Assembly (NCBI RefSeq): GCF_965363235.1
Contig: NC_134850.1
Span: forward strand, 30,282,102 to 30,346,101
Source: Mytilus galloprovincialis
Lineage: Eukaryota > Mollusca > Bivalvia > Mytilida > Mytilidae
DNA: 64,000 nt
Direction: 5' to 3'
Numbering within the stretch: the first letter of the stretch is position 1; each line of letters starts with the position of its first letter. Both the position numbers and the translations under genes were made by a program. Shown here piece after piece: positions 1-64,000 of the stretch. The notes below the pieces were generated by a model. It was not told the origin of the DNA and did not search any database. It saw only the letters and a program-made list of their open reading frames with translations.

Positions 1-470
1 TGATGTATTTTACAAACAACAGAAATTTTTGTTACATTAATTTTTTTCCAAATTTGCCACATAAGGGAAGGCAACTCAAATGCAAGGGCAGATAATTCAG
101 ATTAAGGTACTTTTACAATAGAATGTGTTAGTAATTTACCTAATTTATAATGTAGCAAGAAAACGGGTACGGTGATCCCAATTTTTCTTTTTCTTATCTG
201 AAAAGCATACTATTAAAGCTATCTTCTCATGTTATCTCAAAATTTTAATGTGTAGTTTGCGCTTTATTGCAGACAATTGGGTTTTCCATACATAATCTAT
301 ACAAAATTTGTTAATGCGTGAAAATAAGCCCCGTAACTCATTCTTTTTTTTTTCTTTTTTTAAAGCATGATATAAACTACATTTTGTCAAATTATTGAAA
401 AATTCTATGGATTATAGTTTAGACACCACATCTACCTTTACTTAGAAAGATTATAACACTACTTCAAACT
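1..470 (+). repeat. Dispersed repeat, copy shared with 60.5-61.0 kb
   Basis: This stretch aligns by eye along nearly its whole length with 60510-60975, in the same orientation. Shared landmarks are the phrases 'gggcagataattcag', 'gtagcaagaaaacgg', 'aagcatactattaaagctat' and 'cataatctatacaaaat'. The copies differ by scattered substitutions and small indels, so the duplication is not very recent. No coding content is seen. Confidence 0.75.
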
Positions 471-939
471 TTATCAGCATGTAGATTCTATCTGTTTATA
501 TACTGTAAATAAGGCTGTATCTCATTCTTTATTGTCAGGGGTGCGTAAAAATCATTAATAATTAGCTTTTTATCATTCTTTAAAAAAAGCCATATAGACG
601 CCTCATAATTGCCCTACTGGAAGGTAGATGCCTTGGACGAAAATCGATTGAACATGTTAAAGATTGCATTCTTTTAATAGTATCTTTTCGTCTTTAGAAA
701 GATCGGAACTTGTTCTAAATCTTTTCTAAGACACCGACCTACCTAGCAATGATCATTCCTTAAAAATCTAAGAAAAACAACTTATCTCCCAGTAAAATCA
801 GAGGATCAAGATAGGACATGTTTACAAATTGACCATCATTGTCCTGTTGGTCTTCTAGATGTGTTTTCCTAGGCTATGTCACATCTGCTTATTCTTATAT
901 TGGAGACATACTTTTGTAATTAGAATTACTTAAATTTAT

Positions 940-1515
940 GAATGTCAATGAATGATTGTACTAACGTGATAAACAATCAATATAGTACTACACCCCTCCT
1001 TTCAAGTTCTGGTATTTTCATTTGTATTGTAATTAAAGCTGATGGGTTCTTCAACAATAAGGATAATTTTATATAGAACCATATCAAATGCCTACTTACC
1101 TACTGATTTAGTTTCTTTTTGTCGAAAGTATAATTAAAAGGATGATGATTCCAACATTATCATCCATGCTTACCTGTGACAAAAAACATAGTCAGATCTT
1201 TAGAATACAAATGAATTCTTTAACAATAAGGATCATTTTCTATATTTTCTCTATAGAATCAGTTACCTAGTTACTCTCTGTTCTATTCTTGTTTGTCAAG
1301 ATAATTAACAGATGTGGATTTATCATGTATACTTTCTTTTGACGAAAACACGTTAAGATATTAAGAAAAACAAGTATATTCTCTAACAATAAGGATACCT
1401 ATATATTTATAGTTATATAACAGAAACAATGTTCGATTTATAATGTGATTTTTTGTGTTCTTTATTTTTATAATCATTTAAATATTTACTTTTTGTCAAG
1501 ATGAATGAAAAGGTG
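940..1515 (+). repeat. Short tandem unit (~165 bp) with a distant copy near 8.9 kb
   Basis: The phrase 'aacaataaggat' recurs near 1052, 1218 and 1383, giving about three diverged units of roughly 165 bp. Each is followed by a 'tttttgtc' tract. The block around 940-1215 also has a diverged direct copy at about 8845-9085, including the shared phrase 'tcagatctt' followed by 'agaatacaa'. Nothing coding is seen. Confidence 0.55.
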
Positions 1516-1599
1516 AGGTCAGATCTTTATTGTTCACACTAAAATCAGCACCACACTTTAATTTAAGGTCATAGTATACACTTAAAAAAGAGTATTTAC

Positions 1600-1830
1600 A
1601 AAAATACTGAACTCCAAGGTTAACTAAACAAAAGGAGGAATGACAAAATGAACCACTCAGTTATATCAACAAACAGAACTAATAGCAAACTAATATAACA
1701 TTCTCGCTTTTGGAAAGGCATTTCAGACGAAAATCATAAGTTAAACCTGGTTTTATAGATAGCTCAATCTCACTTTTGTACATCAACTGTTTACATTTCC
1801 GTTATATTGATAAAATTAGGTGAGCAACTC
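1600..1830 (+). repeat. Dispersed repeat family C
   Basis: This begins near 'actgaactccaaggt' and continues through 'aaacctggttttatagatag'. Other copies lie at about 6150-6330, 17960-18160, 43100-43330 and 44785-44930. The family is non-coding, and no terminal repeats or target duplications could be fixed. Confidence 0.6.
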
Positions 1831-2166
1831 AAAAAGACATAATTAGTTAGCGTGATAATTATAGTGGAAGATATTAGCAAGAAAAATGGAGGGAATTGTG
1901 CAAATGATGATACAAGCATGGAAATTAGCACGAAGCATCATTATTATATACTTTTTAAGAAAAAACTGCTGGCCATAAAAAAAATCATTTTTTCAAGATG
2001 GCCACCACCTTTTCTAAAACGGCTGTTTTTTACAGGTTTAAAATACATATTTTCTGGTAAACATTTTCTTTGACCTTCTTTTAGAAGAAATTATTATCAG
2101 ATTTGGTGGCTACCTTCTTTTCATGTGACATATATACTAGAAATGAATATATTACATGTTCAGGGT

Positions 2167-2330
2167 TTGTGCATGCGCGAAAATGTTACAAAATTCACAC
2201 AAAAACATTTAAATTATTCATTATATACTTAGCGCTTTTGGATTTTTAATGACGTTATGAATTTGTTTGATACCATTTTTTAAGGTTATGATACACATGC
2301 GTTTAACAATTTCGCGCATGCGCAGACTTT
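2167..2330. repeat. Small inverted-repeat unit (MITE-like) with GC-rich ends
   Basis: The left arm 'tgcatgcgcgaaaatgtta' near 2169 is an imperfect reverse complement of 'taacaatttcgcgcatgcgca' near 2305-2324. They enclose about 120 bp of AT-rich sequence. The right arm contains an NRF1-type palindrome (CGCGCATGCGCA, 2313-2324). No clean target duplication was found, so the class is unknown. Confidence 0.45.
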
Positions 2331-2876
2331 TTATAGACATAAAGAGAGATTTGCACGCACTATAAGGGTACACTGATGTAAATCGTAGTTCATCTTACAG
2401 ATGCGGATTTGGATTTTGTAAACATATCTTTGTCATCATTTCATTCCTCTAAACATCAAGGCTCTTCTGTTAAAGTTCGTGTAACTGATGCTACTGTTTG
2501 AAAACACGTCCTTTCAGGTGCAATGATCAAGCATTCATTGAATAAGGTGAATAGGTGGTTAACTTTCTAAATCCCGGGCAACCATAATTATAGCTGCAGA
2601 TCAACCACTTTGGTATTGGCTAAGCAATTTTAGTGGGAATGGCCAGATTTGTACGGAGAAGATAAGTTTATCGTCATGTTTGGTGGATTGTATATTACAA
2701 TGACTTGTTTTAAAAGTCTGAGTGAAATATTGCGTGATAGTGGATGGACATGTGCCCTCACTGAAGCCGTTATTGCAACACATAGAATGGCAGATTCTTT
2801 TCATATATGTTCAAAGGTAAAAAGAACTAAATACGCACATCGATGGCAGCATGTGTTTTTCTTGAATTGATAATGT

Positions 2877-3175
2877 CAGCTTACATGAATGTGACCTACC
2901 GAATTAGACTATTTACCGGATTTGTAATCACATAAGCAACACGACGGGTGCCAAATGTGGAGGAGGATCTGCTTACCCTTCCGGAGCACCTGAGATCACC
3001 CCTAGTTTTTGGTGGGGTTCGTGTTGTTTATTCTTTAGTTTTCTATGTTGTGTCCTGTGTATTATAATTGTTTGTCTGTTTGTCTTGTTCATTTTTAGCC
3101 ATGGCGTTGTCAGTTTATTTTAGATTTAAGAGTTTGACTGTCCCTTTAGTATCTTTCGTCCCTCTTTTATAAACG
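2877..3175 (+). mobile_element. Penelope-like element 3' end, inserted in the broken gene
   Basis: The segment runs from 'gaatgtgacctaccgaatta' through 'ggagcacctgagatcacccc', 'ttctttagttttctatgttg' and 'gccatggcgttgtcagttta' to 'cccctctttt'-like sequence near 3172. The same 3' tail follows the Penelope coding region at 59285 and is repeated at 16705-16985 and 57414-57570. It separates two consecutive blocks of the 2.5-5.6 kb pseudogene, so it inserted after that copy was made. It is a 5'-truncated non-coding fossil. Confidence 0.75.
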
Positions 3176-4559
3176 CGTAAACGCAGAACATATAACCCAT
3201 GACTCTGTGACGTTCAAGTATTTGATCAACTGGTGTAAGGAAAGAGAGTCGTCTCGACCACAGTTTAATTTCTGGCTTTCAATTATGAATTAAGAACTTC
3301 TTGTGATTTCGGTAGTACGCCTCATTTCACGAGTCAGATATCGTACAAACAGTCCATACTAAGCAGGATACATATTTTGTTTGTCTTGATCATGTTAATT
3401 ATGCTCGATGGTTACCAATCGCGATCCATTTCCGAGGCATGTCATCCCTTCACGAACATCACCCACAGGTGACAATGGAATTTGCGAGTGGGAATTTTAC
3501 TTTGCGTAAGACCAGATAGTCGTTTTCTTATATCACAACTGATCAGGCACAAACACAGAATAATGCAATTGTAAAGGGCGATGTTGGTGCCATACGTTAA
3601 ACCGAATATCCCTTTAGGACGCGATGGATGGTAGCTAGACCAGAAGTTAGTAGACTGGGAGCTGAATTTTAAAGATCTAGTGGTTTGAGTCATTCTATGA
3701 CAGATAAACGACATCATGAAGACTCTACGATACACAAAAGTCTTTCTTCAAAAAACTTTCAAAGGCTTTCCAAAGTGATGAACTAGTTTGGAAATTCATT
3801 TCTAGAACAGTCGTCAGATTTGTACAGAACTGGTCAATTTATGGAAGTTTTGGATTCGGAAGCAGGTAAGATATGTATAAAAACTCCAAGATATTGGGTC
3901 CAAACAATACGGATATCTTTTGAAGCAAATGCAAAACGAAAGAGAATCTGCTTTTTATAACCAGAGAAAAAGAACAATTCCCTATAAAAGGCGTAAAATG
4001 AAACTGGAATCGTCTTTGTCAAAAACAAAGCTGAAGAACCTGAAAAGTAATTGCGATCTCTTTATTTTACTTTAATTTCTTGTCAAAGTAGACAGTTTGA
4101 CTCTGAAGATGTCTTTAGCCATGAAAACCAAAATGCTCCTCCGTCTTTGTCTCAGAATGTAACTGTAAACAGTGGTATTAAATCGCAGCAAAGAGGTATA
4201 CTTGAAACATTTTGCAAGTTCTGACGAAATTGTCGTTGGTGGAGCAGCAATGGTTTATTCCAGGCCACCATGTGGGGCAAAACATATCTGATGATTATAC
4301 AAATGATGTCATACTGCCTTATAGCCTAAAATCTTGCACCGATAAGTATCCAAGAGTAGACATTGTATTTGATGTTTAATAAATGAATGATTTAAAGGCT
4401 TGGACGAGAAAAAAAGGCAAGATATTGGTGCTAAACGGAAAGTTGGTGGTACTGGTAACACGCCAAGGGTTTGAAGTAGTTTTCTCTGTGAAGATGACAA
4501 CAAAACGGGTTTGTTCAAGTTTCTTGCCGACATAATTCTATAGTAATTTATAAAAATGC

Positions 4560-4690
4560 TCTTCAACTTTGTACTTGTTTGGCTTTATAAATATTTTGAT
4601 ATGAGCGTCACTGATGAGTCTTATGTAGACGAAACGCGCGTCTGGCGTACTAAATTATAATCCTGGTACCTTTGATAACTATTATGTTAC
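4560..4690 (+). mobile_element. Hammerhead-bearing repeat unit, single copy
   Basis: The unit runs from 'cttcaactttgtacttgttt' to 'cctggtacctttgataacta'. It carries a complete hammerhead motif (separate entry). Related units lie at 14216-14580, 34930-35075, 36265-36410 (minus) and 37160-37345. It interrupts the 2.5-5.6 kb pseudogene between two recognisable blocks. Confidence 0.75.
4603..4650 (+). ncRNA. Hammerhead ribozyme, type I, intact core
   Basis: All conserved parts are present in order. The stem I 5' strand is GCGTCA (4605-4610). Core CTGATGA (4611-4617) follows. Stem II is GTCT-tatgt-AGAC (4618-4630). Core GAAA (4631-4634) precedes a very short stem III (AC-gcgc-GT). The cleavage triplet GTC ends at 4642, and the stem I 3' strand is TGGCGT (4643-4648). 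Stem I pairs over six positions with G-U wobbles. Hammerheads with minimal stem III are known in animal retroelements, including Penelope-like elements and retrozyme-type tandem repeats; such short forms often work best as dimers. The match of all paired and unpaired core positions makes chance very unlikely. Confidence 0.85.
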
Positions 4691-5570
4691 TCAAGGTGAA
4701 AATATTCTTTGCAATTTCAATACGGATAATTCCGAGCTATCCCCTTACCATGAAGAAACAGATATACGGATGATTATCCATGATAAGCATGCTGCTGAAA
4801 ATGATTGTTAAAAGTAGTACTAACACAGATGTAGTAGCATTACAAATTGCAGCACTTGCAAGATAAGTTGTGGACAAATTGTGAATAGGTTTTTAAAAGA
4901 AAATTACTATAGAATTATGTCGGCTTTCTATGGCTTCCTCTACATGTCATAGCAAATCGTTTGGTCCTCGTGTAGCCGCTCTTCTGTTCTGCCATGCATT
5001 TAATGGTTGTGACACTGTGTTGGCATTTCATGGTAAAGTGAAGAGGTCAAATTTGCACACATAGAAGTATTCCCTGATGTAACGGACTTTTTTTTTACCC
5101 CGCTTTTGTATCAATACACAGACACAGACATCGACAACATAGAAGCATTTGTTTGCATCATGTATTGCAACATCGACTTTTGCTGTTAAGGAGGCAGGAT
5201 TTGAATCGTTTGCAAGGAAGCAGCGGCTATATGATGCTGTTCTGCCTACCAGAGGTTCTCATCCGGATCACATCAAAAGAGAAGCGTATCAAGTGACCAT
5301 GTTTGGGCTCATCCGGATTTATTCATTCGACAGGTTCTTGACCACGTCATGAACACTAGAGTTGGAAGAAAGAAAATAAAACAACGACAGTTGGAAACCT
5401 AAATGGATTTCTTTGGCTGCCGTTGCATCCTCGTGTCAGGATTTTTTTAAATGCAAATGCAAGAAACCAAGCTGTGTGGGTAACTGTAAATGCTAAATGC
5501 TACCGTTCTGGTCTTTCTTGTTAATGTGTGTGTATTGGTCACTGTCAGATAGTTATCAGATAGTCAATCT

Positions 5571-6150
5571 GTATTTATGCATTTGAACCGGACAAAGACC
5601 GTGATATCTCTTGTGAAAGTGATAGAAATGAAAAAAATTGACAATTTCCACGTTGTTTCCGCCATTTTGGAACCGGAAGTAACTTTTTTCTTCATGTATG
5701 TATTGTTTTATCGCACTTTACAAATTTGAATTGAAGTATTATCAAAACTTACATTGGATTATACACTTAAATTAGCTTTAAAAGGATTTACAAAATGTAG
5801 CCAATTGGATATGACTCCATTTCCAAATGGGCGGTGGCCATTTTGAAAAAAGGAAAAAATTTGATGGCCAGCAGCGGATTTTTTTTATTTATCATTTAGT
5901 CAACCTATATACCAAATTTCATGCTTGTATCACGATTTGCACAATTATGTCCATAATATCTCCCACTATTATCGGGAGCCAGCAGCCTAAACTGTATAAT
6001 TTGTCATACAAAATACAATGAAATACAAAGAATGTAAGTCAGCCCACAGCACAAAATATACTTTTAGCACAAATGTCATCATTATAACGGATATTTTACA
6101 GTATATTCAAGAATATAGTAGTTGTCTTAATATGAAGTAAATTAACCAAA
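5571..6150. other. Intergenic, nothing recognised
   Basis: This is AT-rich sequence with no supported gene. The short ORF at 5827-6021 shows no family resemblance. Confidence 0.4.
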
Positions 6151-6640
6151 TAACTGAACTCCAAGGTAAATTCAAAACGGATAGTCCCGTAACAATTGGA
6201 AAAATCAAAAGCTCACACATCAAAAGACTGGATAACAATTGTCATAAACATGGCTTGGTACTTGCATTTCCATATGTAGAAAATGGAGGGATTAAACCTG
6301 GTTTTAAAGATAGCTAAACCTCTGACTTGTATAAACAAAATAAACATTATAGGCAAAATGTCAAAAATAGGGGTACAGCAGTCAACATTGTGTTATAATC
6401 TTAATCACTATAAAAACAAACAAATATTTCAGCAAAAAAAACAAAACACAATGGCATATCATGAAAAAATCACAAACGCAAAATTTAAAAACAAGAACAC
6501 AAAACATGACCATAGCACAAAAACACAATGGCGAGATATATCACTACCAAGCAACGACAAGACGATATTACAAAAAATGGACCATAAATATAAAATATTT
6601 TATGACCACGAAATGTAACAAACAAAAATGTCTGAATATT
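6150..6640 (+). repeat. Dispersed repeat family C, longer copy
   Basis: The copy starts at 'actgaactccaaggtaaatt' and includes the family C body to about 6330, then a longer A-rich tail with 'caaaaatagg' and 'acaatggc' phrases. The 111-codon open frame across 6283-6618 follows repeat composition (Lys/Asn/Thr/His-rich) and is not credited as a gene. Confidence 0.55.
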
Positions 6641-6819
6641 CAGATTTAAAAACTTGGTAACTTGACAATGAAGAAACAAACAACAAAAAGGTCTGAGTTT
6701 TGAGATTTAAACACTTGATAACTTGACAACGAAATATAACATACAAAACGATCTGTGTTTTTTTGTTTGTTTTAAACACTTGTTATTCTCTTCTATTCCA
6801 TAAATTCCATACATTTTTG

Positions 6820-7200
6820 GCGTTAAAACTCTTCTACTTGATTATTTGATCATGATTAGGTATTCATTCGAGTGTCATTGATGAATCTTTTTGTAGAAAT
6901 ATAACAAACAAAGGGTCTAAGTTTTCAAATCAAAACATAGATAACTTTACAACGAAATATAGCAAACAACAAGATCTGAGCTTTAAGATTTAAACACTTG
7001 ATAACTTGACAACGAAATATAGCATGCAAAAAGGTTTCTGTTTTCAGATTTAAACACTTGTTTCCTGACTTTTCGGTGTTGATACTCTTCAACTTGATTA
7101 TTTGATTAGGGCTTCCAACTGTTGCATTCGAGAGTCATCGATGGGTCTTGTGAAGAGGAATTGCGCGTCTGGACTATCAAATTGTAATCATGGTATCTTT
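6820..7200 (+). repeat. Two decayed copies of the hammerhead-bearing repeat
   Basis: Near 6865-6900 ('cattcgagtgtcattgatga') and 7125-7190 ('gagagtcatcgatgggtctt', then 'gcgcgtctgg') the hammerhead region is recognisable. Core positions are altered in both, so neither is expected to cleave. They are about 260 bp apart, again in tandem order. Similar A-rich 'aacgaaatataac' phrases separate them. Confidence 0.5.
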
Positions 7201-7789
7201 GGTAAATCTTCAACGTTTCCTAGCTATATAAGTGTTTTTTTTTCTATAGTGTGAACCATTAACGAAGTCATAATGGATGGTTTAATTGATAATTATACTT
7301 TGGTACCTCTTGTTTATCAGGAATGCTAATCTTTATAAAAAAAAGTAAGAAACTTATAAAAGAATGATGAAAGAAAAGTTTAATTTTATTAATTGAAAAG
7401 AATTTCATTGAGCAAGTAAATATTTTCGTCTTTGATTTTTCTTTATTAGGTGTTTTTTCGCTTTGAGCTATTTTTCTGTATCTTCATTTACTCTCATAAC
7501 AGAACTTTTTGTCTGTAATTCTTCTGTAAGTTGTTTTGTATTTTTGAATTTTGATTTTGTCATTTGCCTAGGGACTTTTCGTTTAGAATTTTTCTCGAAG
7601 TTCGGTATTTTTGTTTTTTTTACATTTGAATAGCAAAATAAATTCATTTATCTTTTCAGTCATTTAAGACGCATGTTATTCCATGTGCTTCGTTCCACTG
7701 ATAATTTTTTTGTTATGCAAGGGAAATTGATATATCGCTACTGAGGTGGGAAACACTTATAATTTCAGTGTGATTCTCATAAAACATTA

Positions 7790-8110
7790 GTAGGTTCTGG
7801 TATCTTGTTGATCATAGTATGTAAAGTGGATATAAGAGAGATAACTCATTTTCTTAAATAGACTTTATGCATCGATGATCACTTTACTCCAAATTATACA
7901 AATGTATGCGATAAAACCCTTGTCCTAGACTTTTTGTCGTATATTCGAAATCTCCTAGTTTTATACAAGAAGTATCAATAAAAATTTTGCCAAGCGACCC
8001 TTTCTTATCTTTTCATTACTAAGTTTATAGTAAAAAAGCCATTTTTTTAATCTTTTAAATCCTCGTGATTTTCCAAAGATTTTGAAAGAAAAAAAGGCCG
8101 ATTTGCTGTA
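7790..8110 (+). repeat. Direct duplication, copy 1 (partner at 9.17-9.49 kb)
   Basis: Shared phrases with the partner copy are 'tcttgttgatcatagtat', 'tataagagag', 'gcatcgatgatca' and a poly-pyrimidine end. Divergence is considerable. No coding content is seen. Confidence 0.6.
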
Positions 8111-8224
8111 TGGTAAAAAATAAACTACAAAAAGTGAGTACTATCATTCTAATGAATGTTTTGTGTGTATAATTTCATTTAACGATTAACGCGAAGTGAA
8201 AATAAATATTTTTAACGTCGAGCC

Positions 8225-8395
8225 GGATGTATCATAATCGTCGCTATCTTGTTTGCATTGTTTACAAAAAGAAGTTCGGTCAACGTCGTCTATCGACAAA
8301 TAAACAACGTCAAGAACAACTACCGGAAGACTTCTCGGCCAATCATATCATCGTATTCCCTAATATGCAAATCATATAAGAATTATTTATATTTA
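8225..8395 (+). repeat. Dispersed repeat, inverted partner at 55.4-55.54 kb
   Basis: The stretch containing 'gttcggtcaacgtcgtctat' and 'gacttctcggccaatcat' is the reverse complement, with mismatches, of 55390-55540. The open frame at 8249-8449 lies in this repeat and is not credited. Confidence 0.55.
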
Positions 8396-8554
8396 AAATG
8401 TATATATACCCTTAAACGCTTTGTCAAAGGTTCTTTAACGAGCAGATAGTATGACTCTTTCCTGGAACACTATTATAATAAAAATATTAAACTTGTAAAT
8501 ACTCTAAATGAAAACATATATCTTCCTTTTATAAATGTTTGATGAATTGATTGG

Positions 8555-8770
8555 TGTTTAACGCCACTGTCAGCACTTTTGGGATATTTCGTTGAGGTCG
8601 GTTCTTATTGGTAAAGGAAACCAGAGAAAACCACCGACCTTGTGTCAAAAATCTAATAATCCAAGTCAATAAAGATCGGAGTCGCACCTGCCATGTATAC
8701 GTACGGGATTTAAACTCATAACATCAGTGCTGACAGGACACAGTTATAGTTGGACTACGTATTTATATTT
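8555..8770 (-). mobile_element. tRNA-derived SINE, minus strand
   Basis: Read on the minus strand, the unit has a box B-like stretch near its 5' end (reverse complement of 'gggatttaaactcat' near 8705). A body follows, with the reverse complement of 'ggaaaccagagaaaaccacc'. The tail 'ggcgttaaacaccaatcaat' lies near 8563-8585. A box B near the start and a short repetitive tail are typical of tRNA-headed SINEs in molluscs. Box A is not clearly preserved and no target duplication was resolved. Confidence 0.6.
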
Positions 8771-8844
8771 TATATAAAGAAATATATCTTCCTTTATTGA
8801 CAGAGATTGCTTATATCTATAGAAGACTGAAATATATGTCGATG

Positions 8845-9090
8845 AATGATTAAAATAACACGATCTACTATAAATAGTTCTATGCCCTCTCCCTGCATGT
8901 TCAACCATTCCTGTTGTAATTACTGATAGATTCTTTAATAATAGGGATAATTTTATAGAAAATCTATTTACTTGTTGTTTTAGTTTCTTTTTGTAAATAT
9001 TATAAATAGATGGATTTAAATATTATCACTTATGCTTTCATGTGGCGAACACAGGGTCAGATCTTAAGAATACAAGTAAAAAAAAAATTC
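8845..9090 (+). repeat. Dispersed direct copy of the ~1 kb block
   Basis: Matches 940-1215 through 'ttactgatagattctttaat', 'agtttctttttgt' and 'tcagatcttaagaatacaag'. Non-coding. Confidence 0.5.
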
Positions 9091-9169
9091 ACAAAAAGGA
9101 TAATTTTTAGTGCATGAACAAAACAACATATAGATTACAAACAACATACTTAAGATCTCAAAATAACAT

Positions 9170-9490
9170 GAATCTTGTTGATCATAGTATCAAAGGTGTA
9201 TATAAGAGAGGTAATACATTTTTTGAAATAGACTTGAAGCATCGATGATCAATATACTTCTAAAATAAAGTTACACAAATATATTTGACGTTACTATTGT
9301 CTTTGACCTTTTTTAAGAGATTCGTAATCCCCTTGTTTATCTATGAAATGCCAATCTACATTTTGTCTGCCAACCCCTTCTTTTTTCTTTTCTCAGATCT
9401 TTTAAATATATGCATGTAAAGTAACGAAGCTTTTTTTGAAAATTTTATACCATCCTTGTGACTTTTCTAAGATTTTGAAAGAAAAAAGAT
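9170..9490 (+). repeat. Direct duplication, copy 2 (partner at 7.79-8.11 kb)
   Basis: Diverged copy of 7790-8110, in the same orientation, about 1.4 kb apart. Both end in pyrimidine-rich tracts followed by 'gattttgaaagaaaaaa'. Confidence 0.6.
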
Positions 9491-9839
9491 GAAAATATTA
9501 AAATTATGAAAAATCTAGCGAAAAAGCATTTCCCACTAAATTTCCATACAATTTGTTTTTTGACAAGTAAGGTGGTGTGGTGTCTTCTTCCATTTTTGGA
9601 TTTTAAAGAAATAAATGACAATAGGTCTAGATCTGCAATGAAATGTGCGAATTTTTAGCGTAGTTTGTAATTCATGTGTTGATTTTTTCATGTTATTATA
9701 GAAAATTATTTGTTTTATCATATTTTATAAGGCTATATGTGAAACTAATATTATTACTTAACAGTTAACAAACCTATAAATTGTAGTATACGCTATAAAT
9801 TGATGATTTGGGATACAACACGGCATGTTTGTTAATAGT

Positions 9840-10290
9840 GAACAAAAAGGTAAAATATGCTTTACAGAGGAATACGTGATCAGTATGCGGGTGTTTCTTA
9901 TTGACAACATATAATTTTGAATTTTGGAGGAAGACTTTTTCAACAAATTGTCGGCATTCCTATGGGTAAGATATGTGCACCTCTCCTTTCTGACCCTACC
10001 TATTTTAATATGAGTCGGAGTTCCTTCAGACACTTGTCAATAACAAGAAGATCAAAGAAGCCGTGTCAATTAATTTCACATTCAAACACGGATTTATCTG
10101 CCTCATTTTAGACTTATAGCTCGAATATGACACAAGCGGTCATCTCAGTACCAGAATCTATTACAAACGAGATGATTTTGATATTAACAATTTCACCAAC
10201 CTTAGTAGTAATATACCAACTTCACCTGCATATTGGATGTAAATTTCCAATCTCAATAGGTATCCAAGAGCTCGCAAGGTTGACCTAATC
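9840..10290 (+). mobile_element. Penelope-like RT fragment
   Basis: Translated pieces resemble the mid-to-late reverse transcriptase of mussel Penelope-like elements: 'FGGRLFQQIVGIPMG' with 'CAPLL' near 9920-9995, then 'RIYYKRDDFDINNF' and 'SSNIPTSPAY' near 10150-10235. The catalytic aspartate block between them is missing. It is a short broken fossil on the plus strand and no other part of the element was found next to it. Confidence 0.75.
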
Positions 10291-10299
10291 TGAATATTG

Positions 10300-12130
10300 T
10301 TGGCCCTATAGTCAATTATGTATGACAAAGCGTTCATTATGAACGTAACTCAGAAAACCGTTTGGGGCGGACGAAGTTTAAAAACCGGATAGGTTGGGGG
10401 ACATATGGACTGCCAATGAACATAAAGTATATTACATAGACCTGTGTTGCAAGGTTTGTCAATGTTAAAAGAGTATGACACTCTCTATGTACAAGCCATA
10501 TGATTGAAGTCGCCATTCTGGTACTTATACATTCCACACGGCCAAATTATCAAGGATTTTACTACCGATCGGTTGAAGACTAATTATAATATTTCGATTC
10601 CAAAGTCACTATCAGTAAACAATACTTGTAGAAAAAATGTGTTTAATCCAAATTTATTTTCATCTACTATTCCACCAGGAGTGCTTTATTATTACACAAT
10701 TACTTTGCTGTTATATGTATCAGTAATAAAACAGTTTATATATTTACTTACCCGGAAAATGAATTATGAGGAAATTCATGAAAAAAGGCAAAACAGAAAA
10801 AAAGATCAATTTATCCAACGAGCTCAAGACCAAATTGGAGTATATCCATCGATTTTTTTTTACTTAATTTTTGTTATCTCACCGTAAATCTAAAAAGTAT
10901 ATGTCCATCTTTTTAATTAAAATCATTCCAGGAAAAGTATTGTAATTTTCCTGCAGGAAGTTTTTCATAATTCGTTTTCTTCATTAAGACCTGCAGTGTC
11001 AAATAATAGACGTTGTATATTGAATAGAATTAACGACTGTACATGTATCTTCATTGAAGTAAAGGTAAGGTTTATCTCATAATAACAAAACAAAAAATAT
11101 ATCAGAAATCAAAAAAATTATTATACATATTCATGTTCAACTCAACATGATGTTTCATCAGATACATATAAGGAAATTAAATTAGCGAAACATGGGTAAA
11201 ATAGTGTAACTCAACGTGCATTTCACAATTTACAAATCACTATTAAGATAATGTTAGGGCATATTTAGTGATACATCCTTTTTACGGAGAAAAAAGGGGT
11301 GTAATTGTTTATATTTAAGGGACTGTAAAAAGTGGTCTTCAGTTAACGTGTATAAAATTCGGTACTAAAGGCAAATAGATCAGGGTTTGATTACGTAAAG
11401 TTAGTTAAATTCCACCATATTTTGCTATTGGCCCTAGTCCGGATATTGGAATTATATGTGTTTGCAAAGGAACCGTACCCAGGTTGTAATGGTGGTCAGT
11501 TGTCCTTTCAAGTAATTTTTGATAATTCTTATTGGTCTTTTAAATTAGCATGAACTATAACATTCGCTAGTTGTTGTATTTTTAGCTATAGATAATTTGT
11601 ATAAATCGCCCATTTAAAAAAGGAGATGAGATATGATTGCCAACTATCCATAAAAATTCAAATAAAGTGGCTGTTCAGTCAATTTCCTTTAGTATGAAGT
11701 TTACAATGCATTTTTAATGTGTGTCTGTTTTTCTCAAGAGGACCAATGTGTGGATAGTAAGTATCGTCCACTGTTCAATTTAGAATTCTATCATATATCA
11801 ATCTTATTGCTCCCCTTGTCCGTGGATATTTAATTTTGATGTTGTTGACAAAACCTGCATACAAGCCTACATAAATTTTCTTCCTTCAGAAGCACCACGC
11901 TAATTATGTGGTAGATTAGATTGATGTTTCACAGTACTCATCAGTGGCGTGAGTATCAAAACGTTTTAAGACCACATATGAAGTACGAATATAAAGATCT
12001 AAATAAAACTTGTACCTTATCAGCACAACCCTGACAAAAAAAGATTTTGTGTTAAACATGTTTTATATTATATCTCAATTACGTATTCCAATTGCAATCA
12101 CTTCGATTCTGTAATAAGATAGGGTATGAC
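10300..12130. other. Intergenic; no supported gene
   Basis: AT-rich sequence. A 127-codon open frame at 10504-10887 starts at a non-ATG codon, shows no recognisable motif, and is not credited. A short piece of repeat family A ('gagatatgattgccaac') lies near 11625-11645. The rest shows nothing recognisable. Confidence 0.4.
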
Positions 12131-12139
12131 TACCAATTA

Positions 12140-12345
12140 TGAATCTGTGCAGATTATTTTTAGATACAGAAAAAAAGAATAACTCCTTATTTGATGTGAT
12201 ACATTTACATCGGTAATGGTTGTTTACAGATTAGAATAGAGTTTGATTTCTAACTAACATCACTAAGATTGCGTTTCGTTTTCCTTTTTAGTACAGTTAT
12301 TCAAGTGCTTCACACTTATGATGGGTAATGTTCGATCGTTTTGCT
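12140..12345 (+). repeat. Dispersed repeat, inverted partner at 31.27-31.45 kb
   Basis: The stretch with 'ggtaatggttgtttacagat', 'taactaacatcactaagatt' and 'tagtacagttattcaagtg' is matched in reverse complement by 31275-31445. Non-coding. Confidence 0.65.
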
Positions 12346-12875
12346 TTAATACCCACGAACTGGTTTTTTTTCTCCAAGTTTACGATCCATGTATTGGGAC
12401 GTATTTCTGTTGTTTTTTTTCAATTTCAAATAGAAAAATTACTGAATTCTACGTATGTATCTATCATGCTAAATTAATTATATAAATATGGCCAATATTT
12501 CTGCTGACGTGAATGTTTCAGATATTATACAAATTAACTGGCATCATTGTAATTATGAAATTAAGTAAATGTTCTGTTTATAAGAACTATACAAAACTGT
12601 TACTAATAAATTGTTAAATAGTTTGAGTATACCTCAAATGATGAGTGAATGCATAATCCTACACAAATGTTACGCATTCACAATTATCTATTAAGGAAAG
12701 AATTAAAAACTTAAATTAAGATGGCAACTAGTGTACTATCCTCTATCGACTTGTGTGTGGCGAGTGCAAGCACGCATTTTAAATTCTGCAATATATTGAC
12801 ACGTTAATTCTTTATATAATTAATAAAAAAAAACCTCGGAGACGTACTTGACGCCTGAACACGAACAGTCTTTAA

Positions 12876-13320
12876 GGACATACACCACTAATTCATGGCC
12901 CCATTGCTTTCTATGTTAAATTTCTCCATTTCAAACAGCCACACCTCATTTGTATTAAGTTCAAATAAAGTGACAATCATTGCATGTCAAAGCAACACTT
13001 TATGGTGGCTTGTACTGAAAAAATCAACATACCTTAAATGGCATATAAGAAAGAACTGGTTCCCGGAACTTCGGATGTACCAAAACAGGTACTTCAGATC
13101 TGACAAACAGACAAAATGTACCCTCTTTTTAAAATTTGGTGCAGTTTTTTAATTAGTCAAAATATATAAGTCAAAAAGTGTTCAACAATGATCACCAATC
13201 CTTCATCTTAAAAAAAATAATTTGAAAGTTACAATCATGAGTAGGAACTATTTTGTGTTAAATATGTACTACTTTCTGGTATGTGCTTTCTAGCCGGGCC
13301 AAAACTAGTGGTGTTACACC
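12876..13320. mobile_element. piggyBac-type MITE with TTAA target sites
   Basis: TTAA tetranucleotides flank the unit at 12872-12875 and 13321-13324. The left end GGACATACACCACTAATT and the reverse complement of the right end (GGTGTAACACCACTAGTT) form imperfect terminal inverted repeats. TTAA duplication plus G-rich termini is the signature of piggyBac-type transposition. At 445 bp it has no room for a transposase and must be non-autonomous. The open frame at 12895-13152 lies inside it and is not credited. Confidence 0.75.
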
Positions 13321-13324
13321 TTAA

Positions 13325-14090
13325 ATTTGACCCCGGAAGCATACATATGACGTCACATTGTTTAGTTGACATACACAATACCATCAGTCAGGATTTTTCG
13401 TTTTTATGAAATTTTATAAAGAATTCAGGACTGAAATGGGCTTATGTTTTAGTTTTGCATTAGCGTAGATATAACTGTATTATATTTTGCAGCTTGGCCG
13501 ACAAAAAAATAAGTTTTACCGTCGTAAATATCCGTTTACTAGGTTTGCTACACGTTTAAATTTGAGACAGTCTTCAAATACATCAACATTATCTCTTGAT
13601 TAATGAAAACTGAACTTGTTGAGGTATATTTTGTGTTTCTTATTCAACCCAATAGCGAGATGGTTTCAATATCTTCAAACAAACGAATATTGGTAGATCT
13701 GAAATATATCAATATTATCCTATTCACGATCGTTTACCTTTGACTAAGTTTAGAATCGCATTGGTGATGTATGCATAGAACATTTGTATAAAGAAATATT
13801 TTATGATTTTGTGATACAAATCACACCATTTGTTTCCTCTTTTGAAACGTTTTAGATTTTGCAACACTGATGGCCTTTAAAGCCTACTGTAGCAAGTATA
13901 GGAAATAGTTTTTTCTTTGCTAAAGTCAGTACCGTAACATATAATACTGCTTCAAATTGTTCTCTCTTCTATAAGTTTCAAACAGCGGTATACTACTGTT
14001 GACTTTATCTATGAATAGTCGTCACATTGAAAGTAATACAACACATCCGTATTGTTTTATATGTTCTATGATGATTGTATTTACAACTTC
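13325..14090. other. Intergenic; small piece of repeat family D
   Basis: AT-rich with no supported gene. A short fragment of family D ('cagcggtatactactgttga') lies near 13982-14005. Confidence 0.4.
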
Positions 14091-14320
14091 TGAGCAGATG
14101 CCACTGCTGGTGGAGTTTTTATTCCAAGAGGGTTTCACAAGTCCGGTAGTCAGCACTTCTCTGTTGACATGAATCATTGATATGGTCATAACTTTGAATT
14201 TTTAAAATACTAAGACTTTTCTACCTCCGGAATAGATTACCTAAGCTGTGTTTGACATTTTAGTCCTAAATGCTTTTCAGCTTCGTACTTTATTTTTCCT
14301 TAAACAGTTTGTTTTCATTT

Positions 14321-14366
14321 GAGCGTCACTGATGAGTTTTGTGTAGACAAAATGTGCGTCTGGCGA
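14321..14366 (+). ncRNA. Hammerhead ribozyme copy, degenerate
   Basis: GCGTCA, CTGATGA (14329-14335) and a stem II hairpin (14336-14348) are present. The second core segment reads AAAA rather than GAAA (14349-14352), changing the essential G12. The cleavage triplet GTC (14358-14360) and TGGCG follow. Self-cleavage is not expected. Confidence 0.7.
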
Positions 14367-14503
14367 AAATACAAAATTTCAATCCTGGTATATATAGATT
14401 ACCTTAGCTGTATTTGGCAACACTTTTAGGAATTTTGGATATCAATGCTCTTCAACTTTGTACTTTATTTGGCTTTTTTTTTTTTTTTAACTTTCTTGGA
14501 TTC

Positions 14504-14551
14504 GAGCGTCACTGATGAGTCTTTTGTAGACGAAACGCGCGTCTGGCGTAT
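14504..14551 (+). ncRNA. Hammerhead ribozyme, type I, intact core
   Basis: The stem I 5' strand GCGTCA (14506-14511) is followed by core CTGATGA (14512-14518). Stem II is GTCT-tttgt-AGAC (14519-14531) and core GAAA lies at 14532-14535. A minimal stem III and GTC (14541-14543) precede the stem I 3' strand TGGCGT (14544-14549). It is identical to the 4603-4650 copy at every core position and differs only in the stem II loop. Stem III is very short, so dimeric action across tandem units is plausible. Confidence 0.85.
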
Positions 14552-14589
14552 ATACAAAATTTAGTCCTGGTATCTATGATGAGTTTATT

Positions 14590-16040
14590 TATTCGGCCTT
14601 TGGTTATTTTACCTTTAAGGTAAAAAAACACTATTGTATAGCATGTCGGACATACAACAATGTTATTTCCAAATAACTTCTTAGAAACAGAACTTATAGT
14701 ATAACAATTTTAAAATGTATGTACACAAGGAAATGTTACTCACACTAATTTTACGTGACTTTTTTAATTTGATTAAAATCATGAAAATACCATTTGTTGT
14801 TGGTAAATTTTACGTGATCTTCATGTGTATCTTAATACACAGGAAATTCACCTGCAAATTTGTACGAGCGTTTCTTGAATAATCTCGTGTGAGATGAACC
14901 CACTTTATCTAATTTTACATGTGTATCACAAAATTAAAATAAATTGATATAGGTAAATCCCTGATGATGGCGGGCCTTAAATGCTTAAACTCTTTCATAA
15001 ATGTTATACATTTATCATTAGCATATAATACAAAAACCGCCGAAACGTTAAATTAATGTCGGATTGATTTAAAGCAATTACAAGTCTAGTAATACTATTA
15101 TCATGTGATCAATATTTTGAATAAAATACTTATAGTATGTATACGGAGTCTTCCGAATAAAATTGTTTGCTATCGTAATTCGGATTGATGTTGGAATACG
15201 TGGATGTTAGGTGTCACTTTTATACTAAATACAAGTTAAGACTATATAATATTTCAAATGATGATTCACTATCATTGTGTTTCGATTTCCTTGAAATTAT
15301 ATTTTATATAAGTGTTTAACAATTTGTTAAGTGACCACCAATCTTTGTTTTGATACGAACAAGCCGATCGGAGACCTCAGTACTATTATTAACAAGCAGT
15401 TTTCTCTCTTTGATTTTGCTTATGTAAACGCCTCCTTTAAATCAGGCAAGAACTATTGTGGAGCAACCTGTGTTTATTCAGCGGACCAATGAAAAAGGGT
15501 AAGACATATTTGAATATTTTTGGTAAACCTATCCTGGCGTACACCCAGTCTCGATCCTTCAAATGATAACCTCATCGTTCTTTTTTATATCTACCTACTG
15601 ATGGGATATCGGGATGTCGCATTGCTTTTGATCTTATTGCTGATATTATGTCGTGAAGTCATCAACTTCTCCCTGGATTCGTACTGAATAGAACTAATCG
15701 AGTTGAAAATCGCTAACAAGCTTCACTCTGCAAACCGTAATGACGTCATTTGAGTAAAATTTGAATATAGTTTACCTCTAGCAAGTTTTAGTTAAAGTTT
15801 TGATTTTTCCATTTGATTATGAACTTTCCATTTTGAATTTTTCTCAGAGTTCGCTATTTTAGTTATTTTACTTTTTTTGGTACTTAGCAGACAATACGAC
15901 GTTGATGGTAAAACCCACTCTATGAAGTGGTTAAAATATCGTAAATTAGTTTAAACACAGAAACATCGTATAGATTTACCAATTTGTGATGTGATTTAGT
16001 TACTTGAGTAGTTTCTGCGTCATGAGAACACTACTGTATA
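14590..16040. other. Intergenic, nothing recognised
   Basis: About 1.45 kb of AT-rich sequence without a supported ORF or a repeat copy seen elsewhere in the window. Confidence 0.4.
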
Positions 16041-16046
16041 TGAAGT

Positions 16047-16582
16047 CCGTATAGCTTGAACATGCACGAGCATAACGTATTAACTAAGATATGTTCCGTA
16101 TAGAATGAACATGCACGAGTATAACGTATTAACTGATATATGTTCCGTCTATCCTGAACATGCACGAGTATAACGTATTAACTGAGATATGTTCCGTATA
16201 GCATGAACATGCACGAGTATATTGTTTTAACTGAGATATGTTCCGTATAGCATGAACATGCACGAGTATAACGTATTAACTGAGATATGTTCCGTATGGC
16301 ATGAACATGCACGAGTATAACGTTTTAACTGAGATATGTTCCGTAAAGAATGAACATGCACGAATATAACGTATTAACTGATATATGTTCCGTATAGCAT
16401 GAACATGTACGAGTATAACGTATTAACTGATATATGTTCCGTATAGCATGAACATGCACGAGTATAACGTTTTAACTGAGATATGTTCCGTATAACATGA
16501 ACATGCACGAGTATAACGTATTAACTGAGATATGTTCCGTATGGCATGAACATGCACGAACATAACGTATTAACTGAGATAC
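16047..16582 (+). repeat. 49-bp minisatellite, about 11 units
   Basis: Units follow the pattern 'gaacatgcacgagtataacg', then 'tattaactgagatatgttcc', then 'gtatagcat'. Units differ by one to a few substitutions (for example gtatta/gtttta, agatat/atatat). No coding reading is supported. Confidence 0.9.
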
Positions 16583-16704
16583 GTAAATGTAATATCATCC
16601 GGCAGATGATATATGTTACTGGTGACCGTTATGGAATAATCGTTTCACAAATGATATCGGATATGTTCCTTACGTTGTAACTACAATCCCCTTCCCTTTC
16701 ATGC

Positions 16705-16985
16705 ATGTGACCTACCGAATTAGACTATTTACTTGATTTGTTATAACAAAAGCAACACGACAGTGCCACATGTGGATCAGGATCTGTTTACCCTTCTGGA
16801 GCACCTGAGATCACCCCTAGTTTTTTGGTGGGGTTCGTGTTGCTTATTCTTTAGTTTTGTATGTTGTGTCCTGTGTTCTATTCTTTGTTTGTTTGTCTTC
16901 TTTCATTTTTAACCAGGCGTTGTCAGTTTATTTTCGATTTATGAGTTTGACTGTCCCTCTGGTATCTTTTGTCCCTCTTTTACTG
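16705..16985 (+). mobile_element. Penelope-like element 3' end
   Basis: Same 3' tail as at 2877-3175, containing 'gacctaccgaattagactat', 'ggagcacctgagatcacccc' and 'ggtatcttttgtccctcttt'. It is a non-coding truncated fossil and abuts an oppositely oriented coding fragment at about 16985. Confidence 0.75.
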
Positions 16986-17170
16986 GTGAGAAATGAAAAA
17001 TTGATAATTCGAAAGTTGAAATCATCCCGTGTGTCATCGATTTTAGTGTGAAGACGTCTTTCTGTGTCAATATTGTACAAAGTATCAAGGTATAAAGCAG
17101 TCCTTGTAGTATGAGTAGTATTCTTAATGTCAAGGTCACTGGAATATATGAGATGTAAGTACAGACTCAA
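16985..17170 (-). mobile_element. Penelope-like RT fragment, minus strand
   Basis: The minus-strand translation contains 'YSSDLDIKNTT', 'ALYLDTLYNIDTERRLHTK' and 'DDFNFRIINF'. This matches the block just after the catalytic motif of the element at 57.4-59.4 kb ('LSELEIKDTIDTDKSASYLD', 'DDFNFPIVNF'). The fragment is head-to-head with the 3' tail at 16705-16985. Confidence 0.75.
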
Positions 17171-17314
17171 AAATTGGCTATTCAGTGATAGGACATCATT
17201 AATATATATGAAGTAAAATTCAAGAATTTCGTAAGTAACTTTGAATCAATTGCTTACAAATAAATATCAAATCATCTATTGAATTTATCTGATTGTATCT
17301 TTTTAACAGGCAAC

Positions 17315-17734
17315 ATGGACAGAAACTCTAAAAACAAAAACGACTCTAGTGATGAAAACATATTTGACATGAAGAAAACTACGTACTGGGAAATATACGG
17401 TGTAAAACGTTTTCCATACCGTGGAAAGCGTAAGTTTACACCATTACTTTCCCAATCTTTAGGTGGAGGAATGGTGATCTCAAATGACGTGTTTGGATTA
17501 ACTATTAGTCAGTTTGAACGAATGTATAAAGCTTGTTTAGAAAGAAGGAAATCAAAAGAACAGTGGATACTGAACCTTAGATATCCTGACAAATCTTCAA
17601 AAGAATATCTGGAATACTTAGAGAACTGTACAGACTGTAATAAAGGTAATACATTTGTAGCATCATTCCTTAAACACAATAACACTATGGATGTTAAACT
17701 AGTTGCTACTGTTAAGCAAATCCAGAAACAGTAG
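17315..17734 (+). CDS. Unrecognised 139-residue protein, possible terminal exon
   Basis: An open frame starts at the ATG at 17315, six bases after a good splice acceptor (pyrimidine-rich tract ending tttttaacag at 17309). That suggests an exon with a spliced 5' leader or upstream coding exon. The protein is hydrophilic and lysine-rich. It has an aromatic patch (TYWEIYGVKRFPYRGKRKF, residues ~23-41), a glycine run (SLGGGM), a helical-looking segment (SQFERMYKACLERRKSKEQW) and a lone CTDC. No signal peptide or TM helix is seen. I do not recognise the family. Codon use looks gene-like and it has no repeat partner in the window, but it could be an old transposon remnant. No polyadenylation signal was fixed. 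Confidence 0.45.
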   Translation: MDRNSKNKNDSSDENIFDMKKTTYWEIYGVKRFPYRGKRKFTPLLSQSLGGGMVISNDVFGLTISQFERMYKACLERRKSKEQWILNLRYPDKSSKEYLEYLENCTDCNKGNTFVASFLKHNNTMDVKLVATVKQIQKQ

Positions 17735-17959
17735 TATATATCTTTAAATTGTCAAATAGAAATCCATCAGTCAAAAACAATAAGCCACGACAAACAGCAA
17801 ATACAATGTATAATAAAGGGAAATGAACGGTAAACAACACCATGGCCAATAAGTTAAAACACAAGGATAATGATAAACAAATTTGTCATAAGTCGTTTTT
17901 GATTATTTATAATTGTTGACCAGTGCAAGGGCAAAAACTAAATTGACAAAATGAATATA

Positions 17960-18160
17960 AATCGTGTTAAAATTTAATCTTAATCAAAGGCAAAATCAAA
18001 AGCTCAAACAAATCAAACGAATGAATAGCAACTGTCATAGTCCTGACTAGGTAAAGGCAAGTTCTTATGTAGAAATAGGTAGATTAAACCTCATTTAATA
18101 GCTTGTTAAACCTTTCAAGTGTAAGACAGTTGCATAAAAATATCATATCCGAGATGTAAA
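17960..18160 (+). repeat. Dispersed repeat family C
   Basis: Contains 'ggcaaaatcaaaagctcaaa', 'caaacgaatgaatagcaact' and 'agcttgttaaacctttcaag', shared with family C copies elsewhere. Confidence 0.55.
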
Positions 18161-18459
18161 AGTACCGAGCAAAGTTAACGTCAAAGAGATAGTAACAAAA
18201 GTAGAATCAATATTAAAGGGATTAATTTACGAAGACATATTTTAAAAACCTATAATACGTAATTGAGAACGTTTTATAAACAATGACTCTTATTTGTCTA
18301 CAGTCTGATGTTATAACCCCGACAAAATCAATAACTGCCAATAAAACATAGTTAACATTCAGGTACAGTCTATGAACACGTATAATATGTGTTAATAGTT
18401 CAATACCTAATTCTGAAAATATTAGTGAATGATATTAAAACAGGAATAGTTGAAAAAAC

Positions 18460-18650
18460 ACAACAAATGTGGTATGATATCCCATGAGACAACTCTTTAC
18501 AAGACACCAAATGGAACAGAAATTAACAGCTATAGGTCACCAAATTGCCTTCAAGAATGATCAAAGTCCATATTGCATATGGAAATCAGCCATAAAAGGA
18601 AATCACAATTCTAACAAGAAAACTAACGGTCGATATCGGTCGATTTGCAA
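18460..18650 (+). repeat. Dispersed repeat family A
   Basis: Shows the family A order: 'gtggtatgatat', 'gagacaactctttacaaga', 'attaacagctataggtcacc', then 'atcagccataaaagg'. The open frame at 18484-18714 follows this repeat and is not credited. Confidence 0.65.
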
Positions 18651-19630
18651 TTATTACATGCAATTTAAACTCACTCACAAATTAGGGTTGCAATTAAATC
18701 TTTATAAGTCATGAAATAACACCATTATCAGTTAGGTGTGTCTAAACCACTATTCTAAATTTACCCCAATGACGGTAGGTATAGTGTCCGGATAGGATCG
18801 TGGTTTTTCGAGTGAATCGGTCACCTTTTTTTCGATTGTAGATCGGGATATTTCGAGTGAATAAACATGCGATAAGGTCAATTAACTGCTATTTCGTAGT
18901 TACAATAGTTTTGTACATGACTACCCATCTTATTTTGAATATTATGATTTTTTTGAGAAAGAAAGAATCAAAATTTCCATGTATTAAACCAAAAAAATAA
19001 TACTGTCCGGGTTTCGAGAGTAACAATGAAAGAATCCTGGTTTTTAAACAAAAATTCCGGGTTTTTTTTTAAAGAAAATTTGAAAAAAAAGTATTTTTAA
19101 CCTTAAAAAATGACGTTTTCTAGTTAATACATATACCTATAGTTAAGGGAAGGACATTATCATATTTTACCAAAACATTCTGCTTCGTATATCAAAATTA
19201 ATCTTTTTCAAGTGGATGCAAATTGTCCGTTCGGAAAATGTTTTACCACAATTTTCCAGTGTTAAATTAGAAACTATTGGATACTATATCAAACGGTCTT
19301 TAGAACATAGTACAGGGGACTCATAATCTTTTCAACTTCACTTTATGCTTCTTATGTTTTTAAAAGTTAATATTATTTCTTGTGATGAACCATTGACTTT
19401 TAACAAAAAGGAGTAAGAATAGTTAATAATTTTAACACAATATATGTATGTAAGTCTCTATCCAAATTGTCTATGCTTACATAAGATTGTTGCCATCACG
19501 AATATTAATTCAATGTATACTGTACATGTAATTTATAAGCACCAATGGAACCTTTCTAACCTAATATGGAATAAACACGGTCTCCACGAGGTTGCTCTTA
19601 ACCAATCATATTTTAGAAATGTATAGGAGG

Positions 19631-21182
19631 CAGATATGGGGTAATCGTAATCTATTATCGTAATCGATTGTAATTGATTACATTTCCCCCAGTAATCGAC
19701 AGTAATCTGTAATCGAAGACATTTTCGATTACATGTTACGTAATGTAATCGATTACAGCAAAAAGTATGATGTAATCATCGATTACTTTTCGATTACATT
19801 TCGATTACTTTTAATTTGTAAAATAGTTTGATAAAATATAACCTATTTTAAAGGAAAATATGTATGTATGCAATATTCATCACTTTGAAGTACAAATAAA
19901 ATAGAATGTTCTGAGCTGCATTATGTTCAACCAGATCCCTACCAAAATTAACTTTATATATATCTAGATTTTGAAGCAAATGAATTCATGTGCTTGTCAA
20001 TAATTCAAGACCTTTTATATTAAAATGAGAAAATAGATTTAAAGTTCTGTACTACACTTAAGTAGTAAGGTAATAAGCTTATTTCTATTAAAATTCCTCA
20101 AGTCATAATTTTTAATCAGAGTTGGAATTTAAGTTTAGACTTGATAAACAGTTGATTTCTTACAATGTTATGATATACGTGTATATAAAGATTGAGAAAA
20201 TACACAAAATCCTTTTCACAATGAACTAATGCTTATGCATTGAATTCTTTTCAGAAATAGATACATGTATTCCTCTTTGACACTATAAATATATATTGTT
20301 TATAATTTGATCAGAGAATAAACAAAATCTTAAAAACACTTCATGTCTTTACTACTAACTTACTTACTTACTGTCTTTACTAATCAGATGATAAATCTCT
20401 TCAAATATCAATAAGCTACAGACTTTGTTTTTATTTCAATTACTGTATGATTATGTCTAATTAAGAGTGATATTTACATGATTTTGCCCCAGGTTATAAA
20501 TTGTACTCCATTGGCAGTTTTATAACCTGTAATTAGGGTGTTTATCCAAAAAAAAAGGATTAAATTATGCATCTAATTATAAATTTTAATCTTTAAAATA
20601 AGCTGAACAAAAAAATTCTTCTTCTTTTTATTTTTTTTTCAGAGAAAACTTCAAACACTGTAATTAACTACATGTATGCTGAAATGTACCTGTTTTCAAT
20701 GAGTAAAAACAATAAAACTATTTCAAGTTATTATGAAAGTAAAAATTTTCAAAAACCTTTAAAACAAATAAGTGCTAGATGAAATGCGATGTCATCTCTC
20801 ATTCATGTTGAAAGTAAAAATTTCAAGATTTATTTTTTCTTATCCTCAGTAACGTAGGAGATTCCATCTAGAAAACTACTGTCAACTTATAATTTGGAAA
20901 CAATAAATTTTTTTAAATGCTTTTTTTGGTAAAGTTCTATACTTTCACTATACAAATGTTGAGAAACGTAGTTGTGTTTAACTAACTTTATTTTTTGTTG
21001 CAATTTTGAAGCATGTAATTGTCAGTATTCGAGAAGTAATGTAATTACTTTTGATTAAGTAATCGATTGCAATCGATTACAAACAACAATCTGAGTAATC
21101 GTTTATTAATCGATTGCACAAAAACCACTCATGTAATCGATTATTAATCGATTACATTTGTCAGTAATCGTGCCCATCCCTG
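19631..21182. mobile_element. Non-autonomous hAT element with 8-bp target duplication
   Basis: The 8-bp direct repeat ATAGGAGG occurs at 19623-19630 and 21183-21190. The ends are CAGATATGGGGTAATCG and, in reverse complement, CAGGGATGGGCACGATTAC, the CAGGG-type terminus of many animal hAT elements. Both subterminal zones carry many copies of an AATCGATTAC-like motif (19639-19805 and 21040-21175), probably transposase binding sites. The 1.5-kb interior is AT-rich with no transposase ORF. Confidence 0.85.
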
Positions 21183-21190
21183 ATAGGAGG

Positions 21191-21658
21191 TAAGATAAAA
21201 AGATGTATACAGTGTTTCACAATCCACTTCATTAATAACGGGGGAATGTTCAATGTCACCTAGTCCAAAATGTTTCGATTCTGCGAAGACGGCTTTAAAG
21301 TTTGCGTTACTGTCATTTAATAGAGAATCCTTTACAATATCATAGTTTTACTGTGCGGTTGAGCCTTTAGGTATCTGTTAATGCCATGCCTGATGGCCTC
21401 CAGTGACGATGCTTTGTATCGTTCACCATCCCCTTTCCGTAGATCGACATAAAAATGACACAGAGTCTCATTCAGTCGGACACAATCAAATTTTTCAAAG
21501 GTATCATCTTGTTCTTTCTCCTGAAGATATTTCCGGAGTATATTTGCACAATTTCTGTTTGCTTTCAGAGTGTTTTCGGCATTCACATTCAATCTTTTGG
21601 CATCAATTTGTTCATTTGTTGTGCTTTCAAAACGTTTCGAACCTCTCGTCGACGCCAT
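21191..21658 (-). pseudogene. Crypton/KIAA1958-like tyrosine recombinase N-terminal fragment
   Basis: From the ATG at 21658 the minus-strand frame encodes 'NTLKANRNCANILRKYLQEK', then 'DCVRLNETLCHFYVDLRKGD' and 'SSLEAIRHGINRYL'. This is the SAM-like, phage-integrase N-terminal core found in Crypton elements and in animal proteins such as KIAA1958. The first frame stops at 21332. Similarity continues in a shifted frame ('YDIVKDSLLNDSNANFKA') to about 21191, so a frameshift (or an unlikely short intron) lies near 21345. The catalytic C-terminal domain with the recombinase tyrosine is absent. Direct repeats flank it, and the hAT element sits immediately downstream. Confidence 0.7.
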
Positions 21659-22445
21659 ATTTACTATATAAAGGGACGTAACTCCAATACTAACCGTGTA
21701 TGAAATAAGCCCCGCCCCCAACTAACCTTACATTGAATATACACGGTTTGCACGCGAACGCTTTTAACCAATCATATTCCTAGAAATGTACTGGAGGTAA
21801 GATAATTGATTATAACATGTCAGTGTTAGTACACCGTTATCAAACTGATGAATTTATTAGGTTTCTTGTCTTAAAAACAACTTAAGTTGAACCTGTTTTG
21901 TTGTTTCTAAACGAAAATACACTTACACATAATATTTAAACCTATAGGAACTATGCGTTATCTGTGTGTTATCACTTGATAAAACACGGACGCATTCGAA
22001 AAACCCGGACTACCCTCGATAAAACCAAGACATGTAGAAATGAAATTAGTCTCAAAATGTCGTTTTCATTCAATAACAAGATTTTTGGTAAGGTGTCTGT
22101 AAATCTAAGGATATATTGATTCCATGTTTATTTCGTTCGATATTGGCATTGGTATGCGCATTGAAATTGCCTTTTTCTGTATTTTGGAATAAATCATTTA
22201 ACGGATAAATTTTACTTTTTTAAACGAAAAGTAATATTAGATGGATAATTGTATCACCTTGTATGTATAACCCAAGCTTCTATATCACGTCTTGACAGAA
22301 AGGAAGTCTGTTTGTTTAGATTTTTGATTAACTCGACAAAAATCGGTCACACTCGAAAAACACGATTCTAGCCGAACATTATACCTACCGTGTTAATCAG
22401 GAGTGCTTTAAACCAAAAACACAGCTAATGTCTTGAAAATCATAG

Positions 22446-22690
22446 TGAGAAAACTAACGGCCTTATTTATGTACACAAAAAAATGAACCAGAAACAAGAT
22501 GTAACACATCAACACACATGGGACAGGCACATACATATACAGAATGTGACGTGGTCAAACATGTTAGCAAGATCCAACCCCCCCCCCCCCTTCCACCTAA
22601 CCTGGGACAGTGGTGTAATAGTACAACATAAAAACGAACTATAAATATCAGTTGAAAAAGGCTAAACTCATCAGATGGAAATAAAAAGAA
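22446..22690 (+). repeat. Dispersed repeat family A, 3' part
   Basis: Contains 'gagaaaactaacggccttat', 'gtaacacatcaacaca', 'gggacaggcacatacat' and a C-tract near 22578. This is the 3' section of family A, whose 5' part is seen at 31595. Confidence 0.6.
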
Positions 22691-22875
22691 ATACATCTAA
22701 CAAAAACACAGCGTAATGCTTAGTATTGTTCTATTGGTTGTAACTTGAAATATAACAACCCTAGTTGTCAAGTGCGTCTACATAACACTCACCATCAACG
22801 ATATGATAAAAAAAACCTTGAAAAATATCAAGGGGTGATTAATTTTACATTGATAAATATGTATATTTCTTACAG

Positions 22876-24854
22876 ATAACTTGTCGTGGATTGACCCGAT
22901 GGAGCATCACTTATATGAACACCTTGTAAATATAGTTGGTAGTGAAATAGATATACGAAAAAGACAACGACTTTTTATAATACAAGATATGATCTACAAT
23001 TCGTCAGATTTAACTAATCATATACAAATATTTAGTGGAAGTTTGGCTGAAGGACTAGATTTACCAGGCAGCGACATGGATGTTATGTACGTAACAAAAA
23101 CCCATAAAATAATTCATAATGAAAAGAACATCTTAAACCTAGTTGATGGTGTAACATTGCATGTTATGGAAACAGATGTTGATTATCCTGGATTTGCAAG
23201 ACTAAGATTGGTAGCAGCACAAAATGGAAAATCCCTTCGTGAACGATGTGTACGCTGTCCCACAGGTACATGTACTGGTACACAATTTTATCGAACTAAA
23301 AACAGTTTCCTTAATTATTATAGAAGATATAATAAAGAGATATTTATACACGGTCCATGTCTAACAGACAAAGACCAGGCAATTGATAAGGCATTCTGCG
23401 TACGATGTAAATATCTACCTTACAATGCAATGCCATGGGCATCTCGTCATGGACGGCAATGGCCACCTAGTTTTGTTATTGACAGGGTCGTCAAATATGG
23501 ATGTTTGTTAGTACCTATAGGACCTAAGATTTCGTCAGATAATGACACGTTATGGAGAATATCTTTCTCTGTGGCAGAAAGGTTATTGGTACATTCGTTT
23601 AATTTTACTCAATTATTATGTTACGGTCTACTCAAATTAACACTGAAGCGTATAATTAACACAAACGATAGAGTAAACGATTTATTGTGTTCTTACTTTT
23701 TAAAGACGGCTCTTTTTTGGGTGTCGGAGGAAATAGATATTAACAGTTTTCAATTATCTAAAATTTATCATTGTTTTTTTCTTTGTCTTGATAAATTAAT
23801 ATCATGGGTTAGCACATGTTACTGTCCGAACTACTTTATACCCGAACAAAATATGTTCATAGGAAAGATCGATCAGAGTAACAATAAGAATCTACTGTGT
23901 GTTCTTCAGAGTATACAGTGTGGAGGGATCGATGCATTGATACATAATTTATTTCCGCTTGAGAATGAACATCATCCTTTAATAAGTACAAAGAGGGAAT
24001 TTTCGTTCATTTCGCTGGACTTTCTTCTTTACAGGACTACTACTCGTCTCATGATGAGCACGATACCTCAAGACATTTTAATTTATTATAAAACACTTTC
24101 ATGTATATATTCTTTACTAAAATCCGAGTCGTCTACGTTTATTATTGATTCATGTAAATTATATAAATACTATATGAGTCAATTTATAGTACAACTACTA
24201 CCTTCACCAATCACAATAGGTAACACGATCTACATACGCAAATGTTATCATAGACATTTACAAAACGGCACAAAGACTGATACCGTAACGGGTTGGTTGT
24301 TATATGCGTCGTTTTATTATGTAATTGGACAGTTCAATGATACACTCAAAATAACGGATTATGTTCTTGGTAGATGGTCATCTTATATGCTGCTTATAGA
24401 CTTTGACAGAAATGACACATGTACAATAAATTACAAAAATAATGGTCATTCTTTCATGACAGTTAATGAGAGGATGTCATTAGCTACTGCTCAACATGTC
24501 CATTACGTGAAACACTCACAATTAATACCAGAAGAACTTCAGTTGGAGGTAGAACACAGTGGGATGAACATACTACCAAATGTAATGTCTTATTGTCTTA
24601 GATTTCTATGTTATCATCATCTTGGTGATATACAAAACAAACGACAGGCATTACGCGATTTATATATAACTGTGAAAGATAATTTAATAACATCCACAAA
24701 TACGGTTTCTAATGAATCAACAATACTTGGAGTATGTTTTGAAATATCCGGAGATAAATACATGGCTTACCAATGCTACGAGCAAGCTTTACAGTGTGAT
24801 GAGGATGTATGTCCTTCAGCAAAAGCAAGGAGATTAAAACTTTTAGAGAATTAG
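22876..24854 (+). CDS. Mab-21/cGAS-like nucleotidyltransferase-fold protein (cGLR-type)
   Basis: One long exon starts at an acceptor (ttcttacag, ending 22875), probably in phase 1. The first in-frame ATG is at 22899, giving 651 residues to the TAG at 24852. Near residues 45-65 from that ATG lies 'FSGSLAEGLDLPGSDMDVMY': the GS loop followed by D-x-D (Asp59, Asp61), which bind NTP and metal in the cGAS/Mab-21 superfamily. The later segment 'WRISFSVAERLLVHSFNFTQ' and 'LCSYFLKTALFWVS' match the Mab-21 helical half. The C-terminal 150 residues (for example 'ISGDKYMAYQCYEQALQCDE') look TPR-like, common in mollusc members. Such proteins can sense nucleic acid and make cyclic dinucleotides, or be catalytically silent; the third acidic residue could not be fixed. 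Upstream exons were not found. Length suits the mollusc family. Confidence 0.9.
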
Positions 24855-25060
24855 CATAAAATTAAAACATACTGTAATGGAGTACGCAATGTTGCTGATA
24901 TAAATAGTGTGAGAAACAGCTTGTGTGACCTAATGTGTTATTAAATTATATCATAAAAGTGATAGAGTTGGGGTTGGTTTTTTAAAATCTTATTATCCCT
25001 TTCTGCACCCATTGTATAAAACGTATGGTTCGTTTGATCTCAGTTCTTAATTGATTAAAA
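24855..25060. other. 3' flank of the cGAS-like gene
   Basis: A possible ATTAAA polyadenylation signal occurs about ten bases after the stop. Otherwise AT-rich and without features. Confidence 0.35.
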
Positions 25061-25061
25061 T

Positions 25062-25395
25062 CAGATTATGACGTCGAATTTTCTTCTTTTTCTCTGAATT
25101 TCCTATTGTGACGGCATGAAAAAAGGCACAATGCCTGAATACGTCACATAGAAAGAACACATCTTTTTGTAGATCAGTTTGAAGGAATAAGTAGTATTAT
25201 TTGAAAATTATTAGAAAAACAGATTCCACAAGCAAATCTCGTGTAATACGATATTTATCCACTCTCGACAGTTAAAGTTTTAAATGTTTAAAACGATCAT
25301 CGAGCCTCTTGTTTTAAATTTGAAAATTAAACTGTTTCGAGCGTATAAACATCGTATCACACTCGATGCAGTGGTAGAATCTATATTACCATAAC
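25062..25395. mobile_element. Foldback/MITE-like repeat, copy 1 (partner at 53.74-54.05 kb)
   Basis: The 'acagattccac' stretch, then 'tcgtgtaatacgat' and 'ccactctcgacagttaa' (25225-25275), is mirrored in reverse complement by 'ttaaactgtttcgagcgtat', 'catcgtatcacac' and 'gtggtagaatct' (25328-25385). The unit can fold into a long imperfect hairpin. The second copy (53745-54045) has the same plan. No ORF and no sure target duplication. Confidence 0.65.
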
Positions 25396-25407
25396 ATATA
25401 ACTAATC

Positions 25408-27460
25408 ATGGTTGACGTCAACTTGACGACAGAAAAAAATATTAATTTGAGCGGTACAGATGAAAGAAACATTAACTATTGTATTCGGGTTAAAAGACAA
25501 AACCATTATGAATCAAAATTGAAGGACGATACATTTGTGTATTTAGGGTTGGGAAAACAGAATTCTGAGTGCATTAGAGACATAAGTGTTAAGAATCTAA
25601 TAACTATTATAACATATGTTTGAAGACGGGAACATTAGAAATTATGATGGAAGAAAGACTCATTATATATTTCGGTTGAAGACAGAAAATTTATGTATTG
25701 CGGTCGGGGAAAAAGGCATTACAAACTCGTATTTATAACAGAAATATCAGCAATAGTCGTAGAGAGAAAATTCACTTAAAGGTTTTAGTAAAGAAACTTA
25801 GTAATCGGGATCAATGAAAGAAACATTTATGTCTGGGATCGATTACAAAAATAACAGTATTTCGGGTCAAGGCCGTATGATATAAAGTTAGGGATGAAGA
25901 CTTAAACAGTAGTAATTGGGGTCAATAACATACATATTATACATAGGGGTTCCTAAACAAAATATTGTAAATAAATATCGAGGACAGATTTTTTTTTTAG
26001 TTGGGATCCGGGACGGATATATAAGTAATTTGGAATCGAAGATATGAACATTAGTAGTTGATATATTGAGAACATAATCATCGCTAATTAGGATCGATTC
26101 ATTGACATTGATTACTCAGGTCTAGGTAAAAATCATTACTAATAAGGGTAGATTTATAATATTGATAACCCGGGTCTAAGACAGAATCATTAATGATAAG
26201 GGTCGATACAGTGCCATTTATAATTTGGATAGAAAACAGAATAATAATGTATAAAGGGTCGATTCAGTAAAATTTGTAAGTGAGGTTGAGGGCATAGTCC
26301 TGTTTAATTTGGATCCAGGACAAAAAAAAAAACCAGTTCTTTTACAGATACATTAAGGATTTTGGTTAGGGACAAAATTATAAGTACTTGGGTTTGAGGA
26401 TATCAATGTAAACAGGATCGAGATAGAAACATTTTCAATAGGGCTCTACGACAAAAACAGTAATTCTTTTTAATCGAGGACAGAACGATCAGTACTTTGG
26501 GTCCAGGACAGACACATATGATTCGAAAGTTGAGGAGAAAAGCATTATCAATTGATGGTGAGGACAGAACTATTTGTAGTTTTAATCGAGGATAGAAGTG
26601 TGAAAAATTGAAGTCGTTGACAGAAACCCAAATTATTTGGGTCCTGTACAAACACACTTACAATTCGGGTCGAGAACACACATATTGTTTATTTTGGTCT
26701 TGAGCAGTAAAATTACTAATTGGGATTAAGAATATAATCATTGGTGTATAGGGTTGAGGAAAGAAACATTAGAAATTAGGTTAGAGGACAGAATTATTTG
26801 TGATTTGGATTGAAGACACATATTTGAGCAAAACATTTGTAATTGTGGTCGAATCAGTTAGGAATCTGATGTTCAGTAGTTGTCGTTTGTTAAAGTGGTT
26901 CATATGTGTTTCTCGTTTTTTATATACATTAGACCGTTGGTTTTCCTTTTTGAATGGTTTCACGCTAGTCCTTTGGGTGCCCTTTATAGCTTGCTGTTCG
27001 ATGTGAGCTAAGGGACCTTGTTGAAGATCGTCATTTGACCTGTAATTGTTGACTTTTACAAATTGTGATTTGGATGGAGATACGTCTCATTGACACTCAT
27101 GCTATATCTTCTTATATCGAATTAATAATCGGAGTCGAGGAAAGAAATATTAATAGTTTATGTCAAGAAAGAAATGTTAGCAATTCGTTTGGTCGTTACT
27201 CAATACGTAATTGGGGCTGATGGCAGAAACATTAGTGATTTGGGCCGAGAACTGAAAATTAATTAATGAGGTATAGGACAGTAATATCACTCATTAGGTC
27301 CAGGATTGCAATTTAGTATTTTAAGTCGATGACAAACACTTCAATTGAAATTGAACACAAAAATATATTATATAAGGGCCGAGGCAGAAACATTTATATC
27401 AGAATATTCAGTTATTTAGGTCGAAAACAAATGCAGTAATAATTATAAGACTAAGGCCGT
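25408..27460 (+). repeat. Very decayed minisatellite (~30-35 bp unit)
   Basis: The phrase 'ggtcgaggacagaaacatta' and variants, followed by 'gtaattTGgg'-like spacers, recur dozens of times at irregular 30-50 bp spacing. Examples are near 25480, 25670, 26170, 26520, 26570, 26755, 27120 and 27420. Units are strongly diverged, so the array is old. Short open frames here (for example 25408-25623) arise from the repeat. A family A copy (26860-27120) is inserted in it, and an inverted segment of the array lies at 29590-30000. Confidence 0.7.
26860..27120 (-). repeat. Dispersed repeat family A inserted in the minisatellite
   Basis: The minus-strand copy runs from the 3' part ('cagtagttgtcgtttgttaa' on plus) to the 5' end ('gacactcatgctatatcttc' on plus). 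Minisatellite sequence resumes on both sides. Confidence 0.7.
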
Positions 27461-28685
27461 GTTCTCATTGACATAAACTCGGTGCTGTGTTAGTGTAATT
27501 CACACGTAAACTAAACGCAATTACGTTCCCATTGATAAAACTCAATGCTAACATATCTTTTGTATCGTTTATTCTTAATCGGGGCCCGTGGGTTACATAC
27601 ACTATGTCATATAATAGTTATATCTCATCTGTTAATAGTGGTCTCATTGCAAGTCATAACAAGTTTTCATTCATATGTTAGGTTTTTGACAATTTTAATT
27701 TTAATGTGAAAAAAAAAACACTTTTGCACCATATGTGTGATATAACATAGTTATGAGCAAATAACTTATCGGGTAAAAAACAGGACGAAATAATATAATA
27801 CATTGGATATAATTACATATTGTCATTGGTGAAAATGTGTTAAAAATAAACGTCCATGACCTTAAAATACTAAACCCATGGAATGTGTTTTGGTTGATTG
27901 AAGTCTCTGATGCATTATTTATTTTTTATTATTAGTTATGTTTAAATTGTTTTTTTACTTTTAACTAGCTTTCAGTAACTGCAAGTACTCTCAAATCGTA
28001 TTTTTTTTTGTTAATTTGACATGTTGATTCAATTTGTAGTGCTCTTTTGTTATAGAAATAGAGAGACGAGATATAACACGAATTAAACTAATTTGTGTTA
28101 CATCTCGTCTCTTTTACCAGCTTTGATAAGTGTTTGGTATGACTATAAATTTTCATTTTTGTTGTAGTGATATGATCGCATACTGTCCTTCTTTTAAAAC
28201 ATGTAAAATTGAACAAAAATCAGATAGCATCAGTACAAGTATGTTTTCATAAGGAAATTTTTCACTTTTTGGTTCAGCTCATCTTAACTCTTACTTCAAG
28301 TCAGTCAAGTAATAGTGTAAATCAACAACTGGATATCAAGCGACCCAGTAAAAAGAATGTCTATTTTTAATGAAGCATGCATGGTAAAAGATGATTATCC
28401 TGTCGACGCACTCCTTTTAACACTGTAAAAGGTATTGCAATAAACATACAGTCATATGTTAAGTCTTAAAACTTTTACTTTTTATTTAGATATATATACT
28501 GTCAGCACAAGTAATAATGTGCATGACAAATTGTCAAAATTAACATTTATACATAAAAATTGAATGTTTGATACCAAAGAAACAGCAACTATGCGATGCT
28601 ATGCGGTCAACACAAAGCTTTCATCAACAGATTAATTGTTTTACATTTTTGATTTCGGGGATTTTATAACTGCTTATGCGGTATA
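27460..28685. other. Intergenic with one short hairpin
   Basis: No supported gene. An almost perfect hairpin lies at 28062-28112 (separate entry). Otherwise AT-rich, without recognised repeats. Confidence 0.4.
28062..28112. repeat. Short hairpin, 24-bp arms
   Basis: The left arm 'agagacgagatataacacga' and right arm 'gtgttacatctcgtctct' pair with about two mismatches around an 'aac' loop. The loop is too small for a typical pre-miRNA; it could be the remains of a foldback element. Confidence 0.6.
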
Positions 28686-28800
28686 AGTTTTCGTCATTGT
28701 TGAAAGCCGTACGATGAACTGTAGCTGTTAATTTCTGTGTCATTGTTTCTCTTGTGGAGAGTTCTCTTATAGGCAATCATACATCTTCTTTTTATAGCAC
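28685..28800 (-). repeat. Dispersed repeat family A, 5' part
   Basis: Plus-strand text 'attgttgaaagccgtacga', 'gttaatttctgtgtcattgt' and 'ggcaatcatacatcttc' is the reverse complement of the family A 5' region. Confidence 0.65.
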
Positions 28801-28954
28801 ATGTACTATCATTACCTCTAACAAATCCAGCGTACAATACATAAAGGATACAAACATGTAGAAATGATGGCAAAAATCAACAAATAAAAAAATGTACGGT
28901 CAATTAAGGCAACAGTAGTTTACCGATGTGCAAGTACCTTAATTAAATTAAAAA

Positions 28955-29480
28955 GACAAACCAAAGAAATGAAAAAAGGGAAATCGCGTTGACTCCAAAA
29001 GGAGCAAGACAGGGTAAGAATATCCTGTTATGGTGGCATTGTCCACCACGCGAGTCCACACTTAGTCAAAATGTCTTTATCGGGAATGAAACACTATTAT
29101 TTAAATACAAATTAAACGAGCATTTCTGTAAACAAAGATCTAAGAGTGGGCAGACAGGTGGTAAGTAAGTTGAGACAGATTTATTATACTGTTTAACCAA
29201 ATCGGGATATTGATCGTGCAATTGATGGAGTGCCGAATTCGATTTTTCTTCGTCATAACTCTCGAACATTATCGTATATATATAAAAGGCACAGGTCTCC
29301 GTTTGAAGTCCGTAAAGTGCGAACACGTATGAACGATATTGAGACACGTATACGATATATGATGGGGAAGATGGTATGTTTTGAGAATTGGGAAGTTGAC
29401 AACTGAAAAATTGGAATTATCATGTTTGCCATAGACTCTTGTTAGAAATCGTCATTTTGTGTTGATATCGATGAAATGAT
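28955..29480 (-). mobile_element. Penelope-like element C-terminal fragment, minus strand
   Basis: Minus-strand translation gives 'IPSSPSYIVYVSQYRSYV' and then 'QLHDQYPDLVKQYNKSVS'. These correspond to 'NIPAAPEY...SQLIRHS' and 'RHHELIGHYYKSVS' of the 57.4-59.4 kb element. Just downstream on that strand is the 'ggatattcttaccct' phrase resembling the family 3' tail. It is a broken fossil of a diverged subfamily. Confidence 0.6.
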
Positions 29481-29589
29481 CAAAGTATGAACCAGATTTT
29501 CTACTTTTTTAATTTTCCTTTATCAAATATACGATATCCTGCTTCATATGTGTACAAAAGAAAAGCACCAGAATATAGTCTTTTAGTCG

Positions 29590-30000
29590 TCATAAGACCC
29601 CTTTTAGTAATATTTCTATCAATGATCCCAATTAGTTCTGTTTCTGATTGACCCCAATTATCAACGTTTCTCTCTTGACCCAATAAACAAATCGTTCTTT
29701 TTGACACCGTTATTGATAGTTTTGTTGTCTTCGACCCATAATTATTACTGCATTTGTTTTCGAACTCAATACCCAATGTGTTGTTAACTTTTCAGTCTTG
29801 ACCTAAACTATTTATAATTCTGTCCTCGACTACGATTACTGATGTATGCAAATGTTTCTGCGTCGACCACAATAAGCAATGGTTTGCCCCTGATCACAAT
29901 TACAGATGTTTTTTGCTCCTCATATGCGTCTTCGATCCAAATCACAAATAATTCTGTCCTCTAACCTAATTTCTAATGTTTTTGTCCTCAACCCTACATG
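29590..30000 (-). repeat. Inverted segment of the decayed minisatellite
   Basis: The reverse complement of 29890-29995 contains 'attagaaattaggttagagg', 'acagaattatttgtgatttg' and 'tctgtaattgtg', matching 26770-26860. The reverse complement of 29730-29765 contains 'aaaacaaatgcagtaataat', matching about 27425-27450. An older array has thus been duplicated in inverse orientation about 3 kb away. Confidence 0.7.
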
Positions 30001-30089
30001 TATATATATAGTTTATGGCAGACACTTTATGATTAAGTTGCTTTTATCATTAAAAGTAAAACTTAGTTATGACCTAGTATATAGAAAAA

Positions 30090-30200
30090 TAAGGATATTT
30101 GATCAACTTCCGAAGCAAGGTTGTCGGCTCTCCGAACTTTCCCGAAGTCCTGAGTTTAATTGATTACCGAGTTTATGAGCTTCGGTCCTTGCTTTGAAGT
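30090..30200 (+). repeat. Dispersed repeat, inverted partner near 50.53-50.62 kb
   Basis: The phrase 'gcaaggttgtcggctctccg' and the following 'actttcccg' are found in reverse complement at about 50575-50615, with flanking similarity. Non-coding. Confidence 0.55.
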
Positions 30201-30361
30201 TGGATATTTGGTATGACTTTCAATTTGACAACTGATTTCAGAAAAGAACAATAATTTGAAATAGCATTATATGTTACCGGACGGCTATCAACGATGAAAA
30301 AAACAATTGTTTGCATACTAAGGTAAAGTTTAAATGATATCCAAGATACTGTAAACAAACA

Positions 30362-30523
30362 CAGAGGCGGATTTAGGAGGGGGCCAGGGGGCCCGGGCCC
30401 CCCTTTTTGGGAACAAATTTGGTTGCTTATATAGGGAATCACTGAAGCGTGACTGGAGCGAGCCCCCTCTTAGATTAGTCAGTGGGCCCCCACTTATGAA
30501 AATTTCTGTATCCGCCACTGAAA
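30362..30523. mobile_element. hAT-type MITE, ~160 bp
   Basis: Starts CAGAGGCGGATTTAG and ends TCCGCCACTG, giving imperfect terminal inverted repeats. The interior has G/C runs ('gggggccagggggcccgggc'). A second copy in opposite orientation lies at 34206-34352. The CAG...CTG ends suggest hAT. Flanks hint at an imperfect 8-bp duplication (AAACA-rich) but are not conclusive. Confidence 0.7.
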
Positions 30524-30524
30524 C

Positions 30525-31590
30525 ACATTTTGCGATCGATCTAATTTCGCGAATACTTCAAATGTATGTCTTCTGTTGTGTAAATAGATGGAAAGAAATA
30601 TAAGATCGCAAATTAGATTACCATGAAGACGCCTTGGAAGCCCTAAAAAAGGTAAAGATAACGTATCCGCAAAAATAAGTCGGTTATTAGTATAACAAAG
30701 TATTAAAAGTTTCAAATAAACAACTAACAGAGCGATTTTTGATACACTAATGAATGAAAATGCAATAGATCACACGTTTCTTTCTATGCATACTTCACCG
30801 ACCTTGCTGTCTCGTTTAGTCTCTTGTGAAGGTTTGTCTCATTGGTAATCCTACCACATCTTCTTTTTTTATATCCAATTCACAAAAGCAATTATGCTGG
30901 TCAATTTTGCTTTCATCTTAATCATTCCCATGAGTAGAAATGTATTCCTCACATTAACATATTATGACTGATATACAGGGTGTCAATTAATAAAAATATA
31001 TTTTACTGTTGCATTATAAGTTGCATATGTTTCCAGTTTTATTTCATTTTCTGCAAACGTATAATTCATATACATTGTATGTGGACTTCAGTCACTTTAC
31101 CATGGATTATGAGTTTGAATGTCTCTCAGGTATCTGTCGCCCTTTTTATTTATTGAAAACAAATTAATGATAATTTGAAAAAAGACTAAAAATATTTCCT
31201 TATGCAAGGGCTGTAAACTTGTTAATCTGACTAAACATCAGTCTGTGGGGAATAAAATAAAACGATCGATTATTACCAATCATAAGTGTAAACCACTTGA
31301 ATAACTGTACTTTAAAGGAAATCGAAACTTAATCTTAGTGATGTTAGTTAGATATCACACTCTATTCTATTCTGTAAACAACCATTACCGGTGTAGATAT
31401 ATCAAATAAAATAAGGAGTTCTTTTATTTTTGTAACATAAAATATGCTGCATAGATTCCTTTTGGCAGTTATACCACTTTTTATTACAATGTGGAAATGC
31501 TTGCAATCGGATTGCGAAATTTTCATAAAATATAAGACATGTCTAACATTAAACGTTTCTTTGTCATGGTTATGCAGATAACTTTACCGT
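30525..31590. other. Intergenic; fragments of dispersed repeats
   Basis: A family A 5' fragment on the minus strand lies at about 30815-30870 ('gtctcattggtaatcctacc'). A fragment of the Penelope 3' tail ('tgagtttgaatgtctctcag') lies near 31108. The copy of the 12.1-12.3 kb repeat lies at 31275-31445. No gene supported. Confidence 0.45.
31275..31445 (-). repeat. Dispersed repeat, inverted partner of 12.14-12.35 kb
   Basis: Contains 'cttgaataactgtacttt', 'aatcttagtgatgttagtta' and 'ctgtaaacaaccattacc', the reverse complement of the 12.1 kb copy. Confidence 0.65.
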
Positions 31591-31594
31591 ACAA

Positions 31595-31870
31595 TATAAA
31601 AAAGAAGATGTTGTATGGTTGCCAATAAGACAATTATCCACAAGAGACCAAAATGACACAGACATTAAGAACTATAGGTCACCGTACGGCCTTTAACAAT
31701 GAGCAAAGCCCATACCGCATAATCAGCTATAAAAGGCCCCGAATTTACAATGTAAAACAATTCAAACGAGAAAACTAACGGCCTTATTTGTATAAAAAAA
31801 TGAACGAAAAACAAATATGTAACATATAAACAAACGACAACCACTGAATTACAGGCTCCTTTGTTTCTTT
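31595..31870 (+). repeat. Dispersed repeat family A, near-complete copy
   Basis: The most regular copy in the window. Order: 'aagaagatgttgtatggttg', 'agacaattatccacaagaga', 'gacacagacattaagaacta', 'ctataaaaggccccgaat', 'gagaaaactaacggcctta', then an ending around 'tgaattacaggctcc'. No ORF spans it, so it is a non-autonomous interspersed repeat of unknown class. A sub-segment of this family resembles the minisatellite monomer at 39.8-42.1 kb. Confidence 0.75.
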
Positions 31871-32539
31871 AAGATGTTAAACTTGGTACTTAGTGTGATG
31901 TCCTCCAGCTTCTTGATACTCACGCCATATGATACACCTGTACTGTTCAATTTTAAAGACATAGTTTTTATTGCAAAGTCTGAAGCTCTAAAAGTCTCCA
32001 TATACATTAGATAATACACCAAGCCTATACCAAACATGATTAAATGTTGACTACTAGACTTTCAATTTCCAAATGTCGCTTCAGTACTGTTCAAATTAAA
32101 GGCCTATAGAAAATATGTAATTCTTTACCTAAATATTGTTTATTTACATTTTGTTTTTATTTTCCTGATAATTTGTTAATTAAACAGCAGTCGTTTAAGG
32201 AAGCTTGCACAAAGTATAAAAAAAACTTCCCGGTCAACGATTTGTTAAGCACTTGTTCAGATGATATCTTCTATTGTTTGTGTCACAACAAAGAGATGAA
32301 AAGCTACTGATAAAAATAACAGTTCTATAAATACACAGAGAGGAAATTGGAACACAACTTTACTGAATCATCTTTTAAAACCAACTCTCTTCCTGATTTT
32401 ATGCATACATTTGCCATGGTCATATGTAACAGTCGAATTTGACACAATTGATGATCTAAGTACCATAATCACGATTTTAATTTCGATATTTCAAATTTCC
32501 TAAATCTTCGCAGCAATTTATTAACGTGACATCCATATT

Positions 32540-32965
32540 TGATATATAGATATAGGAAGATGTGGTGTGAGTGCCAATGAGACAACTCTCCATCCAAATA
32601 ATAATTTTAAAAAAGCAAACCATTATAGGTCAATGTAAGGCCTTCAACACGGAGCCTTGGCTCACACCGAACAAGAAGCTATAAAGGGCCCCAAAATTAC
32701 TAGTGTAAAACCATTCAAACGGGAAAACCAACGGTCTAATCTATATAAAATTTAAAAAACGAGAAACGAGAAACACGTAAAAATTACATAAACAAACGAC
32801 AACTACTGTACATCAGATTTCTGACTTAGGACAGGTGCAAACATTTGCAGCGGGATTAAACGTTTTAATGGATCCAAACCTTCTTCTTTTTTCTGAAACA
32901 ATAGCATAACATAACAACATAGAAAAATACACGCTAAAATATCAATTGGCAGGCTTAACTCAATC
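32540..32965 (+). repeat. Dispersed repeat family A, subtype with longer 3' end
   Basis: Starts 'tagatataggaagatgtggt' and includes 'ggagccttggctcacaccga', 'gggccccaaaattac', 'aaacgggaaaaccaacggtc', 'gcagcgggattaaacg' and 'caattggcaggcttaac'. It closely matches 53020-53405 and, inverted, 34090-34595. Confidence 0.8.
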
Positions 32966-34090
32966 AAAAAACGTACATTAATACACTATAAACGAATAAA
33001 TTTGATCTGCGATATCTGAATGCAAATGCACAGTAAATAAAATATTAGAACAAACATTCAAAGACAAAAAAGTCCAAACAAAACAAAACATTCAAAAACA
33101 AACAAGTCCAAACAAAGCCATGTCAAGTCACCACTGCCAAATATTTAACCCTTCGAAAATATTCACTTTAGAAGAAAAAAAACGGTTTTAAAAATATACA
33201 GGTAAATCTTGAAGTTTATACAAATGTACTAAGAAGAAGTGAAACTTAGAATGTATTCCAAATAATCAAAGCTGGTATATAGACACAAGATCCATATAAA
33301 TATCAAATATCAAAAAAAGCATTATAAACAGTATCAACATGAAAATACGATTTGAGAGTACTCGCAGTTATATATATTTTTCTTTACTCATTCGGTATTC
33401 AAGAGCTTGTAACTGCTATTCAGACGTTATAAAGCGTCGTCAGTGTCTGAGCAGAAAGTAGATGAACCAGAGTTACGTCAAAGAACGTCTCGTCTTTTTT
33501 CTTAAAAAAAAGAAGATCATTGGAAGATACAATACCTTGTCGGTAAATATTCTGTATCAGCAGAACAGATAAAACATTATGGTTTTGAAATATATGTTCT
33601 AGGTACTGACGTTGTGTGTCATCTTAATTAGTGAACTCTTTACACCTATTTGCATATTATTTGCCTTTTATGTTTATTTCATTTTTTTGTAAATCACCTT
33701 AAATCTGATTGCGTATTTATACATATTGACTTAGTGCTATGGTCATTTTTTTATTTTGTCTTACATTTTTGCGTATTTGTTCTTTGTCTATAAAGTGCCT
33801 AAATAAAAATCTATAATCTAAAGGCTTTTATAATGACTGCTCATAAATCATGCAAATAAAATTGCATCATTTCTGATAGTCAAAAGAATTATTTGCATTT
33901 TTAAGCAATTCGAAGAAAATGCTTGTATCTTTTCCCTGAAATTCAGCATATTTTATGAAATCAACCAATTCTAATGTACAAAAATTTTTAAATTTTAATG
34001 GCGGTCCATGATTTCCATTAAATTCTAAAATAAAAAAAAAATAAAAAAACTGCAACACAATAAAAGTTTAAGTATCTTTATCCTTATATT
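32966..34090. other. Intergenic, nothing recognised
   Basis: AT-rich, with short A-rich runs near 33060-33115 ('caaaacattcaaa'). No gene supported. Confidence 0.4.
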
Positions 34091-34595
34091 ATTCACCTCT
34101 TGTACATATTGTACCATTAAAACGTTTAATCCCGCTGCAAATGTTTGCACCTGTCCTAAGGCAGGAAACTGATGTAAAGTAGTTGTCGTTTGTATGTAAT
34201 TTACAGTGGCGGATCCAGATATTTTCATAAGTGGGGGCCCACATGACCTACCTAAGAGGGGGCCCGCTCCAGTCACGCTGGACTTTTAGTGATTCCCTAT
34301 ATAAACAAACAAATATTTTCCCAAAAAGGCCCCCCCCCCTAATTCCGCCTCTGATTAATACGTGTTTCTTGTTTCTCGTTTTTTTTATATAGATTAGACC
34401 GTTGGTTTTCCCGTTTGAATGGTTTTGCACTAGTAATTTTGGGGCCCTTTATAGCTAATTGTTTGGTGTGAGACAATGCTCCGTTTTTAAGGCCGTACAT
34501 TGACTTATAATGGTTTACTTTTATAAATTGTTATTTGGATGGGAAATTGTCTCATTTGCACTCACACCACATCTTCCTATATCTAATGATTATCA
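34090..34595 (-). repeat. Family A copy carrying a hAT-type MITE
   Basis: Minus-strand family A subtype ('aaacgtttaatcccgctgca' on plus near 34120; 'tcacaccacatcttcctata' near 34564). It is interrupted at 34206-34352 by the MITE seen also at 30362. The uninterrupted order is known from the 32540 and 53020 copies. Confidence 0.75.
34206..34352. mobile_element. hAT-type MITE, second copy
   Basis: Starts CAGTGGCGGATCCAGA and ends TTCCGCCTCTG. It shares 'cataagtgggggccc', 'ggcccgctccagtcacg' and 'agtgattccctatat' (reversed) with the 30362-30523 copy. It sits inside a family A repeat. Confidence 0.75.
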
Positions 34596-34929
34596 TACAG
34601 CATTTTTAATGACTGATCGCAAATGACATTGCATCGTTTCTAATTAAAAAAAAAGAAATGTTTGCATTTATAAGCAATGCAAATAATATTTTAGTATCTT
34701 TTCCCTGATAATCAGCATATTTGTAAAAAAAAAAGACACTAGTTCTAATGAACAAAAAGCACTTAATTCAAATGGCGTTTCGTGATTTCCATTAAAAAAA
34801 ATACATTCCTATTAAACACAAACAAATTTTTCAGCATCTCTTTCATTATATTATTCCCATTTTATACATTTATACAAAATTTGCTACTTTCATGAAGATA
34901 AGTGTTTTAAAAATTAAATGTACCAAAGT

Positions 34930-35075
34930 TTAACTATCTGGTTTGAAATTCTAGACGCGCGTTTCGTCTACACAAGACTCATCATTTTGATCTGTGCGTC
35001 ACTGGTGAGTCTTATGTAGACGAAACACACGAATGGTGTATTAAATTATTAGCCTGGTACCTTTGATAACTATTA
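34930..35075. mobile_element. Head-to-head pair of degenerate hammerhead units
   Basis: On the minus strand 34950-34985 reads as a hammerhead 3' half (GATGAGTCTTGTGTAGAC, GAAACGCGCGTC), but its first core segment is damaged. Immediately after, on the plus strand, 34994-35040 reads GCGTCA, CTGGTGA, a perfect stem II, GAAAC, then a lost cleavage triplet. The two units face each other across a few bases. Confidence 0.7.
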
Positions 35076-35084
35076 GCATGTCGA

Positions 35085-35415
35085 GATGTGTGTATTTATT
35101 TGTCCTGAATGTTTTTGCATTTATTTGTACTGTAGTCCTGTCATGTAATGTTGTCGTTTTAATGTTATATTTAAAATTGCCATTAAAGCGCGAGGTTTGG
35201 CTAGCCAAAAAACTATGTTCAACCTTCCTTTTTTCCTGAAAATTTCCTGTACCAAATTAGGAAAATGGCTATTGTTATATATAGTTCATTTCTGTTACAT
35301 TTTAGTGTTGTGTTTCTGTTTTGTCGTAGTTACCCTCTTATATTTGATGTGTTTGCCTCAGTTTTAGTTTGTAACTCGGATTTGCTTTTTTCTCAATCGA
35401 TTGAGGGTGCAATCA
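35085..35415 (+). repeat. Dispersed repeat family D
   Basis: Contains 'catttatttgtactgtagtc', 'cattaaagcgcgaggtttgg', 'ttgatgtgtttgcctcagtt' and 'cggatttgcttttttctcaa'. Related copies lie at 39010-39425 and 48530-48870. Confidence 0.65.
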
Positions 35416-36250
35416 ACAGTTTTTTTCTATGACGTCATATTTTGAGGGACCATCTATAAGTGACCCTTAGTGGTGGACTGATTAATAAAGATACTTGTAT
35501 AAAACTAGAAATCACTGGAATCAGAATGTTCTAAAGTTTATAATGGAATAAAAAAAAGTGTACTTTTAATGGTATAAAAAAGTGTTATCCAGAGAAACTG
35601 GGAAAAACATTGCCTAATTCAAGCTTAAAAAACCTGAAATCAGGTCATGTGCACACCCCTGAAGACATGATACTTGCACAATAATCAAAATTGTATGAAT
35701 TTCATAGATTTTTACCTGGTCTTTCAAAAACATCATGCTTCAGGGTACGTTCGCCTGCTCCGAAAAGAGCTACAGTGGCTGCAAATCAGTTTTCAATTTT
35801 TACTGCCAAAAAAACAGACTGTTTACAGTGTTGTCTCCCCTCAAAACATGTATATTTAATCTATTTTTATTTAAATTAGTTTAATCATTCAAACTGCTTT
35901 AATTGAAGTTAATTAGCATACATGTATCTTTACAACCAAATACAAAAAACATGATACTTTTTCACCAATTATGTTGATAAAAAGGGACTTCCCTCCATGT
36001 CTATTTTTAGTTGGGGAATAACCCCTAGGTTTTTATACGAAACTGTTTATAGCACCCTAATGATTTATTCATCAATAAGAAGCTCTAATCAAATTATCAA
36101 GTCGAAGACTAAATATTTCGAAAAAGGAATGCTTTTTAGAACAGCAGCGATTTGAAAATTTGAAAACACAGACATTTTTATTGTTATATTTCGTTGTCAA
36201 GTTAATATCAAGTGTTTAAATCTGAAATCTCAGACCTTTTTGATCGTTAT
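35415..36250. other. Intergenic, nothing recognised
   Basis: AT-rich. Two short overlapping ORFs near 35674-35879 show no family features. Confidence 0.4.
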
Positions 36251-36264
36251 ATTTCGTTGCCAAT

Positions 36265-36410
36265 AGTTATCAAGGTACCAGGATTATAATTAAAAACGCC
36301 AAATGCACGTTTTGTCTACATAAGACTTGTCAGTGACGCTCAGATCAAAATAGTTATAAAGCCAAACAAGTACAAAGTTGAAAAGCATTGTGGACCAAAA
36401 ATTTCAAAAA
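36265..36410 (-). mobile_element. Degenerate hammerhead unit, minus strand
   Basis: In reverse complement: 'caactttgtacttgtttggc', GAGCGTCACTGACAAGTC, a stem II identical to the 4.6 kb copy, AAAAC, and 'tcctggtaccttgataacta'. Both core segments are altered, so cleavage is not expected. Confidence 0.7.
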
Positions 36411-37084
36411 GTTGTGCAAAATACGTCTAAATCTGAAAACACAGAAATTTTTGTTTGGTATATTTAGTTTGTCAAGTTATCAATTGCAAGTGTCAGGAAA
36501 ATATAGAAAACATAGACATCTGCCTAATTGAACTATTAGTCTATATCCTGTCTAATTGGACAATAAGTCTATATCCTGCCTCATTTGACTATTAGTCTAT
36601 ATCAATATTATCGCTAGCATCATTATCGGATTAAAATTGTACGTACATCTTCTCTAAAGAGGTAGAATTGGTAGGACATATGATAAAGTTTTCCATTTAT
36701 TCGTATTTTCTTTTGATAGCATACGTTTGACTGTTTATATTTTTAATTTGTTTATACTGTCATGTTTGGATAACATAAATCTTCTAAAATTAATTGTTTT
36801 TTTTTCAAAATAACGGGATATGATAAAAAAAAAACAAAAAAAAAAACAACGACGTATACAATATAATATTAAAAAGAAGTATGGCGGGGAACAAAGCACA
36901 CGGAATAACATGTGTCTTAAATAACTGAAAAAAATAGCAACTACCCTGCTATTCAAAGTATTTAATTTTTTCCTGAATATCTATAAAAAACAAATATTAT
37001 ATGGTTAAATAGCACTTCAAGGTTTAAGCTATTGCTAAATATATTTTTTTCTTTTATTTGAACAATTAATGAAAAAATTGTACT

Positions 37085-37345
37085 TCTGCGTTGACATGAA
37101 TTATCATTGATATAGTCTTATTCTGCATTTTTACTGTTTAAAAACTTTTAATTTTTCAAAATACTAAGGATACACAAGGAATGTATAACCTAAGCTGTAT
37201 TTTGGAAAACCTCACGGAAATTTGGGATTTCAATGCTCTTTTTCTTCGTTTTATACTTTTTCATTTTTTTATTGGAGCGCTACTGCGAAGTCTTTGTTGA
37301 CGCAAATCTCGTCCGGTTTTCACAATTTAAATCCTGGTATCTATG
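37085..37345 (+). mobile_element. Degenerate hammerhead unit with leader
   Basis: The leader ('ttgacatgaattatcattga', 'aatactaagga') and body ('ataacctaagctgtattttg', 'ttcaatgctctttttcttcg') match the 14.1-14.6 kb element. The hammerhead region (37275-37320) is strongly mutated. It ends 'aatcctggtatctatgatga' like the 14.5 kb copy. Confidence 0.65.
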
Positions 37346-37669
37346 ATGAGTTAAAGGTAAAACCATGGAAGAAAAAATGTACTTCAACACTTTGTATTGT
37401 GATGGTTGGTTGGTGGTGGTTAATAAATATTGATATACATCCAGGTTTTAAGTAAATTAGCATTATTACCAGGCAGCTGTAATTAACCAATTTGTTTTTG
37501 TATTTTCCTAGTGCAACAACTGATCGATAAGGATATGAAGTGTGTTGAAGTTTGATTTAAAATATTGAACTATTAGCTTTAAGTCTATAATTTAATGTCA
37601 TTACTTTAACATGACAGAGGGCATTTTATACATGTTATGAAAAGCAAAATATATCAAAGAATAATTCAA

Positions 37670-37805
37670 GCTCCTAAGTCGTAAACAAACTGACAATGCC
37701 ATTGCAAAAAATAACGAAACGACAAAGACACAAACATCAGTATACAAATCGTAACATAGAAAACTAAAGATATAGCAACAACCTGAACCTCAATAAAACA
37801 AGGGA
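37670..37805 (-). mobile_element. Fragment of Penelope 3' tail, minus strand
   Basis: Plus-strand 'aaactgacaatgccattgca' and 'catagaaaactaaagatata' are the reverse complement of the tail phrases 'ccatggcgttgtcagttt' and 'ttctttagttttctatg'. Short, non-coding fossil. Confidence 0.6.
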
Positions 37806-38083
37806 CGACCTTAAATGCTTCGAAGGATAATAAATATTTTGAAAACAAATGACTACAAGTAGTCAGTACTTCGGTATTGGCATACACATACGAATATTGT
37901 GTTGTTAACATTTGTTATAATAACATTTTGGATGTAATTTTGAATAAAGGAATGTATCTGCTTTATGCATTTCTTTACGTTGTTTTCCTATTTTTGAATG
38001 GGGTTTTTTTTTGTCATCTTTTGTTTTAATTCGTCCATCGAATTTTGTCTTAGGTTCTGGATTTTTCAAATATTTTGGTGAAG

Positions 38084-38128
38084 AGCATCTCTGAAGAGAC
38101 ATTCTTTGTCAAAATTTGAATCTGATGC
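38084..38128 (+). ncRNA. Hammerhead-like motif, second family, degenerate
   Basis: The stem I strands GCATC (38085-38089) and GATGC (38124-38128) are perfectly complementary. CTGAAGA lies at 38091-38097. Stem II is GACA-ttctt-TGTC (38098-38110). The second core reads AAAA (38111-38114) instead of GAAA, and ATC (38120-38122) is the cleavage triplet. Structure is kept but G12 is lost. Confidence 0.6.
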
Positions 38129-38371
38129 AGTTAAAATTAGTATCTTTTATGTTATAACTAGACACTTCTGTTTGTAGGCTGGTGGTCTCCGATGTTATCA
38201 CATTAGCCAGCTCTTCGGTACTAGCATACGAATATTACTGTGTTGACAATTTTTAAGTAATTCTAAATGAAGGAATGTATTACCTTCATAGCTCTTATTC
38301 CTTATCTGTTTTTTTCCGATTCAATTAGTCCTTCTTGGTCGATTTAGCTCTCTTCAAATATCCTGTCATTG

Positions 38372-38418
38372 AGAATCACTGAAGAAACATTATTTTTAGA
38401 AACGCACATCATCTGGTG
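38372..38418 (+). ncRNA. Hammerhead-like motif, second family, second unit, degenerate
   Basis: CTGAAGA (38379-38385) and GAAAC (38399-38403) are both present. The stem II segment between them (38386-38398) no longer pairs and the stem I halves pair poorly. Recognised mainly by its place in the tandem unit. Confidence 0.5.
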
Positions 38419-38429
38419 GACTAAAAATA

Positions 38430-39010
38430 CTACCTTTCTAATTGCCTCTCTTACTTTGTGGTCAATTATTTCAAACCCGCAATGTAAGGCATTCATACAA
38501 CTTGAATATTTTCGGTATAACTATCATCTTTTGATTGAGGGTTCAACTTTTTCAGAATATCTTTAATAAAATTGAAAAAGAAAATCACACAAATTAAATC
38601 GCATGAAATATTTTTTTCTATTTGTCAAATATTTATGTATAGAATTAATGGGAAAATATAATTTTCATTTATATGATAAGAACATGGTTAATGCTTTGAT
38701 CAAAAAGGGTTAAATTCCACATCTAATGAGTAACTATTAAGTTAATATATATTTTAGCCGTCACGATTATTGTACCTATATGTACTGGTTTTTAATTTAT
38801 TTGAACTTAATTGAATTGCATAAGTTCTGATTATGTCCCACTTTGATTTGCCTTAACATATCATTTTGTTTAATGTCATTAATTTAACATGACAGAGGGC
38901 ACTTTATAGACACACTGCATTCCTTATAACATTCCTACCAGAACATTTTAATGTAGAATTGAGAATATGTTAATATTTAAAGATAGATCATTTATGCCAG
39001 AGTCAAATTT
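38430..39010. other. Intergenic, nothing recognised
   Basis: AT-rich. The phrase 'taatgtcattaatttaacat' followed by 'gacagagggcactttata' near 38870 also occurs near 37590, so a small local direct repeat is present. Confidence 0.4.
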
Positions 39011-39425
39011 CCTATTTTAACCCGGATTTGTATTTTTTTTTCTCAATCGATTTATGAATTTCGAACAGCGTATACTACTGTTGCCTTTTATATATATATA
39101 GATATCCTGATGAGCTTTTAATTTTGCCATTTAAAAACGCACTTTTGTATTTTTGTTATTTTCCTTTTTTTCTGAGACGGTCCTTGAAAACTGTCTTGAT
39201 ATTATTTTAATTTTAGTTTCTTGTGTACAATTTGGAAATTAGTATGGCGTTCATTATCACTGAACTAGTATATATTTGTTTAGGGGCCAGTTGAAGGACG
39301 CCTCCGGGTGCGGGAATTTCTCGCTACATTGAAGACCTGTTGGTGACCTTCTGCTGTTGTTTTTTTCTATGGTCGGGTTGTTGTCTCTTTGGCACATTCC
39401 CCATTTCCATTCTCAATTTTATTGA
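39010..39425 (+). repeat. Dispersed repeat family D with adjacent abundant module
   Basis: 39010-39095 carries the 'gatttatgaatttcgaacag' and 'gtatactactgttgcctttt' module. 39235-39425 carries 'ggcgttcattatcactgaac', 'ttgaaggacgcctccgggtg' and 'gttgtctctttggcacattc', which I remember as a common mussel interspersed sequence. No gene. Confidence 0.6.
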
Positions 39426-39783
39426 ATTCATTTTTTGATACTTTTTTTATTTAAATAATTTCGTGTATGCTTCACATCAAAAACAATATTTGCAAAAAAG
39501 GAAGCAAAATAAAAACTTTATCAATTACTGCCTCATTATATATAAGACTGTTGCTATTTATATTAGTTGCTGCAGTTGTTAGAGTGGTAAAAAAATAATT
39601 TAAATATAGACATCTGCCTAATTGAGCTATTTCGTCATTATCGCTTACATTTTTATTTGCCTTATTTTCCTTTTAAACTGGTAACATTGATTTCCAGTAT
39701 ATATCATTTTCTCTAAAGGAAAGCACAAAGGTAAGGTTTTAAACATTGTTGTATTGTATTAGTTTTATTTTAATAAACTTTCA

Positions 39784-42142
39784 AAAAGCATTGGTTTATA
39801 AAAATAAGAAGATGTGGTATGATTGCAAACAAGGCATTGGTTTATAAAAATAAGAAGATGTGGTATGATTGCAAACAAGGCATTGCTTTATAAAAATAAG
39901 AAGATGTGGTATGATTGCAAACAAGGCATTGCTTTATAAAAAAAAGAAGATATGGTATGATTGCAAACAAGGCATTGCTTTATAAAAATAAGAAGATGTG
40001 GTATGATTGCAAACAAGGCATTGCTTTATAAAAATAAGAAGATGTGGTATGATTGCAAACAAGGCATTGCTTTATAAAAATAAGAAGATGTGGTATGATT
40101 GCAAACAAGGCATTGCTTTAGAAAAATAAGATGTGGTATGATTGCAAACAAGGCATTGCTTGCTTTATAAGAATAAGAAGATGTGGTATAATTGCAAACA
40201 AGGCATTGCTTTATAAAAATAAGAAGATGTGGTATGATTGCAAACAAGGCATTGCTTTATAAAAATAAGAAGATGTGGTATGATTGCAAACAAGGCATTG
40301 CTTTATAAAAATAAGAAGATGTGGTATGATTGCAAACAAGGCATTGCTTTATAAAAATAAGAAGATGTGGTATGATTGCAAACAAGGCATTGCTTTAGAA
40401 AAATAAGATGTGGTATGATTGCAAACAAGGCATTGCTTGCTTTATAAGAATAAGAAGATGTGGTATAATTGCAAACAAGGCATTGCTTTATAAAAATAAG
40501 AAGATGTGGTATGATTGCAAACAAGGCATTGCTTTAGAAAAATAAGATGTGGTATGATTGCAAACAAGGCATTGCTTGCTTTATAAGAATAAGAAGATGT
40601 GGTATAATTGCAAACAAGGCATTGCTTTATAAAAATAAGAAGATGTGGTATGATTGCAAACAAGGCATTGCTTTATAAAAATAAGAAGATGTGGTATGAT
40701 TGCAAACAAGGCATTGCTTTATAAAAATAAGAAGATGTGGTATGATTGCAAACAAGGCATTGCTTTAGAAAAATAAGATGTGGTATGATTGCAAACAAGG
40801 CATTGCTTGCTTTATAAGAATAAGAAGATGTGGTATAATTGCAAACAAGGCATTGCTTTATAAAAATAAGAAGATGTGGTATGATTGCAAACAAGGCATT
40901 GCTTTATAAAAATAAGAAGATGTGGTATGATTGCAAACAAGGCATTGCTTTATAAAAATAAGAAGATGTGGTATGATTGCAAACAAGGCATTGCTTTATA
41001 AAAATAAGAAGATGTGGTATGATTGCAAACAAGGCATTGCTTTAGAAAAATAAGATGTGGTATGATTGCAAACAAGGCATTGCTTGCTTTATAAGAATAA
41101 GAAGATGTGGTATAATTGCAAACAAGGCATTGCTTTATAAAAATAAGAAGATGTGGTATGATTGCAAACAAGGCATTGCTTTAGAAAAATAAGATGTGGT
41201 ATGATTGCAAACAAGGCATTGCTTGCTTTATAAGAATAAGAAGATGTGGTATAATTGCAAACAAGGCATTGCTTTATAAAAATAAGAAGATGTGGTATGA
41301 TTGCAAACAAGGCATTGCTTTATAAAAATAAGAAGATGTGGTATGATTGCAAACAAGGCATTGCTTTAGAAAAATAAGATGTGGTATGATTGCAAACAAG
41401 GCATTGCTTGCTTTATAAGAATAAGAAGATGTGGTATAATTGCAAACAAGGCATTGCTTTATAAAAATAAGAAGATGTGGTATGATTGCAAACAAGGCAT
41501 TGCTTTATAAAAATAAGAAGATGTGGTATGATTGCAAACAAGGCATTGCTTTATAAAAATAAGAAGATGTGGTATGATTGCAAACAAGGCATTGCTTTAG
41601 AAAAATAAGATGTGGTATGATTGCAAACAAGGCATTGCTTGCTTTATAAGAATAAGAAGATGTGGTATAATTGCAAACAAGGCATTGCTTTATAAAAATA
41701 AGAAGATGTGGTATGATTGCAAACAAGGCATTGCTTTAGAAAAATAAGATGTGGTATGATTGCAAACAAGGCATTGCTTGCTTTATAAGAATAAGAAGAT
41801 GTGGTATAATTGCAAACAAGGCATTGCTTTATAAAAATAAGAAGATGTGGTATGATTGCAAACAAGGCATTGCTTTATAAAAATAAGAAGATGTGGTATG
41901 ATTGCAAACAAGGCATTGCTTTAGAAAAATAAGATGTGGTATGATTGCAAACAAGGCATTGCTTGCTTTATAAGAATAAGAAGATGTGGTATAATTGCAA
42001 ACAAGGCATTGCTTTATAAAAATAAGAAGATGTGGTATGATTGCAAACAAGGCATTGCTTTATAAAAATAAGAAGATGTGGTATGATTGCAAACAAGGCA
42101 TTGCTTTATAAAAATAAGAAGATGTGGTATGATTGTAAACAA
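39784..42142 (+). repeat. Hierarchical minisatellite, ~50 monomers of 43/46/50 bp
   Basis: There are three monomer types. A (46 bp) has 'gctttataaaaataagaaga'. B (43 bp) has 'gctttagaaaaataagatg'. C (50 bp) has 'gcttgctttataagaataag'. All share 'tgtggtat(g/a)attgcaaac'. B is always followed by C, and BC blocks are separated by one to four A monomers. From about 40117 the A counts between the ten BC blocks read 4,1,3,4,1,2,3,1,2. Before that, A-type monomers run from 39784. Repeated minus-strand frames of 73 codons are by-products of the period. The monomer resembles the first 30 bases of family A repeats. Confidence 0.95.
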
Positions 42143-42144
42143 GT

Positions 42145-43095
42145 TTGTGTATGTTTATGTGACGAACTGATTGTCATACATTAGTTTAAACTTTTAACAA
42201 GTCTAAATAATAATATACAATTATTTTGTATTCATTAAGATTGGTTGTGAAAAGAGTCCAATTGGAAAAATATTCCATCTCATTTTTCTCTATGTCACGT
42301 GATAAACGAATTTCGGATGTTCGCTCCTCTTGTTTTTGAATTTTTGCCAGATATCGGAATCCTCTGGTTTTATCCATGTACATGTAGTGGCATTAAAAAA
42401 TCCCCTCTAACCCCTCCTTTTCTTTTGATAATTTTTTTACATCTATTTTTTTTAAAAGCCACACATGAAAATCCTATAAACTCTTTGTTATTTTTAAATA
42501 TTTTTTTTTAAAGAAAAAGGGTTCTAATTTTCAATGGCTTATATCTCGAACATCCTTAAACAAGAAAAATGTATCAAATTTCTTACAGCACAGGTCTATC
42601 CACAATTTTTCTTTTATGAAAAATACGAATTATGAAATGTAAAATGTTATTTTAGGATTATAATTGGTTCTTTTCAACTCAAACAGTTTAAGAAATACAA
42701 TCATTTGAATGATAGAAAGTGATGACAGGATGGACAAGACAGAAATTGCTACGTACGACTCATCGATGAAGCTCCTTTAAAAACAATGTAAAGCCGAATC
42801 AACAACAATGTTGAAAAACAATAAAAGCCGAAAAGTTCGAACAAATGTTGCTTAATAGGTTTTCATGTTAGGGGTAGAGAGTTTTCAATAGTTTTCAACA
42901 TTTTATGAACAGTTCTCAGAAATACATGTTTTGAAACATTTGATTCTAAAGGAAAATATGTGTTTAAAAAAATGCCAACAACGTAAAATAAAGAACTTTT
43001 CATGAGAACATGAAGAAGACTCGAAGACGAAGATTTTAAAATCAAAAACCATCAGCAACAAAATCAAAAGGTCTACAGAAAAATAGCCAAATAGT
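42145..43095. other. Intergenic, nothing recognised
   Basis: AT-rich flank of the minisatellite. Short ORFs on both strands lack recognisable features. Confidence 0.4.
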
Positions 43096-43099
43096 AAAA

Positions 43100-43330
43100 T
43101 CACAAAAATAATGAACTCCGAGGAAAATTCAAAACGGAAAGTCCGTAATCAAATGGCAAAATCAAATGATAAAACACATCGAACGAATGGACAACAACTG
43201 TCATATTCCTAACTTGGTACATGCATTTTCAAATGTAACCATGGTGAATTGAACCTGGTTTTATATCGCTAATCCTTTCACTTGTATGGCAGTCGCATCA
43301 AAAACAGCTTAAATTGTAATTTATTTGACA
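43100..43330 (+). repeat. Dispersed repeat family C
   Basis: Runs from 'atgaactccgaggaaaattc' through 'gaacctggttttatatcgct' to 'gcagtcgcatcaaaaac'. Confidence 0.7.
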
Positions 43331-43334
43331 GAAT

Positions 43335-44259
43335 TGTAACCCTTTTTTAGAACAATTATTTAGACTATTGACATGATGTCTATAGATATTATGTAAACTT
43401 TAAATGATGCCAGTACCGAAAGACTAGCTACTGAGCAAATGTTACATTTGATACTTACAAGAAGAAATCCAAAGGAAAGACACATTGACTTAAATTGTAT
43501 CATTTTTAGTTCTAAAACAAAATTAGGGGAGTCACAAAAAATTAGTCCGGAAGCTATAACTTACAAACACAGTATAAGCTTTTATTAGAAGTATGAAATA
43601 TAGTATTACAATTATTCAAGTATCTGCCAATCAATTTTGTCAATCTGATATAACCATTGCATCAATCTGTAATGACCCATTAATTACACAACTGTAAATA
43701 GAAATAGAGACCTGGGGTTGAAGTCATAAAACTTTGCTCAGTGCTTGGAGCACAAAAATCATGATTGAAACATGAAATCCAACATTTTGATTGGTTGATT
43801 TTCCAGTACGAGTACAAAAAACTGACTCGAAAGTTTTATTACCGTAAGGCCTGCTTCCCAAATCTTTATTAAGGATTAAATGTACATGTAAAAAAAAACC
43901 AACCAAACGATGCATGTCATTTTAGGCAAGTTGACAGAATTTTAACCGTTCCGTTATCTCCAAGAAATATATAAACAGAAGCTTTTGGTCAATATGTATA
44001 ATGACCCATTAATAACACAACTGTAAAAAATATATAGTTCTGCTTTCCATACATTTTAGTAAATAGTAAATGTAAAACAACACATGATGCATGTCATTTT
44101 AGTCAAGATGACAGGAAATGAACCATTTCGTTATCTTCTATAAAAATATATGGGTCAATGTGCTTTTAAAAAAGAATTTAGGGATCCACAAATTGCTATT
44201 TGAACCTCTGCTCTCTTTTTCTGCTCTACATATATTTGTTATTCGTTATATTTTTACAG
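43335..44259. other. Region upstream of the cyclase coding start
   Basis: Holds a local direct repeat: 'aatgacccattaattacaca' near 43670 and 'aatgacccattaataacaca' near 44000, each followed within 300 bp by a 'gatgcatgtcattttag' phrase. The acceptor at 44259 implies at least one untranslated exon further upstream, which could not be located. Confidence 0.45.
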
Positions 44260-44265
44260 CTAAAA

Positions 44266-44452
44266 ATGGCTGGTCGTAACAGAGTGATTCCTGTGGAATC
44301 GATAAAGAATCGAAAATCTCCAGGCACTAAGTTACATCGTTCTAATAGTCTTTCTTCAACGCTATCGTTATCACCTACAGAACTGAATGAAGCTATAATG
44401 GGAATGCTAACTGTTGGTAAACGACTAGAGCCTTGCAAAAGAGTATGCATTG
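44266..44452 (+). CDS. NIT guanylate cyclase, exon 1 (cytosolic N-terminus)
   Basis: The ATG lies six bases after an acceptor (tttttacag, ending 44259). It encodes a Ser/Arg-rich segment ending 'KRVCI' and stops at G|GTATGT in phase 1. The earlier in-frame open sequence back to 44200 has no ATG and is intronic. Confidence 0.8.
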
Positions 44453-47400
44453 GTATGTCATTGCTAAAGTTTAACTTCTTAAGCATATACCAGTATTTAT
44501 CAATCTTTTGCTTTCATTTTGTTTTTTATTTATGCGTTCAAGGTGAAGTTGAATTCAGAAAAAAGCATATCCACGTTTTAATCTTTTCTTCATAACTCAA
44601 AGATTGTTTTCTTGGGCTCGTAGCTGATTCAATTCCTCCTATTATATGTATGATACGCAAAATGTTTTACTATGTACCAACATAGAGTCAAGTGAATAAA
44701 CACCAATTTCATCTGCTTCTTTCTTATTTAACACATGAAAACCCAACGTTACCCTACAAAGAAAAACAGGCGAAAAAAGTAAATTAACAAAAATACCGAA
44801 CTCCGAGGAAAATTCAAAACAGAAGGTTCCTAATCAAATGCCGAAATCAAAGATCAAACACATCAAACGAATGAATAACAACTGTCATATTCCTAAATCG
44901 GTACAGGCATTTTCTTATGTAGACGGACACCAAAGGACATTTGAACTTAAGTCGAAAATAAACTGACAAATCCATGGCAAAAAAAAGAGAAAAATAACCA
45001 TCAGTACAAAAACGCAGTAGTATATCAGTCAAAGAGTTGTAACATATTTTGATGTGTAAAATATCAATGTGTGGATACGACCGTCTGGTTTGTTGACAAA
45101 ACTTCCTATCTGCAAGATACTTCATCAAAATGCTAATATATATAATGTAATGTGTGACAATCCAAGATGAAACTGATGAGGACAGTAAGCAATCAATTTA
45201 AAGAACAGTAGGAATGATTTAAAAGTTGTCATGGATACAATGCAGACTCATTTTCTACGATGTTAATGGAGTATCAAAAATAGAGGAATGACCTAACAAC
45301 TCTACTAATCAACAAATATATTTGTGTTGATCATATTTCAGACAAAGGTTATATTTATACAAGGCATGTGAAATTTAAGGAATACACCTATACGTTTTAA
45401 AAATTGTTTATAGACAATCGATATACGAAAATTTGGTATAAGTGTCAATGAGACAACTCTCCATGCAAGTCACAATTTGTAAAAGTAAGCCATTATATGT
45501 CAAAGGACGGTCTTCAACCCATTGACTTAGCTTAAGGTGGCTGCTGGGTACAAAAATTTCAGCAAAAAATTGAACCTTTATTTTTTCATTACTAATTTTA
45601 TTTATTACACTATTAGTTATTACTTTATGATATGGTACAAAAATCAACCCAAAAAATTCATTCAGTTTGGCCCCAGATGACTTTTAAAATGTTTATATCA
45701 TTGAAAAAGCTCCAAATTATCTCCCTATAGTGCAAAAATGCCATGTTTTGGCATTAAATTTGAAATATCTTTTTTAACTCATCGGTGACCTATATTTTTT
45801 ATTATTTTTTCAAATAAGCTGTACATAAACTAAATAATTGTAAAATTTAAGCGATTTCTGTAATTAGGTTATTTTTTTATTTCGATATTACATCTATTTC
45901 TCCTATTAGTTCAATAGAAAAAAAGGACATTAACAAAAATGTATGCTTCTTTCAGAGGCAGATTGTGAGCTTAACTGAACGGTGACCCAACTTTTTTATT
46001 TCATTTTTCTTTTAAGTATATGATAAAGTTCATTTATGAAAAAATATAGCGAAATCCTATATTAGAACAAAAAAATTATTTATACCCAGGAGCCCCCTTA
46101 AAACATTGTTATGTTATTAAACGTTAAATCATAATCAGGAGTATGCTTTCCTAATTGTAGGCAATCCAATAACAACAGCTGGTCAAAGAAAACAACTTGT
46201 AAAGATGTTGACTGTTGTTTTATTCCCGCTGGCCGTTTTAACAGCAATCACTGCAGTCGATTTCTCTAACTCTCTATCAATGTATATGAATACAGCTGAG
46301 GTGATGATGCGGATTGAATTCGGTGTAGAACTCGGAGATTTCCTCATGGCTCTCCAAAATGAACGTGATATGAGTTCGTTGTATTTAAGTAGGATTGGTT
46401 CCGATACTAAATCAGATTTATTACAAGCATACCCTCAGACAGACGAGGCTTTAGATAAGTTATCATCGTGGCCAGTTAGTTCAAGCAACAAGTTAAAGGA
46501 ATTCCAGTCACGTGAATGGTATATTAACTTTATAAATAGACATCGTTATGAACTAGACTCAACAAACACCAGCGTGACTGCCGAAATTAACTTTTATTCT
46601 AATCACATCGATATATTCATACGCTGGATGTATGAAGCGGTCAGCGAGCTGAACACAGGATTGATTTGGAAGACATTGGTAGGATATCAAGAACTTATAA
46701 TCTCTAGTGAATATATTGGTCGAGAACGAGGCTACGGTATTTATTATTACTCGGTCGGTTCATTCCGTGATAGATCTCATTATATACTTTTTATTGAAAG
46801 CCAAGATACGGCTAGAGCACATTTCGAATCTGCAAGAATGTACTCAGAAACGGCATCAGACATATATCAAAAGAACCTCGACACAAACAACGAAACTCTA
46901 CAAGAGATCAATAAATTGAGGAACGAAATAAAAATTAATTCGTCGCTTGTACAAGAGGGTTCTACATCTGCAGCAAAATGGTGGTTTTCAAACATGAGCA
47001 TTTATCGTGATGTCATGCGAAATACTCAAAGACTACTGACATCAAAAATAAATAGACTACTTGAACAGAATGCAGCCATTGATATGACAAACATGATTAT
47101 TGCAGCAGCCATCTTTTTAGGAATAATACTGGTCAGTCCAACCATTACTTTCTCGGTATACAAGCTGACGTCTAATATTCAGAAATACTCATTGCAGATT
47201 GCAAGGAAGTAAGTAACATTATAAATATATATAAGTTTAAAGACTTTTTTATATGCCGATGACTGTTCGTACAATGTAGATATAGTATTTGATACAACAA
47301 TGATATTTGTAGTTGGGGGTTGAGATCCATAAAAAATGCGACTTTCTCACGTTAAATGTTTAAGTCTTGAACATTGACAATTCTTGTCGTGTGACATGGC

Positions 47401-50400
47401 TTAATATTTCTTGTTATTTGTAACAGTTGGTGGGGGTAATTTATCTTCGGTTGATTAATTCATGTACATCGGTTTAAAAATAAACTCATGTCGATTCGGA
47501 AGAACCGACTACAGAGTTGGAGCGACGATATACAAATGAAAATAACTATGTCAGACAAGTTACGTCCCCCAAAACATTTATTGACATTTGTCTGTTTTGA
47601 GCATATATCGTTTTTTTCTCAATTGCATACAACCATATTAAAACTGATGCGACTCTTGGGATTCAACAGTTATACAATTAAGAATCCTTGTACCATACAG
47701 CGTTAAACACGATAAACGCAGCTTTACAAATTTCCAAAATATTGTAGCATCATATGGCAATACTTATTTTAAAAACAAGCTTCAAATGAAAATCTGGAGT
47801 CTCGCTGATATTCAAAACTTATATAATAAAATGAAATAAGACATCATAGTCTTTGCCAAGAAAACATTTTACGGAATTATGACTAATGTAATGCATAAAT
47901 ACGTTGGGTCTGTCTTTACGTATTTGTGACTTTCGGTTGGGGAATCGTTTAAGTATTACCTAAGTTAGATGAGAAGACAATAATATGAAACTTACTTGAC
48001 AAGAACGTTTAGCCTGTTCAAAAAGGGGGAGAAGACAACGCCTCGGAAATCTGACATCATAAGTTTAAGGAAATCATCAAAACTCGCAACATCATTTTAG
48101 AGGACAGCAAATTTAATCTGTTTGCAAACTACCTACTAGATTGAATAAATTTAGATGTAATTAGCAATAATACGTCACAGTACAGTAATCAACAATGCTA
48201 AACTCGTGCAGTATGTTCAGCTATAAAAAAAAAGGCCGACAGATTCCCAACGCGTTTATGACAGGGCTACTTGTTTATAGTTACCTCAGATCTAGAAATG
48301 CCAAAAGACTAAACATTGACAAGTGCAAAAACAATCTAGAAAATACCATTTTTATTCATAATTACATAAGACAAAAATAAATAAAAGTTCAGATATTTCA
48401 TTAGCAGGAAAAATGCTAGTTAAGAGTTATATGTGTAGTAAACATATTAACAGTATTGTTTCTACTGACCAATACAGAAAAAGATTACTAAATCTTCAAT
48501 TTGAAACATGTTATAAAATCAACAAATAACATTGTTATATTATAGTTCGTTTTTGTGTGTGTTACAATTTAACGTTGCGTCGTTTGTTTTCTCTTATTTT
48601 TGAGTGTAAATTGACATTGCGATAAGACGTGTCACGGTACTTGTCTATCCCAAATTCATGTATTTGGTTTTGATGTTATATTTGTTATTCTCGTGGGATT
48701 TTGTCTGATGCTTGGTCCGTTTCTGTGTGTGTTACATTGTAGTGTTGTGTCGTTGTTCTCCTCTTATATTTAATGCATTTCCCTCAGTTTTAGTTTGTTA
48801 CCTCGATTTTGTTTTTTGTCCATGGATTTATGAGTTTTGAACAGCGGTATACTACTGTTGCCTTTCTTTATAAAAAAGCATTATTTTATTTCTAGGACTA
48901 AAGCATTGAACAAGGAGAAAAAACAGAGTGAAGCGATTCTGTTCCAGATGTTACCTAAGTCTGTTGCACAACACCTGAAAGAAAATAATACCGTCAATGC
49001 CGAACAATTCCAAGAATGCACCATTCTACAGAGTGATATGGTTGGCTTTACCAAGTTGTCGTCCAATAGTTCGCCATTACAAGTGACTGAAATGTTGAAT
49101 ATCCTCTTTTCCTGCTTTGATAACAGAATTAATTTGTATGATGTGTACAAAGTAGAGACGGTAGGAGACGGCTATTTGGTTGTATCAGGTAATGCTTTCA
49201 AAAAAATCATGTTAGCGTGAAAAAAGTAAAATGCCAAAGATAAGGAACTCCGATAAAAATTCTCAAAGCCGTGTTTTCCTAATTAAGCTTTAAATATTTA
49301 GTCAGAAAATGCTATTCATCCTTGAAACTCCATTCACGACTTTAGTTACTTTTAATTTTGTTCATTTGCTCATACATATAATCATATTGTTAATTTGTTG
49401 GTCTATTTTTTAGTAATCCATATGACTATTGTTTAAATAGCTTTGTTTTAATCATAAGAAATCATATTTAATAACAAAATTTTCAAACTTGTTACTCACT
49501 TTAAAGGTCTCTTTCGGTCCTGTTCCTCTTCGCTTACTCCACTACGTAAATAGCAGTGGCTGATATATGGACTTTCCTGATAAAGATAGATAATAAAACG
49601 GTTTTGAGGCAACCAATTAAAACAAAATTTAATAGGAACAGAAACCTCAAAATTAGCTACCACAGTTCAAGCATATACATTGTAGTCTGACTTCGTTTAT
49701 AATTCGCGTGATTCGTATTAATTATTCCTTCTTTTTATTCAAATACCTTGCGATATTTCAAAGGACCATGATGAAATACGATCTTTATATGTTAGCAAAT
49801 GAAATAACTGCCTAAATCTCTATGACCTCTTTTGGTTATCATGTAAACCAGTCTGAGTTGACTAATTTTGCTATCCAAGCAAAACTAGACAACAAGTTGC
49901 AATTAAAACCATATTTGTAAGGAAAACAAAACAATTTTTGTACATGAATTTGGCCGTTAGTTTTATCGTTTGAATAGTTTTACATTTGTCGTTTTGGGGT
50001 CTTCTATAGCTGACTTTACTGTACGGACTTACTTAGCTCATTGTTGAAGGCCGTACGGTCAACTAAAGTTGTTTATTTCGGTGTCATTTTGATTCTTGTT
50101 GAGAGTTGTCTCATTGGCAATCATACCACACCTTCAAAAGATCATACTAAAACAGATTCTCACCAGTGGCAATCCCCGCCGGCGTATTGATTATGCAAAA
50201 TATACATTTTTTTTATTATTGATTTATCTTCACTATTAATTTACTCGATGATTGTAGGTGTGCCTAGAAGAAACCACCACAGACACGCGTCTGAAATTGC
50301 AACTCTATCGTTGGATTTATTGCATCACGTGACCAGACTTGAACTTCCTCAATTTCCTGGCGAGAAATTCAAAATAAGAGTCGGCTGTCATTCAGGTAAC

Positions 50401-53400
50401 GATTAAAAATCAGATATCGATTAACCTTGCCTTTATAATATGTAAGAATATGTTCCAAGAGTGCAAAATATTTTTATAGATGTCGCTTTCATCATTATCT
50501 ATTTATCATGTGATACTTCTAATACACCTTAAAGCTAAAGTTCCAAGCAAGAACTGAATCTCATTAATTCGGCAATCCTCCGGGAAAGTGCGGAGAGCCG
50601 ACAACCTTGCTTTTCGCTATTTGTTCGCCGTTGCAAACGTCCCAGAAGTCAATAGTTCAAGTATCACAATTTCTGGATTCATTTTGACAGTAAGGTCTAT
50701 ACTAAGTATTTATGGTCAAATAGTTATATCTTAAATCTTGGGTTATTAAGATTGAGTACATATTATGATTATGTCTTTTCAAACAGGGATTTTCTACTTT
50801 AAAAATACGGAGTTAGTATTCTGTTTATAAGTTTATTGATATTTTAGTAATTTTTATACTATTGATACTCTGTATAGGGTAAATGAGGTGATTAATCTAA
50901 TTTGTTTAGGGGTCGTAGGGTTATAAATTGGATTTAACATCTCTATTCTGACCGAATGTGTTCGCATATCTATGCATCCAACACAGCAATATGACGCACC
51001 CCATTGTCAATGGTTTTTCTGTCGATTTGAAGCAGACCAATGTGGCCATACTTCTGTATTTACAAAATATCATCAGATAACCATGATACTTTATACCATT
51101 CCAGATTTTTAGGTAACATCCTTAATTATAACCTTATATATATATATATGTATATGCTACATTTTCGCTTAAAATTTTATATCAAAATTATTACGCTTGA
51201 AGGTTCGGTTTGATGATTTTGATAGGGGTTGTGTTATATATAACAGATTACGCAAAAAATTATGTGGTCAAAAACATTTACATAGACAATACCTGTTTAG
51301 TGTCTTTAAATATCAGCTGTATTTGTACGAGGCTACGAAACAAGGTGTATGCGAGCTTTTAGCAAGCTACTACACCTGTTTCGAGCCGAGTACAAATACA
51401 GCTGATATTTAAAGACACTAAACAGTTATTGTCTTTATCCTGCCATTAATTCTGTATATTATTTGTGTTTTAAAAGACACAGAAACACATGTTTCGCATT
51501 TATTTTTGATTTGAAATCTCTTGAGGCCCACGACAGTAATCACACATTCAGCTGAAGACGGGTTCGCAAAAAAAGAATCTCGAATGGTGAACAATAATAC
51601 ATCGCTCAAAGTGAATAATTATCTATTTCAACATAACAACTAATTTCAACAGTAAAAACAAATAACAAAACATTGTTCAATTTGAAACAGGGGTGTACGA
51701 GTTGCCCTACGCTTCAGACTCGACATTCACTAAACATGTCTGCTGAAATTGGCATGGTTAGTTTTGTTACACAATCATAAACATTCAAGTTTTTGTATCG
51801 ATAGTTGTCATCGTAGAAAAGACTGCTGTTTATTTGTGCATGTTGTGTGTGTTATCAGAAAATTGGTGTGATTATTATTGCTCTAAAGAAATGTTATAAA
51901 CCGTATACAAGAAATCGTTAATTCACAACTGATACGTCGTTGGAATGCGATTGCAATACACATTCTGAGGTCACGCGGGTTCATACAATACCGAGTCCGA
52001 CAGTGGGCGGAGCTTTAAAGCGATATCTGTATAGTATACAGATACAGCATAGCGATATCTGTAGGGCTATATCTGTATAGTAGAACACCCAATTGCAGGA
52101 TAAATTATTTTATGCTAAAAACATATTAATTGTGAAAAACATTGTATATTTATTTTTTGGGGCGATCAAAGGTAACGTAATTCATCTACTCCTCCTGGAT
52201 CCGTCACTGCACTTGAATGAATATGTTTTACATATATTGTCATCATTAAACCTCAAACCGTATGCATATATTTACTTTATAGGTCCTGTTGTAGCAGGAG
52301 TCGTTGGGAATAAGAATCCTAGGTATTGTTTGTTTGGATCAACAGTACGTGTTGCTGCCATAATGGAATCATCAGCTGAAGGTATATATACTTACAAACT
52401 TTAAAAAAAAATGTTTTAATTAACTATGTGTGCTACATCACGAAACTATCGATTCAAACTACATGTAAAAAAGAAGATGTGGTAGGATTACCAATTAAAC
52501 AACTCTATATAGATATAGGATGATGTAGTGTAAATGCTAATAAGACAATTTCCAAGTCACATTTGGATGAAAAGTTGTCTTATTAGTATTTACACTACAT
52601 CATCCTAAATCTATATAGAGTTGTTCATGCAATACCCAGTCCGACAGTGGGCGGAGCATTTAGGCGATATCTGTATAGTATACAGATGCAGCATAGCGAT
52701 ATCTGTAGGGCTATATCTGTATAGTAGAACACCCAATTGAAGGATAAATTAGTTTATGCTAAAAACATGATAATTGTGAAAAACATTGTATATTTATTTT
52801 TTGTGGCGATCAAAGGTAACGTAATTCATCTACTCCTCCTGGATCCGCCACTGCACTTGAATGAATATGTTTTACATATATTGTCATCATTAAACCTCAA
52901 ACCGTATGCATATATTTACTTTATAGGTCCTGTTGTCCGGTCGAACTTGTTATATTCAATGCTCAATACCTAAAATATTTTGAAAACACATTCATTCGTT
53001 AAATTCATTTATACCTTTATAGATATAGGAAGATGTGGTGTGAGTGCCAATGAGACAACTCTCTATCCAAATAACAATTTATAAAAGTAAACCATTATAG
53101 GTCAATGTACGGCCTTCAACACGGAGCCTTGGCTCAGACCAAACAACAAGCTATAAAGGGCCTCAAAATTGCTAGTGTAAAACCATTCAAACGGGAAAAC
53201 CAACGGTCTAATCTACATGTATAAATTACATAAACAAACGACAACTACTGTACATCAGATTCCTGACTTAGGACAGGTGCAAACATTTGCAGCGGGATTA
53301 AACGTTTTAATAGTACCAAACCTTCTCCTTTGTTCTGAAACAATAGCATAACATCACAACATTAAAAACACACGATAAAATATCAATTGGCAGGTTTAAC

Positions 53401-56400
53401 TCTATCAAAAAACATAAATTATGCATATTTTAGTTAATAAGATTCAAATCAGTCAGTCCACATTCACATTGCTGCATGAAATGGGTGGATTTGAGATGAG
53501 ACCGAGAGATGTTCCTAAAGTTACGGTAAGATTTTACCTTGTATTGGACGGATAATTTTAGTTATCGCTATTTTACGAAATTTTTCTTTGAACTTACTGA
53601 CTAAAAATTGCCTTCCTCTAATATCTGTGCTGTTTTCACACTTCTTGAGCAGTGCGAGAAAAATATTTCTCCTCACTAGTAAAAACATCTATCGGCAAAT
53701 GATTGGTAGAAATTTAATTTTGACGTTATATTTTCTTGTTTTTTTTTTCTCAAAATTTTCCTATTTTGACGTCATGAAAAAATTCGGCTATGCCTGTTGA
53801 CGTCACATAAAAATTACACAACTATCACCAAATCTTAAAAAAAAAAAAGGATAAAAATCATAAAATAAACAGATTCCACCACTATAACTACGAGTTTTAC
53901 GATACGTCTCCACTCTCAACAGTTAAATTTTAATACGTTAAAAAGATCTGCAAGCCTCACGCTTAAAATATCAAAAGTTAACTGTCTCGAGTGGAGAAAT
54001 ATCGTAATACACTTGTTGCAGTTGTGGAATCTATATTTCTCAGCAAAGTAGAATAATATGAAAAATTATCGCTAGAAACAAAGGCCCACATTGCGTTGTC
54101 AATAAAATAAACAACGTAGTCATGGTAAAATAGCGATAAACAGATTAGCATTGGTTATCTCATACGTACCGGCTCAAGCGAGAAAATCCAACAATAAACT
54201 ATAAATACATCACTTGCAAAAATGAACACGAAGAGTGCTCAAAAGAAAATGGCATGGTTAGATAGTAACAACAGGGCCGTAACTACCTATGAGGCAGGGG
54301 AGGCAGTTAATTTTCTACACCAAATTTTTTTTTTGGAAGTAATAAAATGAAATTTTGACATTATGTACACCAAGAACTTGAATTTATATAATAAACAACA
54401 CAAGTTTACAGTTTTAACAGTGTTATCATGATACGTGATATATGTGTCATTTTCCGGATTTTTGATCGAAAGTGAACCGTTACAGTATTTATATTTTGGG
54501 GTTTTTTTGTGTGGCCGTCCGTCTGTTATTCAGTATTCGTACGAAAACACATATGAAACTTTGCTTTCGACAATTTTGAATAAAGCTATTTATTTAGGGA
54601 CTCAATTAAGCAGAGGAAGTTCCCTTTGAATTGTGAATATTTTATGATATCAGGAATTCGTTACCGGCTGAATCAGCTGTTTTAACCGCTTCTCTTGATC
54701 GTACGAGAACATTATGGTTAATGCCTTAGTAGTTCACCCCCATTCGTTGTAGCAGGGACTTTCTATACTAAGTATATACTTGAATGTATTTAAAGTCCCT
54801 GTTTTTAGTTATATACATGTCTTTTCAGCTTTCAACTATATTGAAATTCAAGGTCCTCGATAAAAAAAATTATCTTGCGTTCCATGATCTTAGTTGCTTT
54901 ATATGTTTTTTTAACTTACCAGTTTGATTTCTAATAAAAATATCTTTAAATACAGGTAATAATTGTTTGCATAAAAAATGCTTCAAGGATCCAGCATTAC
55001 TGATATTTCTTAAAGTAAGGAAATCGAAGAAAAACGGGTCATTTATAGCCATATTGAGAAAAAAATCCATGGTCACAATGTATTTAATGTTAATAATTAT
55101 TGGCCACATAACAGCATTTAAGAAGGAGCCTTGGCTCACCCCAAACAGCAATCTCAGCTTGTTTTTGCATAAAAATTGTTTCCAACTTCAAGCAATACTG
55201 ATGTCTCTTAGAGTAAGGAAATCGAAGGAAAACGGGCAATTTTTAGCCATTTTACCACCCAACCCCCTCTCTTGGGGCCTCACTCAGTCGGCGGCCCCAA
55301 ATCCCTGCCTCCCCTGAATTAGAACACTAGTTACGGCCCTGGTCAATACTATTACCATTCCATTCGTCGCTTTATGCCTTGAAAATTGAATAATTCATAT
55401 ATGATTTGCATATTATGTAATACGTATGATTGGTCGAGAAGACTTCCTGTAGTTGATTTCGACGTTGGTTATTTTTCGATAGACGACGTTGACCGAACTT
55501 TTTTTCGTAACCAAAGTAAACAAGATGGCGGCGATAATAATACAGACGTTAACAAAATTTATTTCACTGCACTTTAATTGTTAAATAAGATAACAAAAAA
55601 ACAAAAAGATTCGTTTGAATGATAATAAGAATTTTTGTAGTTTATTTTAATCAGATTGCAAATTTCAAGGAGTACATATCTTTGCCTAAGCCAACAAATA
55701 AATTCATGCGCCAGGCCTATTCAATGACACACATATACAACTTACGCAGGATAGAGGTAACGAGTGTGGAAACATATTTTCCCTATTTCCAGTTTTAAAG
55801 AATTATAAGGATTAAACGCCTTTTTAAAGGAATTCCTTTAAAAAGGCGTTTAATTCTATAATAATGGCTTTTCATTTGAGAACTACAAACTGATGTAAGT
55901 GTACCAACAAGATTTCTTTCATTGAAGGATTTTCTATTTTTGTGCCCCGTGTATGGGGATTTTGTTTTTAGGCCTGTGCGTCTGTCCCGCTACAGGTTAA
56001 AGTTGAACTTCAATTAACTAGAAACTTAATACACAAGTTTCCAATGATGTGATCTTTCTAATTAATATGCCAATTTTACGGTCTACTGAACATACAAATG
56101 AGAGTTTGATTGGGGCTTCCTTGTTCTATGGACACATTATTGTTTCGAAGGTAATCGGTAGTTTACAAATGATTTTTTTTTAAAGCAAACCTGAAATCCG
56201 ATGGTTGAAAACAGCATTTGATTATATAATACATGACATTTCGGTATGGGCTGTGCTCATTGTTGAAAGCCGTACGGTGACCTATGGTTGTTAATTTCTG
56301 TGTTATTTGGTCTCTTGTGGAGAGTTGTCTCATTGACATTCATACCATGATGGAATAATGATTATTATATAATTCTACACACTAAGCATAATTCAAAATG

Positions 56401-56584
56401 CAATATTTTATTCGTTTTTAGTGTTAAGATCAAGGTAATTTGTTTGTTTCAGGTTGGAGTTGAACTTAGGAAGCACGGTTCCTCTGAAAGGACATTCTGG
56501 TTACTAAAGAAGGAACTTATTGAATGGGAAGAAGAATTCTGCTCATCCCCATCCGATGGGGCATCATTGGGGAGTTCTTTGTGA
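44266..56584 (+). CDS. NIT-domain transmembrane guanylate cyclase (seven coding exons)
   Basis: Seven exons (44266-44452, 46161-47208, 48896-49188, 50258-50395, 52283-52381, 53434-53525, 56453-56584) join with matching phases and GT/AG borders into 662 residues. Residues 1-77 are cytosolic and basic. TM1 is ~78-97. The extracellular NIT domain is ~100-350 and includes '[13 protein letters not shown]' and 'GRERGYG'. TM2 is ~374-397, then a linker helix ('[10 protein letters not shown]') and a class III cyclase domain ~450-640. Asp459 ('SDMVGFT') and Asp503 ('VETVGDGY') bind metal. Glu499 and Cys571 ('YCLFG') select guanine. The usual N-T-A-S-R-M is replaced by R-V-A-A-I-M (578-583), so the catalytic Asn and Arg are missing. 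NIT-type guanylate cyclases are known in marine invertebrates (for example NIT-GCs in the annelid Platynereis) and are linked to nitric-oxide or nitrite signalling. This member may be inactive alone or work in a heterodimer. Confidence 0.9.
44785..45015 (+). repeat. Family C copy plus Penelope 3' tail fragment, in intron 1
   Basis: Family C phrases 'ccgaactccgaggaaaattc' and 'aacgaatgaataacaactgt' run to about 44930. The next 75 bases ('aaactgacaaatccatggca') look like a reversed fragment of the Penelope tail. Confidence 0.6.
45410..45535 (+). repeat. Family A 5' fragment, in intron 1
   Basis: Contains 'agtgtcaatgagacaactct' and 'ccattatatgtcaaaggacg'. It is truncated by the TTAA element that starts at 45536. 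Confidence 0.65.
45536..46097. mobile_element. piggyBac-type MITE with TTAA target sites, in intron 1
   Basis: TTAA lies at 45532-45535 and at 46098-46101. The ends are GGTGGCTGCTGGGTACAAA and, in reverse complement, GGGGGCTCCTGGGTATAAAT. At 562 bp it is non-coding. It ends about 60 bases before cyclase exon 2. Confidence 0.8.
46161..47208 (+). CDS. NIT guanylate cyclase, exon 2 (TM1, NIT domain, TM2)
   Basis: Acceptor ctaattgtag ends at 46160. The exon completes the split Gly codon and encodes '[20 protein letters not shown]' onward. It ends at AA|GTAAGT (phase 2) after 'KYSLQIAR'. It carries the entire sensor region in one exon. Confidence 0.9.
48530..48868 (+). repeat. Dispersed repeat family D, ending ~28 bases before cyclase exon 3
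   Basis: Contains 'gtgttgtgtcgttgttctcc', 'tgcatttccctcagttttag', 'tggatttatgagttttgaac' and 'gtatactactgttgccttt'. Its 3' boundary lies within the branch-point distance of the acceptor at 48895. Confidence 0.7.
48896..49188 (+). CDS. NIT guanylate cyclase, exon 3 (linker helix, metal and guanine residues)
   Basis: Acceptor ttatttctag ends at 48895. The exon encodes '[20 protein letters not shown]' onward, including 'SDMVGFT' and 'KVETVGDGY', and ends TCA G|GTAATG in phase 1. The dimer-forming linker helix and both metal Asp residues are here. Confidence 0.9.
49935..50150 (-). repeat. Dispersed repeat family A, in intron 3
   Basis: Plus-strand 'ggccgttagttttatcgttt', 'gttgaaggccgtacggtcaa' and 'ctcattggcaatcataccac' give a minus-strand family A copy. 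It ends about 110 bases before exon 4. Confidence 0.7.
50258..50395 (+). CDS. NIT guanylate cyclase, exon 4
   Basis: Acceptor gatgattgtag ends at 50257. The exon encodes '[20 protein letters not shown]' to '[10 protein letters not shown]', the class III segment that normally reads as GLP-(K/R)-N...R-(I/V)-G-(I/C)-H-S-G. It ends TCAG|GTAAC in phase 1. Confidence 0.9.
51282..51435. repeat. Near-perfect foldback (~150 bp), in intron 4
   Basis: The left arm 'agacaata(c)ctgtttagtg' plus 'tctttaaatatcagctgtat' and 'ttgtac' is mirrored on the right by 'gtacaaatacagctgat', 'atttaaagacactaaacag' and 'ttattgtct'. The inner part ('cgaaacaaggtgta'/'tacacctgtttcg') also pairs, leaving a loop of only a few bases around 51360. 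It could be a MITE or an inverted duplication. Confidence 0.75.
51980..52292 (+). repeat. 313-bp duplication, copy 1 (includes start of exon 5)
   Basis: Runs from 'ttcatacaataccgagtccg' to 'aggtcctgttgt' and is almost identical to 52624-52936. It covers the intron end, the acceptor and the first ten bases of exon 5. Confidence 0.9.
52283..52381 (+). CDS. NIT guanylate cyclase, exon 5 (altered catalytic segment)
   Basis: Acceptor tactttatag ends at 52282. It encodes '[20 protein letters not shown]', then '[13 protein letters not shown]', and ends G|GTATAT in phase 1. In active cyclases this segment reads G-D-T-V-N-T-A-S-R-M. Here GD is GS, the Asn is Arg578 and the Arg is Ile582, while the guanine-selecting Cys571 is kept. 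Confidence 0.9.
52500..52623. repeat. Foldback made of two head-to-head family A 5' ends
   Basis: 'caactctatatagatatagg' plus 'atgatgtagtgtaaatgcta' is mirrored by 'tagtatttacactacatcat' and 'cctaaatctatatagagttg'. Each arm resembles the family A start. Its right end coincides with the left border of duplication copy 2 (52624). Confidence 0.8.
52624..52936 (+). repeat. 313-bp duplication, copy 2 (partial exon 5)
   Basis: Diverged from copy 1 at only a few positions. It keeps the acceptor (ending 52926) and the codons for G-P-V-V, then breaks off into unrelated sequence. Read from the acceptor it meets a stop after about 15 codons, at TAA near 52971. Confidence 0.85.
53020..53407 (+). repeat. 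Dispersed repeat family A, ending ~26 bases before exon 6
   Basis: Near-full copy of the longer subtype (compare 32540-32965), from 'tagatataggaagatgtggt' to 'aatatcaattggcaggttta'. It sits directly against the acceptor zone of cyclase exon 6. Confidence 0.8.
53434..53525 (+). CDS. NIT guanylate cyclase, exon 6
   Basis: Acceptor gcatattttag ends at 53433. It encodes '[20 protein letters not shown]' to 'RPRDVPKVT', equivalent to the I-x-V/I-S...L segment after the catalytic loop. It ends ACG|GTAAGA in phase 0. Confidence 0.85.
53745..54045. mobile_element. Foldback/MITE-like repeat, copy 2, in intron 6
   Basis: Same plan as 25062-25395: 'acagattccaccac', 'ccactctcaacagttaaa', then 'ttaactgtctcgagtggaga', 'atatcgtaatacac' and 'gttgtggaatct'. 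Confidence 0.65.
54272..55341. mobile_element. Non-autonomous DNA transposon with CAGGGCCGTAACTA ends, in intron 6
   Basis: The left end CAGGGCCGTAACTA and right end TAGTTACGGCCCTG are perfect inverted repeats, followed inward by 'tgaggcaggggaggc' and 'gcctcccctgaa'. CAGGG ends suggest hAT, though the 8-bp flanks (AGTAACAA / GTCAATAC) match only loosely. The interior has two tandem ~225-bp segments ('aaggaaatcgaag(a/g)aaaac'), which explains the 116-codon frame at 54967-55317. No transposase is seen. Confidence 0.75.
55390..55540 (-). repeat. Dispersed repeat, inverted partner of 8.2-8.4 kb
   Basis: 'gattggtcgagaagacttcc' and 'gatagacgacgttgaccgaa' are the reverse complement of the 8.2 kb copy. 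The frame at 55386-55577 lies in it and is not credited. Confidence 0.55.
55811..55854. repeat. Perfect 44-bp palindrome
   Basis: 'attaaacgcctttttaaagg' + AATT + 'cctttaaaaaggcgtttaat' reads identically on both strands, centred on GAATTC, with no spacer and no mismatch. It lies in intron 6. Confidence 0.95.
56245..56350 (-). repeat. Dispersed repeat family A 5' fragment, ~100 bases before exon 7
   Basis: Plus-strand 'tgctcattgttgaaagccgt', 'gttaatttctgtgttatttg' and 'gagttgtctcattgacattc' give a minus-strand family A fragment. Confidence 0.7.
56453..56584 (+). CDS. NIT guanylate cyclase, exon 7 (C-terminus)
   Basis: Acceptor gtttgtttcag ends at 56452. It encodes '[20 protein letters not shown]' then an acidic tail 'ELIEWEEEF', ending at TGA 56582-56584. 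'TFWLLKK' corresponds to the T-Y-W-L-x-G-(K/R) end of animal cyclase domains. Confidence 0.85.
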   Translation, partial: VGVELRKHGSSERTFWLLKKELIEWEEEFCSSPSDGASLGSSL

Positions 56585-57413
56585 TATTCAAAATATGTGC
56601 ATGCAAAACTGATGATGGTACCTATATAGTACTTGTAATCATTTGTAACATTGAAAACGAAATCTATTTTAAAATATAATTATTCTCATAATAACTACAG
56701 CTATCGTCCCATTGTAAATTGGTGAATACTTAATATATTTTTTTTACATATGAGAGAAGAGAAGGATATGGCTTTTAAATTCATGACAACAATCCCTACA
56801 AGACCTTGACAAAGGGTTGCATCGCATTGAATGTTAAACTGGATATGGGTACACTTCAGTTCACCATTAGATAAACTAACTCAAAGTTTAATATAGAATA
56901 AGATGTGATATGATTGCCAGAGACCGAATGCTGTACAAGTAGCAACTGTAAAAATGGTCGGTGATTTCACCTCGACTAGTTTTTTTATTATCAAAGTCAA
57001 GCAGAAACTTTCTAAATAATCATCTAGTAGGAGGCAAAAAGGATGGAAAGCCAAAGATTTAAAAAAAAATACGTTTAACTTTCAGTTTCTATACATGGTC
57101 AAATCGAGAAAACCTCGAAAACCTCGAACTAAAAAAAAAGTACACTGATTGGAGGATAAAAAAGATATGATAAAATAGTTGTTGCATTTCACCATGTTTA
57201 ATATGATGTTGTATTGTTTCTGTAGAATCGATTCTTCTTGTCAAGAAGGTTTGTGTGTTTGATTGTTATACAATTGTAATTTGTTTGTGATACAAATAAT
57301 GTGATTATTGCTCTTTGAGATTTATATTAACTATTACAAGTTCAAATGCGAAAATATACGTTAAACCAAGAAACCGAACTTCGTACACGTTCCAAAAGTG
57401 CTATATAAAAAAA

Positions 57414-59410
57414 TGAGATCTGATATCACCCCTAGTTATTTTGGTGGCGTTTGTGTTGTTTATTCTTTAGTTTTCTATGTTGTGTCGTGTGTGCTGTTGC
57501 TTGTTTGTCTTTTTCATTTTTAGCCATGGCGTTGTCAGTTTGTTTTAGATTGATGCGTCCCTCTTATATAACCATTGTAATTTTTCTGAAAAAACGGTTG
57601 GTTCAAAATTTTGAAATTTTTATATTTTTGTTAAAGGGTCAAATAACATACATTTAAAAAATTTTATGTAAATTAAACGAAACTAATTAATTGTAGTGTA
57701 AGTGTTGGGTACCACCTTGATGTAAGTAATATATCTCATTAACGTATATAACGTATAAAATAGTTGCCATGGTGATGGATATTGCTAACGATAGATTATT
57801 CAGAACCGTTTTTGTACATTCGGAGGAACTGCAAAAACGTTCATTCTTCAATTTGAAGTTTACAAACAAGGGTATTGATGCTATAAATATAAGTAATATT
57901 CTTAAAAGAGTAAAAGGCAACATTCCTTCTTCCTTTAAGGATCACTCTTCTCCTATAGTATCGTATTCCTACAATAAACCTGTTGCATCTAAAATTTTCA
58001 ATCACAAAAAAGTGTTACAAAATCTAAATATTGATGACCTCAAAGCTAAACCACTTGATTGTGCCTGTTCACATTCCCATTTCGTGTAAAATCCTCCTGG
58101 CCATGTAATTTCTGGAGACCTAAACATAGTCAATAACTACAAGTTCAGACAACTTTTGTCCAAGGGTCCGAAATACAGAGAGCCTCAGCCAATCAATTGG
58201 AAGCAGAACTTTAAACTACTAATGGATTATGTTGAGGGTTATGCAAAAGACTGGACAAAAAGAGAAAAGGTTGAGGTTGACACTCTTTCGGAGTGGGTAA
58301 AATCAGTGAGGTCATTGCTTCAGATAAGAGTAAGTAAGCTTAAAGGGTCAATGAGCACCAAAGCTCCTTCTATCTTTAAAGACACTCAGGTCATAGAGGA
58401 GTTGTCTTACCTCCATAACAAATATGTTGTCGTTCCAGCTGACAAAGCCTCAAACAATATTGTTTTTGTTTGCAAGAAACACTACATTGACTGCCTGATG
58501 AAGGAACTCGGGATAAATAACAAACTTGGAAATCCTACATATACACTAAGTACGCTTACGAAGCTGGAGATCCTGGAAAACCAGTAATCGGTTCTAATCT
58601 CCTTTGGTGTTAATTCAAAGGATGAAGACAAGGATCTGTAGGTTTGGTCTTCAAACAGACTATTGGAATCCCAATGAGTACCAATTGCACTCCTCTACTT
58701 GCAGATTTGTTTTAGTATTCATATGAAGCAGAATTTATCTAAGGGCCTGTACAGAAAGGAGAAAAGAAATTAGCCTAGTCTTTTAATTCCACCTTTTGGT
58801 ATATTGAGGATGTGCTGTCTCTTAATAATAATAGATTCAGTGATCACTTAGTACATTTAATATATCTAAGTGAACTTGAAATTAAAGATACTATTGACAC
58901 AGATAAATCTGCTTCATATTTAGACCTTTTTCTCGAAATGACTACTGATGGTAGATTGAATACCAAAATTTATGACAAACGCGATGATTTTAATTTTCCT
59001 ATTGTCAACTTTCAATTTCTGTTTAGCAACATCCCAGCGGCACCAGAATACTGAGTATATGTGTCTCAATTGATACGTCACTCTACAGCTAGCTCAAAGT
59101 ACGTTGATTTTGTTGAACGAGAAATACTGCTTTCTCAAAAGTTGCAAAGACAGGGCTATGAATCAATCAAATTAAGATCATCACTCAAGAAATTTTACGG
59201 TCGCCATCATGAGCTGATTGGCCATTATTACAAAAGTGTGTCAGAAATCATATCTGATATTCTTCCTCAGTCATAATAACCTTCCATCATTACCGAACTG
59301 AACAAAGAAATAATACGACGGGTGCCGTATACGGTGCAGGAAATGCTTACCCTTACGGAGCACCTGATTTCACTCCCGGTTTTTAGTGGAGTTTGTGTTG
59401 TTTCTTATTA
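57414..59410 (+). mobile_element. Penelope-like element, nearly full length, broken
   Basis: Order: a copy of the 3' tail (57414-57570) acting as an upstream pseudo-LTR; an N-terminal region (57769-58089, 'SSPIVSYSYNKPVASKIFNH'); a middle region (58150-58590, 'PINWKQNFKLLMDYVEGYAK', 'PADKASNNIVFV'); an RT core ('FKQTIGIPM' with 'TPLLADLF' near 58650, 'YIEDVLSLNNN' near 58800); a post-RT segment ('DDFNFPIVNF', 'SQLIRHST', 'LIGHYYKSVSEI') ending at 59276; then a tail (59285-59405). No GIY-YIG endonuclease is visible. The reading frame is broken in several places. The tail-coding-tail layout is the tandem arrangement typical of Penelope-like elements. Moderately old. Confidence 0.85.
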
Positions 59411-59414
59411 ATTA

Positions 59415-60505
59415 AGAACGTACGAACTATAGAGGTCAACACAAGGTCTTGAACAATACCGAAATGTATAAAAAAAAAATATAAAAATAAAGAATACACA
59501 TGACAGAGGCAAGTTGACAGATCTGCCGTCCATTATCGTCCGGAATCTAGATAATTTGTTTTGGTAGATTATATATATCTATATTAATTACGTTATAGAG
59601 CGCAATGTGTCGAGGACATTATTGTTACCTGAAAGAAATTTTTAAAGAAAACAAAAGAAATAGTATTGCAACATAAGAAGAAGCCACCATATTTCTGTTT
59701 AAAATATCATTTAGTATGCATTGTGTGTTCTAACATCAGTTTTCGGTCAAATTTCAATAATTATTAACAGTTTATTGTATAATTTACTGTTATCAGCCTC
59801 CCAAGATTCAGAACGTTTTTGTGTCTAGGAAATCAAGATCACCATTGACAATTTATGGCTCCAGAATCCTAGATTGCGACCAAGTGTTTTCTCATACAAG
59901 TGTTCGTCCAAAAAATGCACATTATTATCGTATTTTCAAAATTTCAAAATGTACTGATTCTGAAGCCAATACTGTACTCTTATGAAGAGATTTATTCTAA
60001 CAAAGAAGTAAGGCATTTGAAATAGATCTATTTAAGAACCAGATTATGACAATTTAAACATTTTATGATCAAGTTGATGTATTCAAGTCCATATTTGTCA
60101 TAAAGTAAACCTTGAACACATCAATTTTGTAATTTTGTTTCATACCTTAAGCTATCACTAGATACATTTTTTCAACATTCGCTTTGTTAAACATTTCACT
60201 AGATACATTCTTATAACAATCATTAAGTACATACTTATAACATATCACAAAGTACATAACTTCTCAAGTCCATTCTCTTAAAAAAATAAGATAAGTATAA
60301 AACATAGTAATAAAGTAAAATAAGATACATTTTTAGCAGTAAAGACTACCTAAGGTAGATTAGGTGTCTTCCTCCGTCTTGGATTTGGAAATACCAGAAA
60401 ACAAGCTCTAGGTCTTTAATTGAATGTGTAAATTTTAAGAGTAGAAGGAAATTCGTGTGCAAGAACTTTCATTTCAATAAAAAAAAATAACATGTTTTAT
60501 CATAT
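59415..60505. other. Intergenic, nothing recognised
   Basis: AT-rich, with short local repeats of 'cactagatacat' and 'aagtacataact' near 60150-60250. No gene. Confidence 0.4.
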
Positions 60506-60509
60506 TTAT

Positions 60510-60975
60510 GGTTGTATTTTACAAAAAGCAAAAAACTTTTGTTTGATGATTTTTTTTCCCAACTTTATCACATAAGGGTAGACAACTCAAATACAAGGGC
60601 AGATAATTCAGATAAAGGTAGTTTTACAATATAATGTGTTAAAAATTTACCTATTTAATTATGTAGCAAGAAAACGGATCCAGTTACCCCACTTTCTTTT
60701 TATTAACTGAAAGCATACTATTAAAGCTATCTTATTATATGTTATCTCAAAGTTCTAATGTGTAGTTTACGCTTTATTGCCAAAAAAATGGGTTCTCCAT
60801 GCATAATCTATACAAAATCTGTCAATTTTGAACACTGTGTAGCCTGAAAATAAGCCCCATGACCCATTCTTTTTGTTTTTTTATTTTATAAAAAGCATGG
60901 TATGAACTATATTTTGGCAAATTATGAAAAAATTCTATGGAGCAAATTTAGACACCCCATCTACCTTAAACGACC
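60510..60975 (+). repeat. Dispersed repeat, partner of the window start
   Basis: Direct copy of 1-470. Its final ~90 bases ('aaaaagcatggtatgaacta', 'gaaaaaattctatggagc') also form the start of the first 876-bp tandem unit. Confidence 0.75.
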
Positions 60976-63355
60976 ATAAGTGTTAATGAGCCGTTGTTAT
61001 TGTAAACATGGTAAATACATAAAATATTATGAATAAAATCTGTTATTAATTTCTTCCAGTTGGTATTTGGTAGCCAACGCAGGGTCCAAATATTTCAATA
61101 AATAGCGCAATATCTGTGAATGAATCAGCATGGAAATTTTGTCTTTCCATAAACATACATGATCGTATAATGAAGTCTTAAAATATCTACATTCTAAAAT
61201 AAGAACATTCACAAATGTCTCGGCCTAAAAATCTTAAATCTAATTATGAATGTACTAACATTTTGCCACATGCAAGGTGTGTAAAAATTAGATTCAGTAT
61301 GTTTTCTAAATATAGAGATACTTTTATATTTAGTAAATATGTTTCAAAAAATAGTCTTTAAAAAAACAGCTGTTAATTACCAATAAACAGATACTAAACG
61401 TGTGACAACAATGGTAAACTTTTAAGATAAGATACACTCATAAAGTCGTTATTTCGATCAAGGTTAATGCAAAAGAAGGGCAAACTATAGCATGGGGACA
61501 GTCAAACTTATAGATCTAAAATAAACTGACAACGCCATTGCTAAAAAGTAAAAAGACTAACAGACAAATAATAGCACACAAGGAGTTTTTTTCAAAACTT
61601 TATGAGGGGGTCTTTACACAATATAAAACTAGTACCGTTTAAGAAATTAAACTTTGTATATGGTAAAGCAAGGTAAATGCAGGATATAAAATTACAGGTA
61701 AAGTCAGTCTAGTGTGAATTAGCATAAAGTACAGTATATAAATACAAAAAAGTAAAATATTTTATAAAAAGCATGATATGAACTATATTTTGGCAAATTA
61801 TGAAAAAATTCTATGGAGCAAATTTAGACACCCAATCTACCTTAAACGACCATAAGTGTCAATGAGCCGTTGTTATTGTAAAAATGGTAAATACATAAAA
61901 TATTATGAATAAAATCTGTTATTAATTTCTTCCAGTTGGTATTTGGTAGCCAACGCAGGGTGCAAATATTTCAATAAATAGCGCAATATCTGTGAATGGA
62001 TCAGCATGGAAATTTTGTCTTTCCATAAACATACATGATCGTATAATGAAGTCTTAAAATATCTACATTCTAAAATAAGAACATTCACAAATGTCTCGGC
62101 CTAAAAATCTTAAATCTAATTATGAATGTACTAACATTTTGCCACATGCAAGGTGTATAAAAATTAGATTCAGTATGTTTTCTAAATATAGAGATACTGT
62201 TATATTTAGTAAATATGTTTCAAAAAATAGTCTTTAAAAAAACAGCTGTTAATTACCAATAAACAGATACTAAACGTGTGACAACAATGGTAAACTTTTA
62301 GGATAAGATACACTCATGAAGTCGTTATTTCGATCAAGGTTAATGCAAAAGAAGGGCAAACTATAGCATGGGGACAGTCAAACTTATAGATCTAAAATAA
62401 ACTGACAACGCCATTGCTAAAAAGTAAAAAGACTAACAGACAAATAATAGCAGACAAGGATTTTTTTTCAAAACTTTATGAGGGGGTCTTTACACAATAT
62501 AAAAATAGTACCGTTTAAGAAATTAAACTTTGTATATGGTAAAGCAAGGTAAATGCAGGATATAAAATTACAGGTAAAGTCAGTCTAGTGTGAATTAGCA
62601 TATAAAGTACAGTATATAAATACAAAAAAGTAAAATATTTTATAAAAAGCATGATATGAACTATATTTTGGCAAATTATGAAAAAATTCTATGGAGCAAA
62701 ATTAGACACCCCATCTACCTAAACGACCATAAGTGTCAATGAGCCGTTGTTATTGTAAACATGGTAAATACATAAAATATTATGAATAAAATCTGTTATT
62801 AATTTCTTCCAGTTGGTATTTGGTAGCCAACGCAGGGTGCAAATATTTCAATAAATAGCGCAATATCTGTGAATGGATCAGCATGGAAATTTTGTCTTTC
62901 CATAAACATACATGATCGTATAATGAAGTCTTAAAATATCTACATTCTAAAATAAGAACATTCACAAATGTCTCGGACTTAAAATCTTAAATCTAATTAT
63001 GAATGTACTAACATTTTGCCACATGCAAGGTGTGTACAAATTAGATTCAGTATGTTTTCTAAATATAGAGATACTTTTATATTTAGTAAATATGTTTCAA
63101 AAAATAGTCTTTAAAAAAACAGCTGTTAATTACCAATAAACAGATACTAAACGTGTGACAACAATGGTAAACTTTTAAGATAAGATACACTCATGAAGTC
63201 GTTATGGGGTCTTTACACAATATAAAAATAGTACCGTTTAAGAAAGTAAACTTTGTATATGGTAAAGCAAGGTAAATGCAGGATATAAAATTACAGGTAA
63301 AGTCATTCTAGTGTGAATTAGCATAAAGTACAGTATATAAATACAAAAAAGTAAA
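60885..63355 (+). repeat. Three tandem units of ~876 bp
   Basis: Units start near 60885, 61760 and 62637; equivalent minus-strand frames at 61027, 61903 and 62780 give periods of 876 and 877 bp. The copies are very similar. The third lacks about 160 bp in the middle ('gaagtcgttatggggtcttt' near 63196). Units one and two carry a reversed fragment of the Penelope 3' tail ('aaactgacaacgccattgc' at about 61522 and 62399). A 61-codon minus-strand frame is kept in all three with one amino-acid difference (Asp/His), reflecting recent duplication rather than proven selection. Confidence 0.9.
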
Positions 63356-63359
63356 GTAA

Positions 63360-64000
63360 AATAGTAGGTTACAATAGGTACTCCTTTATAACATGAACAT
63401 TTTAATGTTAATCAGCATATAGCAAAGTATATAAATATAAAAGCATACAATAAAATAGTGTGATCCAATATGTCATTCATTATGACATTCACATGATCTG
63501 TAATTTCCGAAACGCATAGAATGTTGCATACTAGTATCTATTATCAAAATGTGATGAGAATAAATAACACAAGGCAAAATTCATAACATTTTTTTTGGGG
63601 CTGAGGAGTGAAGAGGGTATAAGAAACTTAAAACAATGAAAAAAGTACTGATGTTTCAAAAATGCTGTTTGCTTATGACTGGCATGCTTTTCATATTTTA
63701 AGTTAAATTACCATTTCAGACTTTCGTTCTATCCGTATATAATAACATTAATACATAGATATCTATTGATTAAGGTTAGAATAAAAAAAACAATAATCAT
63801 AACTAAATGGGCATACACTCAAGTTCTAAGACGTTTAAAAAAAAATATCGGATATGTTCTAATTTTTTTTTTTGAATAATTTTGTTTTCTACGTATTCTT
63901 GAATACATTGTCGTTATTGAAACAGCGACCGATTTAGTAGGAACATTATCTACATAGTAGATAAAAACAACTTGAACTGTGACACAGTTCAGATTGTGGT
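63360..64000. other. Right end of window, nothing recognised
   Basis: AT-rich, with homopolymer runs near 63588 and 63866. No gene or repeat copy identified. Confidence 0.4.

What the first reader, a model, noticed from the sequence alone, without database searches (positions are those of the whole stretch)
52283..52381. Membrane guanylate cyclase that keeps metal and guanine residues but has lost the catalytic Asn and Arg
Seen: the seven exons join in frame with matching phases. Exon 5 reads [16 protein letters not shown] where active class III cyclases read G-D-T-V-N-T-A-S-R-M-E-S. Known: in class III cyclases the Asn and Arg of that motif stabilise the transition state, while two Asp bind metal and a Glu/Cys pair selects guanine; soluble guanylate cyclase splits these roles between two subunits. 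Inference: Asp459, Asp503, Glu499 and Cys571 remain, so this protein could supply only the metal-binding face of a heterodimer, or be a nucleotide-binding pseudo-enzyme regulating a partner. An NIT sensor on a half-catalytic cyclase would be an unusual receptor design.
Basis: partly seen in the sequence, partly recalled or inferred. Interest (0 to 1): 0.75.

Follow-up and report, generated by a model that had tools for sequence, protein, structure and literature searches.

The report
Half-site nitrate-sensor guanylate cyclases
A bivalve-like genome carries a family of membrane enzymes for making the messenger cGMP that keep the metal-holding half of the active site but have lost the other half, so each probably works only when paired with an intact relative.

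Summary
Seven exons (44266-56584, +) join with GT-AG sites and matching phases into a 662-residue membrane NIT-guanylate cyclase. Exon 5 (52283-52381) reads RVAAIM where active cyclases read N-x3-R. It is not an oddity of one locus: eight paralogues in the same genome, down to 59% identity in the catalytic domain, also lack both Asn and Arg, and all nine keep both metal Asp, Arg550, Glu499 and Cys571. Of 48 catalytic-domain positions invariant in nine intact cyclases, only three are changed in all nine: V453, N578, R582. The nine plus one decayed gene group together (UFBoot 97; 98 without the motif). Synonymous sites are saturated in 7 of 8 comparisons with the window gene while the domain stays conserved, so this is not fresh decay. 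The same pattern marks soluble guanylate cyclase alpha and an adenylyl cyclase C1 half. Best reading: dedicated metal-face subunits that complete one active site with an intact cyclase, like sGC alpha and C. elegans ODR-1/DAF-11. The partner is not identified and the pairing is inferred. No mirror-image (Asp-less) NIT partner was found among 11 examined. No transcript or other-species test was possible.

The parts
44266..44452 (+). exon 1: start codon and N-terminal segment
   Evidence: reading frame, GT donor; phase fits exon 2
46161..47208 (+). exon 2: first membrane helix (about 75-97), NIT domain (125-359), second membrane helix (about 369-398), start of linker helix
   Evidence: Pfam NIT 89.6 bits; hydropathy peaks 2.16 and 2.40
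48896..49188 (+). exon 3: linker helix and catalytic domain with metal Asp459, Glu499, Asp503
50258..50395 (+). exon 4: catalytic domain, A-face Arg550 (KIRVG)
52283..52381 (+). exon 5: Cys571 and helix alpha-4 with Asn->Arg578 and Arg->Ile582
   Evidence: 99 nt also in the nine paralogues listed
53434..53525 (+). exon 6: end of catalytic core
56453..56584 (+). exon 7: C-terminus and stop
51979..52278 (+). intron-4 repeat ending just before exon 5; 96% copy at 52623-52922
52623..52936 (+). downstream copy of that repeat, carrying the acceptor and only the first 10 nt of exon 5; not a usable second exon 5

Best explanation
The product is a two-helix membrane receptor with a NIT sensor between the membrane helices and a class III cyclase domain after the second. 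It belongs to a group of NIT cyclases specialised as the metal-donating half of a heterodimer. Class III active sites lie between two domains: one supplies two metal-binding Asp and a triphosphate Arg, the other supplies Asn and Arg. A homodimer of this protein would have two sites without Asn/Arg and should be inactive. Paired with a cyclase that has N-x3-R (most likely one of the intact NIT cyclases), it would form one live site and one dead nucleotide pocket, as in sGC. Shown here: residue loss and retention, fixation across the group, conservation. Inferred: pairing, partner, cGMP output, ligand (nitrate, nitrite or NO) and nucleotide binding in the dead pocket.
For: Nine of 15 NIT cyclase genes with an unsplit NIT exon lack both Asn and Arg; all nine keep D459, D503, R550, E499, C571. 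Of 48 columns invariant in nine intact cyclases (seven NIT cyclases of this genome, ANPR1, GC-C), 33 are unchanged in all nine and only V453, N578, R582 are changed in all nine; three random columns would include both N and R with probability 0.0027. The nine plus L024 are split from all other sequences in the tree with 97.3/97, and 96.6/98 with columns 572-586 removed. Conservation: in the catalytic domain, synonymous divergence from the window gene is undefined (saturated) for 7 of 8 N/R-less paralogues with dN 0.15-0.33; omega is 0.106 for the eighth, L019. Exons 3-5 are 293, 138 and 99 nt in the window gene and the nine paralogues. The same pattern stands in sGC alpha-1 (6jt0_A: both Asp kept, NNVTLANKFES), in this genome's sGC alpha exons (L084 with the first Asp, L040 with NNVTLANKFE) and in an adenylyl cyclase C1-type domain of this genome (L001: FADIVGF, LGDCYY, DVTLANTME). 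Possible partners with N-x3-R are plentiful: 41 of 53 distinct GC-type helix-4 sequences read, NIT and other cyclases together.
Against: No partner, transcript, protein or activity data. No NIT cyclase read here shows the reciprocal loss (Asp lost, N/R kept) that sGC beta shows (FSGIVGF, L092; NTVNITSR, L041); the partner would have to be a fully intact cyclase. One group member, L024, has decayed differently (D459->S, E499->Y, Asn kept, Arg->Lys). The B-face Lys of the last strand could not be judged: the exon-7 alignments of several paralogues are fragmentary, and the window gene, L019 and L017 have basic residues near its place. Conservation alone would also fit a regulatory pseudo-enzyme.
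Confidence: 0.6

Rival explanations
1. A pseudo-enzyme: the protein pairs with an intact cyclase but contributes no working site; it lowers or gates the partner's activity (dominant-negative subunit or decoy sensor), binding nucleotide as a signal.
For: N and R are lost in nine of nine; E and C are kept, so a nucleotide pocket may persist; L024 shows that the group tolerates loss of a metal Asp.
Against: Nine of nine keep the A-face (two Asp and Arg550), which a pure inhibitor would not need. The selective loss of N/R matches the known metal-donor halves.
Confidence: 0.25
2. An active homodimer with altered chemistry, Lys or Arg at the changed places standing in for the lost pair.
For: Five of the nine have Lys at the Arg place and five have Arg at the Asn place.
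Against: The window gene and three others have Ile or Leu at the Arg place; sGC alpha-1 carries the same Lys, and in sGC the single active site takes residues from both subunits (PMC8196705 passage).
Confidence: 0.05
3. A decaying gene: a dead duplicate on the way to becoming a pseudogene.
For: L024 in the same group shows wider decay; the family is tandemly duplicated; in the group L021, L022, L023, L025, L026 the catalytic domain is less conserved than the NIT exon.
Against: Open frame and canonical splice sites in the window gene; between the window gene and its older relatives the catalytic domain is better conserved than NIT (0.75 against 0.67 for L017, 0.69 against 0.45 for L031); dS saturated with low dN.
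Confidence: 0.06
4. Assembly or exon-choice artefact: the true exon 5 encodes N-x3-R.
For: A 300-nt repeat next to exon 5 makes the place complex.
Against: No alternative N-x3-R exon found by pattern on the + strand of 50396-56452; the same kind of loss at eight further loci on two large contigs, C13 and C2.
Confidence: 0.02

Closest known systems
Metazoan NIT-domain guanylate cyclases (placozoan NIT-GCs; Platynereis NIT-GC1/NIT-GC2)
   Same: NIT domain flanked by two membrane helices, C-terminal cyclase domain; reported from molluscs too (PMC7400543 passages; PMC10584369 passages).
   Different: The passages that I saw do not discuss loss of the Asn/Arg pair; here nine of 15 unsplit-NIT genes in one genome lack it.
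Soluble guanylate cyclase alpha subunit
   Same: Both metal Asp, the Arg of the RIG strand, Glu and Cys kept; Asn->Thr and Arg->Lys (6jt0_A).
   Different: Different N-terminal domains (NIT, no heme-NO-binding domain match). In the unrooted tree sGC alpha-1 is separated from the NIT group by a moderately supported branch (89.5/78), so separate origin of the pattern is likely, not proven.
C. elegans ODR-1/DAF-11 obligate heterodimeric receptor cyclase
   Same: Membrane cyclases whose two different subunits share one catalytic site (PMC5225109 passages).
   Different: No NIT domain in these as I recall; their residues were not compared here.
Transmembrane adenylyl cyclase C1/C2
   Same: C1-type domains lack the N/R pair (L001, L044, L046, L048, L053); L001 keeps both Asp motifs.
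   Different: Both halves in one chain and substrate ATP (recalled).

Membership tests
NIT-domain guanylate cyclase | NIT domain (PF08376) flanked by two membrane helices, C-terminal class III cyclase domain | tested here: met
NIT-domain guanylate cyclase | two conserved arginines at the NIT bundle interface | tested here: met
   R131 and R252 present in the window protein; R131 in 14 of 14 and R252 in 13 of 14 fetched unsplit paralogues (L031 has Leu at 252). That these are the ligand arginines is by motif, not by alignment to a bacterial NIT structure; phmmer of the exon against PDB gave 0 matches.
NIT-domain guanylate cyclase | response to nitrate, nitrite or NO | not testable with these tools
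   needs protein
Catalytically complete class III cyclase (homodimer) | two metal Asp plus N-x3-R in the same chain | tested here: not met
   Asp459 and Asp503 present; R578/I582 in place of Asn/Arg
sGC alpha subunit | metal-donor pattern: Asp, Asp kept, N-x3-R lost | tested here: met
sGC alpha subunit | N-terminal heme-NO-binding-type (H-NOX) domain | tested here: not met
   Pfam shows NIT and only a 46-residue match to the end of the HNOBA profile
sGC alpha subunit | common descent with sGC alpha within cyclases | tested here: inconclusive
   separated in the tree by a branch of 89.5/78 only
Obligate heterodimeric receptor cyclase (ODR-1/DAF-11 type) | shown to need a second, complementary subunit for activity | not testable with these tools
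   no partner or activity data
Obligate heterodimeric receptor cyclase (ODR-1/DAF-11 type) | a NIT partner with the reciprocal loss (Asp lost, N/R kept) | tested here: inconclusive
   First Asp kept in 11 of 11 read: seven intact NIT cyclases and L080, L081, L083, L086 (taken as NIT cyclases from their place in the C13 clusters). The metal exons of L034, L036 and other split-NIT genes were not read.

The most novel reading that the evidence does not exclude
Within the NIT receptors this lineage has re-invented the alpha/beta division of labour: a nine-gene set of metal-only subunits, each able to pair with several intact NIT cyclases, giving a combinatorial set of one-site heterodimeric sensors for nitrogen oxides, each with a regulatory dead pocket that still recognises guanine.
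Probability: 0.4. Interest if true: 0.7.

Novelty: new variant of a known kind. Interest (0 to 1): 0.55.

Why it matters
Animal NIT cyclases are candidate receptors for nitrate, nitrite and NO, separate from soluble guanylate cyclase, and are little studied. A conserved group with the sGC-alpha half-site pattern would be a further lineage, besides sGC/AC and the nematode receptors, in which a homodimeric cyclase became a split-site heterodimer. It makes a clear prediction (inactive alone, active in a pair, dependent on its own Asp residues) that one co-expression experiment can test.

Tried and rejected
Assembly or wrong-exon artefact: disfavoured. Fresh pseudogene: disfavoured. A reciprocal beta-type NIT partner: not found among the 11 metal exons read. 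ML omega by the iqtree codon model: no omega line was found in the report files, so only pairwise NG86 values are used, most with undefined dS. Comparison of the NIT exon with solved structures: 0 matches at E<=1. NCBIfam gave one match, far below its cut-off. Structure prediction was not run: the catalytic domain is spliced, so the DNA does not give it letter for letter. L032, L034 and L036 were left out of the residue table and trees because their spliced alignments were poor; their exon-5 letters are. The metal exon of L032 and the NIT parts of L033 and L035 were not used. Wrong-frame requests. The primary Platynereis paper is not held.

Papers: passages seen of PMC7400543, PMC10584369, PMC5225109, PMC2576301, PMC1435932, PMC1592074, PMC10073611, PMC8196705; all others in search listings only. 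That I know of no report of N/R-less NIT cyclases rests on searches of open-licence papers; the lists of 31 (20 of 66), (20 of 1,079; 12 of 17; 12 of 73) were cut.

Full report
Observation. The gene lies at 44266-56584 on the + strand of the window, which is G000:C13:30282102-30346101 of an unnamed 1.38 Gb genome in 331 contigs; the eleven large contigs whose length I saw (C1-C9, C13, C14) are 73-133 Mb. Seven exons with GT-AG borders and matching phases give 662 residues. Pfam finds NIT at 125-359 and Guanylate_cyc at 445-636; hydropathy shows two membrane helices, about 75-97 and 369-398, on either side of NIT. D459, E499, D503 and C571 are in place; R578 and I582 stand where active cyclases have Asn and Arg.

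Is it one locus or a family? The genome has 27 NIT-exon matches at E<=1 (only the best candidates are scored, so this is a lower bound). Fifteen are full-length, single-exon NIT domains including the window's, and I fetched the 14 others. A spliced aligner of my own read them. Nine of these 15 (window, L017, L019, L021, L022, L023, L025, L026, L031) have lost both Asn and Arg; one (L024) keeps Asn, has Lys for Arg and has lost D459 and E499; five (L018, L020, L027, L028, L029) are intact at these places. The split-NIT groups at C13:47.6 Mb and C13:69 Mb have NVASRM in each of the eight exon-5 sequences read (L033, L034 twice, L035, L036, L057, L061, L063).

Across the loci fetched before, 53 distinct GC-type helix-4 sequences matched my pattern: 41 have N-x3-R and 12 do not. 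The 12 are the nine, L024, the genome's own sGC alpha (L040, NNVTLANKFE) and one other gene (L047). Among 10 AC-type sequences, five have N and R (C2 type, by recall) and five have Thr at the Asn place (C1 type, by recall). This is a count of what was fetched and matched, not of every cyclase in the genome.

How selective is the loss? On an alignment of the nine with nine intact cyclases (seven NIT cyclases of this genome, ANPR1, GC-C), 48 columns are invariant in the intact set. The nine keep 33 of them without exception. Three columns are changed in all nine: V453, N578 and R582. Three random columns of 48 would include both catalytic ones with probability 0.0027. The window gene itself departs at eight of the 48; five of those eight are not shared by all nine. 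D459, D503, E499, R550 and C571 are unchanged in nine of nine.

Age and constraint. The nine plus L024 are split from all other sequences in the tree (SH-aLRT/UFBoot 97.3/97), also when columns 572-586 are removed (96.6/98); they are one clade unless the root of the tree lies inside them. Catalytic-domain identity to the window gene runs from 0.98 (L019) and 0.75 (L017) to 0.59 (L021); synonymous divergence in that domain is undefined (saturated) for seven of the eight N/R-less paralogues while dN is 0.15-0.33; for L019 omega is 0.106. For L017 and L031 the catalytic domain is better conserved than NIT; within the group L021, L022, L023, L025, L026 the reverse holds in all ten pairs, perhaps by gene conversion of the NIT exon. 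Exons 3, 4 and 5 are 293, 138 and 99 nt in the window gene and in nine paralogues. L019 is a tandem copy, 92.6-97.6% identical over the aligned stretches, exons included; I cannot exclude that it is a misplaced haplotype, so it should not count as strong independent evidence. The other seven do not depend on it.

Mechanism. In the Chlamydomonas cyclase structure the metal Asp pair and a triphosphate Arg come from one monomer and the ribose-orienting Asn and transition-state Arg from the other (PMC2576301, passage). sGC has one active site at the alpha/beta interface and a second, inactive pseudosymmetric nucleotide site (PMC8196705, passage). sGC alpha-1 in 6jt0_A keeps FSDIVGF, VETIGDAY and YCLFG and has NNVTLANKFES. 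In this genome the sGC alpha exons read FSDIVGF (L084) and NNVTLANKFE (L040), and those of sGC beta show the converse, FSGIVGF (L092) with NTVNITSR (L041); the second Asp of these two was not read. A C1-type adenylyl cyclase domain (L001) reads FADIVGF, LGDCYY and DVTLANTME. The NIT group therefore carries the metal-donor pattern. I conclude, with confidence 0.6, that its members act as metal-donating subunits of heterodimers. Shown: the pattern and its conservation. Inferred: pairing, partner, catalysis, ligand.

Against this reading: no reciprocal subunit was found among the NIT cyclases whose metal exon was read (first Asp kept in 11 of 11: L018, L020, L027, L028, L029, L033, L035, L080, L081, L083, L086), so partners would be complete cyclases; L024 shows that members can lose other residues; and a regulatory pseudo-enzyme would leave much the same trace. 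The retention of the A-face in nine genes is what tips the balance.

Known relatives. NIT-type animal cyclases were noted in insects and sea urchins in 2006 (PMC1592074, passage) and in 2020 in placozoans, molluscs and others (PMC7400543, passages); in Platynereis, NIT-GC1 is needed for NO feedback to photoreceptors (PMC10584369, passages). An obligate heterodimeric receptor cyclase, ODR-1/DAF-11, is known in C. elegans (PMC5225109, passages). Hence a new variant of a known kind. In ten searches of open-licence papers (listed under Tried and rejected, four of them with cut lists) I saw no report of Asn/Arg loss in NIT cyclases.

Noticed in passing
L094, L095, L047 (G000:C3:9412406-9414139): Another cyclase, not in the NIT group, keeps both Asp (CDIVHF, VESIGDAY) and lacks Asn/Arg (GETAVVASKMES); it also has Ile where the guanine Cys stands (PRYIVLG). 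That the three exons are one gene is by their closeness.
   Followed up: partly
L024 (G000:C13:43911500-43920200): A group member decayed the other way: D459->S, E499->Y, Asn kept, Arg->Lys.
   Followed up: partly
window 51979-52278 and 52623-52936: A 300-nt repeat flanks exon 5; the downstream copy carries the acceptor and ten bases of exon 5; L019 as fetched holds only the one, true acceptor with these bases.
   Followed up: partly
L021, L022, L023, L025, L026: NIT exons are more alike (0.83-0.98) than the catalytic domains of the same genes (0.73-0.92), as gene conversion of the sensor exon would give.
   Followed up: no
window 57730-59276: Broken open frames that read like pieces of a reverse transcriptase (recalled resemblance, no search made).
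   Followed up: no
window 40000-42150: Tandem array of a short AT-rich unit (about 40 bases), upstream of the gene; copies not counted.
   Followed up: no
G000:C8:10285150-10321734: sGC alpha and sGC beta exons lie within 37 kb of each other on opposite strands.
   Followed up: no
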